Assembly (NCBI GenBank): GCA_944326565.1
Contig: CALVEL010000001.1
Coordinates: 248,001-312,000, forward strand
DNA length: 64,000 bases
Direction: 5' to 3'
Source: Candidatus Gastranaerophilales bacterium
Lineage (GTDB): Bacteria; Cyanobacteriota; Vampirovibrionia; Gastranaerophilales; Gastranaerophilaceae
Shown here: piece by piece, positions 1 to 64,000 of the stretch
Numbering within the stretch: the stretch's first letter is position 1
Layout of the letters: each line of letters opens with the position of its first letter
Notes under the pieces: generated by a model
Told to the model about the DNA's origin: nothing
Databases searched by the model: none
The model's input: the letters and a program-made list of their open reading frames with translations, nothing else
Made by a program: the position numbers and the translations under genes

Positions 1-243
1 AGTTCTCCTTTCATGGATGGTTTCACGACGGTTTTTTCAATTTTCGGGTTAGTGCTTACAGTCAAACGTTGTATTGAACAGTGGTATTTTTGGACTATTG
101 TAAATGGGTTTTCTTTTGCTATGTGGATAGAAGCTTATCTAAACGGTTCGAACTGCTTTGCAACAATTCTGATGTGGGGCATATACTTCATACTTGGGAT
201 ATATTTCTTTTATTGCTGGGAAAAAGAGCTATCAACTAGTTAA
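1..243 (+). CDS. pnuC: PnuC-type nicotinamide riboside transporter, C-terminal fragment
   Basis: The frame is open from the first base of the window, so this is the C-terminal end of a longer gene cut by the window edge. The visible ~80 residues contain the PnuC-like pattern TTVFSIFGLVLTVKRCIEQW followed by W-x-I-V-N-G and two more hydrophobic helices. PnuC proteins are inner-membrane facilitators that import nicotinamide riboside for NAD synthesis, usually as seven or eight helices; only the last three are here. The gene ends 47 bases before the stop of the convergent transporter gene, and I see no clear terminator between them. The family call rests on the EQW...VN core, so the exact vitamin substrate is not certain. 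Confidence 0.75.
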   Translation, partial: SSPFMDGFTTVFSIFGLVLTVKRCIEQWYFWTIVNGFSFAMWIEAYLNGSNCFATILMWGIYFILGIYFFYCWEKELSTS

Positions 244-290
244 TATGCTTTTAATCTGTAAATAATATTCATTTAATTGTTTAGACAAGT

Positions 291-593
291 TTAATTTGCA
301 ATTTTTAATAGGACTACGCCGCAAATAATTAAAAATATACCTAAAGCACGTATTAGGCTGAGTGAATCGTTGAATAGAAACACACCTATTAGAAATGTGC
401 ATGTGGCTCCGATCCCAGTCCATACAGCATAAGCTGTTCCAACCGGAATCGTTTTTTGAGCTAAAAATAGGAAAATACCGCTTAGGGTCATTGTGATAAT
501 TGCAAAAATTATCCATAAGAGTTTGTAATTTCCCAAAGAAGCCATTTTTAAGCCAAATGGCCAACCGACTTCAAATAAAGTGTAAAGAGTCAC
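291..593 (-). CDS. Small multidrug resistance transporter, Gdx/SugE-like (guanidinium exporter)
   Basis: A 100-residue protein with four hydrophobic helices. It has the SMR membrane-embedded glutamate (E8 in LFEVGWPFGLK) and the Gdx/SugE signature PVGTAYAVWTGIGA (residues ~51-64). SMR proteins work as antiparallel dimers exchanging protons for cationic substrates; the Gdx branch exports guanidinium. The N-terminus before the glutamate is about five residues shorter than usual. The only in-frame start is GTG at 593 with no visible Shine-Dalgarno, and an in-frame stop lies at 605-603. That start sits inside a repeat copy (591-615), so the original 5' end may have been lost. Family assignment is firm; whether the gene is still expressed is uncertain. 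Confidence 0.8.
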   Translation of the reverse strand: MTLYTLFEVGWPFGLKMASLGNYKLLWIIFAIITMTLSGIFLFLAQKTIPVGTAYAVWTGIGATCTFLIGVFLFNDSLSLIRALGIFLIICGVVLLKIAN

Positions 594-615
594 ATGGTTT
601 GATTACTTGGGTCAG
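591..615 (-). repeat. Intergenic ~25-bp repeat, copy at the 5' end of the SMR gene
   Basis: The 25 bases from 591 match, in inverted orientation, the repeat found four times at 2206-2418. The first 15 bases (CACATGGTTTGATTA) are identical to the start of the inverted copy at 2346. With the downstream copy at 2206 it brackets the kinase-like gene as an inverted pair. Copy boundaries are judged by eye. Confidence 0.65.
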
Positions 616-724
616 ATAGTTTGACTATTTTAGGCAAAGAAAATAAAAATTTTTGTAATAATTAGGCAATTTTTGATAAGAAAAATACTTTATATAGATA
701 TATAAGGGGACTAAGGATATTTTT

Positions 725-2155
725 ATGGGAAAAATCGATTTAGCAATAAATTTAGCAAAAAAAGCTAATGGTATTGGCTCAGAAGCAGTTAAATTAACAA
801 GTGCAAATGTGGTTTCAGATTGTGGATATTCAAGACTAAAAAATATATTTCGAAAAGGAATAAACTATCAATCATATGAAAACATGGTTAGCACAACATC
901 ACACCCGATTATGGGTAATATCCCGAATGATTTATTGCAACTCATTTTAAAAGCAAATCCTATTACTAAAAAGCAAGCCATATTAAAAGCACAAGAGGCA
1001 TATATAAACGCAAGTTATCTTTTAACAGGTATGACAAAAATTAATATACAAGCAGTGAATAGAAGTAAAATATCATTAGATAGTGCTGTAAATATGCTTA
1101 AAAGTGATAATATTGGATTATTGTTCACAGATAAAATTTATAACGAAAAAAGCACAGAAATAATATTAAAAGCAGAGCAGGCAATGCTTGATAAATTTAA
1201 AACAATTTTACCAATGGCAAAAAATGTTAAAATAACTAATATAGGTCAGGGTGCATACTCGGATGTCTATAAATGTGAAATATTTGGTACAGAAGAAAAG
1301 AAATTAGTTGCTGATAGAATTATAAAATGTTATAAATCAGATAATAATTTTAATAGAACACTATTTGAAAAAACTAACAAAATATTTTCACAATATTCTG
1401 ATGAAGAAATTGTATCTTATGCAAGATCAAAAGAGATTGAACTGGATTTAAATAAGGTAAAAGAAAAAAGAAAATTATTTAAGGATACACTAGAAAGCAT
1501 AAAATTACAAACATCAGATACAGATAAATATATGGCAACAATGCATGGTGCAAATGCAGAAGCAAATGCCACTGAATATATAAGATATATGAATGGTCAT
1601 AAAATATCTGAAAGCCAAGGCTTGGTATTACCTGATATGTTTGTTTTATCGGATAATCCATTTTCAATATCTAAATTTTTAGATGGAACTATCCATGGAA
1701 ATATGTTTAATTTTAAAAGATTAGGATTAGAGCATTCTGATTTATCAACAAACCCAGGCAATTTGATAAATGGGGTATGTATTGATATCGGAGGAATTGA
1801 AACCAAGGAAAGTCTTAGTACAGTATCTAAATTAGTAAAAGAAGCTCGTAGTAAAGGTCTAAGTGACAGTCCTCGAAATTTTTTGATACTAAAAAGAAAG
1901 AGCAGACAGTCAAACATAATAGGTGATAAAGAAGCAACGAGGATTTTAAAATTAATTCAAGATTCGCCAATTGATAAACAAGAAGACATGCTGGAAGAAA
2001 TGTTTGTTCGTTATAAAGATAATAAAAAAATAACGCAAGTATTAGAAGAAATTAAATCAAAACAATTGTTTTGGAAAAAATCAAAAGAAGAGACTTGTGA
2101 AAGAGTAGACGATAACTACATTAATAATTTGTTTGCAATGGATCTTTGGGAATAG
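725..2155 (+). CDS. Divergent protein-kinase-like protein (unknown target)
   Basis: 476 residues, no signal peptide or membrane helix. Residues ~174-183 (GQGAYSDVYK) look like a glycine-rich ATP loop. A lysine follows in RIIKCYK (201 or 204). HSDLSTNPGN (337-346) resembles the H-x-D...N catalytic loop, and D354-I-G-G resembles the DFG metal site. This order matches the kinase fold, but spacing is loose: two extra residues lie between the catalytic Asp and the second Asn. The first ~165 residues and last ~110 are helical and unassigned. ATG at 725 follows AAGGA at a good distance. The gene is very AT-rich, flanked by inverted repeat copies, and lies near a tRNA gene, which suggests an accessory gene. 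It could be an active kinase, a pseudokinase or an effector-like enzyme; no target is inferable. Confidence 0.5.
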   Translation: MGKIDLAINLAKKANGIGSEAVKLTSANVVSDCGYSRLKNIFRKGINYQSYENMVSTTSHPIMGNIPNDLLQLILKANPITKKQAILKAQEAYINASYLLTGMTKINIQAVNRSKISLDSAVNMLKSDNIGLLFTDKIYNEKSTEIILKAEQAMLDKFKTILPMAKNVKITNIGQGAYSDVYKCEIFGTEEKKLVADRIIKCYKSDNNFNRTLFEKTNKIFSQYSDEEIVSYARSKEIELDLNKVKEKRKLFKDTLESIKLQTSDTDKYMATMHGANAEANATEYIRYMNGHKISESQGLVLPDMFVLSDNPFSISKFLDGTIHGNMFNFKRLGLEHSDLSTNPGNLINGVCIDIGGIETKESLSTVSKLVKEARSKGLSDSPRNFLILKRKSRQSNIIGDKEATRILKLIQDSPIDKQEDMLEEMFVRYKDNKKITQVLEEIKSKQLFWKKSKEETCERVDDNYINNLFAMDLWE

Positions 2156-2205
2156 TACATAGGCTAGGTAAAACACAATAAATTCAAATTACTCAAATTA
2201 CTCAG

Positions 2206-2418
2206 TTGCCCAAAATAATCATACCATTTGTACCAAGCCTTAATCGCCCTAAAACACAAGCAGAAAGAGAGTTGCAATCCTTTTGCCCGAAATAATCACA
2301 CCATCTGCCCCGAGTAGAAAAAGAGTAAAAAGAGTATTTATGGTACACATGGTTTGATTATTTCCTACCCCTAAAACCCGCTACAAAAGCCGATTGCCCG
2401 AAATAATCGCACCATCTG
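2206..2418. repeat. Cluster of four ~25-bp intergenic repeats in the gene-free stretch 2156-2649
   Basis: Direct copies lie at 2206-2230, 2283-2307 and 2394-2418. An inverted copy lies at 2346-2370. The core reads TTGCCC-[A/G]-AAATAATC then A/G-C/T-ACCAT-[C/T]-TG. Copies 2283 and 2394 differ at one position; the 2206 copy differs from them at about three. Spacing is irregular (77, 63 and 48 bases between starts), unlike a CRISPR array. The inverted copy can pair with either neighbour to make long stems with loops of 38 or 23 bases. No coding capacity is seen in 2156-2649 apart from this cluster and the terminator downstream of the tRNA gene. Confidence 0.75.
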
Positions 2419-2608
2419 TCATACGCAAAGCACTCTGTAAAAAAACATAAAGCTGCAATTAGTAAGTATATCCAACCCATAATAATAATTGTAATATAAA
2501 AATAGTAAAATGGAATACTTAAAATTCTAATCTGAGTAAAAGAATGGTTAATTGTATTTTATTATTATTAAAAAGCAAGTGATTACACAAATACTACCCA
2601 AAACATAT

Positions 2609-2643
2609 AAAAAGGTTTTAAGTAAACACTTAAAACCTTTTTT
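2609..2643 (-). terminator. Rho-independent terminator of tRNA-fMet
   Basis: A perfect 15-bp stem (2609-2623 with 2628-2642) with a four-base loop. Its T run in the minus direction lies just downstream of the tRNA gene. The structure is symmetric and could also stop plus-strand transcription. Confidence 0.8.
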
Positions 2644-2649
2644 ATCAAT

Positions 2650-2726
<77 letters not shown>

Positions 2727-2930
2727 TTATTCAATTTTCAGAAACTGTAACTATTTCCAAATTTATTATTGCATGTAAATTTTTATTTGCAACCCTTTTT
2801 TTAAATTGTCTGAAAAAATTCTGCGACAAGAAACGAGAGTGGAATTTTTGAGTTGTATATTTAACGGTATAGTTCAGATATGGTTTGTGAATGTAGTATG
2901 TGAGTAATGAATGACCACTTTTGAACTTAT

Positions 2931-3452
2931 TTATCTTTTAATTATTCCCCAGGCTTTAACCGTATCCCGAACATATTTTACAAGGTAATAATGCCCATCT
3001 TCTACATATTCAATAGTTGCTTCCATATAAATAGGTTCTTTATCAGGAGGCATGCCAACTTTTGCACGTTTTTCATTAATTTTTTTTCGTTCTTTTTCTT
3101 CTTTTTCAATTCTTTTTTTATTTTTTGGATCTTCAAGTCGGACTTTTTCAGTTGCATCTTCTTCAACTTTGACAACTGGAATTAATGCAACTGGGTTTTT
3201 GCTTTGTAGAAGTATCAAAAAATCCCATTCATCAGAAAGCGCTAACTCATAATGACCTGGTGGAATAAAATCCATATCGCTGTCAAAAAGATAATTTGCA
3301 ATAGTTAATGTCGGATAATCACTTTCTTCAAGTGCGTATCGGTAAATTGCTTTAGAGCCTAATGTTACACCAGACATATTTTGTGGTTGCTGCGGATAAG
3401 GCCGAATTGTAGGGTGCATTAATACATTATTTACATAAATTCCCTCTAGCAT
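2931..3452 (-). CDS. Conserved-looking hypothetical protein downstream of rnpA
   Basis: 173 residues of unknown function. No signal peptide or membrane helix is evident. Residues ~95-140 are highly charged and rich in Lys and Glu (EKEEKERKKINEKRAK), probably a long helix. They separate an N-terminal globular part from a C-terminal segment (YMEATIEYVEDGHYYLVKYV) that looks like beta strands. Its ATG shares a base with the rnpA stop (TAATG), so the two are translationally coupled in the rpmH-rnpA operon. Where many bacteria have yidD/yidC after rnpA, this gene replaces them. Position suggests, but does not show, a role near translation or membrane insertion. Confidence 0.7.
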   Translation of the reverse strand: MLEGIYVNNVLMHPTIRPYPQQPQNMSGVTLGSKAIYRYALEESDYPTLTIANYLFDSDMDFIPPGHYELALSDEWDFLILLQSKNPVALIPVVKVEEDATEKVRLEDPKNKKRIEKEEKERKKINEKRAKVGMPPDKEPIYMEATIEYVEDGHYYLVKYVRDTVKAWGIIKR

Positions 3453-3802
3453 TATATTTGCTCCAAAAGTTTTTTTATAATATTTTGCATTTCTTTAAAG
3501 TTTTTATCAAGAGCATTCGATGAGCCTACAAAAATTAATGAAAGATATTCTTGTGAATTATAAGTTTTTTCTGATTTTAAAATAAGTCTATAGCTTTCTC
3601 TCATAAGCCTTTTTAGTCTATTCCTTTTTACGGCACGTTTATGGGTCTTTTTTGATACAACAAACCCCACTTTTGTCGGGATGTCTTCTTTTTTCTTTAT
3701 TCCCGCAAAAAGTGTTACTCCTCCTTTGTGAAAGGAATTTTTTATTCTGTATGTAGCAGTGAAAGCTGCTTTGTTTTTTAATCTGTATTTTTTAGGTAGC
3801 AT
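3452..3802 (-). CDS. rnpA: Ribonuclease P protein component
   Basis: 116 residues from ATG 3802, which follows AGGA at proper spacing; an upstream in-frame start at 3820 has no such site. The protein is basic and contains the RnpA RNR signature KRNRLKRLMRESYR, preceded by GFVVSKKTHKRAVKRN. It binds the catalytic RNase P RNA and helps cleave 5' leaders from pre-tRNAs. It sits between rpmH and an unknown gene in the classic rpmH-rnpA arrangement, read on the minus strand. The RNase P RNA gene is not in this window as far as I can see. Confidence 0.95.
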   Translation of the reverse strand: MLPKKYRLKNKAAFTATYRIKNSFHKGGVTLFAGIKKKEDIPTKVGFVVSKKTHKRAVKRNRLKRLMRESYRLILKSEKTYNSQEYLSLIFVGSSNALDKNFKEMQNIIKKLLEQI

Positions 3803-3889
3803 TATTTCCTGCAACAACACAGCACGCCTGATTAATTTCGACCTGCTGTGTAATTTATCTTTTTAGTAATTTAATTCCTTTAAATAAGA

Positions 3890-4042
3890 CTAAGCGCGTT
3901 TTTTAGCTTGGATAGAGATTCTATGACGTCCTTTTGCTCTGCGTCTGTTTAATACTTCGCGTCCGCCGGGGGTTGCCATTCTTGCTCTAAAACCGCTTAC
4001 GTGCTGTCTTTTAATCTTTGTTCCTTCTAGTGTACGTCTCAT
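3890..4042 (-). CDS. rpmH: 50S ribosomal protein L34
   Basis: A 50-residue, very basic protein read from ATG at 4042: [20 protein letters not shown], then [20 protein letters not shown] and a Lys/Arg-rich end. The GFRARM..GR.VL..RR.KGR core is diagnostic of L34, which lies in the large ribosomal subunit near the exit-tunnel region. AAGGAATAAAGAAA precedes the start. It begins the rpmH-rnpA operon and is divergent from proC. Confidence 0.97.
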
Positions 4043-4139
4043 TTTCTTTATTCCTTTTAATTCATATTTGTCGTATAATTCTAATGTTAGATAAAAAAAA
4101 ATAATTAGTCAACACAAGAATGGGGGCAGATTAAATAAT

Positions 4140-4955
4140 ATGAACAAAACTTTAACAAAAATCGGTTTTATTGGATGCGGCAAGATGGCAAGCGCAATAA
4201 TTTTAGGGATAAAATCTGCGGATAAAGATAAAAAATATCAATTAAAAGGTTCAGAAGTAAATTGTGAAATTGCAGAACTTGCTCACAATCGTTTGGGAAT
4301 TGATGTCTTATCGGATAATCGTTTTTTAACTATAGGCAGTGATGTTATTTTTATAGCTACAAAACCAAATTATGTACGTGACGTGCTTGAAGAAATAAAA
4401 GACGAAATTACATCTGAAAAGTTGATAGTATCAATTGCAGCGGGAGTATCAACATCTGCAATTAATAAAATAATACCTAATGCTCGTGTAATAAGAGTTA
4501 TGCCAAATACACCGGCACTTGTAAAAGAAGGGATGTGTGCTGTTGCCAAAGGTGAGTATGCACATCAGGAAGATGCAGAATTTGTTATGGATTTACTAGC
4601 AAGTATAGGTAAAGTAATTGAAGTCGATGAATCTCAAATTGATATTGTAACCGCAATTTCTGGTTCTGGACCTGCATTTTTCTATAAAGTAATAGAAGAT
4701 ATGGCTCGTGCAGGGGAAAAACTAGGTATGGATTATGAAAAATCATTAATGCTGGCAACACAGACAGCATTGGGATCTGCAAAGATGATATTTGATAGGG
4801 GAGAAGTCTCTGTACAGAATTTAATTGATAACGTAGCAACAAAAGGTGGTTGTACATTTGTCGGTATTTCAGTTATGAATGAAGAACATTCTGATAAGCT
4901 GTTTTATGATGTTATAGAAAAAACAACCGTTAAAGCTAGTGAATTAGGCAAGTAA
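4140..4955 (+). CDS. proC: Pyrroline-5-carboxylate reductase
   Basis: 271 residues, the normal family length. It catalyses the last step of proline synthesis, NAD(P)H-dependent reduction of 1-pyrroline-5-carboxylate in the cytoplasm. The N-terminal Rossmann motif is IGFIGCGKMASAI (residues ~8-20). RVMPNTPALVKEGM and AISGSGPAFFYKVIEDM are family signatures. The C-terminal helix usually has a PGGTT pattern; here it reads ATKGGCTFVGI, a mild divergence. It is transcribed away from rpmH and ends just before a strong terminator, so it is probably monocistronic. proA/proB are not in the window. Confidence 0.93.
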   Translation: MNKTLTKIGFIGCGKMASAIILGIKSADKDKKYQLKGSEVNCEIAELAHNRLGIDVLSDNRFLTIGSDVIFIATKPNYVRDVLEEIKDEITSEKLIVSIAAGVSTSAINKIIPNARVIRVMPNTPALVKEGMCAVAKGEYAHQEDAEFVMDLLASIGKVIEVDESQIDIVTAISGSGPAFFYKVIEDMARAGEKLGMDYEKSLMLATQTALGSAKMIFDRGEVSVQNLIDNVATKGGCTFVGISVMNEEHSDKLFYDVIEKTTVKASELGK

Positions 4956-4958
4956 AAT

Positions 4959-4999
4959 AAAGGATATATTTGTTACATTAAGTAACAATATATCCTTTT
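4959..4999 (+). terminator. Terminator downstream of proC
   Basis: A near-perfect inverted repeat (about 17 bp, one bulged base) around the loop at 4977-4981, ending in TCCTTTT. It lies right after the proC stop codon. Confidence 0.85.
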
Positions 5000-5037
5000 A
5001 AATAACAAAAATATATTTGTTTGATTATTATAATTGT

Positions 5038-6384
5038 ATGAAAATTTTACCTGTTGGAAATATTAGTCAAAATGTTTTCAAAGCATCCGAGGTTAAAGAA
5101 AAGGCACAGAAAGAAGAAACTTTGTCATTAAAAGACAAAACAGTTCTTATAACATCGGCTTTGGGTGTTTTAGGAGTAAGTGCTGCTGTAGGAGTCGGAG
5201 TTATCCAACATGGCAAAATAAAAAAATTGCAAAAGAAAATCAATGATATAAATATTGAATCCAGCGATACTTTGAGAAATGTTATAAAAAATCTAAGCTG
5301 TGAAGAAAAAATTTTGCCATATAAAATTATGGATTTAGAGGATACTGCTTTATATAAAAAATTTGAGACTTCCGGGCAAAATATAGTTAATTTTATTCGA
5401 CATTGTATGGAAGATTCAGTGAAAATTAAAGAATTTTTATATGCTATCACTTCAGATGAGGCAGCATCAAAAGAGTTTATAAAAGAAATTGTTACAAATC
5501 CAAGAGATAGTTTGCATATTACAAAACTTTTAAAAGATAAAATTGGCGGAATAAAAAATTTAACAGAATGGCTTCAAGAGGATGGCGGATATCTTTCTGC
5601 TTATAAAAAGTATGCAAATAATTTATTCGAAAACGCCCAAAATCCTGATGATTTATTAAAAGTTTCTCCTAATTGGCATTTATTTGCATTACAAAGACGT
5701 TTTGGAAACGATATTCGTTTTGGTTATATACCGGAAGATTTTAAATTTGTTGATGATTTTAAAAACTTTGCAAATTGGCTTGCTTATCTTCCCTTGGAAC
5801 GAGGTAAGGTAAGTAAATTGGAGTATAATAGACAAAAACTGCTTATTGAACCGCTTTCTTTTGGTGAGTCCAGTAAAATCCCATTAAAAATACAAATGGC
5901 TAATTGGAATGATGAGCCTATTTCAAAACCTTATGTTATAAAAGTTCAAAGCAGATGGTTCAGGCATGGTGACAATTCAAGTGCAAAAATTGCAGAAGCT
6001 TACCGCTCGGATTCTGTTTTTGTAGATGCTCAAATTGATAGATATTTGAACTTAAATGATTGTAAAAATGCTAATAAATTGTATTTTTATGACTATGGTG
6101 CCGAGATGGCTATTTATGATTTGGAAGATGGGTCTGCACCTGATTTTATGCACAATGGCATAAGGTATGTAAATAAAAGACTGCAAGATTTAAATGATTT
6201 AGGTGTATACTACAATGATGCGACACCAAGTAATTTCATAGAAAAGGATGGGAAATTAACAGTCATTGATATTGGAGAATCCTCTTTCATAGATCCTTTG
6301 CGTCCGGGGATTCCGCATCTGCATTTTGAGCTTCCTAATTGGGCGGGATCTTCTTTGCCTGATTTAAGAAGATTGCAATTGTAA
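5038..6384 (+). CDS. Membrane-anchored kinase-like protein with N-terminal MKI...F-x-A tag
   Basis: 448 residues from ATG 5038; a TTG seven codons upstream is a poorer start. The N-terminus MKILPVGNISQNVFKAS matches the short pattern of three other proteins here. One hydrophobic segment (about residues 33-56, ITSALGVLGVSAAVGVGVI) is a likely membrane anchor. The C-terminal third looks like a degenerate kinase/phosphotransferase fold: YVIKVQS with Lys302, YYNDATPSN (Asp394, Asn399) as a catalytic loop with Asn in place of His, and VIDIGE (Asp411) as the DFG equivalent. No clear glycine loop is seen. The gene ends seven bases from a convergent gene. It may be an enzyme or a pseudokinase; target unknown. 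Confidence 0.5.
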   Translation: MKILPVGNISQNVFKASEVKEKAQKEETLSLKDKTVLITSALGVLGVSAAVGVGVIQHGKIKKLQKKINDINIESSDTLRNVIKNLSCEEKILPYKIMDLEDTALYKKFETSGQNIVNFIRHCMEDSVKIKEFLYAITSDEAASKEFIKEIVTNPRDSLHITKLLKDKIGGIKNLTEWLQEDGGYLSAYKKYANNLFENAQNPDDLLKVSPNWHLFALQRRFGNDIRFGYIPEDFKFVDDFKNFANWLAYLPLERGKVSKLEYNRQKLLIEPLSFGESSKIPLKIQMANWNDEPISKPYVIKVQSRWFRHGDNSSAKIAEAYRSDSVFVDAQIDRYLNLNDCKNANKLYFYDYGAEMAIYDLEDGSAPDFMHNGIRYVNKRLQDLNDLGVYYNDATPSNFIEKDGKLTVIDIGESSFIDPLRPGIPHLHFELPNWAGSSLPDLRRLQL

Positions 6385-6391
6385 GTTACTT

Positions 6392-7480
6392 CTATTGTGT
6401 AATATTATCAGCTTGGGCTAGAAAATCAATTATATTAGAAATCTTGGGAAGTTTGGTATTTTTTTTGCCAAGAGCCAGAAAGCCCTCTTTTATTCCAAGA
6501 ATGCAAGCAGGACAAGCTGTAAGAACGTAATCAGCTTTTGTATTTATTATATTTAAAGCTTTTTGTTTTGATATTTCTAATGATAATTTTGGATTTTTAA
6601 CAACAAAAGTCCCTGCAAAACCGCAGCATGCATCAAAATCTTTCATTTCAATATATTCTATATTTTCACATTTTTCAAACAGCTTTTTTATAAAATTAAT
6701 ATTTTCAAGATGACAAGGCTTATGGAACGTGACTTTTAAGGGCTTTTTAAATTTGAATTTTATATTTTGCATAGCTAAAAATTCTGCAGCATTAATTACT
6801 TTTAATTCTCCATAGGATTTTAAAGTACTTTCGCAGCTTGCACAGTCAGTCAAAATATAATCATATTCACAATCAAGCTGTTCTAAATTGTGTTTTTTTA
6901 CTTCTTCAAATCTTTCTAAATTTCCGCTTGATAAAAAGGGTAGTCCACAGCAATCAAAGTCTTTTTCAATTATTTCAGTATCCAAATTTTTAAATATTTT
7001 TTTCAGAGCATTTGCAGAAGTCGGAAAAATTTCATTTACACAGCCTTTGAAATAGATTAACTTTGTTTTTTTATCATTATGATTTTGAGATAATTTTTTC
7101 TTATTATTAAAGCAATGAAAAATTTTAAAAAATTTTATTAAATTTCCAAAAACAGCTTTGCTTTGGAGAAATTTTTCAAATTTTCCTTGAAAAGTATCTT
7201 TTGCATACTGATGTTTTGCTGTATTAAAAATTTCACAAACATCAATATTGCTTGGACAAAAATCCTTGCATTTTCCGCACCTCATACACATATCAAGGTA
7301 TTTTTCGATGTTTTTGTTGAGTTTTAAATCACCTTTCAAAACTCCTTCAAGCATAATGAATTTACCTTTTGATACGGCGCAATCATTGCCTGTAATTTTA
7401 TATACAGGACATACTGACTGACATAGTCCGCATTTGGAACATTTGTTTATTTCATCGGCAAAGTCTTTTAATTCTTTCAT
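6392..7480 (-). CDS. GlcF/LutA-like Fe-S oxidoreductase subunit (two 4Fe-4S motifs, two CCG domains)
   Basis: 362 residues. The N-terminal ferredoxin part has two C-x2-C-x2-C-x3-C-P motifs: CSKCGLCQSVCP near residue 15 and CMRCGKCKDFCP near residue 65. The C-terminal half has two cysteine-rich CCG modules (FDCCGLPFLSSGN and FDACCGFAGTF), as in glycolate oxidase GlcF, lactate utilisation LutA and heterodisulfide reductase subunits. Such proteins pass electrons from a flavin subunit to quinone or another carrier. No flavin subunit gene (glcD/lutB) is adjacent, so the substrate is unknown. It is last in the ftsI-murE-nagA-ilvD run, 23 bases after ilvD. Confidence 0.8.
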   Translation of the reverse strand: MKELKDFADEINKCSKCGLCQSVCPVYKITGNDCAVSKGKFIMLEGVLKGDLKLNKNIEKYLDMCMRCGKCKDFCPSNIDVCEIFNTAKHQYAKDTFQGKFEKFLQSKAVFGNLIKFFKIFHCFNNKKKLSQNHNDKKTKLIYFKGCVNEIFPTSANALKKIFKNLDTEIIEKDFDCCGLPFLSSGNLERFEEVKKHNLEQLDCEYDYILTDCASCESTLKSYGELKVINAAEFLAMQNIKFKFKKPLKVTFHKPCHLENINFIKKLFEKCENIEYIEMKDFDACCGFAGTFVVKNPKLSLEISKQKALNIINTKADYVLTACPACILGIKEGFLALGKKNTKLPKISNIIDFLAQADNITQ

Positions 7481-7503
7481 AAAATCATCATAGCACAGAT
7501 TTT

Positions 7504-9153
7504 TTAAACGATTGCTCCGTGACTGGCATCTTGAACATTTTTAGAATATTTGTACAGATATCCTGTTTTAACTTTAGGCTCAAAGGGTTTTAATTCTTTT
7601 CTTCTTTTTTTAATTTCTTCCTGATTTACCAAAAGTTCAATTTGTCTGTTTGGAATATCAATTTTTATTTTATCGCCGTCTTTTACAAGAGCAATCATAC
7701 CACCTTTAGCAGCTTCAGGGCAAATATGTCCGACACAAATTCCCCTTGTTGCACCTGAAAATCTTCCATCAGTAATTAGAGCACATTTTTTCCCCAGCCC
7801 TTTACCAACTAAAAGAGATGTCGGTGCAAGCATTTCTCTCATGCCAGGTCCGCCAGATGGACCTTCATATCTTATTACTATTACATCTCCAGCTTTTATT
7901 TTATCATTTTCAAGAGCTTTCATTGCTTCTTCTTCACTGTCAAACGTTATAGCGGTACCTTCAAATTTATAACATTCAGGCGCAACTCCTGAGATTTTTA
8001 TTACACAACCGTCTTTAGCAAGGTTTCCGTAAAGCACTCCAAGGCCTGCTTCTGTATAGTTTGAATTTTCGTACATCGGAATTATATCAGTATCGATGTA
8101 GGCATTTTGTGCTATTTCTTTATTTGTAGTTTTTGCTACTGTGTTTGTTTCAAAAAGCTGATTATCTAATGATTTTATGACCGCAGGAATTCCGCCTGCA
8201 TTATGAAAATCACTCATAGTAAGTTTCGAAGATGGATTGATCTTTACAATCTGATGAATTTTTCTGCTTAGTTTATCAAAATCATTTATTGTAATATCAA
8301 GCTCTGCTGCGTTTGCGATTGCAAGCAGGTGCAAAAAGGTATTAGTAGAGCCTCCTAGTGCTAAAGATGCTGTAATTGCATTTGTAAGGCTTTCTTTTGT
8401 AATTATATCGGTTGGTTTTATATTTGATTTAACAAGTTCTACAATTTGCATACCGCTTTCAAAAGCAATTCTTCTTTTACGAGAAGATACTGCTGAAGAT
8501 GATGCACAATATGGAAGTGACATTCCTAATACTTCTGTAAGACAAGCCATTGTATTTGCGGTATACATTCCTTGACAAGCGCCTGCAGAAGGGCAGGATT
8601 CTTCTTCCATAAGTTCAAGAAATTCTTTAGTTATTTCACCTTTTCGGAATTTGCCTACAGCTTCAAAGGAGCCTGTTACCATTGTAAGTTTTGTTTCATG
8701 CTGACAATTCCCGTCGAGCATCGGACCTGCGGTGACAATTATAGCAGGGATGTTTAATCTTAATGCCCCGATAATCATACCAGGGGTTATTTTGTCACAA
8801 TTTGAAAGTAATACAATACCATCTAATTGATGAGCTGCCGCAACACTTTCTACACAGTCTGCAATTAAATCTCGAGAAGGGAGTGAATATCTCATTCCAT
8901 TGTGTCCCATTGCAATACCGTCACAAATCGCAGGTACTCCAAATACAAAAGCTTGCCCGCCGCCTGTATGAATACCTTTTTCAATTTGTCTTTCTAAATC
9001 CCGCATACCGATATGACCTGGGACTAAGTCTGAAAAAGAGCTTGCTATGCCTATAAAAGGAGCCTGCATATTCTTTTTGCTTACACCTGTTGCCATTATA
9101 AGACCGCGGTGTGGAGTTCTTGCTATACCTGATTTTATATTGTCACTTTGCAT
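7504..9153 (-). CDS. ilvD: Dihydroxy-acid dehydratase
   Basis: 549 residues, typical length. It dehydrates 2,3-dihydroxy-3-methylbutanoate or -pentanoate to the keto acids that give valine, leucine and isoleucine. Signatures visible are [46 protein letters not shown] and [12 protein letters not shown]. The Cys of CDK and of GACQG are Fe-S ligands; the usual third ligand near residue 40 is not evident in [12 protein letters not shown], so cluster type is unclear. It starts three bases after nagA, so it is translationally close to the cell-wall genes. Other ilv genes are not in the window. Confidence 0.95.
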
Positions 9154-9156
9154 AAT

Positions 9157-10062
9157 CTATCCTATTTGTATTTTTTCAATATTCCAGTTATCATCCCATT
9201 CAATAAATCCGTTTAAATTTATTCTGTGATACAAATATGGATTTTCAATAAATTGAGGATTGAATAGTCCTACAGAATGAAGTCTTTTTATAATATCAGG
9301 TATTAAAGCCGTACTTCCAGCGAGAGTTCCATCTTTTGAAGTTGCTCTGATTCCATCATAATATACTTTTTCATCAGCAAAAACCATTTCTGTCAAATTA
9401 CTTTTTGTAATTGGAAGACTGTCACTTATTAAAATAATTTTATCTGCTGGTTTAAGTTTAAATACTAATTTTAGAGCATCATCTGATACATGTATGCCAT
9501 CAGCAATAATTTCTGTATAAATATGGTCATTTATCAACGCTGAAAGCGCTGTGGATACCCCTCTATGTGCTATTCCACTCATTGCATTAAAAAGATGGGT
9601 AACTCCTCTGCATCCGGTTAAGTGACCGCCGATACAGTGTCCGGCTTGAACAATTACTCCTTTGTTCCATAAATACCTAATTAGCCCGTCATCAAATTCA
9701 GGTGCAAGTGTCAATATTTTTATAAAAGGATCTTCCACCATGGCATAATTCTCTATTGTAGGCTTTAGAAAATATCTTGGATTATGAATCCCTCTTTTTT
9801 CAGCATTCATAAAAATACCTTCTAAATGTATTCCTAAAATTTTTGCCATATCCGATGTTTGTTTCGAAGCGGCTTGTTTTATAATTTCTATTTGATGCTT
9901 TATATTAATTATATTGTCAGTTACAAGTGTCGGAAAAATTCCACCGATACCGTATTTTGTCATTTCTTTTGTTAAGTATAAAACTTCATCAACATTTGCT
10001 TTGTTAAAATCAACTCCGAATGCTCCATGACAGTGTTGATCTATTAAAAGTTTTGTTTTCAT
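9157..10062 (-). CDS. nagA: N-acetylglucosamine-6-phosphate deacetylase, short form
   Basis: 301 residues, shorter than the usual ~380. The amidohydrolase barrel begins at once with the metal motif DQHCHGAFGVDF (residues ~8-19), so the N-terminal part of the beta-sandwich domain is missing. Further signatures are GIHLEGIFMN, the histidines of QAGHCIGG and VTHLFNAMSGIAHR, and the catalytic Asp in ILISDSLP. NagA removes acetate from GlcNAc-6-P, feeding recycled peptidoglycan sugar into metabolism. Its ATG overlaps the murE stop by four bases, so it is coupled to a cell-wall gene. No nagB is nearby. Family call is good; the short form could alter specificity. Confidence 0.82.
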   Translation of the reverse strand: MKTKLLIDQHCHGAFGVDFNKANVDEVLYLTKEMTKYGIGGIFPTLVTDNIINIKHQIEIIKQAASKQTSDMAKILGIHLEGIFMNAEKRGIHNPRYFLKPTIENYAMVEDPFIKILTLAPEFDDGLIRYLWNKGVIVQAGHCIGGHLTGCRGVTHLFNAMSGIAHRGVSTALSALINDHIYTEIIADGIHVSDDALKLVFKLKPADKIILISDSLPITKSNLTEMVFADEKVYYDGIRATSKDGTLAGSTALIPDIIKRLHSVGLFNPQFIENPYLYHRINLNGFIEWDDNWNIEKIQIG

Positions 10063-11534
10063 ATAACGCTTCCCTCAAATACTTTTCTTGCTTCTTCCCT
10101 ATCGTCAAAGTGGATTGTTCTGTCTTTTAAAATTTGATAATTTTCATGTCCTTTACCTGCTATTACAACCACATCATTATTATCCGCAATTGTTTTTAAA
10201 AGAGCAATCGCATGTCCTCTATCAGGTTCAACTATTACAGTTTCAGTATTTACGTTTTTTAGTCCTGCAATGATGTCTGTGATGATTTGTTGAGGATCTT
10301 CACTTCTAGGGTTGTCGCTTGTAATAATTATTTTATCTGCAATTTTTTCTGCAATAGCACCCATTTTCGGCCGTTTAGTTGCATCTCTATCTCCCCCGCA
10401 TCCAAACAGACAAATTAATTTCCCGTCTTTTGGCGTGATTTCTCTTGCTGAATTTAGAACATTTTCCAATCCATCAGGTGTGTGAGCATAGTCTACGATT
10501 ACCAATGGTTTTTTAGCGACAACTTCAAATCTGCCTGCTACACCTTTTACATTTTCCAATGCTTTCAATGATGTTTTTAAATCAATTCCCATAGACATTG
10601 ATGCACTTATTGCTGCAAGTACATTGTATACACTGAACATTCCATTCATATGCAGATTTACTTTATATTCGTTATTTTTTATTACAAGTGTAAATTCAGC
10701 TCCGTTTAGTGAAAAGTTTATATCTTTTGCTATAACATCAGCATCTTTTTTTACTCCGTATGTAAGCACTTTAACATTTTCAGGTATCACAGATAAAAAT
10801 CTTTCAGCATAATTGTCATCAGCATTTATTACAGCAAAATCATTCTCTTCAAGTCTTTTAAATAAAAGAGCTTTGGCTTCAAAATAATTATCCATTGTAA
10901 TATGGTAGTCAAGATGGTCTTGGGTAAGGTTTGTCAAAACCGCTCCGTTAAATTGACATCCGCCTACTCGATTTTGTTCAAGAGCGTGAGAGCTTACTTC
11001 CATTACTACATTATCAATTTTTTCAACATCTTTTATCATTCTTAAAGTAGCTTGCAATTCAGGAGCTTGAGGTGTTGTATGTTTTGCATCGCGGTATTCT
11101 CCGTTAGAAGATAATTTGTATCCTAAAGTTCCGATAAGAGCGCATTTTTGACCGTTTTCCTCAAGAATTTTTTGTATTAAATGCGTAACTGTTGTTTTTC
11201 CGTTTGTTCCAGTAATACCGATTAGATTTATGCCTTTTGAAGGGCTTGAATAAAATCTATCAGCTATATCTGCAATTTTGTGTCTGGTTGATGAAACTAC
11301 AATTTGTGGAATTTTGCCGGCATCTACAGGGTGTTCGACAAGTAATGCTACGGCTCCGTTTTCTATTGCATTTTTGGCATATTCATGTCCGTCTGTGTAC
11401 TCACCGGTTAAACAAATAAAAATATCACCTTTTTTAGTTGTTTTGGAGTTATAAGAAATCCCTGTAACATCAACGTTTTTAAAATTTACCAAGTCTTTGT
11501 AATCTAAATGTTCAATTAATTCGTCAAGTTTCAT
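10059..11534 (-). CDS. murE: UDP-MurNAc-L-alanyl-D-glutamate-meso-DAP ligase
   Basis: 491 residues, full length. It adds the third stem-peptide residue in the cytoplasmic stage of peptidoglycan synthesis. Three Mur-ligase domains are visible: an N-terminal UDP-binding part, the ATP loop GITGTNGKTTVTH (~residues 110-122) and a C-terminal domain. TSDNPRSEDP (DNPR motif) indicates meso-diaminopimelate, not lysine, specificity. TTPQAPELQ is the usual substrate loop. It lies 22 bases after ftsI and overlaps nagA. dapA in this window belongs to the pathway that makes its DAP substrate. Confidence 0.96.
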   Translation of the reverse strand: MKLDELIEHLDYKDLVNFKNVDVTGISYNSKTTKKGDIFICLTGEYTDGHEYAKNAIENGAVALLVEHPVDAGKIPQIVVSSTRHKIADIADRFYSSPSKGINLIGITGTNGKTTVTHLIQKILEENGQKCALIGTLGYKLSSNGEYRDAKHTTPQAPELQATLRMIKDVEKIDNVVMEVSSHALEQNRVGGCQFNGAVLTNLTQDHLDYHITMDNYFEAKALLFKRLEENDFAVINADDNYAERFLSVIPENVKVLTYGVKKDADVIAKDINFSLNGAEFTLVIKNNEYKVNLHMNGMFSVYNVLAAISASMSMGIDLKTSLKALENVKGVAGRFEVVAKKPLVIVDYAHTPDGLENVLNSAREITPKDGKLICLFGCGGDRDATKRPKMGAIAEKIADKIIITSDNPRSEDPQQIITDIIAGLKNVNTETVIVEPDRGHAIALLKTIADNNDVVVIAGKGHENYQILKDRTIHFDDREEARKVFEGSVI

Positions 11535-11556
11535 CTTTTGTCATATCTCCTTAAAA

Positions 11557-13287
11557 TTAATTTTTTTTCTGTTTTTTATCGGGTTTAAGATTTAAAATTC
11601 TTGCAGTTTGAGTCGCAACTTCTTTAAAAACCGGTCCTGCAACAGTATTCCCCCAAATTGCTCCGACTTTTGCGCTGTCTACCATTACATAAATCAAAAT
11701 TTGAGGGTCAGATGCCGGAAGATATCCTATTGTAGAGGTATACATATAGGGTGTATATCCGGCTGCATTTTCTTTCGGTTTTCTTGATGTACCTGTTTTG
11801 GCTGCTACATTATAGTTATCCATTTTTATAACCGAACGTCCGTTATTTACACTGTTTGCAAGTAATTTGGTTATAGTTCTGGCTGTTTCTGGGGTAACTA
11901 CTTGAGTATAATGTATTTTTTGGTCATATTCTTCTTGGGGATATTTAATAATATGCGGAGTTATTCTTACTCCGTTGTTTGCGAGTGCTTGAACTGCTGA
12001 TACCATTTGCATTGCTGTAACAGATGTCCCGTATCCGTAAGACATTGTAGCCTGTATTCCTTTATCCCATTGTCCCCAGTATGGTAAAAGTCCGGAGGAT
12101 TCTCCAGGCAAATCTATTCCTGTTCTAGATCCGAATCCGAAATTTTTCAATACATCATAAAATTCTTTTGGTGTCATTGTCTTGGCTACATTAATAGCTC
12201 CGATGTTGCTCGAATGTTCAAAAAGGTATTCTAATGAAATTTCACCCGGATAGGGGTGAATGTCATAGTCATAATTTTTTATTTCCCAGTTGCCTATTTT
12301 AGTTTTTCCTGTATCAAGTATTTTTGAATGTTCATTAATTTTGCCAAGACTCATTGCTGCTGCTACAGTAATGATTTTGAATGTAGAACCCGGTGGGAAT
12401 ACATCAGTTAGTGTCCAGTTTTTAATTTGTTCTTGTGTTGCTTTTCTGTAATTATTCGGATCATAAGTCGGATATATTGCATAAGCTAATATTTCACCGT
12501 TTTTAGGATTCATTACAAGAACTGTTCCTCGAAGGGCTTCTTTTTCTTTAACCATTTTTTCGAGTTCTTTTTCACATATATGTTGAATAGCGGCATCTAT
12601 TGTCAGGGTTATATCTTCGCCCTTTGGATTTTTGGTTGTTGCAATAGGGTCAGTTGTGACATCATAAATGATTTTCCCATCTCTGGTGCTTTGAAATTTA
12701 ACTATGTCTTCAACATTTTCTAATTTGTCTTTTGCCGTATATTCGACACCATTTGCTATATCTGCATCAAAATTGTAGTACCCCAAAATATGCGCAGCCA
12801 ATGTCCCTTGGGGGTATTCTCGTGTGTTTTTTTTTCCCATGGAAATTTCTCTAAGGTGTAGTTTTGCAATTTCTTTTGCTGCACTTCTATCAATATCTTT
12901 TTTGATAGTGATAACCGGTCCGGGCTTTTTTAGCATTGTAACAAGCTGGTCTTTTGGTATTTTTAAAATAGGAGCTAAAATTTTTGCTAGTTCTTCTGGA
13001 GTACTGTCATAATTTTCAGGGTGGGCGTATACATCAGAATATACTTTATCAGTTGCAAGTTTGATGCCGTTACGATCAAAAATATCTCCACGCATTGAAA
13101 ATGTCCTGCCTGCTCTTTGGTTTTGCGCTCTGACTCTGTATTTACCTGTGTCAATTACCATTATGAAAAATAAATAGATTACAAGTGCTGCTGCAAAACC
13201 TACAAAAAATATATGCAGACAGCTCAAAAGTCTGTCAAATCTCTTAAAACGTTTTTCTTTAGCTCTTTCAGCCGGTTTTTCTCTCAC
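11557..13287 (-). CDS. ftsI: Septal penicillin-binding protein, FtsI/PBP2 class
   Basis: 576 residues, starting at GTG 13287 after GGGGA. A cytoplasmic basic stretch is followed by one membrane helix (~residues 27-46). Next come a PBP dimer-type domain and a C-terminal transpeptidase. The catalytic motifs are visible: S-x-x-K as S301TFK, S-x-N as SSN at 359-361, and KTGT near residue 500. Class B PBPs crosslink peptidoglycan stem peptides; the murE neighbour points to the division enzyme FtsI and not to an elongation PBP. It leads the operon ftsI-murE-nagA-ilvD and is divergent from the amidase gene. No PASTA domains are seen. Confidence 0.92.
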   Translation of the reverse strand: MREKPAERAKEKRFKRFDRLLSCLHIFFVGFAAALVIYLFFIMVIDTGKYRVRAQNQRAGRTFSMRGDIFDRNGIKLATDKVYSDVYAHPENYDSTPEELAKILAPILKIPKDQLVTMLKKPGPVITIKKDIDRSAAKEIAKLHLREISMGKKNTREYPQGTLAAHILGYYNFDADIANGVEYTAKDKLENVEDIVKFQSTRDGKIIYDVTTDPIATTKNPKGEDITLTIDAAIQHICEKELEKMVKEKEALRGTVLVMNPKNGEILAYAIYPTYDPNNYRKATQEQIKNWTLTDVFPPGSTFKIITVAAAMSLGKINEHSKILDTGKTKIGNWEIKNYDYDIHPYPGEISLEYLFEHSSNIGAINVAKTMTPKEFYDVLKNFGFGSRTGIDLPGESSGLLPYWGQWDKGIQATMSYGYGTSVTAMQMVSAVQALANNGVRITPHIIKYPQEEYDQKIHYTQVVTPETARTITKLLANSVNNGRSVIKMDNYNVAAKTGTSRKPKENAAGYTPYMYTSTIGYLPASDPQILIYVMVDSAKVGAIWGNTVAGPVFKEVATQTARILNLKPDKKQKKN

Positions 13288-13413
13288 GGATTAATTCCCC
13301 TATACAGTTTATATTTTAGCATAAGGAATAATAAAATCATGAAATATTAACGAATATTTACCAATATTTTTTATTGAATTGTATTTAAAAATCTTTAATA
13401 ATATAATCTTAGT

Positions 13414-14760
13414 ATGAGATATTATATATTAACATTAATTACATTGCTGATGGTACAATCAGCATACGCTCTTGATATTGTCTATCCTAAACAAAAAGAA
13501 GTTACAATAAATTCACCATCTACTTTTTTTGTCGGGAATGCAGATACAAAAGTGCCGCTCAAAATTAACGGGCAAAATATTACTATCCATGAATCAGGTG
13601 GGTTTGCTTATGCTGTAGAATTGAATGTTGGTGAAAATCAATTTGTGATAGAATCAGGTGAAGAAAAACAAATTTTTAAAATTACTCGTCCTAATTCAAA
13701 AAATCTTCAAACATCGGATAGACCTGAAATTTTATACGGGTCAGCGAGAACTTTTGCGACTATTAAAGATAATGTTCCGTTGCGTTCAACTCCAGTTGAC
13801 GGTGGTATAAACAGAATAGCACATTATCAAGAAGGTGTTCCTGTAAATGTTATTGGAGAAAAAAACGGATTTTACAAAATTAAACTAAATGAAAAACAAA
13901 GTGCATGGATTGATATAAATGATGTTAGATCGGTTGAGAATGCTTTGCCTGCAAAGCTTTTAAACAGAAATATCATTGAAGATGAAAGTTATTATATTTT
14001 CAAAATTGATTTTGATAAAAAAGTGCCATATGTCATTGAGGGTGGATATCCTTTTGTTGTAAATTTTTATGGCGTGGAAGACAAGACTGATAATACGTTT
14101 ACATTTACTTTTCCGTTAAAACAAAAACTGATTGGGTATAGTGGTAAATATGAGGGAAACAGTTTTATTTTGAAAATAAGAAAGTTTCCTGAGATATCAT
14201 CAGAAAGACCTTTAAAAAATGTTAAAATTGTTGTAGACGCAGGGCATGGCGGGAGTGAAATTGGCGCTTTAGGATGTTTACGCGACAAAGAAAAGGATAT
14301 AAATTTGGCCATTGCAAGAAATCTTGCAAGTGAGCTCAGAGTCCGCGGTGCAAAAGTAGTTATGACAAGGTCGGGTGATGATACTGTAGAGTTATATGAC
14401 AGAGTTGATATTGCTAATAAAAATGATGCTATGATTTTTATCAGCATTCATGGGAATGCTTTGCCTGATAATGCTGATCCTAATAAAAACAGCGGGACAA
14501 GTATTTATTATTATTATCCTCAATCAAAAGCTCTTGCAGATAATATAATGAAGACAATGGATGCGCAGCTGCCTTTGGCTGATGATTTGGTAAGAAAAGG
14601 TAGTTTGGCAGTCGTTAGAAATACTAATGCATTAAGTGTTTTAATTGAAGTCGGATATCTGATAAATCCGTCTGACAACGCTTATTTGATAGACAGAGAA
14701 ATCCAACAAAAAGCGGGTAAAGCTATTGCTGACGGGGTTGAGGAATTTCTGAAAGATTAA
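13414..14760 (+). CDS. Exported N-acetylmuramoyl-L-alanine amidase (Amidase_3)
   Basis: 448 residues with a signal peptide (MRYYILTLITLLMVQSAYA). After an N-terminal beta-rich region, residues ~110-172 look like a bacterial SH3 domain (VPLRSTP...VIGEKNGFYKI..AWID). The C-terminal ~180 residues are the zinc amidase: VVDAGHGG (His278), KEKDINL (Glu293), SIHGNA and a late catalytic Glu in IEVGYLINPSD. It cleaves the MurNAc-L-Ala bond in the periplasm, for daughter-cell separation or turnover, and fits the adjacent ftsI/murE operon. It resembles AmiC in the catalytic part; the AMIN domain is not clearly recognised. A bidirectional terminator follows. Confidence 0.9.
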   Translation: MRYYILTLITLLMVQSAYALDIVYPKQKEVTINSPSTFFVGNADTKVPLKINGQNITIHESGGFAYAVELNVGENQFVIESGEEKQIFKITRPNSKNLQTSDRPEILYGSARTFATIKDNVPLRSTPVDGGINRIAHYQEGVPVNVIGEKNGFYKIKLNEKQSAWIDINDVRSVENALPAKLLNRNIIEDESYYIFKIDFDKKVPYVIEGGYPFVVNFYGVEDKTDNTFTFTFPLKQKLIGYSGKYEGNSFILKIRKFPEISSERPLKNVKIVVDAGHGGSEIGALGCLRDKEKDINLAIARNLASELRVRGAKVVMTRSGDDTVELYDRVDIANKNDAMIFISIHGNALPDNADPNKNSGTSIYYYYPQSKALADNIMKTMDAQLPLADDLVRKGSLAVVRNTNALSVLIEVGYLINPSDNAYLIDREIQQKAGKAIADGVEEFLKD

Positions 14761-14780
14761 GGCTTATGAAATTATTTAAT

Positions 14781-14818
14781 AAAAAAGAGGTAATTGTTTT
14801 ATTACCTCTTTTTTTATT
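14781..14818. terminator. Bidirectional terminator between amidase and pepA
   Basis: The stem AAAAAAGAGGTAAT pairs with ATTACCTCTTTTTT around a six-base loop. A-rich and T-rich flanks on the two sides serve both convergent genes. Confidence 0.9.
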
Positions 14819-14837
14819 TCTTTTATATCAATATATT

Positions 14838-16238
14838 TTAGATATTTTTTACATAGTTAAGCAGAGTTCTTACTCCTGCGCCTGTTGCACCCGCAATAAA
14901 TTCTTTTTGCGGCTTTTCAATGAATGCAGTACCTGCTACATCAATATGACACCATTTAGGTCCATTGACAAATTCTTGTAAGAAAATTCCAGCAATTGAT
15001 GCTCCGCCTTGACGGGAGCCTGTATTTTTCATATCAGCTATCTCAGACTTTAAGCTGTCTTTATATTCAGCAAACATCGGTAATTCCCAATAAGTTTCAC
15101 CGCTTGATTTTGCTGTTTCTATTACACGATTAATCATTTCTTTGTCATTACCCATAATGCCTGAGGCTACAGATCCCAGCGCTACAACACAAGCCCCTGT
15201 AAGTGTTGCGATATCAATTACTTCATCAACTCCTAGTTCACATGCATAGCATAGAGCATCAGCAAGAGTAAGTCTTCCTTCAGCGTCAGTGTTATCAACT
15301 TCAATTGTTTTTCCGTTTTTCGCTGTTAGAATATCACCGGGTTTGTAAGAAGTGCCAGAGGGCATATTTTCACAAGCTGCAATAATTCCATGAATTTCTG
15401 CATCTGGCTCAAGATATTTTAATGCGCTCATTACTCCTAAAATACTTGCAGCGCCTGACATATCATCTCTCATTGTAAGCATTGATGAGGCAGGTTTGAT
15501 ATCAAGTCCGCCTGAATCAAAACAGATGCCTTTACCGATAAGTGCAATTTTTTTCTTTATGTTTTTGCCTGTGTATTTCATATGAATGAATTTAGGTGGC
15601 TGTGCACTACCTTGACCTACTGCCAAGTATGCTCCCATACCCATTCTCTCAATTTCATCTTTATCGAAAATTTGAGTTGTTACACCTTCAATATTTTTTG
15701 CTATTTCTGCAAGTTTTGTTGGTGTTGCATATTGTGCCGGCTCATTTGCAAGGTCTCTTGTTACTTTCATTGCATTAGCAAACATAATACCTTCTTTTAT
15801 TTCTTTTTCGCTGAATTTTGTAAATGTAATTTCATCTACACGGTCAACTTTTTTAGTTTTGTATTTATCAAAGGCATAGTCTGCTATTAATGCTCCAATT
15901 GCTGCTGATTTGCCGTAATCAGCGTTGATATCATAGTTAAATGTTGCATTTTTAGCTTTGATTTGTTGTAATTTCTTAACAGCTTTTGCGGTGGCTTCTC
16001 TCATTTTATTTGCATTAAATTCTTCTTTTTTACCAAAGCCTATTATTAGAATTTTATCAGCAAAACTTTGACCTAAGGTGTGTATTAAATATGTCTCACC
16101 GAATTTTCCTTCAAAATGATCCTTGTCTATTGCATATTTGTTCGCAATTTCTTCTGTTGTTTTTTCACCCTCAAATTTGTTTATTACAAGTACCTCACAG
16201 GGAGTGGGTGAAAGTTTCTCTGATACTTTGATTTCCAT
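14838..16238 (-). CDS. pepA: Leucyl aminopeptidase (M17 family)
   Basis: 466 residues from ATG 16238, which is preceded by AAAGGAGAG; an upstream ATG at 16271 lacks a ribosome site. Two-metal M17 signatures are present: GKGICFDSGGLDIKPASSM and NTDAEGRLTLADAL. The enzyme is a cytoplasmic hexameric aminopeptidase that removes N-terminal residues from peptides. The N-terminal domain (about residues 1-150) is the variable M17 non-catalytic part. It stands alone between a terminator and the divergent CheR-like gene. Confidence 0.95.
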   Translation of the reverse strand: MEIKVSEKLSPTPCEVLVINKFEGEKTTEEIANKYAIDKDHFEGKFGETYLIHTLGQSFADKILIIGFGKKEEFNANKMREATAKAVKKLQQIKAKNATFNYDINADYGKSAAIGALIADYAFDKYKTKKVDRVDEITFTKFSEKEIKEGIMFANAMKVTRDLANEPAQYATPTKLAEIAKNIEGVTTQIFDKDEIERMGMGAYLAVGQGSAQPPKFIHMKYTGKNIKKKIALIGKGICFDSGGLDIKPASSMLTMRDDMSGAASILGVMSALKYLEPDAEIHGIIAACENMPSGTSYKPGDILTAKNGKTIEVDNTDAEGRLTLADALCYACELGVDEVIDIATLTGACVVALGSVASGIMGNDKEMINRVIETAKSSGETYWELPMFAEYKDSLKSEIADMKNTGSRQGGASIAGIFLQEFVNGPKWCHIDVAGTAFIEKPQKEFIAGATGAGVRTLLNYVKNI

Positions 16239-16343
16239 ATTTGCTCTCCTTTTAACATTTTGATTATACAACTTTTTTTAAGAATTGTAAATTTATTTTT
16301 TATAAGGTTTAAAAAAAGTATTTTGAGGTTTTTCATACTCAAA

Positions 16344-17384
16344 ATGAAAATTTCTCCAGTAAAATCCAGTAGAACAACTTGTTATAAAAGTCCATATAAA
16401 GAAAATATTTTGTATGGATCAAATCCTATATGCTCTAACAAAATTAATTTCACAAGTCTAAAGCAGACAACCGGAAATGAAAATCTTTTTATTGATACGG
16501 CATTCTATAGAGATTTGCCAACATTATTAGGGTTTACCAAGCTTATGCATGAAGAATTCCCTAATGGGGCTGATATAATGGATTTTGCCTGCTCAAACGG
16601 TGAAGAGGCAATTTCACTTTATTCTTTGATAAATGATAAAGATGCTCCCAAATATAAAATTCATTGCTATGATACATCAGATAAAGCAATAAAGTTAGCA
16701 AAAAATAGTATATATTCAGTTAATAATTATAATGATGATTATTTTTTGTTATATTCAAATAATAATAAACTCAAATCTGATATAAAAAGATGTTTTAATG
16801 ATTTAATGGAAGAAATTTCTCCGCCAGATATTAAACTAAATGATGAAAGATATGTTGAATATGTAAAAACATTTAATATATTTTTTAATGAAAAATATTT
16901 TAAATTGAAAGACCAATATAAACATAATTTTAAATTTGAAAAAGGTGATATAAGAAATATTTTAAATATTCAGCCTGATAAGCAGGTAGGTGCAGTATTC
17001 TTTAGAAATGCACTATATCACATCACAAGTAATCATGTATTTGAAAATATTTATGACAAACAAACTATTGATAGGATTTGGAATACAGATAAGTACGAAG
17101 CAATTCAGGATGTGGTGGATAAGGTTTATGAAAAGCTTTTATCTGGTGGTTTTTTGGTACTAGGTAATGATGAAAAAGAGCATATTTATCAAGTGGATAA
17201 ATATACACCCAAAGATGAAATATTTTTTGATGAAAATAACAAAGAATATTTAAGATTAAAATCACCATTATTAAAAGCATTAAAAAAAGACGGAAAATTT
17301 AAACCCGTGTACACTTCTACTTGTAAAACAGAGAAAATGGGAGATTTTAAAGTATACACTATATGGCAGAAAGTTGAAAAATGA
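16344..17384 (+). CDS. Orphan CheR-like SAM methyltransferase with N-terminal MKI...INFTS tag
   Basis: 346 residues from ATG 16344; the longer frame upstream starts at TTG and is not favoured. The leader begins MKISPVKSS and reaches KINFTSLKQ at about residues 38-46. The catalytic part matches CheR methyltransferases: FYRDLPTL (CheR FFRd), a SAM-binding region DFACSNGEEAISLYSL where CheR has a CStGEE motif, and HCYDTSDKAIKLAKNSIYSV (Asp binding the ribose). NALYHI and LLSGGFLVLGNDE match the late CheR core. There is no CheR N-terminal helical receptor-binding domain and no chemotaxis gene nearby, so the target is unlikely to be a chemoreceptor. Twelve bases separate it from the next, similarly tagged gene. 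Confidence 0.7.
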   Translation: MKISPVKSSRTTCYKSPYKENILYGSNPICSNKINFTSLKQTTGNENLFIDTAFYRDLPTLLGFTKLMHEEFPNGADIMDFACSNGEEAISLYSLINDKDAPKYKIHCYDTSDKAIKLAKNSIYSVNNYNDDYFLLYSNNNKLKSDIKRCFNDLMEEISPPDIKLNDERYVEYVKTFNIFFNEKYFKLKDQYKHNFKFEKGDIRNILNIQPDKQVGAVFFRNALYHITSNHVFENIYDKQTIDRIWNTDKYEAIQDVVDKVYEKLLSGGFLVLGNDEKEHIYQVDKYTPKDEIFFDENNKEYLRLKSPLLKALKKDGKFKPVYTSTCKTEKMGDFKVYTIWQKVEK

Positions 17385-17396
17385 AGGTGAATGAAT

Positions 17397-17939
17397 ATGA
17401 AAATTAATAGTAATTATCAAAACAATTATAAAAATAAAACATGTTTTACTGCGCAAATAAAAGGTCCTGCAGTTTTATCCGCAATAAAAAAAGCAAAAGA
17501 ATTTTCAGAACTTGGAGAAATTCGAGAAGTTATAGAAAATGTCAAAAATATAGGAGATCTTGCAACTGAAATATATTTGGAAAATTCCGGTCTGGTCAAA
17601 GTATCAAATAAAAAGTTTAACAAAGTAGTAGATACATTTAACTATAGGCTCAATGAAAATTTGGAAAATCCTTATTTGGAGATGTTAAAAAGTTTCAATA
17701 CGATGAATAAAATTTTAAAATGTGAAGTGGGGCTGTTGGAAAATATTTTTTCACATAGTAAAAATAAAAAAAGCATTTATGATTTATACAGCACTTATAA
17801 TCTTTCAAGTATGACAAAAATTGCATTGGATAATGTTGCATCAAAATCCGGTATAATTGAATCAAAGACACAGAACAATAAATTTAAGGACATAGAAGTT
17901 TTAAAGAGAATGATGTTTCCTGATTATATAAAAGATTAA
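17397..17939 (+). CDS. Small tagged protein of unknown function, partner of the CheR-like gene
   Basis: 180 residues from ATG 17397. AAGGTG lies seven bases before this codon, but only one base from an alternative ATG at 17391. The start MKINSN...TCFTAQIKG resembles the leader of the upstream methyltransferase. The rest is mainly charged helices with no membrane segment and no motif I recognise. The close spacing says the two genes are co-transcribed, so it may be the substrate, chaperone or co-effector of the methyltransferase; that is inference only. Confidence 0.65.
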   Translation: MKINSNYQNNYKNKTCFTAQIKGPAVLSAIKKAKEFSELGEIREVIENVKNIGDLATEIYLENSGLVKVSNKKFNKVVDTFNYRLNENLENPYLEMLKSFNTMNKILKCEVGLLENIFSHSKNKKSIYDLYSTYNLSSMTKIALDNVASKSGIIESKTQNNKFKDIEVLKRMMFPDYIKD

Positions 17940-18083
17940 TGATAATTATATAGATTTGTTTATTAAAAAATAAATTTCTACTATACAAAAACAGATTTGC
18001 ATGATAAGATATTGACAGATGTAGTAGGTAAATATTTTTGGATATATATGCAATAAAATTCATTTAATATTAAATTAGTGAAA

Positions 18084-18108
18084 GCTCGATAGGATATATG
18101 TATCGAGC
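18084..18108 (+). other. Hairpin upstream of RNase Y
   Basis: GCTCGATA (18084-18091) pairs with TATCGAGC (18101-18108) around a nine-base loop. No T run follows, so it is not a standard terminator. It sits 48 bases before the rny start, probably in the 5' leader, where it could affect stability or be an RNase Y target. Confidence 0.45.
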
Positions 18109-18155
18109 GTTGCGTGTATTATTGAAAAATAGAAAAGGATAAGGTAAAAAACTTC

Positions 18156-19676
18156 ATGGATTTTTTATTGATTATCGCGATTATTGTGGTAATAGCATTA
18201 GTCGCTGTGCTGATTATTCAGCAAAACAAAGTTAAGTCCGTTTTGAATGACATTGAAAAAGACAAAAATGCACTAGAAGAGAAAGAAAAAATTCTTTTAA
18301 AAGAGGCAAAAATCAAAGCAATCGAAGAACTTCAAAATGACAGAGAAAAATTAAACGAAGAAGAAAGAGAACGCAGACAAGAAATTGCAAGATTAGAGAC
18401 AAAACTTGCTAAAAGAGAAGATGTTCTTGAAGATAAAATTCAAGAATATACAGAAAAAGAAATTCAAGTACAAAAGAAGATAGATGAGCTTTTGGATAAA
18501 GAGGATTATCTTGCTGAGATAGTTCAAAAACAAACAACGGAACTAGAGCGAATTGCAGGCATGAGTGCAGAAGAAGCAAAAAACATGCTTCTTGAACAAT
18601 TGAAACATGATTTGGCTCAGGAGCAAATGCAATTAATAAGAGAAAATGAAGCAAAAATTAAAGAGTCAGCATTAGAAAAATCAAAAGAAATTTTATCAAC
18701 GACAATGCAAAGATGTATGATAGAGCAGGTTGTAGAAACAACCGTATCTGTAGTTGCATTGCCTAATGATGAAATGAAAGGCCGCATAATCGGTCGTGAA
18801 GGTAGAAATATAAGAGCGTTAGAGACATTGACAGGTGTTGATTTAATAATTGATGATACGCCTGAAGCTGTTGTATTATCAAGTTTTGACCCTGTAAGAA
18901 GAGAAATTGCAAAACTAGCTTTGGAAAAACTGATTGTAGACGGCAGGATTCACCCTGTAAGAATTGAAGAAATGGTTGAAAAAGCCAGAGAAGAAATAGA
19001 AAAGAAAATTTGGACAGAAGGTGAAAACGCAGCTTTAGAGATGGGAGTTATGGGCTTAAATAAGGAACTCATAAAAACCCTTGGTCGTCTTTATTACAGA
19101 ACAAGTTATGGTCAAAATGTTCTGAAACATTCTCTTGAAGTCGGTCATATAGCAGGCATGCTTGCAGCTGAACTCGGAGCGAATGAATTGATAGCAAAAA
19201 GAGCAGGATTGTTGCATGATATAGGAAAAGCTGTTGACCAGACTCAAGAAGGTACACATATTCAACTTGGTGTCGAGTTAGCTGCAAGATATGGTGAACG
19301 TCCTGAAGTTATTCATGCAATAGAGGCTCACCATGATGATGTTGTTGCAAATACAATAGAGGCAGTATTAGTAAAAGTTGCCGATGCAATTTCAGCAGGA
19401 CGCCCAGGCGCAAGACGTGATACTTTAGAAATTTACATTAAACGTCTTCAAAAAATTGAAGAAATAGTAAACAGCTACGAAGGTATAAAACAATCATTTG
19501 CCGTACAAGCAGGTCGTGAGGTAAGAATTATTGTGGAAGCTGAAAAATTTGATGATTTAGCTTCACAAAAACTTGCAAGAGATGTTGCAAAGCGGATAGA
19601 AGATGAACTCGATTATCCGGGACAAATAAGAGTAACAGTTGTGAGAGAATTCAGAACAACTGAAATTGCAAAATAA
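18156..19676 (+). CDS. rny: Ribonuclease Y
   Basis: 506 residues, normal for RNase Y. The N-terminal helix (residues ~2-23) anchors it in the membrane. A long charged coiled coil (~residues 30-190) follows. A KH domain has [15 protein letters not shown], and the HD domain contains [10 protein letters not shown] and [10 protein letters not shown], whose His/Asp bind the metal. It is an endonuclease initiating mRNA decay. It is followed by ymdB, the same order as in Bacillus, although this organism looks diderm. ATG at 18156 follows a weak AAGG. Confidence 0.95.
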
Positions 19677-19685
19677 ATTAAAAAC

Positions 19686-19727
19686 ATTGGAAAAACTTTC
19701 GGAAATCAAAACGGGAGTTTTTCCAAT
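19686..19727 (+). other. Hairpin between rny and ymdB
   Basis: A 12-bp perfect stem (ATTGGAAAAACT with AGTTTTTCCAAT) and an 18-base loop. It is not followed by a T run, so it is more likely an mRNA processing/stability element or weak attenuator than a full terminator. Confidence 0.55.
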
Positions 19728-19748
19728 ATATAATTCTAAAGGTAAAAA

Positions 19749-20579
19749 ATGTCAGGTGATGATAAAAATATAAAAGTTTTATTTTTCGGCGATATAGTAG
19801 GCAAGCCGGGACGGAATGCCGTAAAGAGTTTTATGGGAAATTTATCACAAGAAGAAAAACCTGATTTTGCAATTGCAAATGTAGAAAATGCCTCTCATGG
19901 TTTCGGACTCACTGAAAAAAATTATAATGACTTGTCGTCATATGGAATTGATTGTATGACATCAGGTAATCATATTTGGGACAAAAAAGATATTTTTAAC
20001 TATATAGATACAGCTGAAAAACTTTTGCGTCCGTTGAATTATCCAGAATGTGTTCAAGGGGTAGGAAGCAGAATTTTTGATTGCGGTGAGTACAAAATCG
20101 GTGTAATAAATCTTTTGGGACGGGTTTTTATGAATCTTGTCGATGATCCATTTAAAATTGCAGAAAAAGAGATTATTAAAATAAAAGAAATTACACCGAT
20201 TATAATAGTTGATTTTCATGCTGAAGCTACAGCAGAGAAAATATGTTTAGCAAAATTTTGTTCGGAATTGGGAGTAAGTGCGTTTTTCGGTACTCATACC
20301 CATGTCCAGACCTCGGATGAAAAGATTTTAAATAATAGAACAGGATATATAACAGATGCCGGTTTCTGCGGTACGATTGATTCGGTTATAGGTATGGAGT
20401 ATACAACCTCACTAAACCGATTTTTGAAAGGTATTCCTGAACGTTACGATGTTGCTGAAGGCGGTACAATGCAAGTTAATGCTGTACAAATTGAAATTAA
20501 TCCTCTTACAGGGGCTTCAGTATCAATTAAAAGAATTTTAAGTAGTATAGATAAAAAAGAAGAGGATGAAAGTCAATGA
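19749..20579 (+). CDS. ymdB: YmdB-family metallophosphoesterase
   Basis: 276 residues. The two-metal phosphoesterase residues are seen in LFFGDIVGKPGRNAV, IANVENASHGFGLTEKNY, TSGNHIWDKKDI, VDFHAEATAEK and GTHTHVQTSD. In Bacillus, YmdB hydrolyses 2',3'-cAMP and affects RNA levels and biofilm development, and is encoded beside rny, as here. Its stop overlaps the ATG of the next PHP-domain gene by four bases. The assignment to this family is firm; the physiological role here is inferred from Bacillus. Confidence 0.93.
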   Translation: MSGDDKNIKVLFFGDIVGKPGRNAVKSFMGNLSQEEKPDFAIANVENASHGFGLTEKNYNDLSSYGIDCMTSGNHIWDKKDIFNYIDTAEKLLRPLNYPECVQGVGSRIFDCGEYKIGVINLLGRVFMNLVDDPFKIAEKEIIKIKEITPIIIVDFHAEATAEKICLAKFCSELGVSAFFGTHTHVQTSDEKILNNRTGYITDAGFCGTIDSVIGMEYTTSLNRFLKGIPERYDVAEGGTMQVNAVQIEINPLTGASVSIKRILSSIDKKEEDESQ

Positions 20580-21430
20580 AAAGCGATTTGCATATTCATA
20601 CATATTATTCGGACGGTGTATTCAGTCCTGAAAAAATCGTTGACACTGCGCTTGATGTCGGTCTTGAAGTAATTGCTTTGACAGATCATGACAATGTGCT
20701 TTCTTATGATGTTGCGAAAAAACATTTAAAAGAAATAGATAAAGAAGATAAATTGGAAATTATACAAGGTGTTGAGATTAATACTTTGTATAAAAATTAT
20801 GAAGTACATATACTAGGTTACTTTTTTGATGAGAACCACAGTGATTTTAAAAAGCTATTGAAAATGCAACAAGATGCTCGTGTTAAACAGACACATGAAA
20901 TTATTTCATTGTTAGCTAAAAAAGAAGGTATAAAAATTAAATATGAGGATATTGTAAAACAAGTAGCCCCAGGAGGAAGTATAGGACGTCCTCATATAGC
21001 AAAAGCTATTACAAATGCAGGAGGAACTTCTAGTGTAATTGAGGCTTATGCAAAATATATTCACGATGACAGTCCTGTATATGTACCAAGAAAAACAGTT
21101 TCACCTCAAGATGCTGTCGAAATAATCTATGATGCAGGAGGAATTCCAGTAATTGCACATCCACATGATTTGGATATAGCAGAGACGCTTATAAAAGAAT
21201 TAATGAATTACGGCTTGCGTGGTATTGAGGCATACCACAGAAAACATTCTCCAGCTTGTGTAGAATACTTTTCATCAATGGCTGAAGAGTTGGGACTGAT
21301 AGTTACTGGCGGATCTGATTTTCATGCACCTAATATCATTAATGGGCAGATTATTCTAGGTAAAAACTTTGTTCCAGAATGGGTATATGAAAAACTTATA
21401 AAAGAAAAAAAATTAATAGATTTAGCTTAA
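20576..21430 (+). CDS. PHP-domain phosphoesterase, RNase AM/YciV-like
   Basis: 284 residues. The polymerase-histidinol-phosphatase metal motifs are all present: HIHTYYSDG near the start, LTDHDN, GVEIN, the inserted helical part with GRPHIAKA, VIAHPHDLD and TGGSDFH. The layout matches YciV/TrpH proteins, which remove 5' nucleotides from small RNAs or hydrolyse nucleoside 3',5'-bisphosphate. It overlaps ymdB by four bases, making a probable rny-ymdB-PHP RNA-turnover unit. Substrate is inferred from the family. Confidence 0.85.
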   Translation: MKSDLHIHTYYSDGVFSPEKIVDTALDVGLEVIALTDHDNVLSYDVAKKHLKEIDKEDKLEIIQGVEINTLYKNYEVHILGYFFDENHSDFKKLLKMQQDARVKQTHEIISLLAKKEGIKIKYEDIVKQVAPGGSIGRPHIAKAITNAGGTSSVIEAYAKYIHDDSPVYVPRKTVSPQDAVEIIYDAGGIPVIAHPHDLDIAETLIKELMNYGLRGIEAYHRKHSPACVEYFSSMAEELGLIVTGGSDFHAPNIINGQIILGKNFVPEWVYEKLIKEKKLIDLA

Positions 21431-21464
21431 TTAAAATTTTTTCAAAATAACTAAAAAGGAGTTT

Positions 21465-22100
21465 ATGGCGAAAAAAAATTATTTAAAAATAGAATACACA
21501 TTAACAATACTAATCATAGCAGTAATAGTTATGATTATAGTTCCTTTTGATTTTGAAAGTAATGCACAGGCTGATTTTATATCCCGCTGGCAGGATAAGT
21601 ATTCCAGACTTGAATATATGTTTAATGTTATAAATGTTCATGAAAAAGATGAAATTATAAAAAGTTTCAAACATGCTAATACTAAAGAGGAACGAGAAAA
21701 TATTATAATTGGTCTAATACAACCTTATTTTAGAATTCGAAAAGAGAAACTTCCAAAGCGTTACCAAGTAAAATTTATGAATAAAATCAAAGTTCCAAAA
21801 TCAAGCAAATATTATTTTGAAGATACTTATACAAGTGAAAATGGAATGATTGTAGGAATAAAAAATTTGGATACTAAAAGCCCTGATGAGCCGATGTTTA
21901 TAATGATGTTTGATATAAATGGAATTCTACAGCCAAATACTTGGGGGAAAGATATTTATGGTGTGAATATTTATGAGCATGGATTAGAGGCATTCGGACA
22001 AAATATGTCTATAAAAGAGTTAGAAATGGATTGTTCTATATTGGGAACAGGATTGGGGTGCTCATATTATTATAAAATTGGCGGAGGATTCAATGATTAG
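21465..22100 (+). CDS. Single-TM exported protein with a pilin-like C-terminal motif
   Basis: 211 residues. One N-terminal membrane helix (about residues 11-28, TILIIAVIVMIIVPFDF) is followed by a long extracytoplasmic domain. Unlike a type IV prepilin, it lacks the G/A-x-T-x-x-E cleavage site. Its C-terminal half has FDINGILQPNTWGKDIYGV, which matches the DVNSFSRGPNQIGRDVFMV segment of the true prepilin at 25826. That motif may be a shared calcium- or assembly-related loop. It overlaps the LOG gene by eight bases. Function unknown; a pseudopilin-related role is my inference. Confidence 0.6.
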   Translation: MAKKNYLKIEYTLTILIIAVIVMIIVPFDFESNAQADFISRWQDKYSRLEYMFNVINVHEKDEIIKSFKHANTKEERENIIIGLIQPYFRIRKEKLPKRYQVKFMNKIKVPKSSKYYFEDTYTSENGMIVGIKNLDTKSPDEPMFIMMFDINGILQPNTWGKDIYGVNIYEHGLEAFGQNMSIKELEMDCSILGTGLGCSYYYKIGGGFND

Positions 22101-22680
22101 CAAAGTATGTATATTTGCAAGCTCAAGTAATAAAGTTGATGGAAGTTATATGAATGCAGCAAAAGAATTGGGTGAAAAGCTTGCAAAAAATAAATTTGAT
22201 ATTGTCTATGGTGGGAGTTCTTTAGGACTTATGTGGGCTTGCGCAGGTACTGCTAAAGAGTATGGTAGTAAAATATACGGCGTAATGCCCGAAAGACTAT
22301 ATAATATGGGTGTATCAACAGATGAATGTGTTGAATTGACAGTGACAGAATGTATGCGTACCAGAAAAGCTAAGATGGATGAAATATCAGATGCAGTAAT
22401 TGCACTTCCTGGTGGTTTTGGTACTTTGGAGGAACTATTTGAAATGATAGTCCAAAAACAGTTGGGATATAATAATAAACCTATTATCATTTTAAATACT
22501 AACGGTTTCTATGATAAGTTAATTGAATTTTTTGACGTAATTATAAAGCAAAATTTTGGAAAAGGAAATCATCGCGAAATATATTTTGTAGCTGAAACTC
22601 CAGATGAGGTTATTCAATATTTGCATGATTATAAAGAAGAATTTATACCGATTACAAAAGAGGATATTTACGTAAAATAG
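22093..22680 (+). CDS. LOG-family nucleotide phosphoribohydrolase
   Basis: 195 residues from ATG 22093, chosen because GCGGAGG lies just upstream; a TTG at 22078 is weaker. It has the Rossmann-like start VCIFASSSN, the loop VYGGSSLGLM and the family active-site motif PGGFGTLEELFE with a preceding MRTRKAKM arginine pair. LOG proteins cleave nucleoside 5'-monophosphates (including cytokinin nucleotides in plants) to base and ribose-5-phosphate. The bacterial substrate is often unknown, so the reaction is given at family level. Position between the pilin-like and HEAT genes gives no further clue. Confidence 0.88.
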   Translation: MISKVCIFASSSNKVDGSYMNAAKELGEKLAKNKFDIVYGGSSLGLMWACAGTAKEYGSKIYGVMPERLYNMGVSTDECVELTVTECMRTRKAKMDEISDAVIALPGGFGTLEELFEMIVQKQLGYNNKPIIILNTNGFYDKLIEFFDVIIKQNFGKGNHREIYFVAETPDEVIQYLHDYKEEFIPITKEDIYVK

Positions 22681-22687
22681 GTAAGAT

Positions 22688-23371
22688 ATGCAATATATCA
22701 CGATAAAAAAAGAAATACAAAATACAGATGGACAAATACGATTTTTGGTACCAGCTCTTACTTTGAAAAATTCACAAGGTGATACAAAGCAAAAAATAGC
22801 ACATCCATTAGGAAATGACTATCTGGAATTTGATACTTTAGAAGATGCTATTAAATCAATAGAAATTTCCGGATTTAAGTATATTTTACCTGATGGAACA
22901 AAACAAGTTAAATATAATAAAAATTCAAATTCCGATCCTAATACATATGAAGAATTAGTATATAATTCTCTAATAGAAAAAACAAAAGATATTAATTCTT
23001 CTGTTGTTGCAGCAGCGATTGCAGCTTTAGGTGAAATGGCAGAGTTTAAATTGTTGGATGTTTTTATTGAAAAAATGGGTGAGGACAATGAAGCAATCAG
23101 AACAAGTGCAATTAATGCAATATTACCATTAGGAAACCTGGCTACAGAAAAATTATTACAAGCCTTAAAAGATGAAAATTGGGTAAGAAGAAATTCTGCG
23201 CTGATTGCTCTTCAGCGTTTGATTAATCTTGAGAATGTTGATGTCGAAAAACTTTTTTTGCCAATTGTTGAAATGCTAAAAGATAGTAATACAATAGTCA
23301 GAACTTCAGCAATAGTTACTTTAGGGCTTAATTATAAACTGTATAAAAAACAAAAAACTCCGCATAGATAA
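22688..23371 (+). CDS. HEAT-repeat protein
   Basis: 227 residues. The N-terminal ~85 residues form a separate unknown domain. From about residue 95 onwards, helical pairs with the pattern S-S-V-V-A-A-A-I-A-A-L-G-x-M, A-I-R-T-S-A-I-N-A-I-L-P-L-G, W-V-R-R-N-S-A-L-I-A-L and I-V-R-T-S-A-I-V-T-L-G are four HEAT/PBS-lyase-type repeats. HEAT repeats act as protein-binding scaffolds; in cyanobacteria related repeats occur in phycobilin lyases, but no phycobilin gene is here. It is the last gene of the rny-side run and is followed by a terminator. Confidence 0.8.
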   Translation: MQYITIKKEIQNTDGQIRFLVPALTLKNSQGDTKQKIAHPLGNDYLEFDTLEDAIKSIEISGFKYILPDGTKQVKYNKNSNSDPNTYEELVYNSLIEKTKDINSSVVAAAIAALGEMAEFKLLDVFIEKMGEDNEAIRTSAINAILPLGNLATEKLLQALKDENWVRRNSALIALQRLINLENVDVEKLFLPIVEMLKDSNTIVRTSAIVTLGLNYKLYKKQKTPHR

Positions 23372-23384
23372 ACGGAGTTTTTTA
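23352..23384. terminator. Terminator at the end of the HEAT gene, facing apt
   Basis: AAAAAACTCCG pairs with CGGAGTTTTTT around a ten-base loop that contains the HEAT stop codon. Flanking A and T runs let it act in both directions for the convergent apt gene. Confidence 0.88.
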
Positions 23385-23400
23385 TTTTAATTATGTCTTT

Positions 23401-23931
23401 TTAATATTTAAGCATAGATACAACTTTTCCACAGTCTTGAAGTTTTTCTCTTCCATTGAGAGCGCACAACTCAATTAAAAATGCTATTCCGACAAGATTA
23501 GCTCCTGTTTTCTTTACAAGTTTGCATGCAGCTTCAGCTGTTCCGCCAGTAGCCAGAAGATCATCTACAATCAATACATTAGCCCCAGCAGGCAAAGCAT
23601 CTTGATGTATTTCTATTTTGTCTGTGCCATATTCAAGCTCATATTCTTGAGAATAAGTTGCAGCTGGAAGTTTTTTAGGCTTTCTAATCGGTACAAATCC
23701 TGCATTAAGTTTGTATGCCATCGGCATTCCGAATATAAAACCTCTTGATTCAATTCCTGCAACATAATCAATTTTTATATCTTTAAATTGTTCGCAAAGA
23801 TAATCAATCATTATTTTTAAAGTTTCAGGTTCTTTAAGAGCAGTTGTGATATCTCTGAAAATAATCCCTTCTTTTGGAAAATCTTTCACGTCTCGTATTT
23901 TGTCTTTTACAATTGCAATAGTATCTGTCAT
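23401..23931 (-). CDS. apt: Adenine phosphoribosyltransferase
   Basis: 176 residues, standard length. The PRPP-binding motif VLIVDDLLATGGTAEAA and the substrate region GIESRGFIFGMPMA with FVPIRKPKKLP are clear. It salvages adenine to AMP in the cytoplasm. It lies 24 bases downstream of the glycosyltransferase gene on the same strand and might be co-transcribed with it. Confidence 0.95.
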   Translation of the reverse strand: MTDTIAIVKDKIRDVKDFPKEGIIFRDITTALKEPETLKIMIDYLCEQFKDIKIDYVAGIESRGFIFGMPMAYKLNAGFVPIRKPKKLPAATYSQEYELEYGTDKIEIHQDALPAGANVLIVDDLLATGGTAEAACKLVKKTGANLVGIAFLIELCALNGREKLQDCGKVVSMLKY

Positions 23932-23955
23932 TTTATTTATATCTCCTTTTTAGTG

Positions 23956-25293
23956 TTATACCTTTTGTAAATTTTCTTCTTCTATATTTGCCTGTTCTTC
24001 CAAAACCAGTCCATGCGCAGTTTTGCCCCAGTTCATGTCCTTTTTGCAGAATAGAATTTTAAAAGCAATAAATAATACAAGTGGGAACCAGATTATCAAC
24101 AAATAAACTGATGTCTGAATAGCTTCGAACATTGCATCAGGTCTTGGCATGTTATCGTAACGTCTCAGTGCATATCTTGCTGCTAAGAAAAATCCCAATC
24201 CTATTAATGCTCCTATTACGATAGAAGAATAAAGTGTTTGAGTCGGTGCGTCTTTTGCCAGAATTTTGAATAGTCTTATTAAAATCTCCATTATGAACCA
24301 GCCCGGCATAATAAATTCTGATACATAAGCTGTCATATCGAGACTTGCTCTTAAAGACATTTTTTTAGAAAACAAAACTTGATCAAAATATTCAAGATAT
24401 CTTCTTATTGTTCCTTCAAGCCATCTTCTTCTTTGTCTGTATAATGGCCAAAGATAAATAATTCCTTCTTCATATACGATTGCATCTGAACAAAATCTAA
24501 TATCCCAGCCTTTGATATGCAATCTTGTGGACATGTCTAAATCGTCTGTAATTGTATAATTATTCCACCCGCCTATGTCTTCGATTGCTTCACGTTTTAT
24601 TAATTCACCGTTTCCTCTAAGCTCTACAGCGCCTTTTACGGAGTCTCTTGTGACTTGGAAATGTGTATCCATTGTGTATTCATTGTTTTGACATCTTGTA
24701 AGCAAGTTGTAGTCTTTATTTCTTATAACTTTTCTGGCTTGTACAGCTCCGACATCTTTAGGTTCCAGTTCTGGAACTATTTTTTTTAAAAAGTCTTTAT
24801 TAACAGTAGCATCTGCATCAAATACTAAGATTGCATCCCCTTTTGCTATTTTCATTCCATCATTCAATACAGCAGATTTTCCAGGAAATGCATCTTTTTC
24901 CCTTATTAAAGCTGTCACCTTCTCAAAATGGTCTGCAAGTTTTTTTATTACAGAAGCTGTATTATCAGAACTTCTATCATCAATCAATATGACTTCAAAA
25001 TTTTCGTAGTCAAGATTAAGAATATTTGCGACTGTATGTTCAATAACAGATTCCTCATTATGGCATGGAACCATTATTGAAATAAACGGTTTGTAATTTT
25101 CATTGATAATTTTAGGGTGTTTTTGAAGTTGACGTTTTTTTAATTTATAAGCCAAATTCATAAATAATACATATATGGTCATTGCTGTACATAAAAATGC
25201 TAGTCCCCATATAGTATTAAAATAGCTTTGAAATATATAAATAAATATTCCAAGTCCAAAAATAATTATAAACAATACTATTCGTTCTTTCAT
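23956..25293 (-). CDS. Processive family-2 glycosyltransferase, membrane-bound (BcsA/PgaC-like)
   Basis: 445 residues. Two N-terminal membrane helices (residues ~5-45) precede a GT-A domain. Processive-enzyme residues are visible: VPCHNEES, VILIDDRSSDN, VFDADA (D-x-D), ITDDLDMS (T-D-D) and the QRRRW motif in RQRRRWLEG. Two to three C-terminal helices follow. Such proteins polymerise and export glucans or poly-GlcNAc. No cellulose or PNAG partner gene is seen, so the polymer is unknown. Confidence 0.88.
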   Translation of the reverse strand: MKERIVLFIIIFGLGIFIYIFQSYFNTIWGLAFLCTAMTIYVLFMNLAYKLKKRQLQKHPKIINENYKPFISIMVPCHNEESVIEHTVANILNLDYENFEVILIDDRSSDNTASVIKKLADHFEKVTALIREKDAFPGKSAVLNDGMKIAKGDAILVFDADATVNKDFLKKIVPELEPKDVGAVQARKVIRNKDYNLLTRCQNNEYTMDTHFQVTRDSVKGAVELRGNGELIKREAIEDIGGWNNYTITDDLDMSTRLHIKGWDIRFCSDAIVYEEGIIYLWPLYRQRRRWLEGTIRRYLEYFDQVLFSKKMSLRASLDMTAYVSEFIMPGWFIMEILIRLFKILAKDAPTQTLYSSIVIGALIGLGFFLAARYALRRYDNMPRPDAMFEAIQTSVYLLIIWFPLVLFIAFKILFCKKDMNWGKTAHGLVLEEQANIEEENLQKV

Positions 25294-25425
25294 GCGACCC
25301 TCTTAGACAGGATAAATCCTATAATTTATCTACTCCCTAGCTTAATTACATCCAATAATATTGTATCAAAAAAACGATTTATGCACAAAAATTAAGCTTT
25401 TTAATGTAAAAATTCCTTAAAATAC

Positions 25426-25453
25426 TTGCACATATTCGAATTTTGTCTATAAT
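25426..25453 (+). promoter_or_regulatory. Sigma-70-type promoter of the HU gene
   Basis: TTGCAC (25426-25431) and TATAAT (25448-25453) are separated by 16 bases. Start would fall near 25460, giving a short leader with AAGGAG before the HU ATG. Confidence 0.75.
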
Positions 25454-25485
25454 AGAGAATGTACAAAAAGTAAAGGAGTTTGATT

Positions 25486-25764
25486 ATGAACAAAGAAGAG
25501 TTAGTACAAGAAGTTGCAAAAAAAGCTAATGTTACACAAAAAGAAGCTGCAGAAGTAATTACTGCATGGATTGACACAATTCAAAAAACAGTTGCTAAAG
25601 GCAAAAAAGTTACATTAGTTGGTTTTGGTACTTTCGAAGCACGTAAAAGAGCTGCTAGAACTGGTAGAAACCCACAAACTGGTAAAGAATTAAAAATTCC
25701 TGCAAAAACAGTTCCTGCATTTTCAGCTGGTAAAAAATTCAAAACTGTTGTTAACGGAAAATAG
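25486..25764 (+). CDS. hup: HU-family DNA-binding protein
   Basis: 92 residues from ATG 25486, seven bases after AAGGAG; the TTG two codons upstream is less likely. It has the HU signature TLVGFGTFEARKRAARTGRNPQTG and the C-terminal PAFSAGKKFK. HU dimers bend and compact DNA without strong sequence preference. It has its own strong promoter and terminator, consistent with a highly expressed single gene. Confidence 0.96.
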   Translation: MNKEELVQEVAKKANVTQKEAAEVITAWIDTIQKTVAKGKKVTLVGFGTFEARKRAARTGRNPQTGKELKIPAKTVPAFSAGKKFKTVVNGK

Positions 25765-25789
25765 TTTGAGTTTTTTTTAATCAAAAGTT

Positions 25790-25822
25790 TGGCGCCGAGC
25801 ATTTGTTCGGCGCCATTTATTT
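25790..25822. terminator. Terminator between HU and prepilin genes
   Basis: TGGCGCCGA (25790-25798) pairs with TCGGCGCCA (25807-25815), followed by T-rich sequence. It serves hup and probably also the convergent prepilin gene ending at 25826. Confidence 0.85.
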
Positions 25823-25825
25823 ATT

Positions 25826-26650
25826 TTATTTAAGTAAATATTGGGCAGAGCAACATGCACCTGAAATTGCTTGTCCGTTAAGTAAATCGCTAGAGCCAAG
25901 AAATCCTTGTGCGGATGCTAAGCCTTGAGTTTTAGTGCATTTACATTCACCACCATTATTTTGTTTGTTATATGTGCCATCAGCTCCAAGTGGTTTGATC
26001 CAATCTTCAGTTACCATAACCATAAAAACATCTCTGCCTATTTGGTTAGGTCCTCTTGAAAAACTGTTTACATCAACACTTATCCAGCCGGTTGCATATC
26101 CTCCGAAATAAATTACACTGCCATCTTCAAGCAATACTGCTTTATTATCAAAGTCCCAAGGGGTTACTCCTGTTGAATTTTTGCATGAAACAGGGGAATG
26201 TGTTGATTTGCCTGCATCTAACTGTAAACTTCCATAAAATGAATAATATGGGTCACAAATTCCAACCCAACGCCGATTTGATTCTTTGCATTCATTGTTA
26301 GTTTCGTAGGGGGATTTTCCACAGTGGTCTATAACTTTTAAGTGGGATACAAATCTATCAATAAATTCTGGAGAAAGTGTTGTGTAATTTCCCGCAGCCC
26401 ATGTTCCTGGTTTGTTGCATTTTAGTAATGTGGTTTTATCGTCAGTTTTTGTTGAAACACAAATATACCCATCCATTTCAGATTTTACTGCTTGATAAAT
26501 ATTTGCTATTTCGCTATATTTTTTTTTCCACATTGCAATATGTTGTAAGTCTTGCATTTTTCCGATTAAAGCAGGCAATGTCATTGCCATTACTACACCT
26601 ATAATGCCCATAGTTATTAAAACTTCTGCAAGTGTAAGTGCCTTTTTCAT
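25826..26650 (-). CDS. Type IV prepilin-like protein
   Basis: 274 residues. The N-terminus MKKALTLAEVLITMGIIGVV is a class III prepilin signal: cleavage after Ala4, Glu at +5, then a hydrophobic helix. The globular part has many Cys (for example GECKCT and GACC near the end), suggesting disulfides outside the cytoplasm. It contains DVNSFSRGPNQIGRDVFMV near the C-terminus. Such proteins are processed by a prepilin peptidase and built into type IV pili or type II pseudopili. AGGAGG precedes the ATG. No assembly gene lies next to it, so it may be a minor pilin. Confidence 0.85.
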   Translation of the reverse strand: MKKALTLAEVLITMGIIGVVMAMTLPALIGKMQDLQHIAMWKKKYSEIANIYQAVKSEMDGYICVSTKTDDKTTLLKCNKPGTWAAGNYTTLSPEFIDRFVSHLKVIDHCGKSPYETNNECKESNRRWVGICDPYYSFYGSLQLDAGKSTHSPVSCKNSTGVTPWDFDNKAVLLEDGSVIYFGGYATGWISVDVNSFSRGPNQIGRDVFMVMVTEDWIKPLGADGTYNKQNNGGECKCTKTQGLASAQGFLGSSDLLNGQAISGACCSAQYLLK

Positions 26651-26746
26651 GTAGCCTCCTGTTATATAAATTTTTTTATCTAAATAATTATAATATTTTA
26701 TAATTGTTTAGAATATTTTATAAAATAATACTCAATATTATATATT

Positions 26747-26777
26747 TTGTCAATAAAAAATAAAATAAGCTTATAAT
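26747..26777 (+). promoter_or_regulatory. Promoter placing the XRE start codon at or near +1 (leaderless transcript)
   Basis: TATAAT at 26772-26777 ends seven bases before the ATG at 26784. TTGTCA at 26747-26752 is a possible -35 box, with a long 19-base spacer. No Shine-Dalgarno fits between them, so a leaderless mRNA is likely. Confidence 0.5.
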
Positions 26778-26783
26778 GTTGCA

Positions 26784-26987
26784 ATGATAAAGATAAAACT
26801 CAGACAACTTTTATGGGATAGGGAAGTTACAGCAACTGCTGTACATAAAGCAACAGGGATAAGCCAATCTATATTATCCGATATTGTGCGTGGCAAAAGA
26901 ACCAATGTTGGATTGGATATAATAAACAAATTATGTGTTTATTTGGATTGTGATATTAAAGATATTTTGGAATTTATTCCAGAATAA
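26784..26987 (+). CDS. Small XRE/Cro-type HTH regulator
   Basis: 67 residues forming essentially one helix-turn-helix domain: TATAVHKATGISQSILSDIVRG is helix 2-turn-helix 3, followed by INKLCVYLDCDIKDIL. It resembles small YozG-like regulators that bind DNA as dimers. No Shine-Dalgarno is visible. Its stop is three bases from the convergent aroE stop. The divergent prepilin gene shares the upstream region, so it could regulate that gene or itself; this is inference. Confidence 0.88.
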   Translation: MIKIKLRQLLWDREVTATAVHKATGISQSILSDIVRGKRTNVGLDIINKLCVYLDCDIKDILEFIPE

Positions 26988-26988
26988 T

Positions 26989-27828
26989 TTATAGATTTTC
27001 AAGAGCTGCGATTTTCATTGCGTTAAAATCGGGAGTTTTGCCAAACCAAATTTCCTGTGCGCTGATTGCCTGATAAATCAGCATATCAAGCCCGTTAATA
27101 GTTCTAAATCCTAGTTTTTCTGCTGTTTTTAGAAGAATAGTTTTTTTAGGATTATAAATTACATCATATATAATAGCGCCTTCTGCCATTGTTTTAAGAA
27201 CAGGTTCTTCAATCGGTGTCATATCAGCAGAACGACCTTGCATGCCAATTGGAGTCGTATTTACGAGCATTTTATATTTAGAAAGATCTCTCACTTGATC
27301 AATTTGATATACATTGAATGTGATTTGGGGGAATTTTCTTCGCATATATCCCATATAGTCCATTGCATTCGGTATATTTCTTGTGTATACACCTATTTCA
27401 GATACTCCGCATTCTGATAATGCTAATACAGCGGCTCTGCTTGCGCCTCCTGTACCCAGCAGTGCAACAGTTGAGTCTTTTAAATCAATATCTTTCGGGA
27501 TAGCTTTTTTAAATCCTGAAGCATCTGTATTATAACCTTTAAAAGTCTTGTCAGAATTTATTCTTACAGTATTTACTGCTCCTGCAATATCAGCATATTT
27601 GTCTACCTCCTGAACAAACAAAGAAATAGGAAGCTTTAGAGGTATGGTTACATTGAATCCTGAATAGTTTTCGCGTTTGAAAAATTTTACTCTATCGACC
27701 AAATTTTCAGGATCTGTTTCTAAAATTTCATAACTTGCATTGATGCCAAGACTTTCAAACCCTGCTTTATGTATGTAAGCTGAAATTGAGTGTCCTAAGG
27801 GAAATCCTATAAGTCCGAATTTTTCCAT
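26989..27828 (-). CDS. aroE: Shikimate dehydrogenase
   Basis: 279 residues. It reduces 3-dehydroshikimate with NADPH in aromatic amino acid synthesis. Substrate-binding residues are in GHSISAYIH, the catalytic Lys in NVTIPLK and the Asp in GYNTDASGF. The NADP loop is LLGTGGASRAA. It is the last gene of the minus-strand run lptC-lptA-TPR-dprA-topA-aroE, 15 bases after topA. Confidence 0.94.
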   Translation of the reverse strand: MEKFGLIGFPLGHSISAYIHKAGFESLGINASYEILETDPENLVDRVKFFKRENYSGFNVTIPLKLPISLFVQEVDKYADIAGAVNTVRINSDKTFKGYNTDASGFKKAIPKDIDLKDSTVALLGTGGASRAAVLALSECGVSEIGVYTRNIPNAMDYMGYMRRKFPQITFNVYQIDQVRDLSKYKMLVNTTPIGMQGRSADMTPIEEPVLKTMAEGAIIYDVIYNPKKTILLKTAEKLGFRTINGLDMLIYQAISAQEIWFGKTPDFNAMKIAALENL

Positions 27829-27843
27829 ATTAACCTCACATTC

Positions 27844-30192
27844 TTATTCTTGAGTATCATCTTGTACATCAGAAATTTCTTTTTTATATCCGCAGGAGCG
27901 ATTTGAGCATTCTATTGCGGTTCCTTTTTTTAGAATTTTTTTGACTAATAAAGCTCCACAGTCAGGACAAGTCTCACCTGTGGGCTCGTTCCATAATACG
28001 AAATCGCATTCAGGATATCTGTCACAGCCAAAAAATACTGTTCCGCGTTTGGACTTTCTTTCTACTATTGAGCCTTTTCCACATTTAGGGCAGGTAACAC
28101 CTGTTGAACGGCGGTAGGGTTTGCGGAATTTACATTCTTCATTTGTACATTCAAGATATTTGCCATAGGGACCTTGTTTAAAGACCATATCTGAGCCGCA
28201 TTTTTCACATTTTTCTTCGCATTTTGACTCTTCTGATGTTTCGTCATCCATATTTTCAGTAAGTGCATTCATTGACATTACCGTTTTGCATTCGGGATAC
28301 CCAGAACATCCTAGAAATTGCTGCCCTTTTCTGCTTGTTTTTACTAACATTGGGCGTCCGCAGTTCGGGCATTTGATGTTGCTCTCAATTTTTACACGCT
28401 CATTGTTTCCTAATGCTTTGTTTACTTCAGCGATAAAAGGTTCGTAAAATTTTTCAAGAACTTCGTTCCAAACAGCTTTTTTTTCAGCTATTTCGTCAAG
28501 TTTACTTTCCATGCCGGCTGTAAACTTATAATCCATAATATCCGCGAATTGATTCACAAGCTGTTTTGAAACGGTTCTGCCTAATAGTGTCGGATGTAGC
28601 GCTTTATCTCGTTTTTCTACGTATTTTCTGGTTTGAATAACCGTGATAATTGTTGCATAAGTTGACGGACGTCCGATACCGTGTTCTTCCAAGGCTTTTA
28701 CAAGTGATGCTTCGTTGTATCTTGGAGGAGGCTGTGTAAAGTGTTGTTTCGGATTTATTTTTTTACAAATTATTTTATCGCCTTTTTCAAGGTCAGGAAT
28801 TTTGCTTTCTGCTTCTTTTTCATCGTCTTCCGCATCATTATAAAGTTTTAAAAATCCGTCAAAAGTAACTTTTGAGGTGCCGGCTTTTAGTATACAGTCA
28901 CCTGCTTTAATCTCTATTGATTTATTTGCAATTTCAGCGTTTGACATCTGGGAGGACATAAATTTGTTCCAGATAAGTTTGTAGAGTTTAAACTGGTCGC
29001 TGTCAAGATATTTTTTAATGCTTTCCGGTGTGCGTTCAGGATATGAAGGTCTAATTGCTTCGTGTGCGTCTTGAACGTTTTGCTTGCCTTTGGTATAGAT
29101 ATTCGGAGTGTCTGGGTAGTATTTTTCGCCGTAATTGTTAAGAATAAAATCTTTTGCCATTCCTTGTGCATCATCTGATACCCTTACACTGTCCGTTCTC
29201 ATATATGTGATTAAACCGACAGGAGTTCCGTCAATTTCAATACCTTCATAAAGCTTTTGAGCTACCTGCATTGTCTTTTGTACGCCAAAGCCGAGTTTTG
29301 AGCTTGCGGCTCTTTGCAGTGTTGAAGTTATAAAAGGTGCTGTCGGTTTGCGTTTAAGCGTTTTTTTTGTGACTTTATCAACTTCAAATTCTCTGTCGGG
29401 AGCTTGAAGATAATCAACTATTTTTTGCGCCTCTTCCTGATTTTTAATTGTTTTTTCGATTGATTTATTTTTATATTTGGAAAGTTCAGCTTCAAAAATT
29501 TTGCCGTCTTTATCAAGGTCTGCGTGTATTGACCAGTATTCTTGCGGAATAAAAGCTTCTATTTCATCTTCTCTTTCGCAAATCATCCTAAGCGCAACCG
29601 ATTGTACTCGCCCTGCTGAGAGATTTCTGTTTCCTATTTGTTTCCAAAGTACTGGGCTTAATTTATAGCCTACGAGTTTGTCCAAAATTTGACGGGTTTG
29701 TTGGGCTTTTACCATGTCCATATCAATGCTTCGGGGGTTTTCTACGGAATATTTTACGGCTTTTGGAGTGATTTCGTTAAAAACTATTCTCGCAATTTTT
29801 TCATCAGGAACTTTTAAAAGTTGACGAACGTGCCAGGCTATTGCTTCTCCTTCGCGGTCAGGGTCGGATGCAAGATATATTCTATCTGCTTTTTGCGCTA
29901 GATCATTTAATTTTTTTACGACAGCTTGCTTGCCCGGAATAATTTCAAATTTAGGCTTGAAATGATCTTTTATGTCAAAACCGAGATTTTCGGTTGAGGG
30001 GTCTTTGGTCGGAAGATTTCTTACATGACCAAAGCTTGCTTCTATTGCAAAGCTGTCTCCTAAAATTTTTCTGATAGTTTTCGATTTTGCAGGAGACTCG
30101 ACTATTACAAGTGCTTTCTCTTTTTTAGATTTTGATGAACTTTTGGTTCCTGAGGCTTCGTCTGTTTTTTTTGCCGTTGCTGCTTTTGCCAT
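27844..30192 (-). CDS. topA: DNA topoisomerase I
   Basis: 782 residues. The N-terminal Toprim motif (LVIVESPAKSKTI, then ASDPDREGEAIAWH) and the catalytic Tyr330 in GLITYMRTDS are clear. Four C-terminal zinc-ribbon modules follow: CPNCGRPML..CSGYPEC, CEKCGSDM..CTNEEC, CPKCGKGS..CDRYPEC and CPDCGALL..CSNRSC. It relaxes negative supercoils. It starts seven bases after dprA. The first 25 residues are a low-complexity Ala/Lys/Ser tail. Confidence 0.97.
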   Translation of the reverse strand: MAKAATAKKTDEASGTKSSSKSKKEKALVIVESPAKSKTIRKILGDSFAIEASFGHVRNLPTKDPSTENLGFDIKDHFKPKFEIIPGKQAVVKKLNDLAQKADRIYLASDPDREGEAIAWHVRQLLKVPDEKIARIVFNEITPKAVKYSVENPRSIDMDMVKAQQTRQILDKLVGYKLSPVLWKQIGNRNLSAGRVQSVALRMICEREDEIEAFIPQEYWSIHADLDKDGKIFEAELSKYKNKSIEKTIKNQEEAQKIVDYLQAPDREFEVDKVTKKTLKRKPTAPFITSTLQRAASSKLGFGVQKTMQVAQKLYEGIEIDGTPVGLITYMRTDSVRVSDDAQGMAKDFILNNYGEKYYPDTPNIYTKGKQNVQDAHEAIRPSYPERTPESIKKYLDSDQFKLYKLIWNKFMSSQMSNAEIANKSIEIKAGDCILKAGTSKVTFDGFLKLYNDAEDDEKEAESKIPDLEKGDKIICKKINPKQHFTQPPPRYNEASLVKALEEHGIGRPSTYATIITVIQTRKYVEKRDKALHPTLLGRTVSKQLVNQFADIMDYKFTAGMESKLDEIAEKKAVWNEVLEKFYEPFIAEVNKALGNNERVKIESNIKCPNCGRPMLVKTSRKGQQFLGCSGYPECKTVMSMNALTENMDDETSEESKCEEKCEKCGSDMVFKQGPYGKYLECTNEECKFRKPYRRSTGVTCPKCGKGSIVERKSKRGTVFFGCDRYPECDFVLWNEPTGETCPDCGALLVKKILKKGTAIECSNRSCGYKKEISDVQDDTQE

Positions 30193-30199
30193 TTATACT

Positions 30200-31288
30200 T
30201 TATCCTACCCTTTTATATCTGTCGCCGTTGACTTGTTCTATTATGCCTTTAAGCTCCATGGTTGTCAAGTTGATTAAAAGCGTATCAAAATCAATTCCTG
30301 TTTCTGTTATAATTTCGTCTATGCTTTTTTCTTCTATTTCTATTGATTTTAAAATTTTTTCTTCGTTTTCGGTAATATCGGTCAAATTGATTTTCAGCTG
30401 CTCTGTAGGTTTAATCTCCCAATTTAAAGTTTCCAGAACATCAGCAGCTGATGTGACAAGAGTTGCACCATTTTTTAGAAGTTTATAAATCCCTTCTGTA
30501 TTCGGATTTGTTATAAGTCCGGGAATGCACATCAATTCTCTCCCTTGCTCTAAAGTCAGATTTGCCGTAATTAAAGCTCCGCTTTTTATCGAAGCTTCTG
30601 CTACAACTGTGCCGTATGAAAGTCCTGATACGATTCTGTTTCTTTGTGGAAATCTGAATTTCAATGGTTCAAATGTCGGATAATATTCCGTAAAAATAAT
30701 TCCATTTCCGTTTTCTATACGTTTATATAACTCTTTATTGGACGATGGGTAAATATGGTCAAATCCGCTTGCTATGACCCCGATTGTTTTTAAGTTATTT
30801 TCCAAAGCTGCAAGATGAGCGGTAGTATCAATTCCCGATGCCAGACCTGAGACTATGCAAATATCTGTATCTTTTAATCCTGAAATTATCAGATTAACAG
30901 CATCTTTACCGTATTTGCTTGTTTTTCTTGAGCCGACTACTGCTATGGTCTTTTCAAAATTTATGCTTTCTAAATCTCCTTTATAATAGAGAATTGCCGG
31001 CGGATTATAAATATTTTTAAGCATAAACGGATATTGTTCGTTATCAAATGTCAGGTATTCTATTCCTCTTTTTGTGACTTCGGATAAAACTTTATCAGGA
31101 TCGACTTTGTCTCGCAATCTTAAAAAATTCTCAGCCTTCTTTACACTTAAACCTTCTACATTTTTTAAGTCATTTGAAGATGCATTGAAAGCTTTTTCAA
31201 TATCACTGAAGTATTTAAAAAGCTTTAATGTAAAAGAACTGTCAATTTGTTCTAGTGATGAAAATGCTATCCAATATTTATCTTTCAT
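30200..31288 (-). CDS. dprA: DNA-processing protein DprA
   Basis: 362 residues from ATG 31288. Helical N-terminal SAM-like region, then the Rossmann core: VVGSRKTSKYGKDAV, IVSGLASGIDTTAH, GVIASGFDHIYP and FPQRNRIVSGLS. The C-terminal winged-helix part is visible too. DprA binds incoming single-stranded DNA and loads RecA in natural transformation. The start overlaps the TPR gene by 11 bases; a TTG nine codons upstream is less likely. Competence in this organism is suggested by this gene and the prepilin, not shown. Confidence 0.93.
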   Translation of the reverse strand: MKDKYWIAFSSLEQIDSSFTLKLFKYFSDIEKAFNASSNDLKNVEGLSVKKAENFLRLRDKVDPDKVLSEVTKRGIEYLTFDNEQYPFMLKNIYNPPAILYYKGDLESINFEKTIAVVGSRKTSKYGKDAVNLIISGLKDTDICIVSGLASGIDTTAHLAALENNLKTIGVIASGFDHIYPSSNKELYKRIENGNGIIFTEYYPTFEPLKFRFPQRNRIVSGLSYGTVVAEASIKSGALITANLTLEQGRELMCIPGLITNPNTEGIYKLLKNGATLVTSAADVLETLNWEIKPTEQLKINLTDITENEEKILKSIEIEEKSIDEIITETGIDFDTLLINLTTMELKGIIEQVNGDRYKRVG

Positions 31289-32054
31289 TTTCTTGTTTCT
31301 TTTTAATTCTTTCAATTAATGTTTTTATATTATTTTTTTCATCGTTAGGAATATTTAAATCCATATATGACTCAAAATATTCGATTGCGTCTTCATATTC
31401 TCCGCGTGCAAGGAATAGAATTGCTGCCTTTTTGTAAGCAGGATGAAAGGATTCGTTAAAAGCAATTGCTTTTAAAAAGTTTGATAAAGCTTTGTCTATC
31501 TCATCATTTGCTTCATATGCCTGACCTAAATAGTAGTATATCCATTCATTATTATTTTTAAATTCAAGTACATTTTCAAAATTCTCTGCAGCTAATGCAT
31601 AGTTACCTAGCTCAAAATGGACTTTGCCTAGATCATAATATGCATCATAATTTTCAGGCTGTTTTTCAAGTATTTTTTCTAATTCATCAATAGCTAAATC
31701 AAGTCTTGCATCTTCCATGTAAAATCTTGCAAGATAATGAGCAAGAACCATTTCATCAGGCATTTCGTATACACCTTGAGATAATAGTTGTATTCCGCTG
31801 TCATAATCGTGTAGTTTATAATATAAATCTGCCAGATTTACGTATATTTGGGGGAGTTTTGAGTTTAGTTTTATTGCTTTTAGAAAAATATCTTCAGCTT
31901 TTTCATAATTTCCGAGATTATAATAGCAAAGTCCCATATTATTATAGATCTCAGCTGATTCTTCTCCTTTTTCGACTATTGAGCTGAATAAATCCAGTGC
32001 GTGTTCATAATCTTTGTTTTTAAATGCTTCAAGAGCTTCTTCTATTTTTTTCAT
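31278..32054 (-). CDS. Tetratricopeptide-repeat protein
   Basis: 258 residues made of about seven TPR units; for example AEIYNNMGLCYYNLGNYEKA, then PQIYVNLADLYYKLHDYDSG and YDAYYDLGKVHFELGNYALA show the W/L-G-Y-A-P-like pattern. No signal peptide or membrane helix. TPR proteins scaffold other proteins. Its place between lptA and dprA suggests an operon but does not define a partner. Confidence 0.88.
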   Translation of the reverse strand: MKKIEEALEAFKNKDYEHALDLFSSIVEKGEESAEIYNNMGLCYYNLGNYEKAEDIFLKAIKLNSKLPQIYVNLADLYYKLHDYDSGIQLLSQGVYEMPDEMVLAHYLARFYMEDARLDLAIDELEKILEKQPENYDAYYDLGKVHFELGNYALAAENFENVLEFKNNNEWIYYYLGQAYEANDEIDKALSNFLKAIAFNESFHPAYKKAAILFLARGEYEDAIEYFESYMDLNIPNDEKNNIKTLIERIKKKQENER

Positions 32055-32063
32055 TTCTTACTC

Positions 32064-33047
32064 CTATAAACCGAGAGTCATTTCATCATCATTACTCTCG
32101 CCTCCGCCTCCGATGTTTTTAATTACGGTTCTTGTATTTCCTTCAGCGTGAAAATCTTTCGGGTTTATAATCATTCTTATTTTGTCAGCATAAATTGTTC
32201 TCATACCTTGAGTAATACTTGATCTGCCTACAAAATAAACTTCATTCGGCTTTTTGGTTACTTTATCAGGGTATAAAGATATTTTTGGTCCTTGAGCAAA
32301 GTAATCCTGATACCATACTCTTACATTTCCGCTTGCATTAAAAGTATTTGCTTCTTGAGAATATTCTTGTCTTAAAGCTTTTAATGTTAAAACTTCTCCA
32401 TTATCCATTGTTGCATTTGAAGTTGTATTTCCAGTTGCTGTCAAAATTTTTGTTGCTGCATCATAGAAAAATTTGTCTGCAAACGATTCGTTATTTTTTT
32501 CCTTCACTCTTGCATTGCCTATTAACTCAAGATTTTTTAAATCGCCGTTTTTAGCTGTTTTTATTATTGCCTTATTTGAGAAAGTCTCAAGTTCTTTATA
32601 CATAATTGTAACAGCTCCTGTTGCGGTCATTATACCGGTTTTTGTATCATATTCCTGAACATCAGCATTTATAACTACTATTGGTTTTTTACCTTCAAAT
32701 ACTATTGATTGAGAATCTCCCTCAGCTCTTATTACTTTCGTGATAAGGGATAATTTTAGAATATTAGCTTTTACTTCTCGTTTTTTATTTTTCTTTGTCT
32801 CATAAGCATATGGCTTATCATAAAAAGTAGCTGTATCTAATTTTTGGTCTTTTGTTACATTTACATCGGCTTTTTGTCCTTCAATTCTTAAATCACCTAC
32901 AGATACTTTTACATCTCCGTTAAATTTTATCTTGCTGTCACCTTCGTTAAAGGTTTGTGTTTTTGATTCAATTACTAAATCAGCAGCTTGTGATGCAAGA
33001 CCTGCAAGTAAGAATATACTCATTAAAACTGTTAATATCTTTTTCAT
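32064..33047 (-). CDS. lptA: LptA/OstA-like periplasmic LPS-transport protein, long form
   Basis: 327 residues with a signal peptide ending near ASQAAD. The mature part is a series of OstA-type beta-strand repeats (KIKFNGDVKVSVGDLRIEG, GIMTATGAVTIMYKELETFS, TFNASGNVRVWYQDYFAQG). LptA bridges lipopolysaccharide across the periplasm in Gram-negative bacteria. It is clearly longer than E. coli LptA (about 185) and seems to have two or more OstA units, as in cyanobacterial LptA-like proteins. It overlaps the lptC stop by four bases. The role is inferred from family and neighbour. Confidence 0.85.
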   Translation of the reverse strand: MKKILTVLMSIFLLAGLASQAADLVIESKTQTFNEGDSKIKFNGDVKVSVGDLRIEGQKADVNVTKDQKLDTATFYDKPYAYETKKNKKREVKANILKLSLITKVIRAEGDSQSIVFEGKKPIVVINADVQEYDTKTGIMTATGAVTIMYKELETFSNKAIIKTAKNGDLKNLELIGNARVKEKNNESFADKFFYDAATKILTATGNTTSNATMDNGEVLTLKALRQEYSQEANTFNASGNVRVWYQDYFAQGPKISLYPDKVTKKPNEVYFVGRSSITQGMRTIYADKIRMIINPKDFHAEGNTRTVIKNIGGGGESNDDEMTLGL

Positions 33048-33634
33048 TTGTTCTCCTTGGTATCATAAATTTTAGAAACTGCATGTCCAATAATTTTAAA
33101 TGAGCTGTAATCAGGACTTATTTCAACTTCTTCTGCAGTTGCATAGAATTCATTATTTCTTATAATTCGGACATTCCCTCTTGCTTTTACAGGATTTTGT
33201 GAACCAGCCCAGGTAAGTCGGTTTGCAAAAAGACAAGTACCGTCTTTTATAACAATTTTCGTATTTTCATATAAAATTATTTCATTTTTCTTAGAATTGT
33301 ATGTTCCATGCGAAGATTCAAAGCTCATAGATACTTCGTTATTACTGTCATAAAAATTTCCTATTACGTTATCAAGCATTGCAACTTCATTTGTGCTGTC
33401 GTAATGACCTGTTTCTCCGTAAATTTCCCAGTATTTTTCTGACTCTTTAGTTTCAGTTAGAATAAGTCCGTTAATTAAGGCTTCTTGCTTATCTTCACTG
33501 CTTGCTAGTTGACTTCTGTTGAAATTGTGAGTTATTATTCCAGCCGATACAAAGGCCCATACCAAAATACCTATAACAGTCAGTAAAGCAAGTATATATG
33601 CTTTTCTTTTTTTGCTTAGATCTTTCCAGTTCAT
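33044..33634 (-). CDS. lptC: LptC-like LPS export protein
   Basis: 196 residues from ATG 33634 (MNWKDLSKKRK). One N-terminal membrane helix (residues ~11-30, AYILALLTVIGILVWAFVSAG) is followed by a beta-rich periplasmic domain with LptC/OstA-like repeats (HYDSTNEVAMLDNVIGNFYD, SHGTYNSKKNEIILYENTKI). LptC links the inner-membrane LptBFG transporter to LptA. It is the first gene of the minus-strand run and is coupled to lptA. A longer N-terminal frame exists, but the methionine just before the helix is the likely start. Confidence 0.82.
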   Translation of the reverse strand: MNWKDLSKKRKAYILALLTVIGILVWAFVSAGIITHNFNRSQLASSEDKQEALINGLILTETKESEKYWEIYGETGHYDSTNEVAMLDNVIGNFYDSNNEVSMSFESSHGTYNSKKNEIILYENTKIVIKDGTCLFANRLTWAGSQNPVKARGNVRIIRNNEFYATAEEVEISPDYSSFKIIGHAVSKIYDTKENK

Positions 33635-33769
33635 AATTAAAATGTTATCATAAATTATTTTTTTTAGACAAAAAGAAATTAAATATCTTAATAATTTAAA
33701 CATTTTTATACTTTTGTAATATACTCTAATTATAGTAGGGATATTGTAAAAAAGAGAAAAGAGGTTTAT

Positions 33770-34672
33770 ATGGCATTAAGATATGACGCCGGTGAAGTTC
33801 TTACAGCTATGGTAACTCCTATGGATGCAAGCAGAAGAGTTGATTACAATAAAGCTGAGGATCTCGCAAAATATTTAATAAATAATGGGAGTGAGGCTGT
33901 TTTAGTTGCAGGTACAACCGGTGAAAGTCCAACTTTGACACATGAAGAAGAAATTGAGTTGTTAAGTACAGTTAAACGAGCTGTTGCAAACAAGGCAAAA
34001 GTTATTTTCGGTGCAGGCTCAAATTCTACTGAGACTGCTGTTAAAATGACAAAGCTTGCTAAAAAAGAAGAAGTGGATGCTATTTTATCAGTTGTTCCAT
34101 ATTATAACAAGCCTTCTCAAAAAGGTATGATTGAGCATTTTTCAGCTGTTGCTGAGGCTTCTGATTTGCCGGTTATTTTGTATAATATTCCTTCAAGGAC
34201 CGGCGTTAATATGTTACCTGAGACTGTGGCATATTTGGCTGAAAAATATCAGAATATTGTAGCTTTAAAACAGAGTTTTCCTGATATGGATGCAATTTCT
34301 GAATTAAAGTTACAGTGTCCTTCTGATTTTGCAATATATTCAGGTGATGACAGTCTTACACTTCCTATGCTTTCGTTGGGAGTGCATGGGGTTATTTCAG
34401 TTGCATCACATGTTTTCGGTGTTGAGTTAAAATCAATGATTAGAAATTTCAAAACAGGTGAAGTACAAGCTGCTAAAAATATGCATAAAACTTTGTTCCC
34501 GATATTCAAAAAGTTATTTATGGCTCCGAATCCTGTGCCTGTAAAAGCTTTACTTGCTCATATGGGGCTTATTAATGATTATGTAAGACGTCCGCTTGTG
34601 GAGTTGGATGATACTCAAAAAGAAGAATTATTTAAAGTTTTTGAGAATGTAAAAGCTGAATTAGCCGACTAG
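33770..34672 (+). CDS. dapA: 4-hydroxy-tetrahydrodipicolinate synthase
   Basis: 300 residues, normal length. It condenses pyruvate and aspartate semialdehyde, the first committed step to DAP and lysine. The Schiff-base Lys lies in VALKQSF, the catalytic Tyr in LYNIPSRTG, and AGTTGESPTLTHEE with YYNKPSQKG are family motifs. AGAGG precedes the ATG. It supplies the DAP used by the MurE of this window. It is followed by secD and divergent from lptC. Confidence 0.95.
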   Translation: MALRYDAGEVLTAMVTPMDASRRVDYNKAEDLAKYLINNGSEAVLVAGTTGESPTLTHEEEIELLSTVKRAVANKAKVIFGAGSNSTETAVKMTKLAKKEEVDAILSVVPYYNKPSQKGMIEHFSAVAEASDLPVILYNIPSRTGVNMLPETVAYLAEKYQNIVALKQSFPDMDAISELKLQCPSDFAIYSGDDSLTLPMLSLGVHGVISVASHVFGVELKSMIRNFKTGEVQAAKNMHKTLFPIFKKLFMAPNPVPVKALLAHMGLINDYVRRPLVELDDTQKEELFKVFENVKAELAD

Positions 34673-34741
34673 GGCTGTGACAAAGTTTTATTTTTTGAAA
34701 TAAGATATGAAATATAAGAGACATTAAAGAGGAATAAAAAA

Positions 34742-36049
34742 GTGAAAAACAAAATTATTATGTTCTGGGTAATTGTAGCAATTGTGATAGCATCAATTGC
34801 TGTGATACTTTTGAAACCCACAAAATTAGGACTTGATTTAGTAGGAGGCTCAAGATTAGTCCTTGAAGCTCAAACAACTGATCAGGTAAAAGAAATCACT
34901 CCTGAGACTATGAGTCATTTACAATTTGCGATTGAGCAAAGGGTAAATAAACTCGGTGTTGCAGAAACTGTTGTACAACAGGTCGGAGATAAAAGATTAT
35001 TAGTTGAAATCCCGGCAGTGACTGATTTAAAAGAAGCAAAAGCTTTTATTGGAGAAACTGCACAATTGGAGTTTAAAAAGCCAGGTAAAGTCGAAAAAGG
35101 TATAGTAACCTGGGAGCCTACAGGCTTGACTGGTAAAGATTTATCAAAATCTCAATTGACAACCGATTCATCAGGACAGTGGGTTGTATCTTTGGAATTT
35201 AACTCAGAAGGTGCTAAAAAATTTGCAGAATTGACTGAAGCTCTTGTTAATCAGCAAATGGCAATATTCTTTGACGGTGAATTGCAGTCAGCTCCAGTTA
35301 TAAGAGAACCAATTTATGGCGGTAATGCTCAAATTTCGGGCGGGGACAGTGGTTTTGCTTATGATGAAGCTCAAAGAATGGTTGATTTATTAAATGCCGG
35401 TGCGCTCCCAGTGCCTGCTGAAATTGTTGAAGAAAATACAGTCGGACCTACTTTGGGTGCTGACAGTATTGCAGCTTCTAAAAAAGCAGGAATTATCGGG
35501 TTAGCTGCGGTTATGGTATTTATGATTGCGTTCTACCATGTGCCAGGACTTATTGCTGATATTGCTTTAATTATTTACAGTTTGATATTATTTGCTTTGT
35601 TCAAGACAATTCCAGTGACTTTAACACTAGCTGGTATTGCAGGTTTTATTCTTTCAATAGGTATGGCGGTTGATGCTAATATTCTTATTTTTGAAAGAAC
35701 TAAAGAAGAATTGAGAGCCGGAAGAAATTTATTTACAGCGATAAATTCAGGTTTTGACAGAGCATTCACAAGTATTTTTGATTCAAATATGACAACTATT
35801 ATCACTTGTGTAATTCTTTACCTTCTTGGTACAAGTGTTGTTAAAGGGTTTGCCCTTACTCTTGCTTTAGGTGTTATAGTTTCAATGTTCTCAGCTATTA
35901 CAGTTACAAAGAACTTTATGCATCTGATTTTCGGAACAGGAGAATTGAAACATCCTGGATTATTCGGATTGAAAAAAGAAGAAATCGGAGCAAGTTATCA
36001 AGCTGCTGAAACACAAAGAGAAAAAGCACGTTTTGGTATATTGGATTAG
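34742..36049 (+). CDS. secD: Protein translocase subunit SecD
   Basis: 435 residues, starting at GTG 34742 after AGAGGA. It has an N-terminal helix, the conserved GLDLVGGSRLVLEA segment, a periplasmic P1-like region and five C-terminal helices with the SIGMAVDANILIFERTKEEL motif. SecDF uses the proton motive force to complete Sec export. It is shorter than E. coli SecD (615), as in many cyanobacteria. secF follows at 34 bases. Confidence 0.95.
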   Translation: MKNKIIMFWVIVAIVIASIAVILLKPTKLGLDLVGGSRLVLEAQTTDQVKEITPETMSHLQFAIEQRVNKLGVAETVVQQVGDKRLLVEIPAVTDLKEAKAFIGETAQLEFKKPGKVEKGIVTWEPTGLTGKDLSKSQLTTDSSGQWVVSLEFNSEGAKKFAELTEALVNQQMAIFFDGELQSAPVIREPIYGGNAQISGGDSGFAYDEAQRMVDLLNAGALPVPAEIVEENTVGPTLGADSIAASKKAGIIGLAAVMVFMIAFYHVPGLIADIALIIYSLILFALFKTIPVTLTLAGIAGFILSIGMAVDANILIFERTKEELRAGRNLFTAINSGFDRAFTSIFDSNMTTIITCVILYLLGTSVVKGFALTLALGVIVSMFSAITVTKNFMHLIFGTGELKHPGLFGLKKEEIGASYQAAETQREKARFGILD

Positions 36050-36083
36050 TCAAGTTAAGGCAATTATAGAAAGGTAAATAAAA

Positions 36084-37064
36084 ATGTTAAATACAGGCAG
36101 AAAACATTTAGTACATGTTGTAAAATACAGATGGTGGTGGATGGCTTTAACGACTATCCTTTTAGTGCCGGGTATAATCGCTATGATATATTCATCAGTG
36201 ACATATCAAAACCATGCTCCGATGAAAGTCGGTATTGATTATACAGGTGGTACAATTTTACAATATGGTATAGAAGAAAAAGTTACAAATAAAGATCTTA
36301 CTCAAATAAGAGAAAAATTGGAAGATAAAGGTATTGAAAATCCTTACTTACAAATTTTGAATGTTAATAACGACCAGCAAAAAAATACAAAATCAGAAAT
36401 TCAATCAATAATTTCAGTAAGAACAAAATTTATTGACAAAGATTCAAATGACGGTGAGACTATTATGTTAGTTATGTCAGATCAGTATAAAAATCCTGAA
36501 TTAATGTCAGTCAGCTCAGTAGGACCGACAATGGGAAAAGAATTGTTTAAAAATTCATTAATTGCATTGACTCTTGCATTTTTAGGAATTGTTGCTTATT
36601 TGTCATTTAGATTTAGATTTGATTATGCGCTAGCTGCAATATTAGGGGTTTTGCATGATGTTATATTTGTATGCGGAGTATTTTCAATTTTAGGTCTTGT
36701 ATACAATGTCCAAATTGACGGACTTTTCATAACAGCTATATTAACTGTTATAGGATTTTCTGTACACGATACAATTGTTGTGTTTGACAGAATTCGTGAA
36801 AATTTAAGATATTATTCAAAGAAAATGTCATTCGGAGATATTGTTGATGCTTCTGTAAATCAGACTTTGACAAGAAGTATCAATACATCATTGACGACAT
36901 TAATTACACTTTTAGCTCTATATTTGTGGGGTGGTGTGACAACAAGAGATTTTGTATTAGCTATGATTTTAGGTATTGTGATAGGTACTTATTCATCAAT
37001 ATTCTTCTGCTCAATGCTTGTTGATTTTTGGAATGATAAAAATAAAAAGCAATTAGCTGTATAA
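36084..37064 (+). CDS. secF: Protein translocase subunit SecF
   Basis: 326 residues with the first helix near residues 17-36, the conserved GIDYTGGTILQYG segment and five C-terminal helices containing IGFSVHDTIVVFDRIRENL. It partners SecD in the membrane. A strong terminator follows. Confidence 0.96.
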   Translation: MLNTGRKHLVHVVKYRWWWMALTTILLVPGIIAMIYSSVTYQNHAPMKVGIDYTGGTILQYGIEEKVTNKDLTQIREKLEDKGIENPYLQILNVNNDQQKNTKSEIQSIISVRTKFIDKDSNDGETIMLVMSDQYKNPELMSVSSVGPTMGKELFKNSLIALTLAFLGIVAYLSFRFRFDYALAAILGVLHDVIFVCGVFSILGLVYNVQIDGLFITAILTVIGFSVHDTIVVFDRIRENLRYYSKKMSFGDIVDASVNQTLTRSINTSLTTLITLLALYLWGGVTTRDFVLAMILGIVIGTYSSIFFCSMLVDFWNDKNKKQLAV

Positions 37065-37076
37065 ATTTAAATTAAA

Positions 37077-37111
37077 AAAAAGACCTCTTTTTAAAGAGGT
37101 CTTTTTTTTTT
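37077..37111. terminator. Terminator between secF and the pdxA-like gene
   Basis: AAAAAGACCTCTTT pairs with AAAGAGGTCTTTTT, followed by a run of T. It sits between convergent genes and probably works both ways. Confidence 0.93.
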
Positions 37112-37124
37112 GTGATAGTAATAA

Positions 37125-38039
37125 TTATAATAATTTACTAATAGCAGCAATCATTCCATCTTCTCTTGCTATGTTTTTACCAGCTATATCAAAAGCTGTG
37201 CCATGTCCTGGGGATGTTCTTATAATATCGAGACCTATTGTCATATTTACAGTCTCGTCACCGGCTACAGTTTTTATAGGAATTAATCCTTGGTCATGGT
37301 AGTTAGCTATATAGCAATCATAAGGGATTTTTTTATCTGAATAATAACATTTAGCTGCATCTACAAATAAAGTATCAGCAGGAAGCGGGTATGTTATATT
37401 AACCCCTTTAGCTCTGAGTACTTTTACAGCGGGATTAAGGATTTCTATTTCTTCGTGGCCTAAAATGCCATCTTCACCTGAATGTGGATTAAATCCGCAA
37501 AGTGCAAATTTTGGCGATGCAATTCCTAGTTTTGTATTAAAAAATTCTTGAAGTTTAGATATTTTTTCAATCAGTGTATCTTTATCAAAAGAGATTTCTT
37601 TTAAAGCACAGTGTCTTGTCAAAAGCAGTACATGAAAATCTTTTGCTACAAAAAGCATTTCAGCTTTTTGCCCGTCATGAGCCAAGAATTTTTGGAAAAT
37701 TTCAGTATGTCCGTTAAATTCATGTCCTGCCATATATAGTGCATTTTTGGCAATTGGAGCTGTGACTATAGCTTCAGGTTTCAGTTCAATTGCTTTCATA
37801 ATACATTGGTATGAAAATTCACCGCTTTCAGGTGTCGCTTTACCAGGCGTAATTTCATTTTCAAACGGAATTTCTATTATTTCATAGTCAATATCTAGTT
37901 TGCCGTAAAAATCAAGTATTTTTTTATTTGATATGATGGCAATTTTCTCTTTTTCAGGTTGAAGTTTATTTAATGCTTTTATTGTAACCTCAGCTCCGAT
38001 ACCGTTAGGATCTCCAGTTGTTATCACAATTTTATTCAT
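37125..38039 (-). CDS. PdxA-family dehydrogenase (4-hydroxythreonine-4-P or 4-phospho-threonate)
   Basis: 304 residues. Family motifs are clear: ITTGDPNGIGAEV at the N-terminus, GHTEIFQ, NPHSGEDGILG and NYHDQGLIPIK with the metal-binding histidines. True PdxA oxidises 4-hydroxythreonine-4-phosphate for vitamin B6. PdxA2 members instead oxidise 4-phospho-D-threonate or -erythronate and are encoded next to DUF1537 kinases. The gene 64 bases upstream here is such a kinase, so PdxA2 is quite possible. No other B6 gene is in the window. The two options cannot be separated by eye. Confidence 0.85.
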   Translation of the reverse strand: MNKIVITTGDPNGIGAEVTIKALNKLQPEKEKIAIISNKKILDFYGKLDIDYEIIEIPFENEITPGKATPESGEFSYQCIMKAIELKPEAIVTAPIAKNALYMAGHEFNGHTEIFQKFLAHDGQKAEMLFVAKDFHVLLLTRHCALKEISFDKDTLIEKISKLQEFFNTKLGIASPKFALCGFNPHSGEDGILGHEEIEILNPAVKVLRAKGVNITYPLPADTLFVDAAKCYYSDKKIPYDCYIANYHDQGLIPIKTVAGDETVNMTIGLDIIRTSPGHGTAFDIAGKNIAREDGMIAAISKLL

Positions 38040-38103
38040 AAACTCTCCAATATTTCAAAATCGTTTATATATATTTCCCAAATTTTTTAATTTTTAAACA
38101 ATT

Positions 38104-39411
38104 TTACTCGTGATGTTCAAAGTATTTCAATATATCTATCAATGTGTTAATTCCGCCAAGATTGCCAGATTTTGTAATAATCCATTGAGCATTATGATCC
38201 AGAGATAGAGCTATTGCTGGTGCAACTTCATCAATAAGCTGTAATTGGGTTGCTCCGATTGCCTCACAGCATTTATAAGCTGTTTCTCCACCTAATAATA
38301 TCAAAATAGCTTCTCTTTTTTCTGTCACCTGTTTGGTTAGTTCAGCAAGATAGTCTGTTATTAGGCAGGCTAAACTTGATTTTGTTAATTCTGCGTTTAG
38401 TAATTCCTCTGAAAAACCATCAAAATCCATTATTATATTTGATGTATGAACTATTACGATATTGTTTTGTACAAGATTATTTATAATTCTTTCTGTAATT
38501 TCATTAAATTCCCAGCTGATAATACTTTTTAGGTCAACATCAATAAAAAGCATATTTTCAAATTCATCACTTTCTTCAAGTCGTTTAATCTGTTTTGCTG
38601 TTATTTCGGTTGCACTTCCTGAAACTACAAGCTTTGGCAATTCAGGTATTGTTTTGTTAATTTGAGTAGGCTCTAAGTCTGAGTACCATATATCACTTAA
38701 AACTTGAGCTGTTGCAGCAGTCCCTGTTGGCAAAATATTATATTCAGATTTATTTGTTGCAAGGATAACTTGTTCAATATCTGTTGTAGATACGGCATCT
38801 ACGACAATAAGTTTTTTGCCTGCTTTAATCAATTCGTTTAATTTCATTAAAATAGGACCAGCACCTTTCATTACAGTCTTTAATTCAATAGCTCCGACAA
38901 GATGCTCATAGCTTTCATCAAGCTGGCTTTTCAAAAGAGTAGGTAAGTGGGATTCTCTTATTGGGGAGTATGGATCCCTTGCCATTTCGGTTCTTTCTAT
39001 CGGAATACCTCTTAAAAGATGGTAACCACCTATTGTTACTCTACCTTCAGATGGAAAAGCCGGTATTATTACGGCAGCATCCCATTGAAGGACTTCAATC
39101 ATTGCAAGCACTTCTATTGCAATATTTCCCCTTACTGTAGAATCTATCTTTTTGTAAAAATAGTCAGGATTTACTTTATCTAACAAGATTTGAGTCGCAT
39201 TCTTTACCGAATGATAAGCCGTTTCAGGGTCAACATTTCTGGATTCTGTTGAAAAAGCCCATGTTTGTGTACTTTTTATATTTAAAGGCTCAGCTTCATA
39301 ATTCAATAATATCTGTGTATTTGCGCCGTGCAAATGAAACTGAAGTGCTGTATCATTCGCGCCTGTCAAATCGTCAGCAATAATTCCTGCTATGTTAGAA
39401 TTTATAATCAT
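38104..39411 (-). CDS. Four-carbon acid-sugar kinase (DUF1537/DtnK-OtnK-like)
   Basis: 435 residues. The N-terminal signature IAGIIADDLTGANDTALQFH, the central KKIDSTVRGN and VIIPAFPSEGR, and the C-terminal LILLGGETAYKCCEAIG match the four-carbon acid-sugar kinases. Those enzymes phosphorylate D-threonate, D-erythronate or 3-oxo-sugar acids. The following pdxA-like gene would carry out the next step (oxidation of the 4-phospho acid). Its ATG overlaps the ssb stop by four bases, an unusual partner. Substrate is inferred. Confidence 0.85.
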   Translation of the reverse strand: MIINSNIAGIIADDLTGANDTALQFHLHGANTQILLNYEAEPLNIKSTQTWAFSTESRNVDPETAYHSVKNATQILLDKVNPDYFYKKIDSTVRGNIAIEVLAMIEVLQWDAAVIIPAFPSEGRVTIGGYHLLRGIPIERTEMARDPYSPIRESHLPTLLKSQLDESYEHLVGAIELKTVMKGAGPILMKLNELIKAGKKLIVVDAVSTTDIEQVILATNKSEYNILPTGTAATAQVLSDIWYSDLEPTQINKTIPELPKLVVSGSATEITAKQIKRLEESDEFENMLFIDVDLKSIISWEFNEITERIINNLVQNNIVIVHTSNIIMDFDGFSEELLNAELTKSSLACLITDYLAELTKQVTEKREAILILLGGETAYKCCEAIGATQLQLIDEVAPAIALSLDHNAQWIITKSGNLGGINTLIDILKYFEHHE

Positions 39412-39743
39412 AAAACTTCAGCATCTCTTTTTGAGCCGAGTAATCGTATACTGTTAGCAATGACAAAGAAAGATTCTCTCTCATTACCTGTAGCTTTATC
39501 AGTCCATTTGTTTTGGCTAATTCTTCCGTCTACGACAACTTGAATACCTTTTTTTACATATTCACCGGCAAATTCAGCTAATTTATCCCATACATCAATA
39601 TTAAACCAATCTGTGACTTCAGATTTTGTTTTTGAGTCCCATCTGTTTACCGCAAGGGAAAATTGAGCTTTTACTTTACCTGATTCAAAATATCTGATTT
39701 CAGCATCTCTTCCGACTCTGCCTACCACTGTTGCTGTATTCAT
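39408..39743 (-). CDS. ssb: Single-stranded DNA-binding protein, short form
   Basis: 111 residues, one OB fold: MNTATVVGRVGRDAEIRYFE, FSLAVNRWD, TDWFNIDVWDKLAEFAGEYV, KKGIQVVVDGRI. It ends at GSKRDAEVL soon after the fold, without the acidic DDDIPF tail that recruits repair and replication partners in most bacteria. A second SSB elsewhere may carry that tail. It is first in a run with the acid-sugar kinase and pdxA-like genes. Confidence 0.92.
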   Translation of the reverse strand: MNTATVVGRVGRDAEIRYFESGKVKAQFSLAVNRWDSKTKSEVTDWFNIDVWDKLAEFAGEYVKKGIQVVVDGRISQNKWTDKATGNERESFFVIANSIRLLGSKRDAEVL

Positions 39744-39764
39744 TTAAAACCTCTTTTCATTTCT

Positions 39765-39830
39765 CCAAAACTTTTGGATAATAACAATATTAATACACAT
39801 TCTACTACAAAAATAAAGACTGTTATTATC
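39765..39830. promoter_or_regulatory. Palindrome and inverted repeat between ssb and thrS
   Basis: A 13-bp palindrome (CCAAAA-C-TTTTGG, 39765-39777) lies 21 bases upstream of the ssb ATG. A 10-bp inverted repeat (GATAATAACA at 39777-39786 with TGTTATTATC at 39821-39830) overlaps it. Either could be an operator in this divergent region. A short GGGG/CCCC hairpin near 39919-39932 lies in the thrS leader. No T-box consensus is present. Confidence 0.4.
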
Positions 39831-39978
39831 TCCTGTTACTTTTTGTAAAGAATTTTCTTTAAGTTTTATTGTTGTAATAATTTTTTAAAGTAGTAAAATC
39901 TTTATTGTAGTTAGTTTGGGGGATCCACCCCATAAATTTCTTTCGAGGGTTATCGATTGAAATAGAAAGGATAAGAAA

Positions 39979-41784
39979 ATGGAAAAAAACAACGAAACTT
40001 TACACACTTTGAGACACTCTTGTTCTCACATCATGGCACAAGCTGTTCAAAAGCTTTTCCCTAAAGCAAAGTTAGCTATAGGACCTGCAACGGACAGCGG
40101 TTTTTATTATGATTTTGATATGACAGATGGGTATGCTTTTACAGAAGAAGACCTTGTCAAAATCGAAGAGGAAATGAAAAATATTATTAAACAAAATCTT
40201 TCTTTTGAAAAATATGTAATTCCTGATGTAGACAAGCAAATTGCAGAATTTAAAGCTGAGGGTGAAATTTATAAAGCCGAGTTACTTGAAGAACACAGAA
40301 ATGATAATCCGACTTTGTATTTGACAAAGGATAAAGATGGTAATGTTTTATTTAATGACCTTTGTGCCGGACCTCATATTCCAAATACATCTTTTATAAA
40401 GGCTAATGCTATTAAATTATTGAAAGTTGCAGGTGCATATTGGAGAGGTAATGAAAAAAATAAAATGCTTCAAAGAATTTATGCGACTGCATATTGGAAT
40501 AAAGAAGATTTACAGGCTTATTTGACATTTTTGGAAGAAGCTGAAAAACGCGACCACAGAAAACTCGGAACCCAGCTTGATTTGTTCTCAACCAGAGATG
40601 AATTGGGCGGCGGGCTCGTTTTGTGGCATCCGAATCTTGCAATTGTCCGTGAAGAAATTGAAAATTACTGGAGAACGGAACACAGAAAACGCGGTTATGT
40701 AATCGTTAACACTCCGCATATTGCAAAATCAAAATTGTGGGAAATCTCAGGCCACGCAGACCATTATCGCGATAATATGTTCTTTATTCAAAAAGATGAA
40801 GATTCAGATGAACAATTCGTCTTAAAACCGATGAACTGCCCGTTCCATATATTGATTTATCAGGCAAACAGATATTCATACAGATCTTTGCCTTTGAGAA
40901 TGGCAGAACTCGGTACTGTTTACAGAAAAGAAAAATCAGGTGCGCTGTCAGGCTTAACACGTGTTCAAGGTTTCACTCAAGATGATGCCCACGTATTCTG
41001 TACGCCGGAGCAGCTTGTTGATGAAATCAATGAAATTATTGATTTTGTTGCAGATTCAATGGCGCTGTTCAATATGACTTTTGAGGTTGAACTTTCAACA
41101 CGTCCTGAAAGTTTTGTCGGTGAAATTGAAAACTGGGACAGAGCGGAAGCCGGTTTAAAAGAAGCCATGGACAGACGCGGTATGAAGTATGAAATTAATG
41201 AAGGCGACGGGGCATTTTACGGTCCGAAAATCGACTTCAAAATCAAAGACGCAATCGGCAGAACTTGGCAATGTGCAACTATTCAGCTTGACTTTAACTT
41301 GCCTGAAAGATTTGATATCAAATACCAGGACAAAGACGGTTCAATGAAAACTCCTGTTATGCTTCACAGAGTAATTTTCGGTTCTATGGAACGGTTCCAT
41401 GGTATTTTGATAGAACATTATGCAGGTGCTTTCCCGACTTGGCTTGCACCGACTCAGGTTGCGATTGTTCCTATTTCTAATGAAAAACATGCTGATTTCG
41501 CAGAAGAAGTCTACAAGAAAATGCGTGCAGCTGGTATAAGAGTGAGATTGGATGACAGATCTGAGAGTATGAATTATAAAATCAGAGAGTCATTGCAAGA
41601 TAAGAAAATCCCTTATGTCTGCGTAATTGGTGACAAAGAAATTGAAGCAAATTCAGTTGCTGTAAGAGCTCGTGGTATTGGGCAGGTCGGAGTTATGAGT
41701 GTTGATGAATTCATTTCAAATATTGAAAATGAAATCAGTGCTCGGAAATCAGACTCATTTGCTAAAGAGCTTGTAAAAGCATAG
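39979..41784 (+). CDS. thrS: Threonyl-tRNA synthetase lacking the TGS domain
   Basis: 601 residues. It begins directly at the editing-domain region: HTLRHSCSHIMAQAV has the H-x3-H metal/editing motif. The usual N-terminal ~60-residue TGS domain is absent, a form known from cyanobacteria. The class II core has MNCPFHILIY (zinc Cys), FGSMERFHGILIEHYAGAFP (motif 3) and a C-terminal anticodon-binding domain with VRLDDRSE. It charges tRNA-Thr. AGAAAGGA precedes the ATG. Confidence 0.96.
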   Translation: MEKNNETLHTLRHSCSHIMAQAVQKLFPKAKLAIGPATDSGFYYDFDMTDGYAFTEEDLVKIEEEMKNIIKQNLSFEKYVIPDVDKQIAEFKAEGEIYKAELLEEHRNDNPTLYLTKDKDGNVLFNDLCAGPHIPNTSFIKANAIKLLKVAGAYWRGNEKNKMLQRIYATAYWNKEDLQAYLTFLEEAEKRDHRKLGTQLDLFSTRDELGGGLVLWHPNLAIVREEIENYWRTEHRKRGYVIVNTPHIAKSKLWEISGHADHYRDNMFFIQKDEDSDEQFVLKPMNCPFHILIYQANRYSYRSLPLRMAELGTVYRKEKSGALSGLTRVQGFTQDDAHVFCTPEQLVDEINEIIDFVADSMALFNMTFEVELSTRPESFVGEIENWDRAEAGLKEAMDRRGMKYEINEGDGAFYGPKIDFKIKDAIGRTWQCATIQLDFNLPERFDIKYQDKDGSMKTPVMLHRVIFGSMERFHGILIEHYAGAFPTWLAPTQVAIVPISNEKHADFAEEVYKKMRAAGIRVRLDDRSESMNYKIRESLQDKKIPYVCVIGDKEIEANSVAVRARGIGQVGVMSVDEFISNIENEISARKSDSFAKELVKA

Positions 41785-41800
41785 TTGTGGAATTCCAATA

Positions 41801-41832
41801 AAAATGCGCCATTTTAAATGGCGCATTTTTTT
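41801..41832. terminator. Terminator downstream of thrS
   Basis: AAAATGCGCCATTT pairs with AAATGGCGCATTTT, followed by more T. It lies between thrS and the convergent gene ending at 41844. Confidence 0.92.
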
Positions 41833-41843
41833 AATTGATAAAA

Positions 41844-42737
41844 TTAATTTATTTCTGTTTTGTTTTTTAAAAAAGAAATTCCAAAGCCGGCAAAACCTAA
41901 TAGTAAAGCGCCTATGCCAGCATATTTGCTTGAATTTTTTATATCCATATCCTTTATGGTTGTTTTGATTGCGTTGTACAATATTTTTTCATCAGGATCT
42001 GTAATTCCTTCTATTTTTTTTATTTTTTTTGTAGTGAAGTTTATTTTTGAGTTAATTTTTTCTTTATGAAAATCGATTGCTTCTTCATAGTCTTCAATTT
42101 GGTCCTTGATTTCAAGTTTTAAATCTTCAATTACTTTATGTTTCCCGTTTACCTTTATTTTATTTTCTATAAATTCTCTGTGTGATTCTCCTTCATCTAA
42201 TTGCAAATATAAATTAGGAATTTTCTTGTCATAGAACTCTACAATTTCATCAACTGAAATATTATCAGTTATTTTTAAAGCTTTTAATTCTTTGATTTTT
42301 TTAAGTTTTTGCTCATATGAGCTTTTAGGTACAAATTCTTTGAGTGACTTGACTATGTCTTTATAATTATCGGTATCAGATATATTGCAAAAGTGATCAA
42401 GTAATTCTTTTGCTCTAGCTCTTATAGTTCTTTTAGGACTCTTTTCCATACCTTTAAACTCACTCATTGTATCTTCTGATATATCATCAATGAAACCTGT
42501 TTGAAAAACTTTAATAAGCTCTTTGGTATAGGTCTCCATAGCTTTTAATTCTTGTTTATTGACCTCTTTATCTATATTACTGGCAAAAGTATCTGTAATA
42601 TTGTCATTTTTAATCCAAGGTTTTTGCAGATATCCGAAAGTGCCCCCAATTATTGCACCTGTGCTAATTCCAGCTAGTGTATAGCTAATTCTTTTTTTCT
42701 GATAAACTGATAAATTGTTAGTTTTATCAACTTTCAT
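41844..42737 (-). CDS. Unknown two-TM protein with a long helical middle
   Basis: 297 residues. A Gly-rich membrane segment lies near residues 18-38 (YTLAGISTGAIIGGTFGYL), and a second near the C-terminus (YAGIGALLLGFAGFGISFL). The ~225 residues between are charged and mainly helical, rich in Lys and Glu. Both TMs being Gly-rich suggests helix packing or oligomerisation. The start MKVDKTNN faintly resembles the MKI-type leaders elsewhere, but lacks the F-x-A patch. Terminators flank it. I do not recognise a family. Confidence 0.65.
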   Translation of the reverse strand: MKVDKTNNLSVYQKKRISYTLAGISTGAIIGGTFGYLQKPWIKNDNITDTFASNIDKEVNKQELKAMETYTKELIKVFQTGFIDDISEDTMSEFKGMEKSPKRTIRARAKELLDHFCNISDTDNYKDIVKSLKEFVPKSSYEQKLKKIKELKALKITDNISVDEIVEFYDKKIPNLYLQLDEGESHREFIENKIKVNGKHKVIEDLKLEIKDQIEDYEEAIDFHKEKINSKINFTTKKIKKIEGITDPDEKILYNAIKTTIKDMDIKNSSKYAGIGALLLGFAGFGISFLKNKTEIN

Positions 42738-42845
42738 AAAATAATCAATCCCTTAAAAACTTTTACATTCTTATTAAAGTATAAAAAAGATAATATTGGC
42801 AGTTTTGATTTTATAATGTAATAAAAATTTATATATAGTTTACAC

Positions 42846-42876
42846 AAAAAAGCGGGATTTATACCCGCTTTTTTTT
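42846..42876 (-). terminator. Terminator downstream of the flavodiiron gene
   Basis: AAAAAGCGGG pairs with CCCGCTTTTT around a seven-base loop, just past the flavodiiron stop. It also separates that cluster from the two-TM gene. Confidence 0.88.
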
Positions 42877-42879
42877 ATT

Positions 42880-44064
42880 TTATAAAAGACCGATGGATTT
42901 ATGCTTTTCAATGATTATTTTTGCCATCTCATCCACTTTTTTGAAATCATCTTCAGTAGGTTTTCCTTTGATTTGTATAGGCTCAATTAAGTCTAATTTT
43001 AAAGGTGCCAGCATATTGATAATTACATCAAAAAGCTTTCCTCCCCAACCGTAGGAACCGATTATTGATGCAAATTTTGCTTTTGGTCTTAGAACTGCTG
43101 CTAGATATGCTACATTTACAGCCATCGGATGAGGTCCTGCAAGTACCATTGATGTCCCCATTATGATTGTTGCCGCATCTACTAAAGCCATTGCAAGATC
43201 ACCCAAGTCATCATCTACGATATCAAATTTGAAAGTGTCTATTCCTGCTTTTTCAAGATCTGATGATAGTTTGTCAATCATTTCTTTTGTGCTGTTATAC
43301 ATTGATACATAAGGAAGTACAACAAGATTTTTCGGATTGTCTGAAGTCCAATCTGTATAAGCATCAAGTATATAAGATGGGTTTTTATGCACAGGCCCAT
43401 GACTTGGTAAAATCATATCGACATTCATATCTTTTATCATTTGGGTGTATCTTTTGCACATCATTCTGAATGGCATCATAATTTCAGCGTAATATCTTTT
43501 GGCACTTTTATATAAAGCTTCAGATTCAACTGCAAATACATCATTAAATGTATAGTGTGCACCTAAAAAGTCGCAGGTACAAATAACATTATCTTCTTTT
43601 ATATAAGTGAACATTGTATCGGGCCAATGAACTCCAGGGGCAAAAATGAATTTTAAAGTTTTATCACCTAGAGAAATTTCTTCACCATCAGAAATTTCTC
43701 TTATTTTTTCAGATGGAACATGAAGCATATTTCTTATATTTTCTGCACATTTAGGGTTTGTTATTACTATTGCGTTAGGGTATTTTTCTAATAATGCAGG
43801 AATAGATCCTGAATGATCCTGTTCTCCATGGTTTGCTATTATATAATCAATTTTTCCGATTTGATTTTCGGATAATCTTTTTAGGTATTCAGTTGTCTTT
43901 GGCGGGTACATTGTATCAATCAAAGCTGTTTTTTCAGAACCCTTTACCAAATATGAATTATAGCTTGTTCCATGTTCTAATGGAATTAATTCATCAAAAA
44001 TTCTTCGGTCACAATCATTTAGACCACAGTAGTAAATGTTATTTTTAATTTCTTGAAATTTCAT
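42880..44064 (-). CDS. Class A flavodiiron protein (O2/NO reductase)
   Basis: 394 residues. The N-terminal beta-lactamase-like domain has the diiron motif NHGEQDHSG (H79-x-E81-x-D83-H84), then GVHWPDTMF and LPSHGPVH supplying other ligands. The C-terminal flavodoxin domain (from ~residue 250) binds FMN: VLPYVSMYNSTKEM and GSYGWGGKLFD. Such proteins reduce O2 to water or NO to N2O using rubredoxin electrons. A rubredoxin gene lies upstream in the same strand run. It follows the divergent rubrerythrin by 18 bases. Confidence 0.95.
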   Translation of the reverse strand: MKFQEIKNNIYYCGLNDCDRRIFDELIPLEHGTSYNSYLVKGSEKTALIDTMYPPKTTEYLKRLSENQIGKIDYIIANHGEQDHSGSIPALLEKYPNAIVITNPKCAENIRNMLHVPSEKIREISDGEEISLGDKTLKFIFAPGVHWPDTMFTYIKEDNVICTCDFLGAHYTFNDVFAVESEALYKSAKRYYAEIMMPFRMMCKRYTQMIKDMNVDMILPSHGPVHKNPSYILDAYTDWTSDNPKNLVVLPYVSMYNSTKEMIDKLSSDLEKAGIDTFKFDIVDDDLGDLAMALVDAATIIMGTSMVLAGPHPMAVNVAYLAAVLRPKAKFASIIGSYGWGGKLFDVIINMLAPLKLDLIEPIQIKGKPTEDDFKKVDEMAKIIIEKHKSIGLL

Positions 44065-44082
44065 TTTAGAATTTCTCCTTAT

Positions 44083-44625
44083 CTATTTATAATCATTTGG
44101 CTTTTTGTAAAAGAATACATTTTCTTTTACGCAAAGCGGACAAAAATCCGGTTCTTCAACTTGTCTGAAAATGCTTCCGCATACAGAACATGTCCAATTA
44201 AAAGTCCCATCATAATTTGGTTCGACATTATCTTTCAGTTTCCATATAGCTTTTTTAAGTCTTTCTAAGTGGATAATTTCAATATTTTCAATGTTTTTCA
44301 AAAGCCCTGAAATATGTTCAAATCCTTCCTCTTTAGCTTTTTGTGCATATTCTTCGTATTTGCCTTCGACTTCTTCTTTTTCCTGATTGTAAGCGGTCTC
44401 AAGACAAGAAACTAAGTCAGGGTTTTGTGCATCGTTTATCCATTTGTACCATAATTTTGCGTGTTCTTTTTCCATGTCTGCAAATAAGTTTAACAATCTG
44501 CAAAGATCTTCTTCTCCTTGAAGTTCAGCGATATGAGAATATATTTCATATTCAGTTCTTCGTTTTGCCACAAATTCAAAAGCTTTTTGTAGATTTTTTT
44601 CTGTTTCAGTTCCTTTTATGTCCAA
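44083..44625 (-). CDS. Divergent rubrerythrin paralogue with a changed diiron ligand
   Basis: 180 residues, clearly paralogous to the next gene: four-helix ferritin-like domain then a rubredoxin-like C-terminus (CSVCG...CPLC). In the canonical copy helix A reads GESEARNKY with Glu20; here that position is Val19 (FVAKRRTEY). The EKEH ligands of helix B and the Glu pair of helix C are kept, as is His in helix D (IEIIH). The loss of one iron ligand means it may bind one iron, have altered chemistry or be regulatory. It sits between rubrerythrin and the flavodiiron gene; a terminator separates it from rubrerythrin, so read-through or its own promoter is needed. Confidence 0.85.
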   Translation of the reverse strand: MDIKGTETEKNLQKAFEFVAKRRTEYEIYSHIAELQGEEDLCRLLNLFADMEKEHAKLWYKWINDAQNPDLVSCLETAYNQEKEEVEGKYEEYAQKAKEEGFEHISGLLKNIENIEIIHLERLKKAIWKLKDNVEPNYDGTFNWTCSVCGSIFRQVEEPDFCPLCVKENVFFYKKPNDYK

Positions 44626-44664
44626 TTTATCCCCCTTACTTTTTTTATTTATATATTACCACAT

Positions 44665-44698
44665 AAAAAAGGCTTTGTACAAATACAAAGCCTTTTTT
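44665..44698 (-). terminator. Terminator between the two rubrerythrin genes
   Basis: A perfect 15-bp stem (44665-44679 with 44684-44698) and a four-base loop. It follows the rubrerythrin stop. Confidence 0.9.
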
Positions 44699-44701
44699 AT
44701 A

Positions 44702-45244
44702 TTAGTAGTTTTTAGCTTTAATAAAAAAGTAAGCTTGCGGGTGTTTACATACCGGACATATTTGGGGAGCTTTTTCTCCTTCTGTAACGTGTCCGCAGTT
44801 TCCGCATTCCCAAGTTACATTTTCAGATTTTTCAAAGACTGTTCCATTTTTAACAGCATCTAAAAGTTTTCTGTATCTTTCTTCATGTTCTTTTTCTATT
44901 TTTCCTACCATTTCAAATAGAACTGAAAGATTATCAAATCCTTCTTCTTTAGCTTCTTTTGCAAATCTTGCATACATATCGGTCCATTCGTAATTTTCGC
45001 CTTCTGCTGCATCTTGCAGATTGGTAAGAGTATCAGGAATTTTATCTCCATGTAATGCTTTAAACCACAATTTTGCGTGTTCTTTTTCGTTATTTGCAGT
45101 CTCTTCAAAAATTCTGCTTATCTGAACATAGCCTTCTTTTTTAGCTTGAGATGCATAGTAAGTGTATTTATTTCTTGCTTCGGATTCACCGGCAAGTGCT
45201 GTTTTTAGGTTTTGTTCAGTTCTTGTTCCTTTTAAATCGGGCAT
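44702..45244 (-). CDS. rbr: Rubrerythrin
   Basis: 180 residues. The ferritin-like domain has the canonical diiron ligands: [15 protein letters not shown] (Glu20), NNEKEHAK (Glu53, His56), AEGENYEW (Glu83, Glu86) and [10 protein letters not shown]. The C-terminus is a rubredoxin-like FeS4 module (CGNCG...CPVC). It reduces H2O2 in anaerobes with electrons from rubredoxin. It follows the 45-residue rubredoxin and PerR genes; GGAGGGA precedes the ATG. Confidence 0.95.
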
Positions 45245-45266
45245 AATTCCCTCCTTTTTTTATTTA

Positions 45267-45404
45267 CTATTCTTTTTCAAACATATCTTTTCCAACATTG
45301 CATAAAGGACATGTGTAATCATCTGGTAAGTCTTGAAAAGCCACATTGTCATTTTCTGCAGGGTCATATACATAGCCGCATACTGTACATACAAATTTTT
45401 CCAT
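45267..45404 (-). CDS. Rubredoxin
   Basis: A 45-residue protein read from ATG 45404: [19 protein letters not shown], then [19 protein letters not shown]. The C-x2-C-G and C-P-L-C motifs bind one iron. It carries single electrons to rubrerythrin and the flavodiiron protein. AAAGGAG precedes the ATG. It lies 11 bases after perR and 22 before rubrerythrin, so these form one operon. It is slightly shorter than usual rubredoxin (about 52). Confidence 0.95.
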
Positions 45405-45415
45405 CTTTTTCTCCT

Positions 45416-45808
45416 TTACTGTTTATTTTTACATTCTTTACAAATTCCTGTAAAGACAATATCATGACTTTGTATTTCAAAGCCTGTTGAGTTTTCTGTT
45501 TTTTCTATCAAATCAGGTGCTACATCTGCACTTATATCGAATACTCTATTGCATTTTGAACATATAAAATGGTAATGTTTATGAGTATTGTGATCAAAAT
45601 GTGATGAAGTTTCAAGCCCGTCAATTTTTTTAATTATACCGTTTTGCGTAAGTTGATTAAGATTTCTGTATAAGGTTGCTAAACTGATTTTTGGATCTTT
45701 TGATTTGATTTTTTCATAAAGATATTCTGCTGTCGGGTGGACAACATTTTCCTTCAGTGTATCTAATATTATTTCTCTTTGCTTTGAATAATTCACTTTA
45801 TTCACCAT
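45416..45808 (-). CDS. perR: PerR-type Fur-family peroxide regulator
   Basis: 130 residues. A winged-helix N-terminus ([13 protein letters not shown]) and a C-terminal metal domain. The regulatory metal site of PerR is matched: His24, Asp72, His78, His80 and Asp91 ([13 protein letters not shown]). Asp72, not Glu, in this position points to PerR over Fur. Four structural Cys are C83, C86, C123 and C126. Oxidation of the iron-bound His would release DNA. It is first in the perR-rubredoxin-rubrerythrin operon. A candidate operator starts only four bases upstream. Confidence 0.92.
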
Positions 45809-45811
45809 AAT

Positions 45812-45826
45812 TGATAATAATTCTCA
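45812..45826 (-). promoter_or_regulatory. PerR/Fur box at the perR start
   Basis: TGATAAT-A-ATTCTCA is a 7-1-7 inverted repeat with one mismatch, like the Fur/PerR consensus. On the minus strand, TATAAAAT (about 45827-45834) just upstream could be the -10 box. The operator would then overlap the start of transcription, giving autorepression. Confidence 0.65.
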
Positions 45827-45927
45827 TTTTATATTTTTTTTAATAAATTGTCAATCTAAAAAAATAAAAAATATACAAAAAATTACAAAAATAGCAATTT
45901 TTATCAGGTTCGTGTTTTTATATATAT

Positions 45928-46200
45928 ATGGTAAGCGGTGTAGAAAATAATAATCTTTTAAATAATCATTCTTTGCATGTAGGAGTACTTTATCCTCCAA
46001 ATGAGTTACATAAACCTGTCTTATATTCGCATTCAGAGGCTGACAGGCAGTTTAAGCAATTGGAAAAAGATATTTATCAAACAGAAAAATCTCAAAAATT
46101 TGAAAATAAAAGAAAGACTCCTTTATCTGTTTTTATGACTATTTTTGCAGCTGCAATAGGTACGGGGTATTTAGTTTTTAAAAAAGCTATGAAATGGTAA
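45928..46200 (+). CDS. Small protein with a C-terminal membrane anchor, unknown
   Basis: 90 residues. Residues ~1-60 are hydrophilic; a helix at about residues 66-84 (LSVFMTIFAAAIGTGYLVF) ends in the basic KKAMKW. It looks like a tail-anchored protein facing the cytoplasm. There is no signal peptide and no strong Shine-Dalgarno. It is divergent from perR. Confidence 0.55.
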   Translation: MVSGVENNNLLNNHSLHVGVLYPPNELHKPVLYSHSEADRQFKQLEKDIYQTEKSQKFENKRKTPLSVFMTIFAAAIGTGYLVFKKAMKW

Positions 46201-46214
46201 TTACCCGGCTACTT

Positions 46215-46242
46215 TTTTGATAAAAATAATTTATGTTATAAT
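46215..46242 (+). promoter_or_regulatory. Possible promoter of the M16 peptidase gene
   Basis: TTTTGA (46215-46220) and TATAAT (46237-46242) separated by 16 bases. The -35 box is weak. Confidence 0.45.
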
Positions 46243-46277
46243 ATCAGTAAAATTTAGAAAATTGTTGAGAGGGGTAT

Positions 46278-48872
46278 ATGATGAAAAAAATACTAATTGT
46301 TTTTTTTGCAATGATAATGGGCTGTTCTGTTTTTGCAAATGAAGCGACTATATATAATTTGGAGAACGGGCAGACAGTAATTATTAAAGAAGTCCATTCA
46401 AATCCTATTGTTACGGTCGATACCTGGATTAAAACAGGATCAATAAATGAAAATGATAAAAATAATGGGGTATCTCATTTTTTGGAACATTTGTTTTTTA
46501 AAGGTTCTACTAATCATGCCCCCGGGGAATTCGATAAAATCTTAGAGACTAAAGGAGCTATCACAAATGCTGCTACAAGTAAGGATTTTACTCATTATTA
46601 TATAACTATCCCATCTAATTATTTTGATTTAGCGCTTGAATTGCATGCTGATATGCTTTTGCATCCTCTAATCCCAAGAAAGGAACTGGAAAAAGAAAGA
46701 AAAGTTGTAATTGAAGAAATTGCAAAAGATGAGACTGAGCCTCAAAGTGTTGTATATGATAATTTAGTTTCAATGTTATACACGACACATCCATATAAAC
46801 GTCAAGTTATAGGTACAAGAGATATAATAAGTACAATTCATCGTGATGAAATTTTAAATTATTATAATCAGTTTTATGTTCCTTCAAATATGGTGACAAT
46901 AGTAGTAGGTGATGTAGATACACAAAAGACTTTAGAACTTATAAAAAAATATTTCAATTGTGAGCAGAAAAAAGTTGTAAAAGAAAATTTTGCTCAAGAA
47001 AAACAATTAACCGAGCAAAAAAGAAAGATAGATTACCTTGCTACCCAGTCTGGATATATGCTGATAGGATTCAGAGGTGTGAAAGCAACTAACAATGATA
47101 CATATGCTTTGGATGTTTTGTCTACAATTTTAGGAGATGGAAGATCTTCTGTATTTTACAGAAATATAAAAGATCAACAACAGTTAGCTTTTTCAATAGG
47201 TGCATCAAATGCTGGATTCAAAGATGATGGAATTTTTTACATTTCTGCTAATTTTGTTCCAGAAAATCTTACAAAACTTGAAAATGCAGTTTTTGAAGAA
47301 ATTGAAAATATACAAAAAAATGGCGTAACTTCTCAGCAGGTAGAACTTGCTAAAAATATTATCGAACGTGATACTTATTACAGCAGAGAGTCTATTTCTA
47401 ATATTGCACAAGAAATCGGGTATACAATGGTAATAACTGATGACATAAACTATTACAAAAATTATATTGACAATATTAAAAAAGTAACGTTGGCTGATGT
47501 AAAAAGGGTTGCAAATAAATATTTGGGAAAAGACAAATCGGCTGTTTCAATAGTTTTGCCTGAAAACAGTAAAGAAGTTGAGATATCAGCTAATCTTCCG
47601 ACAAAAGAAGTGAATCCGGCTGTATTAGTGAGTGAAGCTCTCGGTACCAAAAAATATCAGCTATCAAATGGTGCAAATCTTTTATTAACTCCCAATGATG
47701 TCAATGAAATTATAGCTATCAGTATTTGGGCAAAAGGCGGAACTTTTTTGGATAAAATCCCAGGGACTTCAGTTATGACATCTGATGTAATGATGAAAGG
47801 CACCAGAAAATACTCATCAATTGAGCTTGCAAAAGTTTTAGAAGATAACGGAATAAAAATAGAACCGTCAGTCAGAGCAGATGCTTTTACTGTAAATGTA
47901 CTTACGACAAAACCTGAATATGAAAAAACGATAGAAATTCTTAATGAAGTGATTAATAACGCAACGTTTGATGACTATGAAATAGAGAAAGCTCGCAATG
48001 AAAAGTTGAACAAAATAAAACGCAATAGAGATATTCCTCTTCAAGTAGCAATAGAAAATTACAAATCTTTAATTTTTGAAGGTTCACCATATTCATATAC
48101 TAGCAAAATTTTTGAAAAGACATATCCTAAAATCGGGCATGAAGAAATTGTAGATTATTATAATAAAATTTTCGCCCCGCAAAATGTCGTAATTTCTGTT
48201 AACGGGAATGTAGATAGTGAAAAAGTAATAAATGATTTTACGAAGATATTTGAAAATAAAAAAGGTGAGACTTTTAACTATGCTAACTATTCACAGTTAA
48301 TTAATCGTTTAACATCACAAAAAGATATTACTAAAGTTATGCCCGATACAAAGACTGATTGGATTTTTATAGCTTGGCAAGTGCCAGGAGTCGATAATAA
48401 AAAAGATTATGCAGCTTTGCAGGTGATAGATTCTCTTTTGGGATCCGGCATGAGCTCAAGATTATTTAAAAATATCAGAGATCAAGAAGGACTTGCTTAT
48501 CAATTAGGCTCCGGCTACGGACCTAATGTATTGAAAGGGTCATTTGTAGTCTATATCGGCACTAATCCGCAATCAATGGAAAAAGCAAAAAGTCTTTTGC
48601 TAAAAGAAGTTTTTAGACTTAAAAAAGAATTCATAACAAGTAAAGAACTTCAGGAAGCAAAAGATAAATTAATCGGGAATTACATTATTTCGCTCGAAAC
48701 TAATCTTGAAAAAGCTTCCAGTATAGGCTGGTATGAAATATCAGGTCGAGGTTATTCTTATAAAGATGAATATATAAGGCTGATTAATTCAGTGACAGAA
48801 TCTGATATAATAGAAGTTGCAAATAAATACTTTAATGATAATTATGTAATATCAATAGTAAAGCCTCAGTAA
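46278..48872 (+). CDS. Exported M16 zinc peptidase with two M16 units
   Basis: 864 residues with a signal peptide (MMKKILIVFFAMIMGCSVFA). The first M16 unit has the inverted zinc motif HFLEH (residues ~69-73) and the distal Glu in ERKVVIEEI. The second half, from about residue 455, repeats the fold but reads GTSVMTSDVMMKGT where HxxEH should be, so it is catalytically inactive, as is normal for paired M16 proteins. It degrades peptides in the periplasm. GAGAGG precedes the ATG; a second ATG follows directly. Its stop codon lies inside a terminator. Confidence 0.93.
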   Translation: MMKKILIVFFAMIMGCSVFANEATIYNLENGQTVIIKEVHSNPIVTVDTWIKTGSINENDKNNGVSHFLEHLFFKGSTNHAPGEFDKILETKGAITNAATSKDFTHYYITIPSNYFDLALELHADMLLHPLIPRKELEKERKVVIEEIAKDETEPQSVVYDNLVSMLYTTHPYKRQVIGTRDIISTIHRDEILNYYNQFYVPSNMVTIVVGDVDTQKTLELIKKYFNCEQKKVVKENFAQEKQLTEQKRKIDYLATQSGYMLIGFRGVKATNNDTYALDVLSTILGDGRSSVFYRNIKDQQQLAFSIGASNAGFKDDGIFYISANFVPENLTKLENAVFEEIENIQKNGVTSQQVELAKNIIERDTYYSRESISNIAQEIGYTMVITDDINYYKNYIDNIKKVTLADVKRVANKYLGKDKSAVSIVLPENSKEVEISANLPTKEVNPAVLVSEALGTKKYQLSNGANLLLTPNDVNEIIAISIWAKGGTFLDKIPGTSVMTSDVMMKGTRKYSSIELAKVLEDNGIKIEPSVRADAFTVNVLTTKPEYEKTIEILNEVINNATFDDYEIEKARNEKLNKIKRNRDIPLQVAIENYKSLIFEGSPYSYTSKIFEKTYPKIGHEEIVDYYNKIFAPQNVVISVNGNVDSEKVINDFTKIFENKKGETFNYANYSQLINRLTSQKDITKVMPDTKTDWIFIAWQVPGVDNKKDYAALQVIDSLLGSGMSSRLFKNIRDQEGLAYQLGSGYGPNVLKGSFVVYIGTNPQSMEKAKSLLLKEVFRLKKEFITSKELQEAKDKLIGNYIISLETNLEKASSIGWYEISGRGYSYKDEYIRLINSVTESDIIEVANKYFNDNYVISIVKPQ

Positions 48873-48884
48873 ATGAGGCTTTTT
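48860..48884. terminator. Terminator overlapping the M16 stop codon
   Basis: AAAGCCTCA (48860-48868) pairs with TGAGGCTTT (48874-48882); the stop TAA (48870-48872) is in the loop. It also faces the convergent paralogue gene. Confidence 0.85.
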
Positions 48885-48887
48885 AAA

Positions 48888-49490
48888 TTACAAAAGCCAT
48901 ACTTTAACAGGTCTGCCTACTTGGTTATATAGCTTGTTATCGACAACTACACCTTGCAGATCACCGTTTGCAAGAAATATGTATTCATATCCATCTACTG
49001 CAAAGAAATGGACTTTTTGCAGATATCCGTTGAAGGCATATACTGCTTTGTAATATGGCAGGACATTATCATCTCCTGTTAAAATTATTACCTGGTAAAG
49101 TTTTCCGAAAGTATTGTATACATATTCAGTATATGGATCATTGTCGTAAATAACAGAATAATTAGCAAGAATTTTATCTGCCATCTGGTAGTAATTTCCT
49201 TTAACTCTATATCCTGATTTAGAAAGTTCTTTACCATGTTTTACATGTTTTAAATTTTCCTGATAGTTCTCATCTTTTTGAAATTCTTTGAAATCTGTTT
49301 TATATTTGTGATGAGATTCATCAAAAATACCTGTTTTTTCAAGGTATTCATGGTATACCTCAATCCTTTTGTTTCTGTCCTGTTGAGTAGTGAAGCGGTA
49401 GTCTTTCTGGACTCTGACACCTGCAATAGATTCAGGACTTAAAACAAATATTAAAGTTAAACAAGATAAAATTACTAAATATTTTTTCAT
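48888..49490 (-). CDS. Exported protein of a tandem paralogous family, copy 3
   Basis: 200 residues with a signal peptide (MKKYLVILSCLTLIFVLSPESIA). The C-terminal half has beta-strand-like Tyr-rich repeats: KILANYSVIYDNDPYTEYVY, FGKLYQV, YEYIFLANGDLQGVVVDNKLY. The next upstream gene has the same pattern at matching positions (KILISYAIQYKKNPRTVYYY...GEFQGVWFMDKRY). So they are paralogues. Function unknown; probably periplasmic or surface exposed. Confidence 0.75.
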   Translation of the reverse strand: MKKYLVILSCLTLIFVLSPESIAGVRVQKDYRFTTQQDRNKRIEVYHEYLEKTGIFDESHHKYKTDFKEFQKDENYQENLKHVKHGKELSKSGYRVKGNYYQMADKILANYSVIYDNDPYTEYVYNTFGKLYQVIILTGDDNVLPYYKAVYAFNGYLQKVHFFAVDGYEYIFLANGDLQGVVVDNKLYNQVGRPVKVWLL

Positions 49491-49491
49491 T

Positions 49492-50109
49492 TTACCAATT
49501 TGTCCTTGTCAAATCCTGTTTTGCGTGTCGGTCATATCTTTTATCCATAAACCAGACACCTTGAAATTCTCCATCAGGCTTATACATATATTGCATATCA
49601 TGTGATACAAAATAAATTGCACTTATCATTTTTCCGTTAATTTTATACTGTTTTGACCAATAAGGAAAATTCGGATAATTTTCAGAAAGCATATCAACAT
49701 ATTTTAAATGCCCCAAAGCATCATAATAATATACAGTTCTTGGATTTTTCTTGTATTGGATTGCATAACTTATTAAAATTTTACCGCTGAAAAAAGCGCT
49801 GAGTCTATATTCTTTTGTCTCTGTGATTCCTTCTTTTGCCTCATAATAATGATATTGTACATCTCTGTCTTTTACAAAATCTTTATATAGATTTTTAAAC
49901 TCTTTTCTTTTGTATTTGTATACGGTATCTTCATCAAAAATTATATTCTTGTAATTTTGAATTATAGTGTCTCGTTCAATTTGAGACATATCAAGCCAGT
50001 TAAATTCGGTCTTTCCTTGTAGGGTGATAGTTTCATTATTTTCTTGAGCAAATGTGCAATTTGAAAATAATCCTAAAAATATAAATAAAATGGTGCAAAT
50101 TCTTTTCAT
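49492..50109 (-). CDS. Exported protein of a tandem paralogous family, copy 2
   Basis: 205 residues with a signal peptide ending near NCTFAQ. After it, NWLDMSQIERDTIIQNYKNI resembles the SWNELSQNERNFFIQKNIDN segment of copy 1. The C-terminal part matches copy 3. It ends one base before copy 3 begins. Unknown function. Confidence 0.75.
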   Translation of the reverse strand: MKRICTILFIFLGLFSNCTFAQENNETITLQGKTEFNWLDMSQIERDTIIQNYKNIIFDEDTVYKYKRKEFKNLYKDFVKDRDVQYHYYEAKEGITETKEYRLSAFFSGKILISYAIQYKKNPRTVYYYDALGHLKYVDMLSENYPNFPYWSKQYKINGKMISAIYFVSHDMQYMYKPDGEFQGVWFMDKRYDRHAKQDLTRTNW

Positions 50110-50123
50110 AAACTTTCTCCCTG

Positions 50124-50720
50124 CTAATTGAGCTGTTTCCCATTAATATTATAAAGCTTGTTATTATCTTGTATTTTTTCGATATTCATTTTGCTGTCAA
50201 AGAATATTTGATAATCTTTTGTGTATAATATACCCTTTTGTAATTGTCTGTATTTATTATATTCTTTTTTTAGTAAATTGTCAGAAGAAATCTTTTGATA
50301 TGTTGTAATTTTAGTTAAATTCCCACTTTTGTTAAAATTAAGAGTAATATTGTCAGAAGTTAGTGAATACCCTGAATTAATCGGCATTGATGCTCCTCGT
50401 TTACCGAGTTGATGAGGGCCAGGAATTAAATAGTTCCAGCTTTCCTGTTGAATTTTTACTCCATCAATTGAAGTTTCACCTTTTTTATGCTTTTTATAAT
50501 TTGGGTCTCTTGTATTATTTAGCTTGAAAATCTTCTCTAAAGCTTTGTCTGAAATATCAATAGGAGCTGCAGAATTAATATTATCAATGTTTTTTTGGAT
50601 AAAGAAATTTCTTTCATTCTGACTAAGCTCATTCCAGCTTATACCATAAGCTTCATTGACAACAAAAGATGCAAATAAAAATGTAAAAATAATACTAAAT
50701 GATAAAATGCTTTTTTTCAT
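50124..50720 (-). CDS. Exported protein of a tandem paralogous family, copy 1
   Basis: 198 residues with a signal peptide (to about residue 26, NEAYG). It shares the LSQNER segment with copy 2 and a final NKLYN segment with copy 3, but is the most divergent. It is first in the three-gene run, 14 bases before copy 2. Unknown function. Confidence 0.7.
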   Translation of the reverse strand: MKKSILSFSIIFTFLFASFVVNEAYGISWNELSQNERNFFIQKNIDNINSAAPIDISDKALEKIFKLNNTRDPNYKKHKKGETSIDGVKIQQESWNYLIPGPHQLGKRGASMPINSGYSLTSDNITLNFNKSGNLTKITTYQKISSDNLLKKEYNKYRQLQKGILYTKDYQIFFDSKMNIEKIQDNNKLYNINGKQLN

Positions 50721-50914
50721 AAATTACCTTTTTATGAAAATATAGCAGAAAGTTTTGATATATGCAAGTTTTGGCAGGTAATGAGCAAAATTCAAATAAG
50801 AAATAAAAAATCGCTAAATGCCAGATAAAAAGAAAGTTTATGCCCATAACCTATTAGTTTATAACATAATGTAAAGAAAATTTAAGATGAAATTTAAAAA
50901 GCGTTCAAAATTTC

Positions 50915-50942
50915 TTGACTAAAAAAATTGATGTATTACGAT
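50915..50942 (+). promoter_or_regulatory. Candidate rpoB promoter with a long leader
   Basis: TTGACT (50915-50920) and TACGAT (50937-50942) with a 16-base spacer. Transcription from here would give a leader of about 165 bases before rpoB. That leader contains possible stems, for example TCGGG at 50965-50969 with CCCGA at 50994-50998. Otherwise the gene-free stretch 50721-51115 holds nothing I can name. Confidence 0.55.
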
Positions 50943-51115
50943 AAAGTAACATGAAAAATTAAAGTCGGGAGAGTTGTGCCCATATGAAAATTCCCCGAAT
51001 TACATATAAAAGTTTATCAGTCTCGAAAGTAGACAGGTAAAAGGTTTACAGCCTTAAGTTAGATAGTAAAAATTATTTTTTGTAGTACGTACACCATTAT
51101 TAATGAGGTGAATTG

Positions 51116-54100
51116 ATGTCTAAGACAAAATATGCAAAAAGAGTAACACCAATGGGTATACCACATACTCGATTGGATGATTTACCGGATCTTATTGAAG
51201 TGCAAAAAAAATCGTTTGAATGGTTTTTAAAAGAAGGTCTGAAAGAAGAATTACTTTCATTCTCTCCGATTAAAGATTATACAGGTCGATTGGAATTGCA
51301 TTTCTTACCAAACTATACTTTTGATAATGCAAAGTATACAGTAGAAGAAGCAAGAATACATGACGCGACATATGCAAAACAATTGCGTGTTATGATCAGA
51401 TTAGTAAACCGTGACAGCGGTGAAATTAAAGAACAGGAAGTATATATCGGTGATATTCCGACAATGACCGACAAAGGTACATTCATCGTAAACGGTGCAG
51501 AACGTGTAATCGTATCTCAAATCGTAAGATCACCTGGCGTATACTTCAAACGTGAAATTTCCCCAGCCGGAAAACGTTTATACAATGCAACCATGATACC
51601 AAACCGCGGTGCTTGGTTGAAAATAGAAACTGATTCTAACGATTTAATTTACGTTAAAATCGACAAAAATAGAAAAATCCTAGCTACAACATTACTGAAA
51701 GCTATGGGTATCACAGTTTCTGAAATGGAATCATTATTTACTCACTTTGAATTCTTAAAGAAAACATTAGACAAGGATACCGCTGAAACAACCGATGATG
51801 CTTTAATTGAAGTTTATAGGAAACTAAGACCTGGCGATCCTGCATCACCACAGGGCGGACGCCAAATTTTGGAAGCTCGTTTCTTTGATGAAAAGAAATA
51901 TGATATCGGTCGTGTAGGTCGTTATAAATTAAATAAAAAATTAAACTTGAACATACCGAAAAACCAAAGAACATTAACAGTTCAAGATATCGTAGCATCA
52001 ATCGAATATTTGATTAACTTAACATATGATGAAGGAACAGTTGATGATATCGACCACTTGGGTAACAGAAGAATCCGCTCAGTGGGAGAGCTTCTTCAGA
52101 ACCAATTCAGAGTAGGGCTTTCAAGAATCGAAAGAATTGTAAAAGAAAGAATGACTCTTCAAGATTCTGAAACGTTGACACCTTTGAACTTGTTAAATAC
52201 AAAGCCATTGGTAGCTTCATTAAAAGAGTTCTTCGGAAGTTCACAGTTATCACAGTTTATGGATCAGACAAACCCATTGGCTGAATTAACACACAAAAGA
52301 CGTATTTCAGCATTAGGACCTGGCGGTTTGATGAGAGAACGTGCTGGATTTGCAGTTCGTGATATTCACCCTTCACACTATGGACGTATATGTCCGATAG
52401 AAACTCCTGAAGGTCCGAACGCAGGTTTGATAGGTTCATTAGCAACACACGCAAAAGTAAATGACTATGGTTTTGTAGAAACACCTTTCTTCGTAGTTAA
52501 AGACGGCGTTGTAACAGATGAAGTTCACTACTTGACAGCAGATGAAGACGAAAACTTCCGTGTAGCACCTGCTGATATTCAGTTGAATCCTGATAGAAGT
52601 ATCAAAGCAGAATATGTCCCGGTACGTTATAGATCAGAATTCACAATGGGTGAATCAAAGAAAGTAGACTATGTCGGTGTATCTCCGATTCAGGTAATCT
52701 CTGTTGCGACATCATTAATTCCGTTTATTGAACACGATGATGCTAACCGAGCTTTGATGGGATCAAACATGCAACGTCAGGCAGTACCTCTTTTGATTAC
52801 CCAAAGACCAGTAGTTGGAACAGGCTTAGAAGCACGTGCTGCAAAAGACTCAGGTATGGTTGTAGTATCTGATGTAGACGGTGTTGTAGAACGAGTAGTC
52901 GGTGAAGAAATTGTAATCAGAGATAAAAGTAATAAACCTCATGTATATCAATTAATGAAATACTTGAGAAGTAACCAAGATACCTGTATAAACCAAAAAC
53001 CTATCGTAAATGAAGGAGATAAAGTAAAAGCAGGTGATGTAATAGCAGATGGCGCATCTACAAATGGTGGAGAGCTTTCATTAGGTAAAAACGTAATTGT
53101 TGCGTATATGCCTTGGGAAGGTTACAACTATGAGGATGCTATATTGTTATCAGAAAGATGCGTACACGATGATATATTCACATCAGTACACATTGAAAAA
53201 TTAGAAATAGATGCACGTCAGACAAAACTCGGACCTGAAGAAATTACTCGAGAAATTCCGAACGTTTCAGAAGATGCACTTAGACACTTGGATGAACGAG
53301 GAATTGTACGTATAGGTGCAAGAGTTTATGCCGATGATATTTTGGTAGGTAAAGTAACACCGAAAGGTGAATCAGAACACCCGCCAGAAGAAAAATTGTT
53401 AAGAGCAATTTTCGCAGAAAAAGCACGTGATGTAAAAGATAACTCACTAAGAGTTCCTCATGGTGAAGGCGGAAGGGTACTTGACGTAAAAGTATTTGAT
53501 AGAGAAAAAGGTGATGAATTACCACCGGGTGCAAATACTGTAATTAGAGTATATATAGCTCAAAAACGTAAGGTATCAGTGGGTGATAAATTATCAGGAC
53601 GTCATGGTAATAAAGGTATCGTATCAAGAATATTACCAAAAGAAGATATGCCGTTTATGCCAGACGGAACACCGGTAGATATAGTATTGAATCCGCTTGG
53701 TGTACCATCTCGTATGAATGTAGGCCAAACTTATGAATTATTGCTAGGTTTAGCCGCATATTTGACAGGTAACCACTATGAAGCACCTTCATTTGATGAA
53801 ATGTACGGTGATAATAAATCTGAAATCGCAACTAAACAGGAACTTTTAAAAGGTATAAAAGAATCCGGTTGTGATTGGGTAACCGAAGACGGAAAAGTAA
53901 GATTGATAGACGGACGTACAGGTGAACAGTTTGATGAACCTGTAGCAGTCGGACTTTCATATATACTTAAACTTGTTCACTTGGTAGATGACAAAATCCA
54001 CGCAAGGTCAACCGGTCCATACTCATTAGTTACACAACAGCCATTAGGCGGAAAAGCTCAGTTCGGCGGTCAAAGATTCGGTGAGATGGAAGTTTGGGCA

Positions 54101-54433
54101 CTTGAGGCTTATGGTGCTGCATATACATTACAAGAAATGCTGACAATTAAATCTGATGATGTAAACGGCAGAAACAGAGCTTATGAAGCGATTGTAAAAG
54201 GCGATAACATTCCTCGTCCGGGTATTCCAGAGTCATTCAAAGTACTTGTTCGAGAATTGCAATCTATCGGCTTGGACATAAGAGTTGCTAAAAAAGATGG
54301 TGCAGAAGTTGATTTGATGACAGATATGGATGATTTGAGAAAATCAGCTCCAAAAAGGACACTGTCAGATATAGATTCAGAGTTGTTAAATATCAACTTC
54401 TTTGAAACACCAACTACATTCGGTGATTTATAA
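51116..54433 (+). CDS. rpoB: RNA polymerase beta subunit
   Basis: 1105 residues from ATG 51116, which GAGGTG precedes; a TTG just before it is not favoured. Core signatures are clear: [12 protein letters not shown] near the N-terminus, the rifampicin region [38 protein letters not shown] and the C-terminal [14 protein letters not shown]. It lacks the large insertions of proteobacterial RpoB, consistent with the short cyanobacterial type. rplJ/rplL do not precede it. Confidence 0.98.
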
Positions 54434-54445
54434 TTTTGTAATAAA

Positions 54446-54511
54446 TGGGGGATCATATTCCCCCAATACAAAATAAAAGAAAGTAAAAAGGCAACTTTTA
54501 AAGAAAGTTGC
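54446..54511 (+). other. Two hairpins between rpoB and rpoC1
   Basis: TGGGGGA (54446-54452) pairs with TCCCCCA (54459-54465), and GCAACTTT (54491-54498) pairs with AAAGTTGC (54504-54511). Neither is followed by a T run, so they are likely processing or stability elements, not terminators. Confidence 0.6.
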
Positions 54512-54533
54512 ATCACAAAAGGAGAAATTATAA

Positions 54534-56243
54534 ATGTCAACAAGTATTGATTATTTTGACTATATACGAATCAGTATAGCGTCACCGGAAAGGATTTTAA
54601 AATGGTCCTACGGTGAGGTTACTAAACCTGAAACAATCAACTACCGTACATTAAAACCTGAACGAGACGGTTTATTCTGTGAAAGAATTTTCGGACCATC
54701 AAAAGACTGGGAATGCTATTGCGGTAAGTATAAAAGAGTTCGTCATAAAGGTATTATATGCGAGCGCTGCGGTGTAGAAGTTACCGATTCAAAAGTAAGA
54801 CGTCAAAGAATGGGACATATCAAATTAGCAGCACCGGTATCTCATATCTGGTTCTTAAAAGGTATTCCTTCATATCTTGGATTGCTTTTGGATATGACTT
54901 TAAAAGATCTTGAACAAGTTATTTATTTCAACAATTATGTAGTTCTTGATCCTGGCGAAAGCCAATTTAAAAAACTTCAACTTTTAGGTGAAGAAGAATA
55001 TGAAGATTATATTGCAGAAAACGAAGATACTACACTAAAAGTAGGTATCGGAGCAGAAGCAATAAAAGAATTGTTATCAGAAATTAATACAAAAGAACTA
55101 GCAGAAGAAATAAGAACTGAATTAGCAGGCTCTGTAAATTCTGTACAAAAGAAAAGCAAATTAATTAAACGTCTGAGATTATTAGATAGTTTAATTTCAT
55201 CAGAGACAGATCCGACATGGATGATTATGGATGTATTGCCAGTAACACCTCCAGATTTAAGACCAATGGTACAATTGGATGGTGGACGTTTTGCTACATC
55301 TGATTTGAATGACTTATACAGACGAGTAATCAACAGAAACAACCGTCTGCAAAGATTGTTAGAAATGGGTGCTCCTGAAATTATCGTAAGAAACGAAAAA
55401 CGTATGCTTCAAGAAGCAGTCGATGCTTTAATTGATAATGGCAGACGAGGTAGAACAGTAGTCGGACCTAATAACAGAGCACTAAAATCATTATCTAACA
55501 TTATTGAAGGTAAACAAGGTCGTTTCCGTCAAAACTTATTAGGTAAACGTGTTGACTACTCAGGTCGTTCAGTAATCGTAGTCGGTCCGCAATTGAGCTT
55601 AAATCAGTGCGGTCTTCCAAAAGAAATGGCAATTGAATTGTTCAAGCCTTTTGTTGTAAACAAATTGATCGAACGCGGATATGTTCAAAACATAAAATCA
55701 GCTAAGAAAAAAATAGAACGTTCAGAAGCAATTGTTTGGGATATTTTAGAAGAAGTAATTGATGGACACCCGGTATTATTGAACCGTGCCCCAACTCTTC
55801 ACAGATTAGGTATTCAGGCATTTGAACCGAAATTGGTAGAAGGACGTGCAATACAATTACACCCGTTGGTTTGTACGGCATTCAACGCTGACTTTGACGG
55901 TGACCAAATGGCAGTACACGTTCCGCTTTCAATAGAAGCTCAAACAGAGGCTCGTATGTTGATGCTTGCAACAAATAACATACTTGCTCCTGCGACAGGT
56001 AAACCGATTATTACACCGACTCAGGATATGGTATTAGGTATGTATTACTTGACAATCTTGAAAAATCCGGAGTCAGATCCGAAAGGATACTTCTATAACT
56101 TCCAGGATGCTATATCAGCTCTTGAAGTTGGAGTAATTGATTTACACGACAAGATTGTTGTAAGAGATGAACACGGTGAAAGAATAGAAACTACAGCTGG
56201 AAGAATCATATTCAATGAAGCTGTTAGAAAAGCTCTTGCATAA
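54534..56243 (+). CDS. rpoC1: RNA polymerase gamma subunit (N-terminal part of beta')
   Basis: 569 residues. The zinc site [20 protein letters not shown], the lid/rudder region and the catalytic NADFDGD motif (about residues 451-457) are present. The protein ends soon after the bridge to the RpoC2 part, at KALA. AAAAGGAG precedes the ATG. With rpoC2 it replaces a single rpoC, as in cyanobacteria. It is somewhat shorter than the usual ~620. Confidence 0.97.
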
Positions 56244-56306
56244 ATCAAATGAAAGAGTAAACGTTAAATATTGTAAGCTATATTAAAAAGAAAAAGGAAA
56301 TATAGA

Positions 56307-59300
56307 ATGGAAACATATACAAATTCAAAGAAGACTCTTGATTATATAAATAAACAGATGGATAAAAAAGGTTTGAATAACCTTCTATCTCAAATTTATC
56401 TTGAGTTTGGCGGAGCAAAAACCGCAGAGCTTGCAAATAGTTTGAAAAACCTGGGTTATAAATACGCAACAAAATCAGGTACAACAATTTCAATTGCAGA
56501 CTTGCAAGTTCCATCAGTTAAAAAAGAGTTGCTCCAAGAAGCCGAAAAAGAAATTGAAAAATCAACAAACAGATATTTAAAAGGTGAAATTACAGAAGTA
56601 GAAAGATATACAAAAGTTATTGACACTTGGTCTGAGACAACAGAAAAATTGACAGCACAAGTAGTTGAAAACTTTGATAAATTGAACCCTGTATATATGA
56701 TGGCATTCTCCGGTGCGAGAGGTAACTTATCACAGGTATCACAATTAGTTGGTATGCGTGGTTTGATGGCAGACGCACAAGGTCAAATTATCGACTTGCC
56801 TATTAAATCAAACTTTAAAGAAGGTCTTTCTGTTACAGAATACATTATTTCATCATACGGTGCACGTAAAGGTCTTGTAGATACTGCGTTAAAAACAGCT
56901 GACTCAGGATATTTGACAAGACGTTTGGTTGACGTAGCTCAAGATGTAATTATTCGTGCAGATGATTGCCATACTACAAAATCTATCAATATGAAACCGA
57001 TTACAAACGGAGATGCTGTAATTGTTCCGTTGATTGATAGGTTATTAGGAAGAACAATTGCAGAAGATATAGTAGATACAGATGGTACTGTGCTTGTAAA
57101 ATCTGGTACTACTATGAATCGTGATGATATTAAAAAAGTTGCTCACTTGAATCTTCAAGAATTAAAAGTTCGTTCAGGATTAACTTGCGGACTTGAGTAT
57201 GGTATTTGCCAAAAATGCTACGGCTGGGCAATGACTACCCAAAAGCTTGTAGATATAGGTGAAGCAATCGGTATTATTGCCGCACAGTCAATAGGTGAGC
57301 CCGGAACTCAATTGACAATGAGAACTTTCCACACCGGTGGTGTATTCAAAGGTGCCGGTGCTATGAAAGCGATAGAAGCAAAATCAGCAGGTGAAGTTAT
57401 ATCTAATGTAAAAACACGTGAAGTAAGAACACGTCATGGTGATGTTGTAAAAGTTGCAAATTATGAAGCTGATATTGAGGTAAAAGGTGCTAAACGTACT
57501 GATAAATATCATATCCCAGCTGGTTCTACAGTATACTTTGAAAATGGTATGCAGGTAGAAAAAGGATTCAAGCTTGCAACATATGAACCTGTATCATCAG
57601 GAGATGGTTCTCGTTTAACTGAAAAAGCTACAAAAGATATTACATCTGATTTATCAGGTGAAGTTATTTATGAAGACTTCATTGCAGATGAGAAAAAAGA
57701 TCGTCAGGGTAATATTTCAAGAACTACAAACAAACAAGGTATAATTTGGGTTCTTGGCGGGGATGTATATAATTTACCAGGCGGTTCAAAAGTTCTTGTA
57801 AAAAATGAGCAAAAAGTTACAGAAGGTGAAAAGTTAGCTGAAACTTTGACTATATCAGAACATGGCGGAGAAGTTCGCTTTGGTGAAGATTTAGTTATAG
57901 AAGATGTCAAATTCGAAGGCAAAAACATAAAGAAGATTGTACAAGGTAAAGAATTGACAATTGTAATAGCATCTTTGCAACCAGAAAATGCTGCATTTGA
58001 ACAAACTAAAAAAGAACAACTATGGACAGTTAACAAAACTGGCGAAAAATATATAGTAAAAGCTCCTGTTGATACTCCGGTTGAAAACGGAATGATTATA
58101 GCAGAGCTTTTAGATGATGAATGTGCTGTTACATCTTCAGGTGAAATCAGATATGTGGATGTAGAAGTTGATGAAAATCAAATTATTACAAAGCCTGGAT
58201 CTGTAGTATTTATTCCTGAAGAAATTCACCAAATTTCAAAAGACAGTTCTTTGAAAATGGTAGATAGCGGAACTTTCGTTACAGCAGGTACAGAAGTTGT
58301 AAAAGATGTATACTGTCATATTGATGGTATTGTTGAATTTAAAGAATTCAATGATATAATTCACGAAATTACTGTAAGACCTGGTGAAGTACATACTTTA
58401 TCAAGTATTTCTGAATTGAAAGTTGATGAAGGTGAAGTAGTTAAAAAAGGTACATTGATAGCAGAAGGTATCAAAGCAAAAGAAACATCAATTGTTACTA
58501 TAATGGATTCAGCAAATGATGATATTGATATTGATGATTTGGATGAAGAGCTTGATGCAAGTCTTTCATTGGATGAAGATAACATAGCTAATCAACCTGT
58601 ACAAATTTTAATCAGACCGGTTCAAGTATTGGAAGTACAGCAAAAAGATGTGTCAATTAAATTCAACACAACAGATGATTTGATTGATATCGTCCCTGTA
58701 ACACAGCTTCAATACAAAGATGGTGCAAGAGTAAGAAATTTAGACGGTTCAACAATTACAAGAACAAGTTTGGTTCTTCAAATGCAAGGTTATCTATCAC
58801 ACTTAAAAGGTATGGTGGAATTGGATGAAAAAGGTAATTTAAGAATTGTTGTTCTTGAAAACTTGATTGTTCGCCGTGAATTTGAAGGCAATTCAAAATT
58901 GATGTCATCATTACAGACTGAATTGTTAGTAAAAGATGGTCAGACAATTAATCCGAAGACTCCGGTTGCAAAAACACAAGTGCTAGCTATCAATGATGGT
59001 ACAGCATCAATTAATCATGAAAATGATGAAGCAAGAAGATTACTGATTATCTGTGATAACTATGAAACAGTAGTAAAAGTAAGCGGTAAAGCATCAGTTA
59101 AAAAAGGTGACTTTGTGAAACTTGATTCAATAATTACAGATAACGGAGAAAAATCACCAGTGTCAGGACAGATTGTTGCTGTAAATAAAGGCGAAATTAA
59201 AATCAGAAATGGTCGTCCTTATTTAATCAGCCCCGGTACAATGCTTCAGGTAGAATCTGGTGCACTTGTTCTTCGAGGTGATATAATTGCAACACTTGTA

Positions 59301-60170
59301 TTTGAAAGACAAAAAACAGGTGATATCGTTCAAGGTCTTCCGAGAGTAGAAGAGCTGTTAGAAGGTCGTAAACCAAAAGACTGTGCAATTTTAGCTGAAA
59401 TGGACGGAGTTGCTGAAATTGAAACAGATGATGATTTGCCAAGATTATATTTAGTAACAGATAATGGACGTACAGAAATTAAGTATGCTATTGATGCTAA
59501 TATAATTGTTCAAGACAAGCAGAAAATCAAAAAAGGTGAGCCTTTAACAAGTGGTCCTTTGAACCCGCATGATGTAATCAGACTTTGCGGACCGGAAGCT
59601 GCTCAGCAGTATTTGGTGGATGAAGTACAACGTGTATACAGATCTCAAGGTGTAGAAATTGCTGATAAACACGTTGAAATTATAGTTCGTCAAATGACTA
59701 AGAAAGTAAAAGTTGTTGATGCTGGTGATACAACATTATTACCAGGTGAGTTAGTTGAAATTCAGCATTTTGAAAATGTCAATAAACAGGCTGAAGAAGA
59801 AGGCAAAGCTCCTGCAACTTGCGAATATATGTTATTAGGTATCACAAAAGCTTCATTAAATACTGAAAGCTTCATTTCAGCTGCTTCATTCCAAGAAACA
59901 ACAAGAATCTTGACAGAAGCTGCAGTTGATGGAAAGAAAGATATGTTGAGAGGATTGAAAGAAAACGTAATTATTGGACGTTTAATCCCTGCAGGTACAG
60001 GATTCCATCATTTGACAAATGCTAATGAAGAAAAAGAACGAGAAGCAAGAAAACGAGCTGTCGCTCAAAGAAATCAGGCAAGAAAACCTTCTGCAATTTT
60101 AGAAGAAATTGAAGGTATGTTCGGAGCTCCTGATTTCCAATTAGATGATACAAACAATGATGAAGAATAG
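56307..60170 (+). CDS. rpoC2: RNA polymerase beta' subunit (C-terminal part), with large trigger-loop insertion
   Basis: 1287 residues. ATG follows AAAAAGGA. The bridge-helix region ([20 protein letters not shown]), the Cys cluster (DDCHTT...[11 protein letters not shown]) and the trigger-loop start [14 protein letters not shown] (near residue 338) are clear. The trigger loop is interrupted by ~650 residues of beta-rich sandwich-barrel repeats (GEVV.KG-like) before [17 protein letters not shown] near residue 1009. This matches the cyanobacterial SI3 insertion. The C-terminus contains the usual [21 protein letters not shown]. Confidence 0.97.
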
Positions 60171-60192
60171 ATTGTTCTTCAATATGTATTTT

Positions 60193-60223
60193 AAAAAGAG
60201 GAGTTAAATACTCCTCTTTTTTT
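60193..60223 (+). terminator. Terminator after rpoC2
   Basis: AAAAAGAGGAG pairs with CTCCTCTTTTT around a seven-base loop. Confidence 0.92.
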
Positions 60224-60295
60224 GTGTTCTAATATATTCATATTATTTTAATATTTGTAATATTTGATATAATATTTTCTAAAATTGGAGTGTTT

Positions 60296-61423
60296 ATGCT
60301 TAAAGAAATGCCATCATTAGAAGATATACGAAGAGATTTTCATAAAATTTATTATAGTGATATATTACCACTTATGTGCAAATATGAAAATGATCGTCAA
60401 TTTGAGTTGCTAAAGTTGTTTATAAAAGAAGCAATTATTTTATTTGTAGTTATAATATTAGGTTATTATCAGTATCTAAGGTTTGCAAGTGGAAAACCGT
60501 TACAAGATATTTATGTAATATTTATGGTTATATTAGTTGTAATAATGCCTGTAATTTCATATGTAGATTGTACTCAATTTGCAGAATTATTAAAAAGAGA
60601 GTGTATGCCAAAAATATTAGAAGCATTTGGTAATATGCGTTGGTATAATAAAAAAGCAGAATGTAAAAAAACTAAGCTAATTAATACTGATAATCAATTA
60701 GCTGAAAGCAATTTATTTAGTGTATATAATCGAAGATCTTATGATGATTCATTTGAAGGGTGCTATAAAGGGGTTAAATTTGGGATATCAGAGACTACTT
60801 TAGTATATGAATCAGGGAGCGGGAAAAATAAACGAATAGAGTTGGTATTTAAAGGTGTAATAATTAATTTCGATTCCAATAAAACTATAAAGAATAAAAC
60901 AATTATCGCAACAAAAAATGATTCTAAAATTAAAAACAGTTATGTATCAATAAGTACAATAATAATCTTAGCTGCAAATGTAATTTTAGGTGTTGTGTTG
61001 CAAAGTTGGAATCTAGTTTTTTATTGTGGACTTCCTATAGTGCTTTTTCTAATTTTTGCAATTATACAAAAGTCTAACAAAAATATGGAAATTCTAAATG
61101 AAATAAAACTTGAGGATCCTGAATTTAATAAAAAATATAAAGCATATTCCTCTGATGAAGTAGAAGGAAGATATTTAATAACACCCGCGTTTATGGAGCG
61201 TTTTAACAATATAAAAACGGCATTTGGTGCAAAAAAAGTTAAATGCTCGTTTTATGGTAAAAGTTTAATGTTTGCAATATCTTCACATAAAAATTTATTT
61301 GAAATAGGTAATCTTTTTACTCCGCTCAACAGCCCAAAACAATTGCAGGTGTTTTCGGAAGAATTGATATCTATTTTAGCATTAATAGATTACTTTAAAC
61401 TTGACGAGAAAACAGGATTATAA
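60296..61423 (+). CDS. DUF3137-like membrane protein
   Basis: 375 residues from ATG 60296, with GGAG six bases before it. Two membrane segments lie near residues 45-65 and 75-95, and two more near 220-260. Between them is a DUF3137-type region: FSVYNRRSYDDSFEGCYKGVKFGISETTL and LVFKGVIINF. The C-terminal part has FMERFNNIKTAFGAKKVKCSF and LMFAISSHKNLFEIG, also family-like. Function of DUF3137 is not known. Confidence 0.65.
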   Translation: MLKEMPSLEDIRRDFHKIYYSDILPLMCKYENDRQFELLKLFIKEAIILFVVIILGYYQYLRFASGKPLQDIYVIFMVILVVIMPVISYVDCTQFAELLKRECMPKILEAFGNMRWYNKKAECKKTKLINTDNQLAESNLFSVYNRRSYDDSFEGCYKGVKFGISETTLVYESGSGKNKRIELVFKGVIINFDSNKTIKNKTIIATKNDSKIKNSYVSISTIIILAANVILGVVLQSWNLVFYCGLPIVLFLIFAIIQKSNKNMEILNEIKLEDPEFNKKYKAYSSDEVEGRYLITPAFMERFNNIKTAFGAKKVKCSFYGKSLMFAISSHKNLFEIGNLFTPLNSPKQLQVFSEELISILALIDYFKLDEKTGL

Positions 61424-61522
61424 AACTCATTCAAATAAAAAAAGCAATTTCTAAATCCAGCAAAGGATTTTGCAAAAGTTTTAAAATTTTTTGCCGTATA
61501 TATTTTTAGAAAGGATTTAAAT

Positions 61523-61687
61523 ATGGCAAGAATAATAGAAGGAAACAGAAGAATTATCAAAATGTCTGTAGATGATGTGTTGAATATTGTACGTGAGTAC
61601 CAACTGATTACAAAAAACTCCTGTTGTTATGAGCATACTCGAGAATTATTAGAAAAAACTGTATTTTTTATACCTGAAGATATATAA
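61523..61687 (+). CDS. 54-residue small protein of unknown function
   Basis: ATG 61523 follows AGAAAGGA at a good distance. The reading is MARIIEGNRRIIKMSVDDV, then LNIVREYQLITKNSCCYEHT and a short end. It is helical and slightly basic, with a Cys pair. It has no membrane segment. The ribosome site and codon pattern support a real gene. Confidence 0.6.
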   Translation: MARIIEGNRRIIKMSVDDVLNIVREYQLITKNSCCYEHTRELLEKTVFFIPEDI

Positions 61688-61771
61688 AAAAGCAGTAAAT
61701 TTTTGTAAATTTTTTTATAAAAATGGCAAAAACTTTCTTGTTTTGTTTTAATAGGAACAAGGAGGTCTGCT

Positions 61772-62200
61772 ATGCAAGTAAATTCAGTAAGAAATTTAGG
61801 TATTACAGCATTTGGAGAAGGAAATACAGAAAATATACAGCCCAAAGGTGCTGTTAATGAAATTCCAAAAGAGCAATCGGCAGTTGAAATAAAGCCGCAG
61901 CCTGAAGCTGATAAATTTGAAAAAGCACAAGATATCTCGAAAAATAACAACTTAGTTGGTATTCAAATGCCTAGTATGTCCCAAATAAGCAAAATGCAGA
62001 CTACCCAAAAAGTTCTTGGCGGTACATTATTTACCGTAGGTCTGCTTGGAGCATTGTCATTTTTAAGTCCTAAAAAATGGGTAACTGCATTATTTACAGT
62101 ACCAGTAGGCGGTATAATGGCATATTTTGGAGCAAATATGTTTAATATGGCTAGAGCTTTAGATAAGTTGAAATCAGTTTCAAATCCCCCGCAAGCATAA
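61772..62200 (+). CDS. Tagged two-TM protein of unknown function
   Basis: 142 residues. The start MQVNSVRNLGITAFGEG resembles the leaders of the kinase-like and CheR-like proteins. A charged linker rich in Pro, Gln and Lys follows. Two hydrophobic segments lie near residues 82-98 (LGGTLFTVGLLGALSFL) and 104-124 (VTALFTVPVGGIMAYFG). AAGGAGG precedes the ATG. Confidence 0.65.
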   Translation: MQVNSVRNLGITAFGEGNTENIQPKGAVNEIPKEQSAVEIKPQPEADKFEKAQDISKNNNLVGIQMPSMSQISKMQTTQKVLGGTLFTVGLLGALSFLSPKKWVTALFTVPVGGIMAYFGANMFNMARALDKLKSVSNPPQA

Positions 62201-62280
62201 TAAAAATATAGCCTGATAAGAGTTTTTAAAAAATCCTTTTTGTTTTATGCTATTATTGAATTCAAAAAGGAGAGGTTTTT

Positions 62281-62694
62281 ATGAAAAAAAATATTATTAT
62301 AGTTGCATTGGTACTTATAGTTCCCCTTGTCGCATTTTGGTTTTTAAGTAATTCAACTTCTACATCTGCAAAAACAGATATGCGAACAAAACAAACTGAA
62401 AGTATTGCAATAGGCAAACCTCAAGTATTAAAATTCACCTCAACAATGTGTCTTGACTGTCAGACTATGAATAAATTGTTTAAAGAAGTATTTCCACAAT
62501 ATGAGGATAAAATAGTTTTGACTGAAATTTCAGTACAAGATGGCAGTGATTTTACAAATGATCAGATTAAAAAATATAACATAACACTTGTACCTACAAT
62601 GATATTTTTAGATTCTGATAATAAGCAAGTAAGACGAGTAGAAGGTGCAATCGAAAAAGACGTATTGGAAAATTATCTGAAGGAACTTAAATAA
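62281..62694 (+). CDS. Membrane-anchored thioredoxin-like protein (CLDC)
   Basis: 137 residues. One N-terminal hydrophobic segment (residues ~4-22) and a thioredoxin fold with a C-L-D-C active site (57-60) and the cis-Pro loop ITLVPTMIFLD. It faces outside the cytoplasm and would reduce or isomerise disulfides. It shares a base with the ccdA start, so the pair forms a redox relay. AGGAGAGG precedes the ATG. Confidence 0.88.
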   Translation: MKKNIIIVALVLIVPLVAFWFLSNSTSTSAKTDMRTKQTESIAIGKPQVLKFTSTMCLDCQTMNKLFKEVFPQYEDKIVLTEISVQDGSDFTNDQIKKYNITLVPTMIFLDSDNKQVRRVEGAIEKDVLENYLKELK

Positions 62695-63398
62695 TGGAAA
62701 ATTACATAGAACTTTTTACCCAAAGCGGGAGTTTACCATTACTTTTTTGGCTGTCTTTTTTAGGCGGAGTTGTCGCTTCGATATCACCCTGCTCTTTGGC
62801 AATGATCCCTTTAATTGTTGGATATATAGGCGGATATTCAAAAGAAAAATCAAGTAAAACTCTTTTACAAATGATTTTCTTTGTGCTTGGGACCGCAATA
62901 GTATTTTCAATAATAGGGATAATTTGCGCTTTAACCGGGAAAGTTTTTGTAGCATTTGCCGGCGGATATTTTGGACTTTTGTTAGCTTCAATAGTTATGA
63001 TTATGGGGCTGAAACTTGTGGGAATTTTAGATTTTGATATGCCGGTTATAATAAAAGAAATGCCCAAAAATGAGGGACATAATACTTTTTTATATCCGAT
63101 AATTTTAGGTGCAGTATTCGCTCTTGCTGGAACTCCATGTTCTACTCCGATTCTTGCTGCAATAATGGCGTTTGCATCACTATCAGCAAGTCTTGCTCAG
63201 TCTGTTGTTATGCTGTTTCTGTTTGCGATAGGACAAGGTATAATCCTTATACTAGCTGGATTTTTGACATCAAAGCTGAAAAATTGGAAAAACTTTTATA
63301 AAATTTCTGATATTTTACTAAAGTCAAGCGGTGTACTTTTAATATTGGCTGCATTATATATTTTTTATAAGATTTTTCTCCCATTTATTGTAAAATAA
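62694..63398 (+). CDS. ccdA: CcdA/DsbD-type membrane electron transporter
   Basis: 234 residues, six membrane helices. Two Cys-Pro signatures are visible: ASISPCSLAMIPL in helix 1 and AGTPCSTPILAAI in helix 4. CcdA carries electrons from cytoplasmic thioredoxin to extracytoplasmic thioredoxin-like proteins, here probably the CLDC protein encoded just before it. It may serve cytochrome maturation or disulfide reduction; no cytochrome gene is nearby. Confidence 0.92.
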   Translation: MENYIELFTQSGSLPLLFWLSFLGGVVASISPCSLAMIPLIVGYIGGYSKEKSSKTLLQMIFFVLGTAIVFSIIGIICALTGKVFVAFAGGYFGLLLASIVMIMGLKLVGILDFDMPVIIKEMPKNEGHNTFLYPIILGAVFALAGTPCSTPILAAIMAFASLSASLAQSVVMLFLFAIGQGIILILAGFLTSKLKNWKNFYKISDILLKSSGVLLILAALYIFYKIFLPFIVK

Positions 63399-63497
63399 CT
63401 AAAAACGAGTTAGAATATATGCATACATAAAGATTTTAAAGCTTTGCTAAGATGTATAAAAGGGATATTAGTTAATGCAAAGCATATGGAGAAAAAT

Positions 63498-63956
63498 ATG
63501 AAAACATATGAAGGTCAATTAGTAGCAGGAAATGGAAAATTTTGTATAATATTATCACGTTTTAATGATTTTATAGGCTCAAAATTATTGTCAGGTGCAA
63601 TAGATGAGCTTAAACGCCATGGTGTGTCTGATGATAATATAGATTTAGTAAAAGTTCCCGGAGCTTTTGAAATTCCGATAGCAGCTCAAAAATTTGCGAA
63701 AAGCGGCAAGTATGATGTAATAATAACACTTGGTGCCGTAATAAAAGGTTCTACTCCGCATTTTGATTATGTGAGTGCTGAAGTTTCTAAAGGTGTAGCC
63801 CAGGTAAGTCTTCAAACAGGAATTCCTGTCATATTCGGTGTGCTGACAACTGATAATATTGAGCAAGCAATAGAAAGAGCAGGTACCAAATCAGGAAATA
63901 AAGGTGCAGATGCTGCAAAATCAGCTATCGAAATGGCAAATTTAATGAAACAATAG
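63498..63956 (+). CDS. ribH: 6,7-dimethyl-8-ribityllumazine synthase
   Basis: 152 residues from ATG 63498, after TGGAG; a longer frame from 63444 is not favoured. The motifs [34 protein letters not shown] and [14 protein letters not shown] are typical. It makes the riboflavin precursor as an oligomer. A hairpin with GCTTTGC (63441-63447) and GCAAAGC (63477-63483) lies in the leader, but no FMN riboswitch core is seen. Other rib genes are not in the window. Confidence 0.96.
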
Positions 63957-63972
63957 GAGTGTGAATTTTTAA

Positions 63973-64000
63973 ATGGTAATGAATGTAAAAGCAATAAGAA
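63973..64000 (+). CDS. Start of a gene cut by the window end
   Basis: AGGAG at 63955-63959 precedes ATG 63973. Nine codons (MVMNVKAIR) are visible before the window ends. An in-frame ATG at 63979 is a second option. Nothing can be said about function. Confidence 0.4.

Follow-up and report, generated by a model that had tools for sequence, protein, structure and literature searches.

What are the three small genes that lie end to end between positions 48,888 and 50,720 of a 64,000-nucleotide stretch of DNA (the window) from a Candidatus Gastranaerophilales bacterium, and what could their products do once exported? The genes are open reading frames of the minus strand, named here P3 (198 aa, 50124..50720), P2 (205 aa, 49492..50109) and P1 (200 aa, 48888..49490), and they correspond to copies 1, 2 and 3, respectively, of the initial annotation, which described them as a tandem of exported paralogues beside an exported peptidase. 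The tandem is indeed tight, with 14 bases between P3 and P2 and a single base between P2 and P1. As the gaps are this short and the strand is the same, the genes are probably read as one transcript in the order P3-P2-P1, with P3 as the first gene of the presumed operon. The peptidase was likewise found, as an M16 gene at 46278..48872 on the plus strand, assigned by a Pfam scan and starting with a hydrophobic N-terminus. This convergent neighbour is transcribed towards P1-P3 and therefore lies outside their operon. Across its stop codon, a stem-loop with a T run (GCCTCA-gtaaa-TGAGGC, 48860..48884, without strand) can be seen in the sequence; it is absent from the list of the scan and is possibly a terminator between M16 and P1. 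Upstream of P3 and in the opposite direction follows a gene that we take from its sequence to be rpoB. The position of P2 between rpoB and M16 is found in the genus of the window and in some other genera, and in further genera and families P2 occupies different places. Not being a constant neighbour, the peptidase was rejected as a functional partner.

All three reading frames start with a hydrophobic export signal, as had been annotated, and their best 12-residue Kyte-Doolittle means are 2.7-3.0. Signal peptides were judged by hydropathy and their cleavage sites placed by eye, which gives putative signals of about 26 residues in P3 (50643..50720, minus strand, cleavage after AYG), about 21 residues in P2 (50047..50109, minus strand, after TFA) and about 23 residues in P1 (49422..49490, minus strand, after SIA). 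In P1-P3, a second membrane segment is not found, the best 19-residue hydropathy mean past residue 30 being 0.64, and neither a lipobox nor a sorting motif was seen by eye. With no anchor seen, the periplasm and the outside of the cell appear as equally likely locations.

The paralogy of the three proteins would be in question if alignment found no significant similarity between them. P1 and P2 align with a local score of 161 over about 155 residues, compared to a shuffled mean of 40, and none of 2000 shuffles scored as high. For P1 and P3 the score is 65, which was reached by 3 of 2000 shuffles, and for P2 and P3 it is 44, reached by 286 of 2000 shuffles (162 of 2000 with 25 residues removed), so that the similarity of this last pair is not significant by pairwise alignment alone. 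P3 is joined to the others mainly through profile comparison: an alignment of the P1 and P2 types (A1, 20 rows) and one of the P3 type (A2, 4 rows) matched each other in hhalign with a probability of 98.3 and an E-value of 2.1e-14 over 188 columns, to which the shared signal-peptide start contributes. With a P2 profile, P3 relatives from other species were also detected (E-values of 8e-6 to 1.7e-3 for 10,000 sequences), the P3 of the window itself scoring just 0.055, and a search of its own genome with P3 gave no match besides P3. Judged by these comparisons, P1, P2 and P3 are all homologous, and the annotation as paralogues stands. The two shared motifs that it had pointed out are also present, namely W-x-[E/D]-[L/M]-S-Q-x-E-R in P3 (WNELSQNER) and P2 (WLDMSQIER), and G-x-x-Q-G-V-x4-K-x-Y in P2 (GEFQGVWFMDKRY) and P1 (GDLQGVVVDNKLY).

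P1-P3 belong to a family of exported proteins from the gut order Gastranaerophilales. Searches for more copies, as recommended in the initial annotation, yielded a further member in the own genome (P4), a second P1-like gene in the genus (P1b) and P2 order-wide. P2 has matches with E<=0.001 in 114 of 146 genomes of the order; counted from the matches listed, 95 of the 146 reach 1e-24 or better, and the remaining 19 of the 114 match more weakly, partly via the P4 type. P1 occurs with at least 60% identity in all 11 genomes of the genus of the window, its own included, and nowhere else in the order sample; outside the genus its best E-value is 6e-15, with identities of at most 34% among the matches listed. 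P1b is present in 7 of these 11 genomes and P3 in 6 of the 146, all from the same genus (6/11), the other five at 33-38% identity to the P3 of the window, and one contig (L004) carries two P3 copies. Searches of the class and of the phylum, with samples that are both rich in genomes of the window's own family, gave matches in 87 of 194 and 77 of 194 genomes, respectively. Among the matches listed, the class search contains one genome from outside the order (G207, 56% complete, E 2.3e-6), and those of the phylum search all belong to the own family. The 11 named relatives include Candidatus Gastranaerophilales (6) and Candidatus Scatousia (1); of the other four, one comes from a cecum and one from a rumen.

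P4 (176 aa) is encoded elsewhere in the own genome, on a different contig, and matches the P1/P2 profile with an E-value of 1.2e-15. The gene that it adjoins upstream presumably encodes an ABC-F type ATPase, and downstream follows a gene with a glucosaminidase domain. This neighbourhood is not constant, because among 20 other P4-type loci an ATPase homologue is near P4 just in L127 and, weakly, in L131. At the P2 and P4 loci examined, a constant gene neighbour or binding partner was not recognised. A phage or plasmid origin of the family is unsupported, with no match of P1 among phages, of P2 among plasmids or of the A1 profile among viral contigs; P1 weakly matches phrog_21341 (6.2e-4), a family of unknown function.

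The proteins share a predicted layout. The structure predictions that had been proposed were run for P2 and P3, and both models consist of helices followed by an antiparallel strand meander. In P2 (pLDDT 80.8), the helices lie at residues 43-92 and ten strands follow at 101-202; the P3 model (pLDDT 80.1), which was made from a separate alignment of four sequences, has the same order of elements. The strands contain hairpin turns that resemble those of YD repeats. According to model, motif positions and profiles, residues 125-205 of P2 (49495..49737, minus strand) comprise the YD-like hairpins YDALGHL, YKINGKM and YKPDGEF, and alignment and motif positions place YNTFGKL, YAFNGYL and FLANGDL in residues 121-190 of P1 (48921..49130, minus strand). 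In P3, the model and motif positions indicate a strand meander at residues 118-190 (50151..50369, minus strand) with degenerate hairpins and one full motif, FNKSGNL. Turns of the form Y-x3-G-x-[LMF] occur in the C-terminal half three times each in P1 and P2, four times in P4 and once in P3, at a spacing of 16 to 26 residues. The broader pattern [YF]x3Gx[LIVMF] is found per protein 3.0 times in the P2 type (43 rows) against 0.37 in shuffled sequences, 3.0 against 0.51 in the P1 type (12 rows), 3.36 against 0.30 in the P4 type (14 rows) and 1.25 against 0.35 in the P3 type (8 rows). P1 and P2 thus possess tandem Y-x3-G-x-[LIVMF] hairpin units, and P3 has them in a weaker form.

Profile searches point partly in the same direction. 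A profile of 25 P4-type proteins found 14 PDB sequences at E<=5, each of them a chain of an Rhs protein or a teneurin. The lowest E-value, 1.6e-6, belongs to 8h8a and is summed from several repeats, as the best single stretch has an i-E of 0.14. A wider P2 profile (A4, 22 rows) gave three PDB hits, of which the top two are Rhs chains (0.076 and 0.13); the narrower A1 profile, made from P2 and P1, gave no Rhs hit. The Pfam family RHS_repeat (PF05593, cut-off 22 bits) has no hit in P1-P3, and when the own genome was searched with it, nothing was matched where P1-P4 lie. It matches 2 of the 25 P4-type members, with a best E-value of 0.025 and a best shown score of 15.5 bits. MORN_2 (PF07661) matches 3 of the 25, with a best E-value of 0.2 and 12.4 bits at best, compared to its cut-off of 29.6. 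Single members of A3 show weak matches to unrelated Pfam families, of which NUMOD1 is the best (0.0014), and these were regarded as chance.

Fold comparisons remained weak throughout. At E<=0.001, Foldseek returned no match for the P2 model in the PDB or among viral models, nor for the P3 model in the PDB, and the weak hits of the P2 model include several viral MORN models. In VIA, where all Z-scores were below 8, the value under which the tool warns of a mere common arrangement, the P3 model matched 3msw (6.7), teneurins (4.8-5.7), the BLIP-like structures 4ipb, 4hbr, 4k61 and 4fr9 (5.2-5.6), OspA (up to 5.4) and RhsP (4.4), and the P2 model matched the anti-sigma factor RsfG best (5.0) and, with lower scores, 3msw (4.7), 4k61 (4.4) and teneurin-2 (3.8). 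Because the RHS_repeat scores shown are below the cut-off, the fold searches weak and all VIA scores below 8, we speak of a YD-like sheet and refrain from assigning the family to RHS. Scans of Pfam, NCBIfam and PHROGs gave no convincing family name for the P1-P4 family, and among the literature matches listed, no title or abstract opening deals with it. The family is therefore without a name in the libraries searched, and it probably represents a kind of protein that is already known.

YD repeats have mostly been described in large shells that hold toxins or bring about cell contact. Rhs proteins and teneurins (RhsP, Tse5, teneurin-2) share the Y-x3-G-x-L hairpins with P1-P4 and are the only PDB hits of the P4-type profile at E<=5, but they are many-repeat shells with cargo or a tip, whereas the proteins studied here have about 175-205 aa and one short sheet. 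P1-P3 are not full Rhs polymorphic toxins, since they end at 198-205 aa and no further domain was recognised in them. A precedent by description is Bd0109 of the hit locus of Bdellovibrio bacteriovorus, which, according to PMC3818213 and PMC4267844, is an exported YD-repeat protein that lacks a toxin tip and binds a partner protein. It differs in having about 13 repeats compared to the three or four motifs of P1, P2 and P4, and in being co-transcribed with Bd0108 and pilus genes. Using our own pattern, a pilin-like gene was found within 3 kb of 11 of 42 P2 loci (6 of these 11 in the genus of the window) and of 2 of 21 P4 loci. Such genes near P2 are unsurprising, because the own genome has one N_methyl match per about 24 kb, and a pilus link in the manner of Bd0109 is unsupported, as 11 of 42 is about what this density predicts; the expectation is rough, since the loci come from many genomes and the density from one, and since the two detectors differ. 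In the own genome (1.87 Mb), the N_methyl prepilin motif is matched 77 times, and 66 of the matches are over the cut-off. Most of these head scattered frames of 210-370 aa, one of them in the window at 25826-26650, and they form a large pilin-like expansion.

What these proteins do may then be pictured as follows, with about even chances of being right: P1-P3 would be small, toxin-less, YD-like binding sheets that act in the periplasm or outside the cell. Each would be exported via its signal peptide, which is then cleaved. What is left has a short helical part, in which an Asp motif is conserved (KDENY in P1 and P4, RDPNY in P3, KDRDV in P2), and ends in the antiparallel meander of strands with its YD-like hairpins; the protease and the toxin tip of a full Rhs protein are missing. 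The exported sheet may be retained in the periplasm or leave the cell, and it could serve, without enzymatic activity, as a surface to which a partner protein or glycan binds. P2 would fulfil one conserved task throughout the order, and P1, P1b and P3 would be copies that carry variants of this task and that arose via duplication, faster change and interspecies exchange. If the order indeed keeps stand-alone exported proteins with three to four YD-like turns, these would represent a minimal system for studying binding by YD sheets. As the family libraries gave no convincing name, a family definition would also provide a label for the matching genes in the 114 genomes.

The rates of evolution separate the copies. 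The initial annotation had assumed fast divergence and had suggested comparing rates between copies, which was done for P1-P3 and P1b over the last 170 codons in ten species pairs of the genus; earlier frames, taken from the first start codon, had added about 75 upstream codons to P3 in L052 and L056. With ratios that are rough, since dS in many cases approaches or exceeds saturation, dN/dS is 0.01-0.10 for P2 and 0.04-0.10 for P1 (6 of 10 pairs computable for each, the others having a dS of zero or a saturated one), 0.14-0.55 for P1b (4 of 5 pairs) and 0.20-0.39 for P3 (6 of 7 pairs). The values of dN alone agree and amount, between the window and G041, to 0.553 for P3, 0.073 for P2 and 0.077 for P1. 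Purifying selection on P2 and P1 is strong, and the evolution of both is that of an ordinary exported protein, as their ranges resemble the 0.03-0.10 of M16 (frames from the first start codon). Fast divergence is thus true of P3, with its 33-38% identity between species, and of P1b, and it does not hold for P2 and P1. The seventh P3 pair (G041/G133) has a dN/dS of 1.08 (1.37 with first-start frames). As this sole value above 1 rests on about one synonymous change, positive selection on P3 is unsupported.

Local duplication, which had also been annotated, is favoured by the finding that P1, P1b and P3 occur just in the genus of the window, beside P2, but in a quick tree that included over-long P3 frames they are not nested inside P2. 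Exchange between species may have contributed. G064 and G084 are 100% identical over about 3.2 kb that begin in P2 and reach into M16 at its 3' end, with a dS of 0.29 for rpoB, 0.52 for M16 and 0.58 for P3 in the same pair, and in the pair of G041 and G133 the 170 codons of P3 differ by about one synonymous change where P2 is saturated. These findings suggest recent exchange between species, or else chimeric assemblies. By locus, blocks of 98-100% identity with more divergent flanks are found between L052 (7401-10600) and L056, and between L050 (about 6000-6800) and L085; they cover P2-P1-P1b in one species pair and P3 in the other.

In another genus, g13, the loci read contain the P4 type in tandem arrays of 8, 3+3, 4, 3, 3 and 2 copies. 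When 75 shared codons from either end were compared for each pair of copies (some frames with upstream codons), the N-terminal part was more alike by 20 points or more in 23 of 56 pairs, and the opposite occurred in none of the 56. All 23 pairs come from five of six arrays (23 of their 28 pairs), with 0 of 28 in the 8-copy array L119. As fourfold sites show the same trend, the N-terminal likeness looks like homogenisation or exchange, beyond constraint alone. The copies in the arrays of L120, L121, L122, L123, L124 and L125 are almost identical N-terminally and diverge in the C-terminal sheet, and two copies of the 8-copy array (L119, 7385-7906 and 8679-9200) are identical over the whole gene.

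Such patterns are also what could be expected of surface-exposed or secreted proteins under diversifying selection, along the lines of the initial annotation; they might serve in adhesion or in the escape from immunity or phages. The fast divergence of P3 and P1b, the near-identical blocks common to different species at the P1-P3 locus and the five of six g13 arrays that are constant N-terminally and variable in the sheet are in line with this. We nevertheless think it unlikely, in view of the strong purifying selection on P2 and P1, the low ratios of P3 in six of its seven pairs, the lack of a reliable dN/dS above 1, the absence of a visible anchor and the 8-copy g13 array without contrast between its two ends. 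Small, exported, tandem and variable proteins such as P1-P3 could also act in the envelope as immunity proteins, inhibitors or antitoxins against toxins of neighbours, and two similarities may be named here: TipC2, which we take to be an exported immunity protein, appears in VIA with a Z-score of 4.0, and the MORN_2 matches concern a family that presumably includes the YwqK-type antitoxins. The latter share short Gly-turn hairpin repeats with P1-P4 but stay far below their cut-off. As no toxin gene was recognised beside the arrays, where most neighbours are unclassified, and as P2 is conserved order-wide, unlike typical immunity genes, this role is very improbable.

The sheet itself could be of another descent. 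Periplasmic BLIP-like or PepSY-like proteins (DUF2874 type) carry helices on a sheet, bind envelope proteins to inhibit or chaperone them and are unrelated to YD repeats; export and the helix-then-sheet order of P1-P3 would be compatible with them, and the Z-scores of the Bacteroides representatives (4k61, 4fr9, 3msw) are near those of the teneurins. Yet the Pfam scans found no such family in P1-P4, the PDB profile hits are YD proteins and the spacing of the Gly turns is YD-like, which makes this origin quite unlikely in our view. Returning to the YD-like binding sheets, a bolder version would see in them a set of exported mini-YD sheets for recognition, specific to this lineage of non-photosynthetic gut relatives of cyanobacteria. 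Leader and helical part would be constant and the sheet variable, in a repertoire of which P2 and P4 are the fixed founders and tandem duplication, gene conversion and interspecies exchange provide the diversity; we consider this version doubtful.

A minor observation concerns the far side of the M16 gene. At 42880-45808, the window contains a cluster that, going by the sequences, we presume to encode a flavodiiron-like protein, two rubrerythrin-like proteins and a Fur-type regulator. This cluster lies beside the M16 gene, whole or in part, in many loci of the genus of the window.
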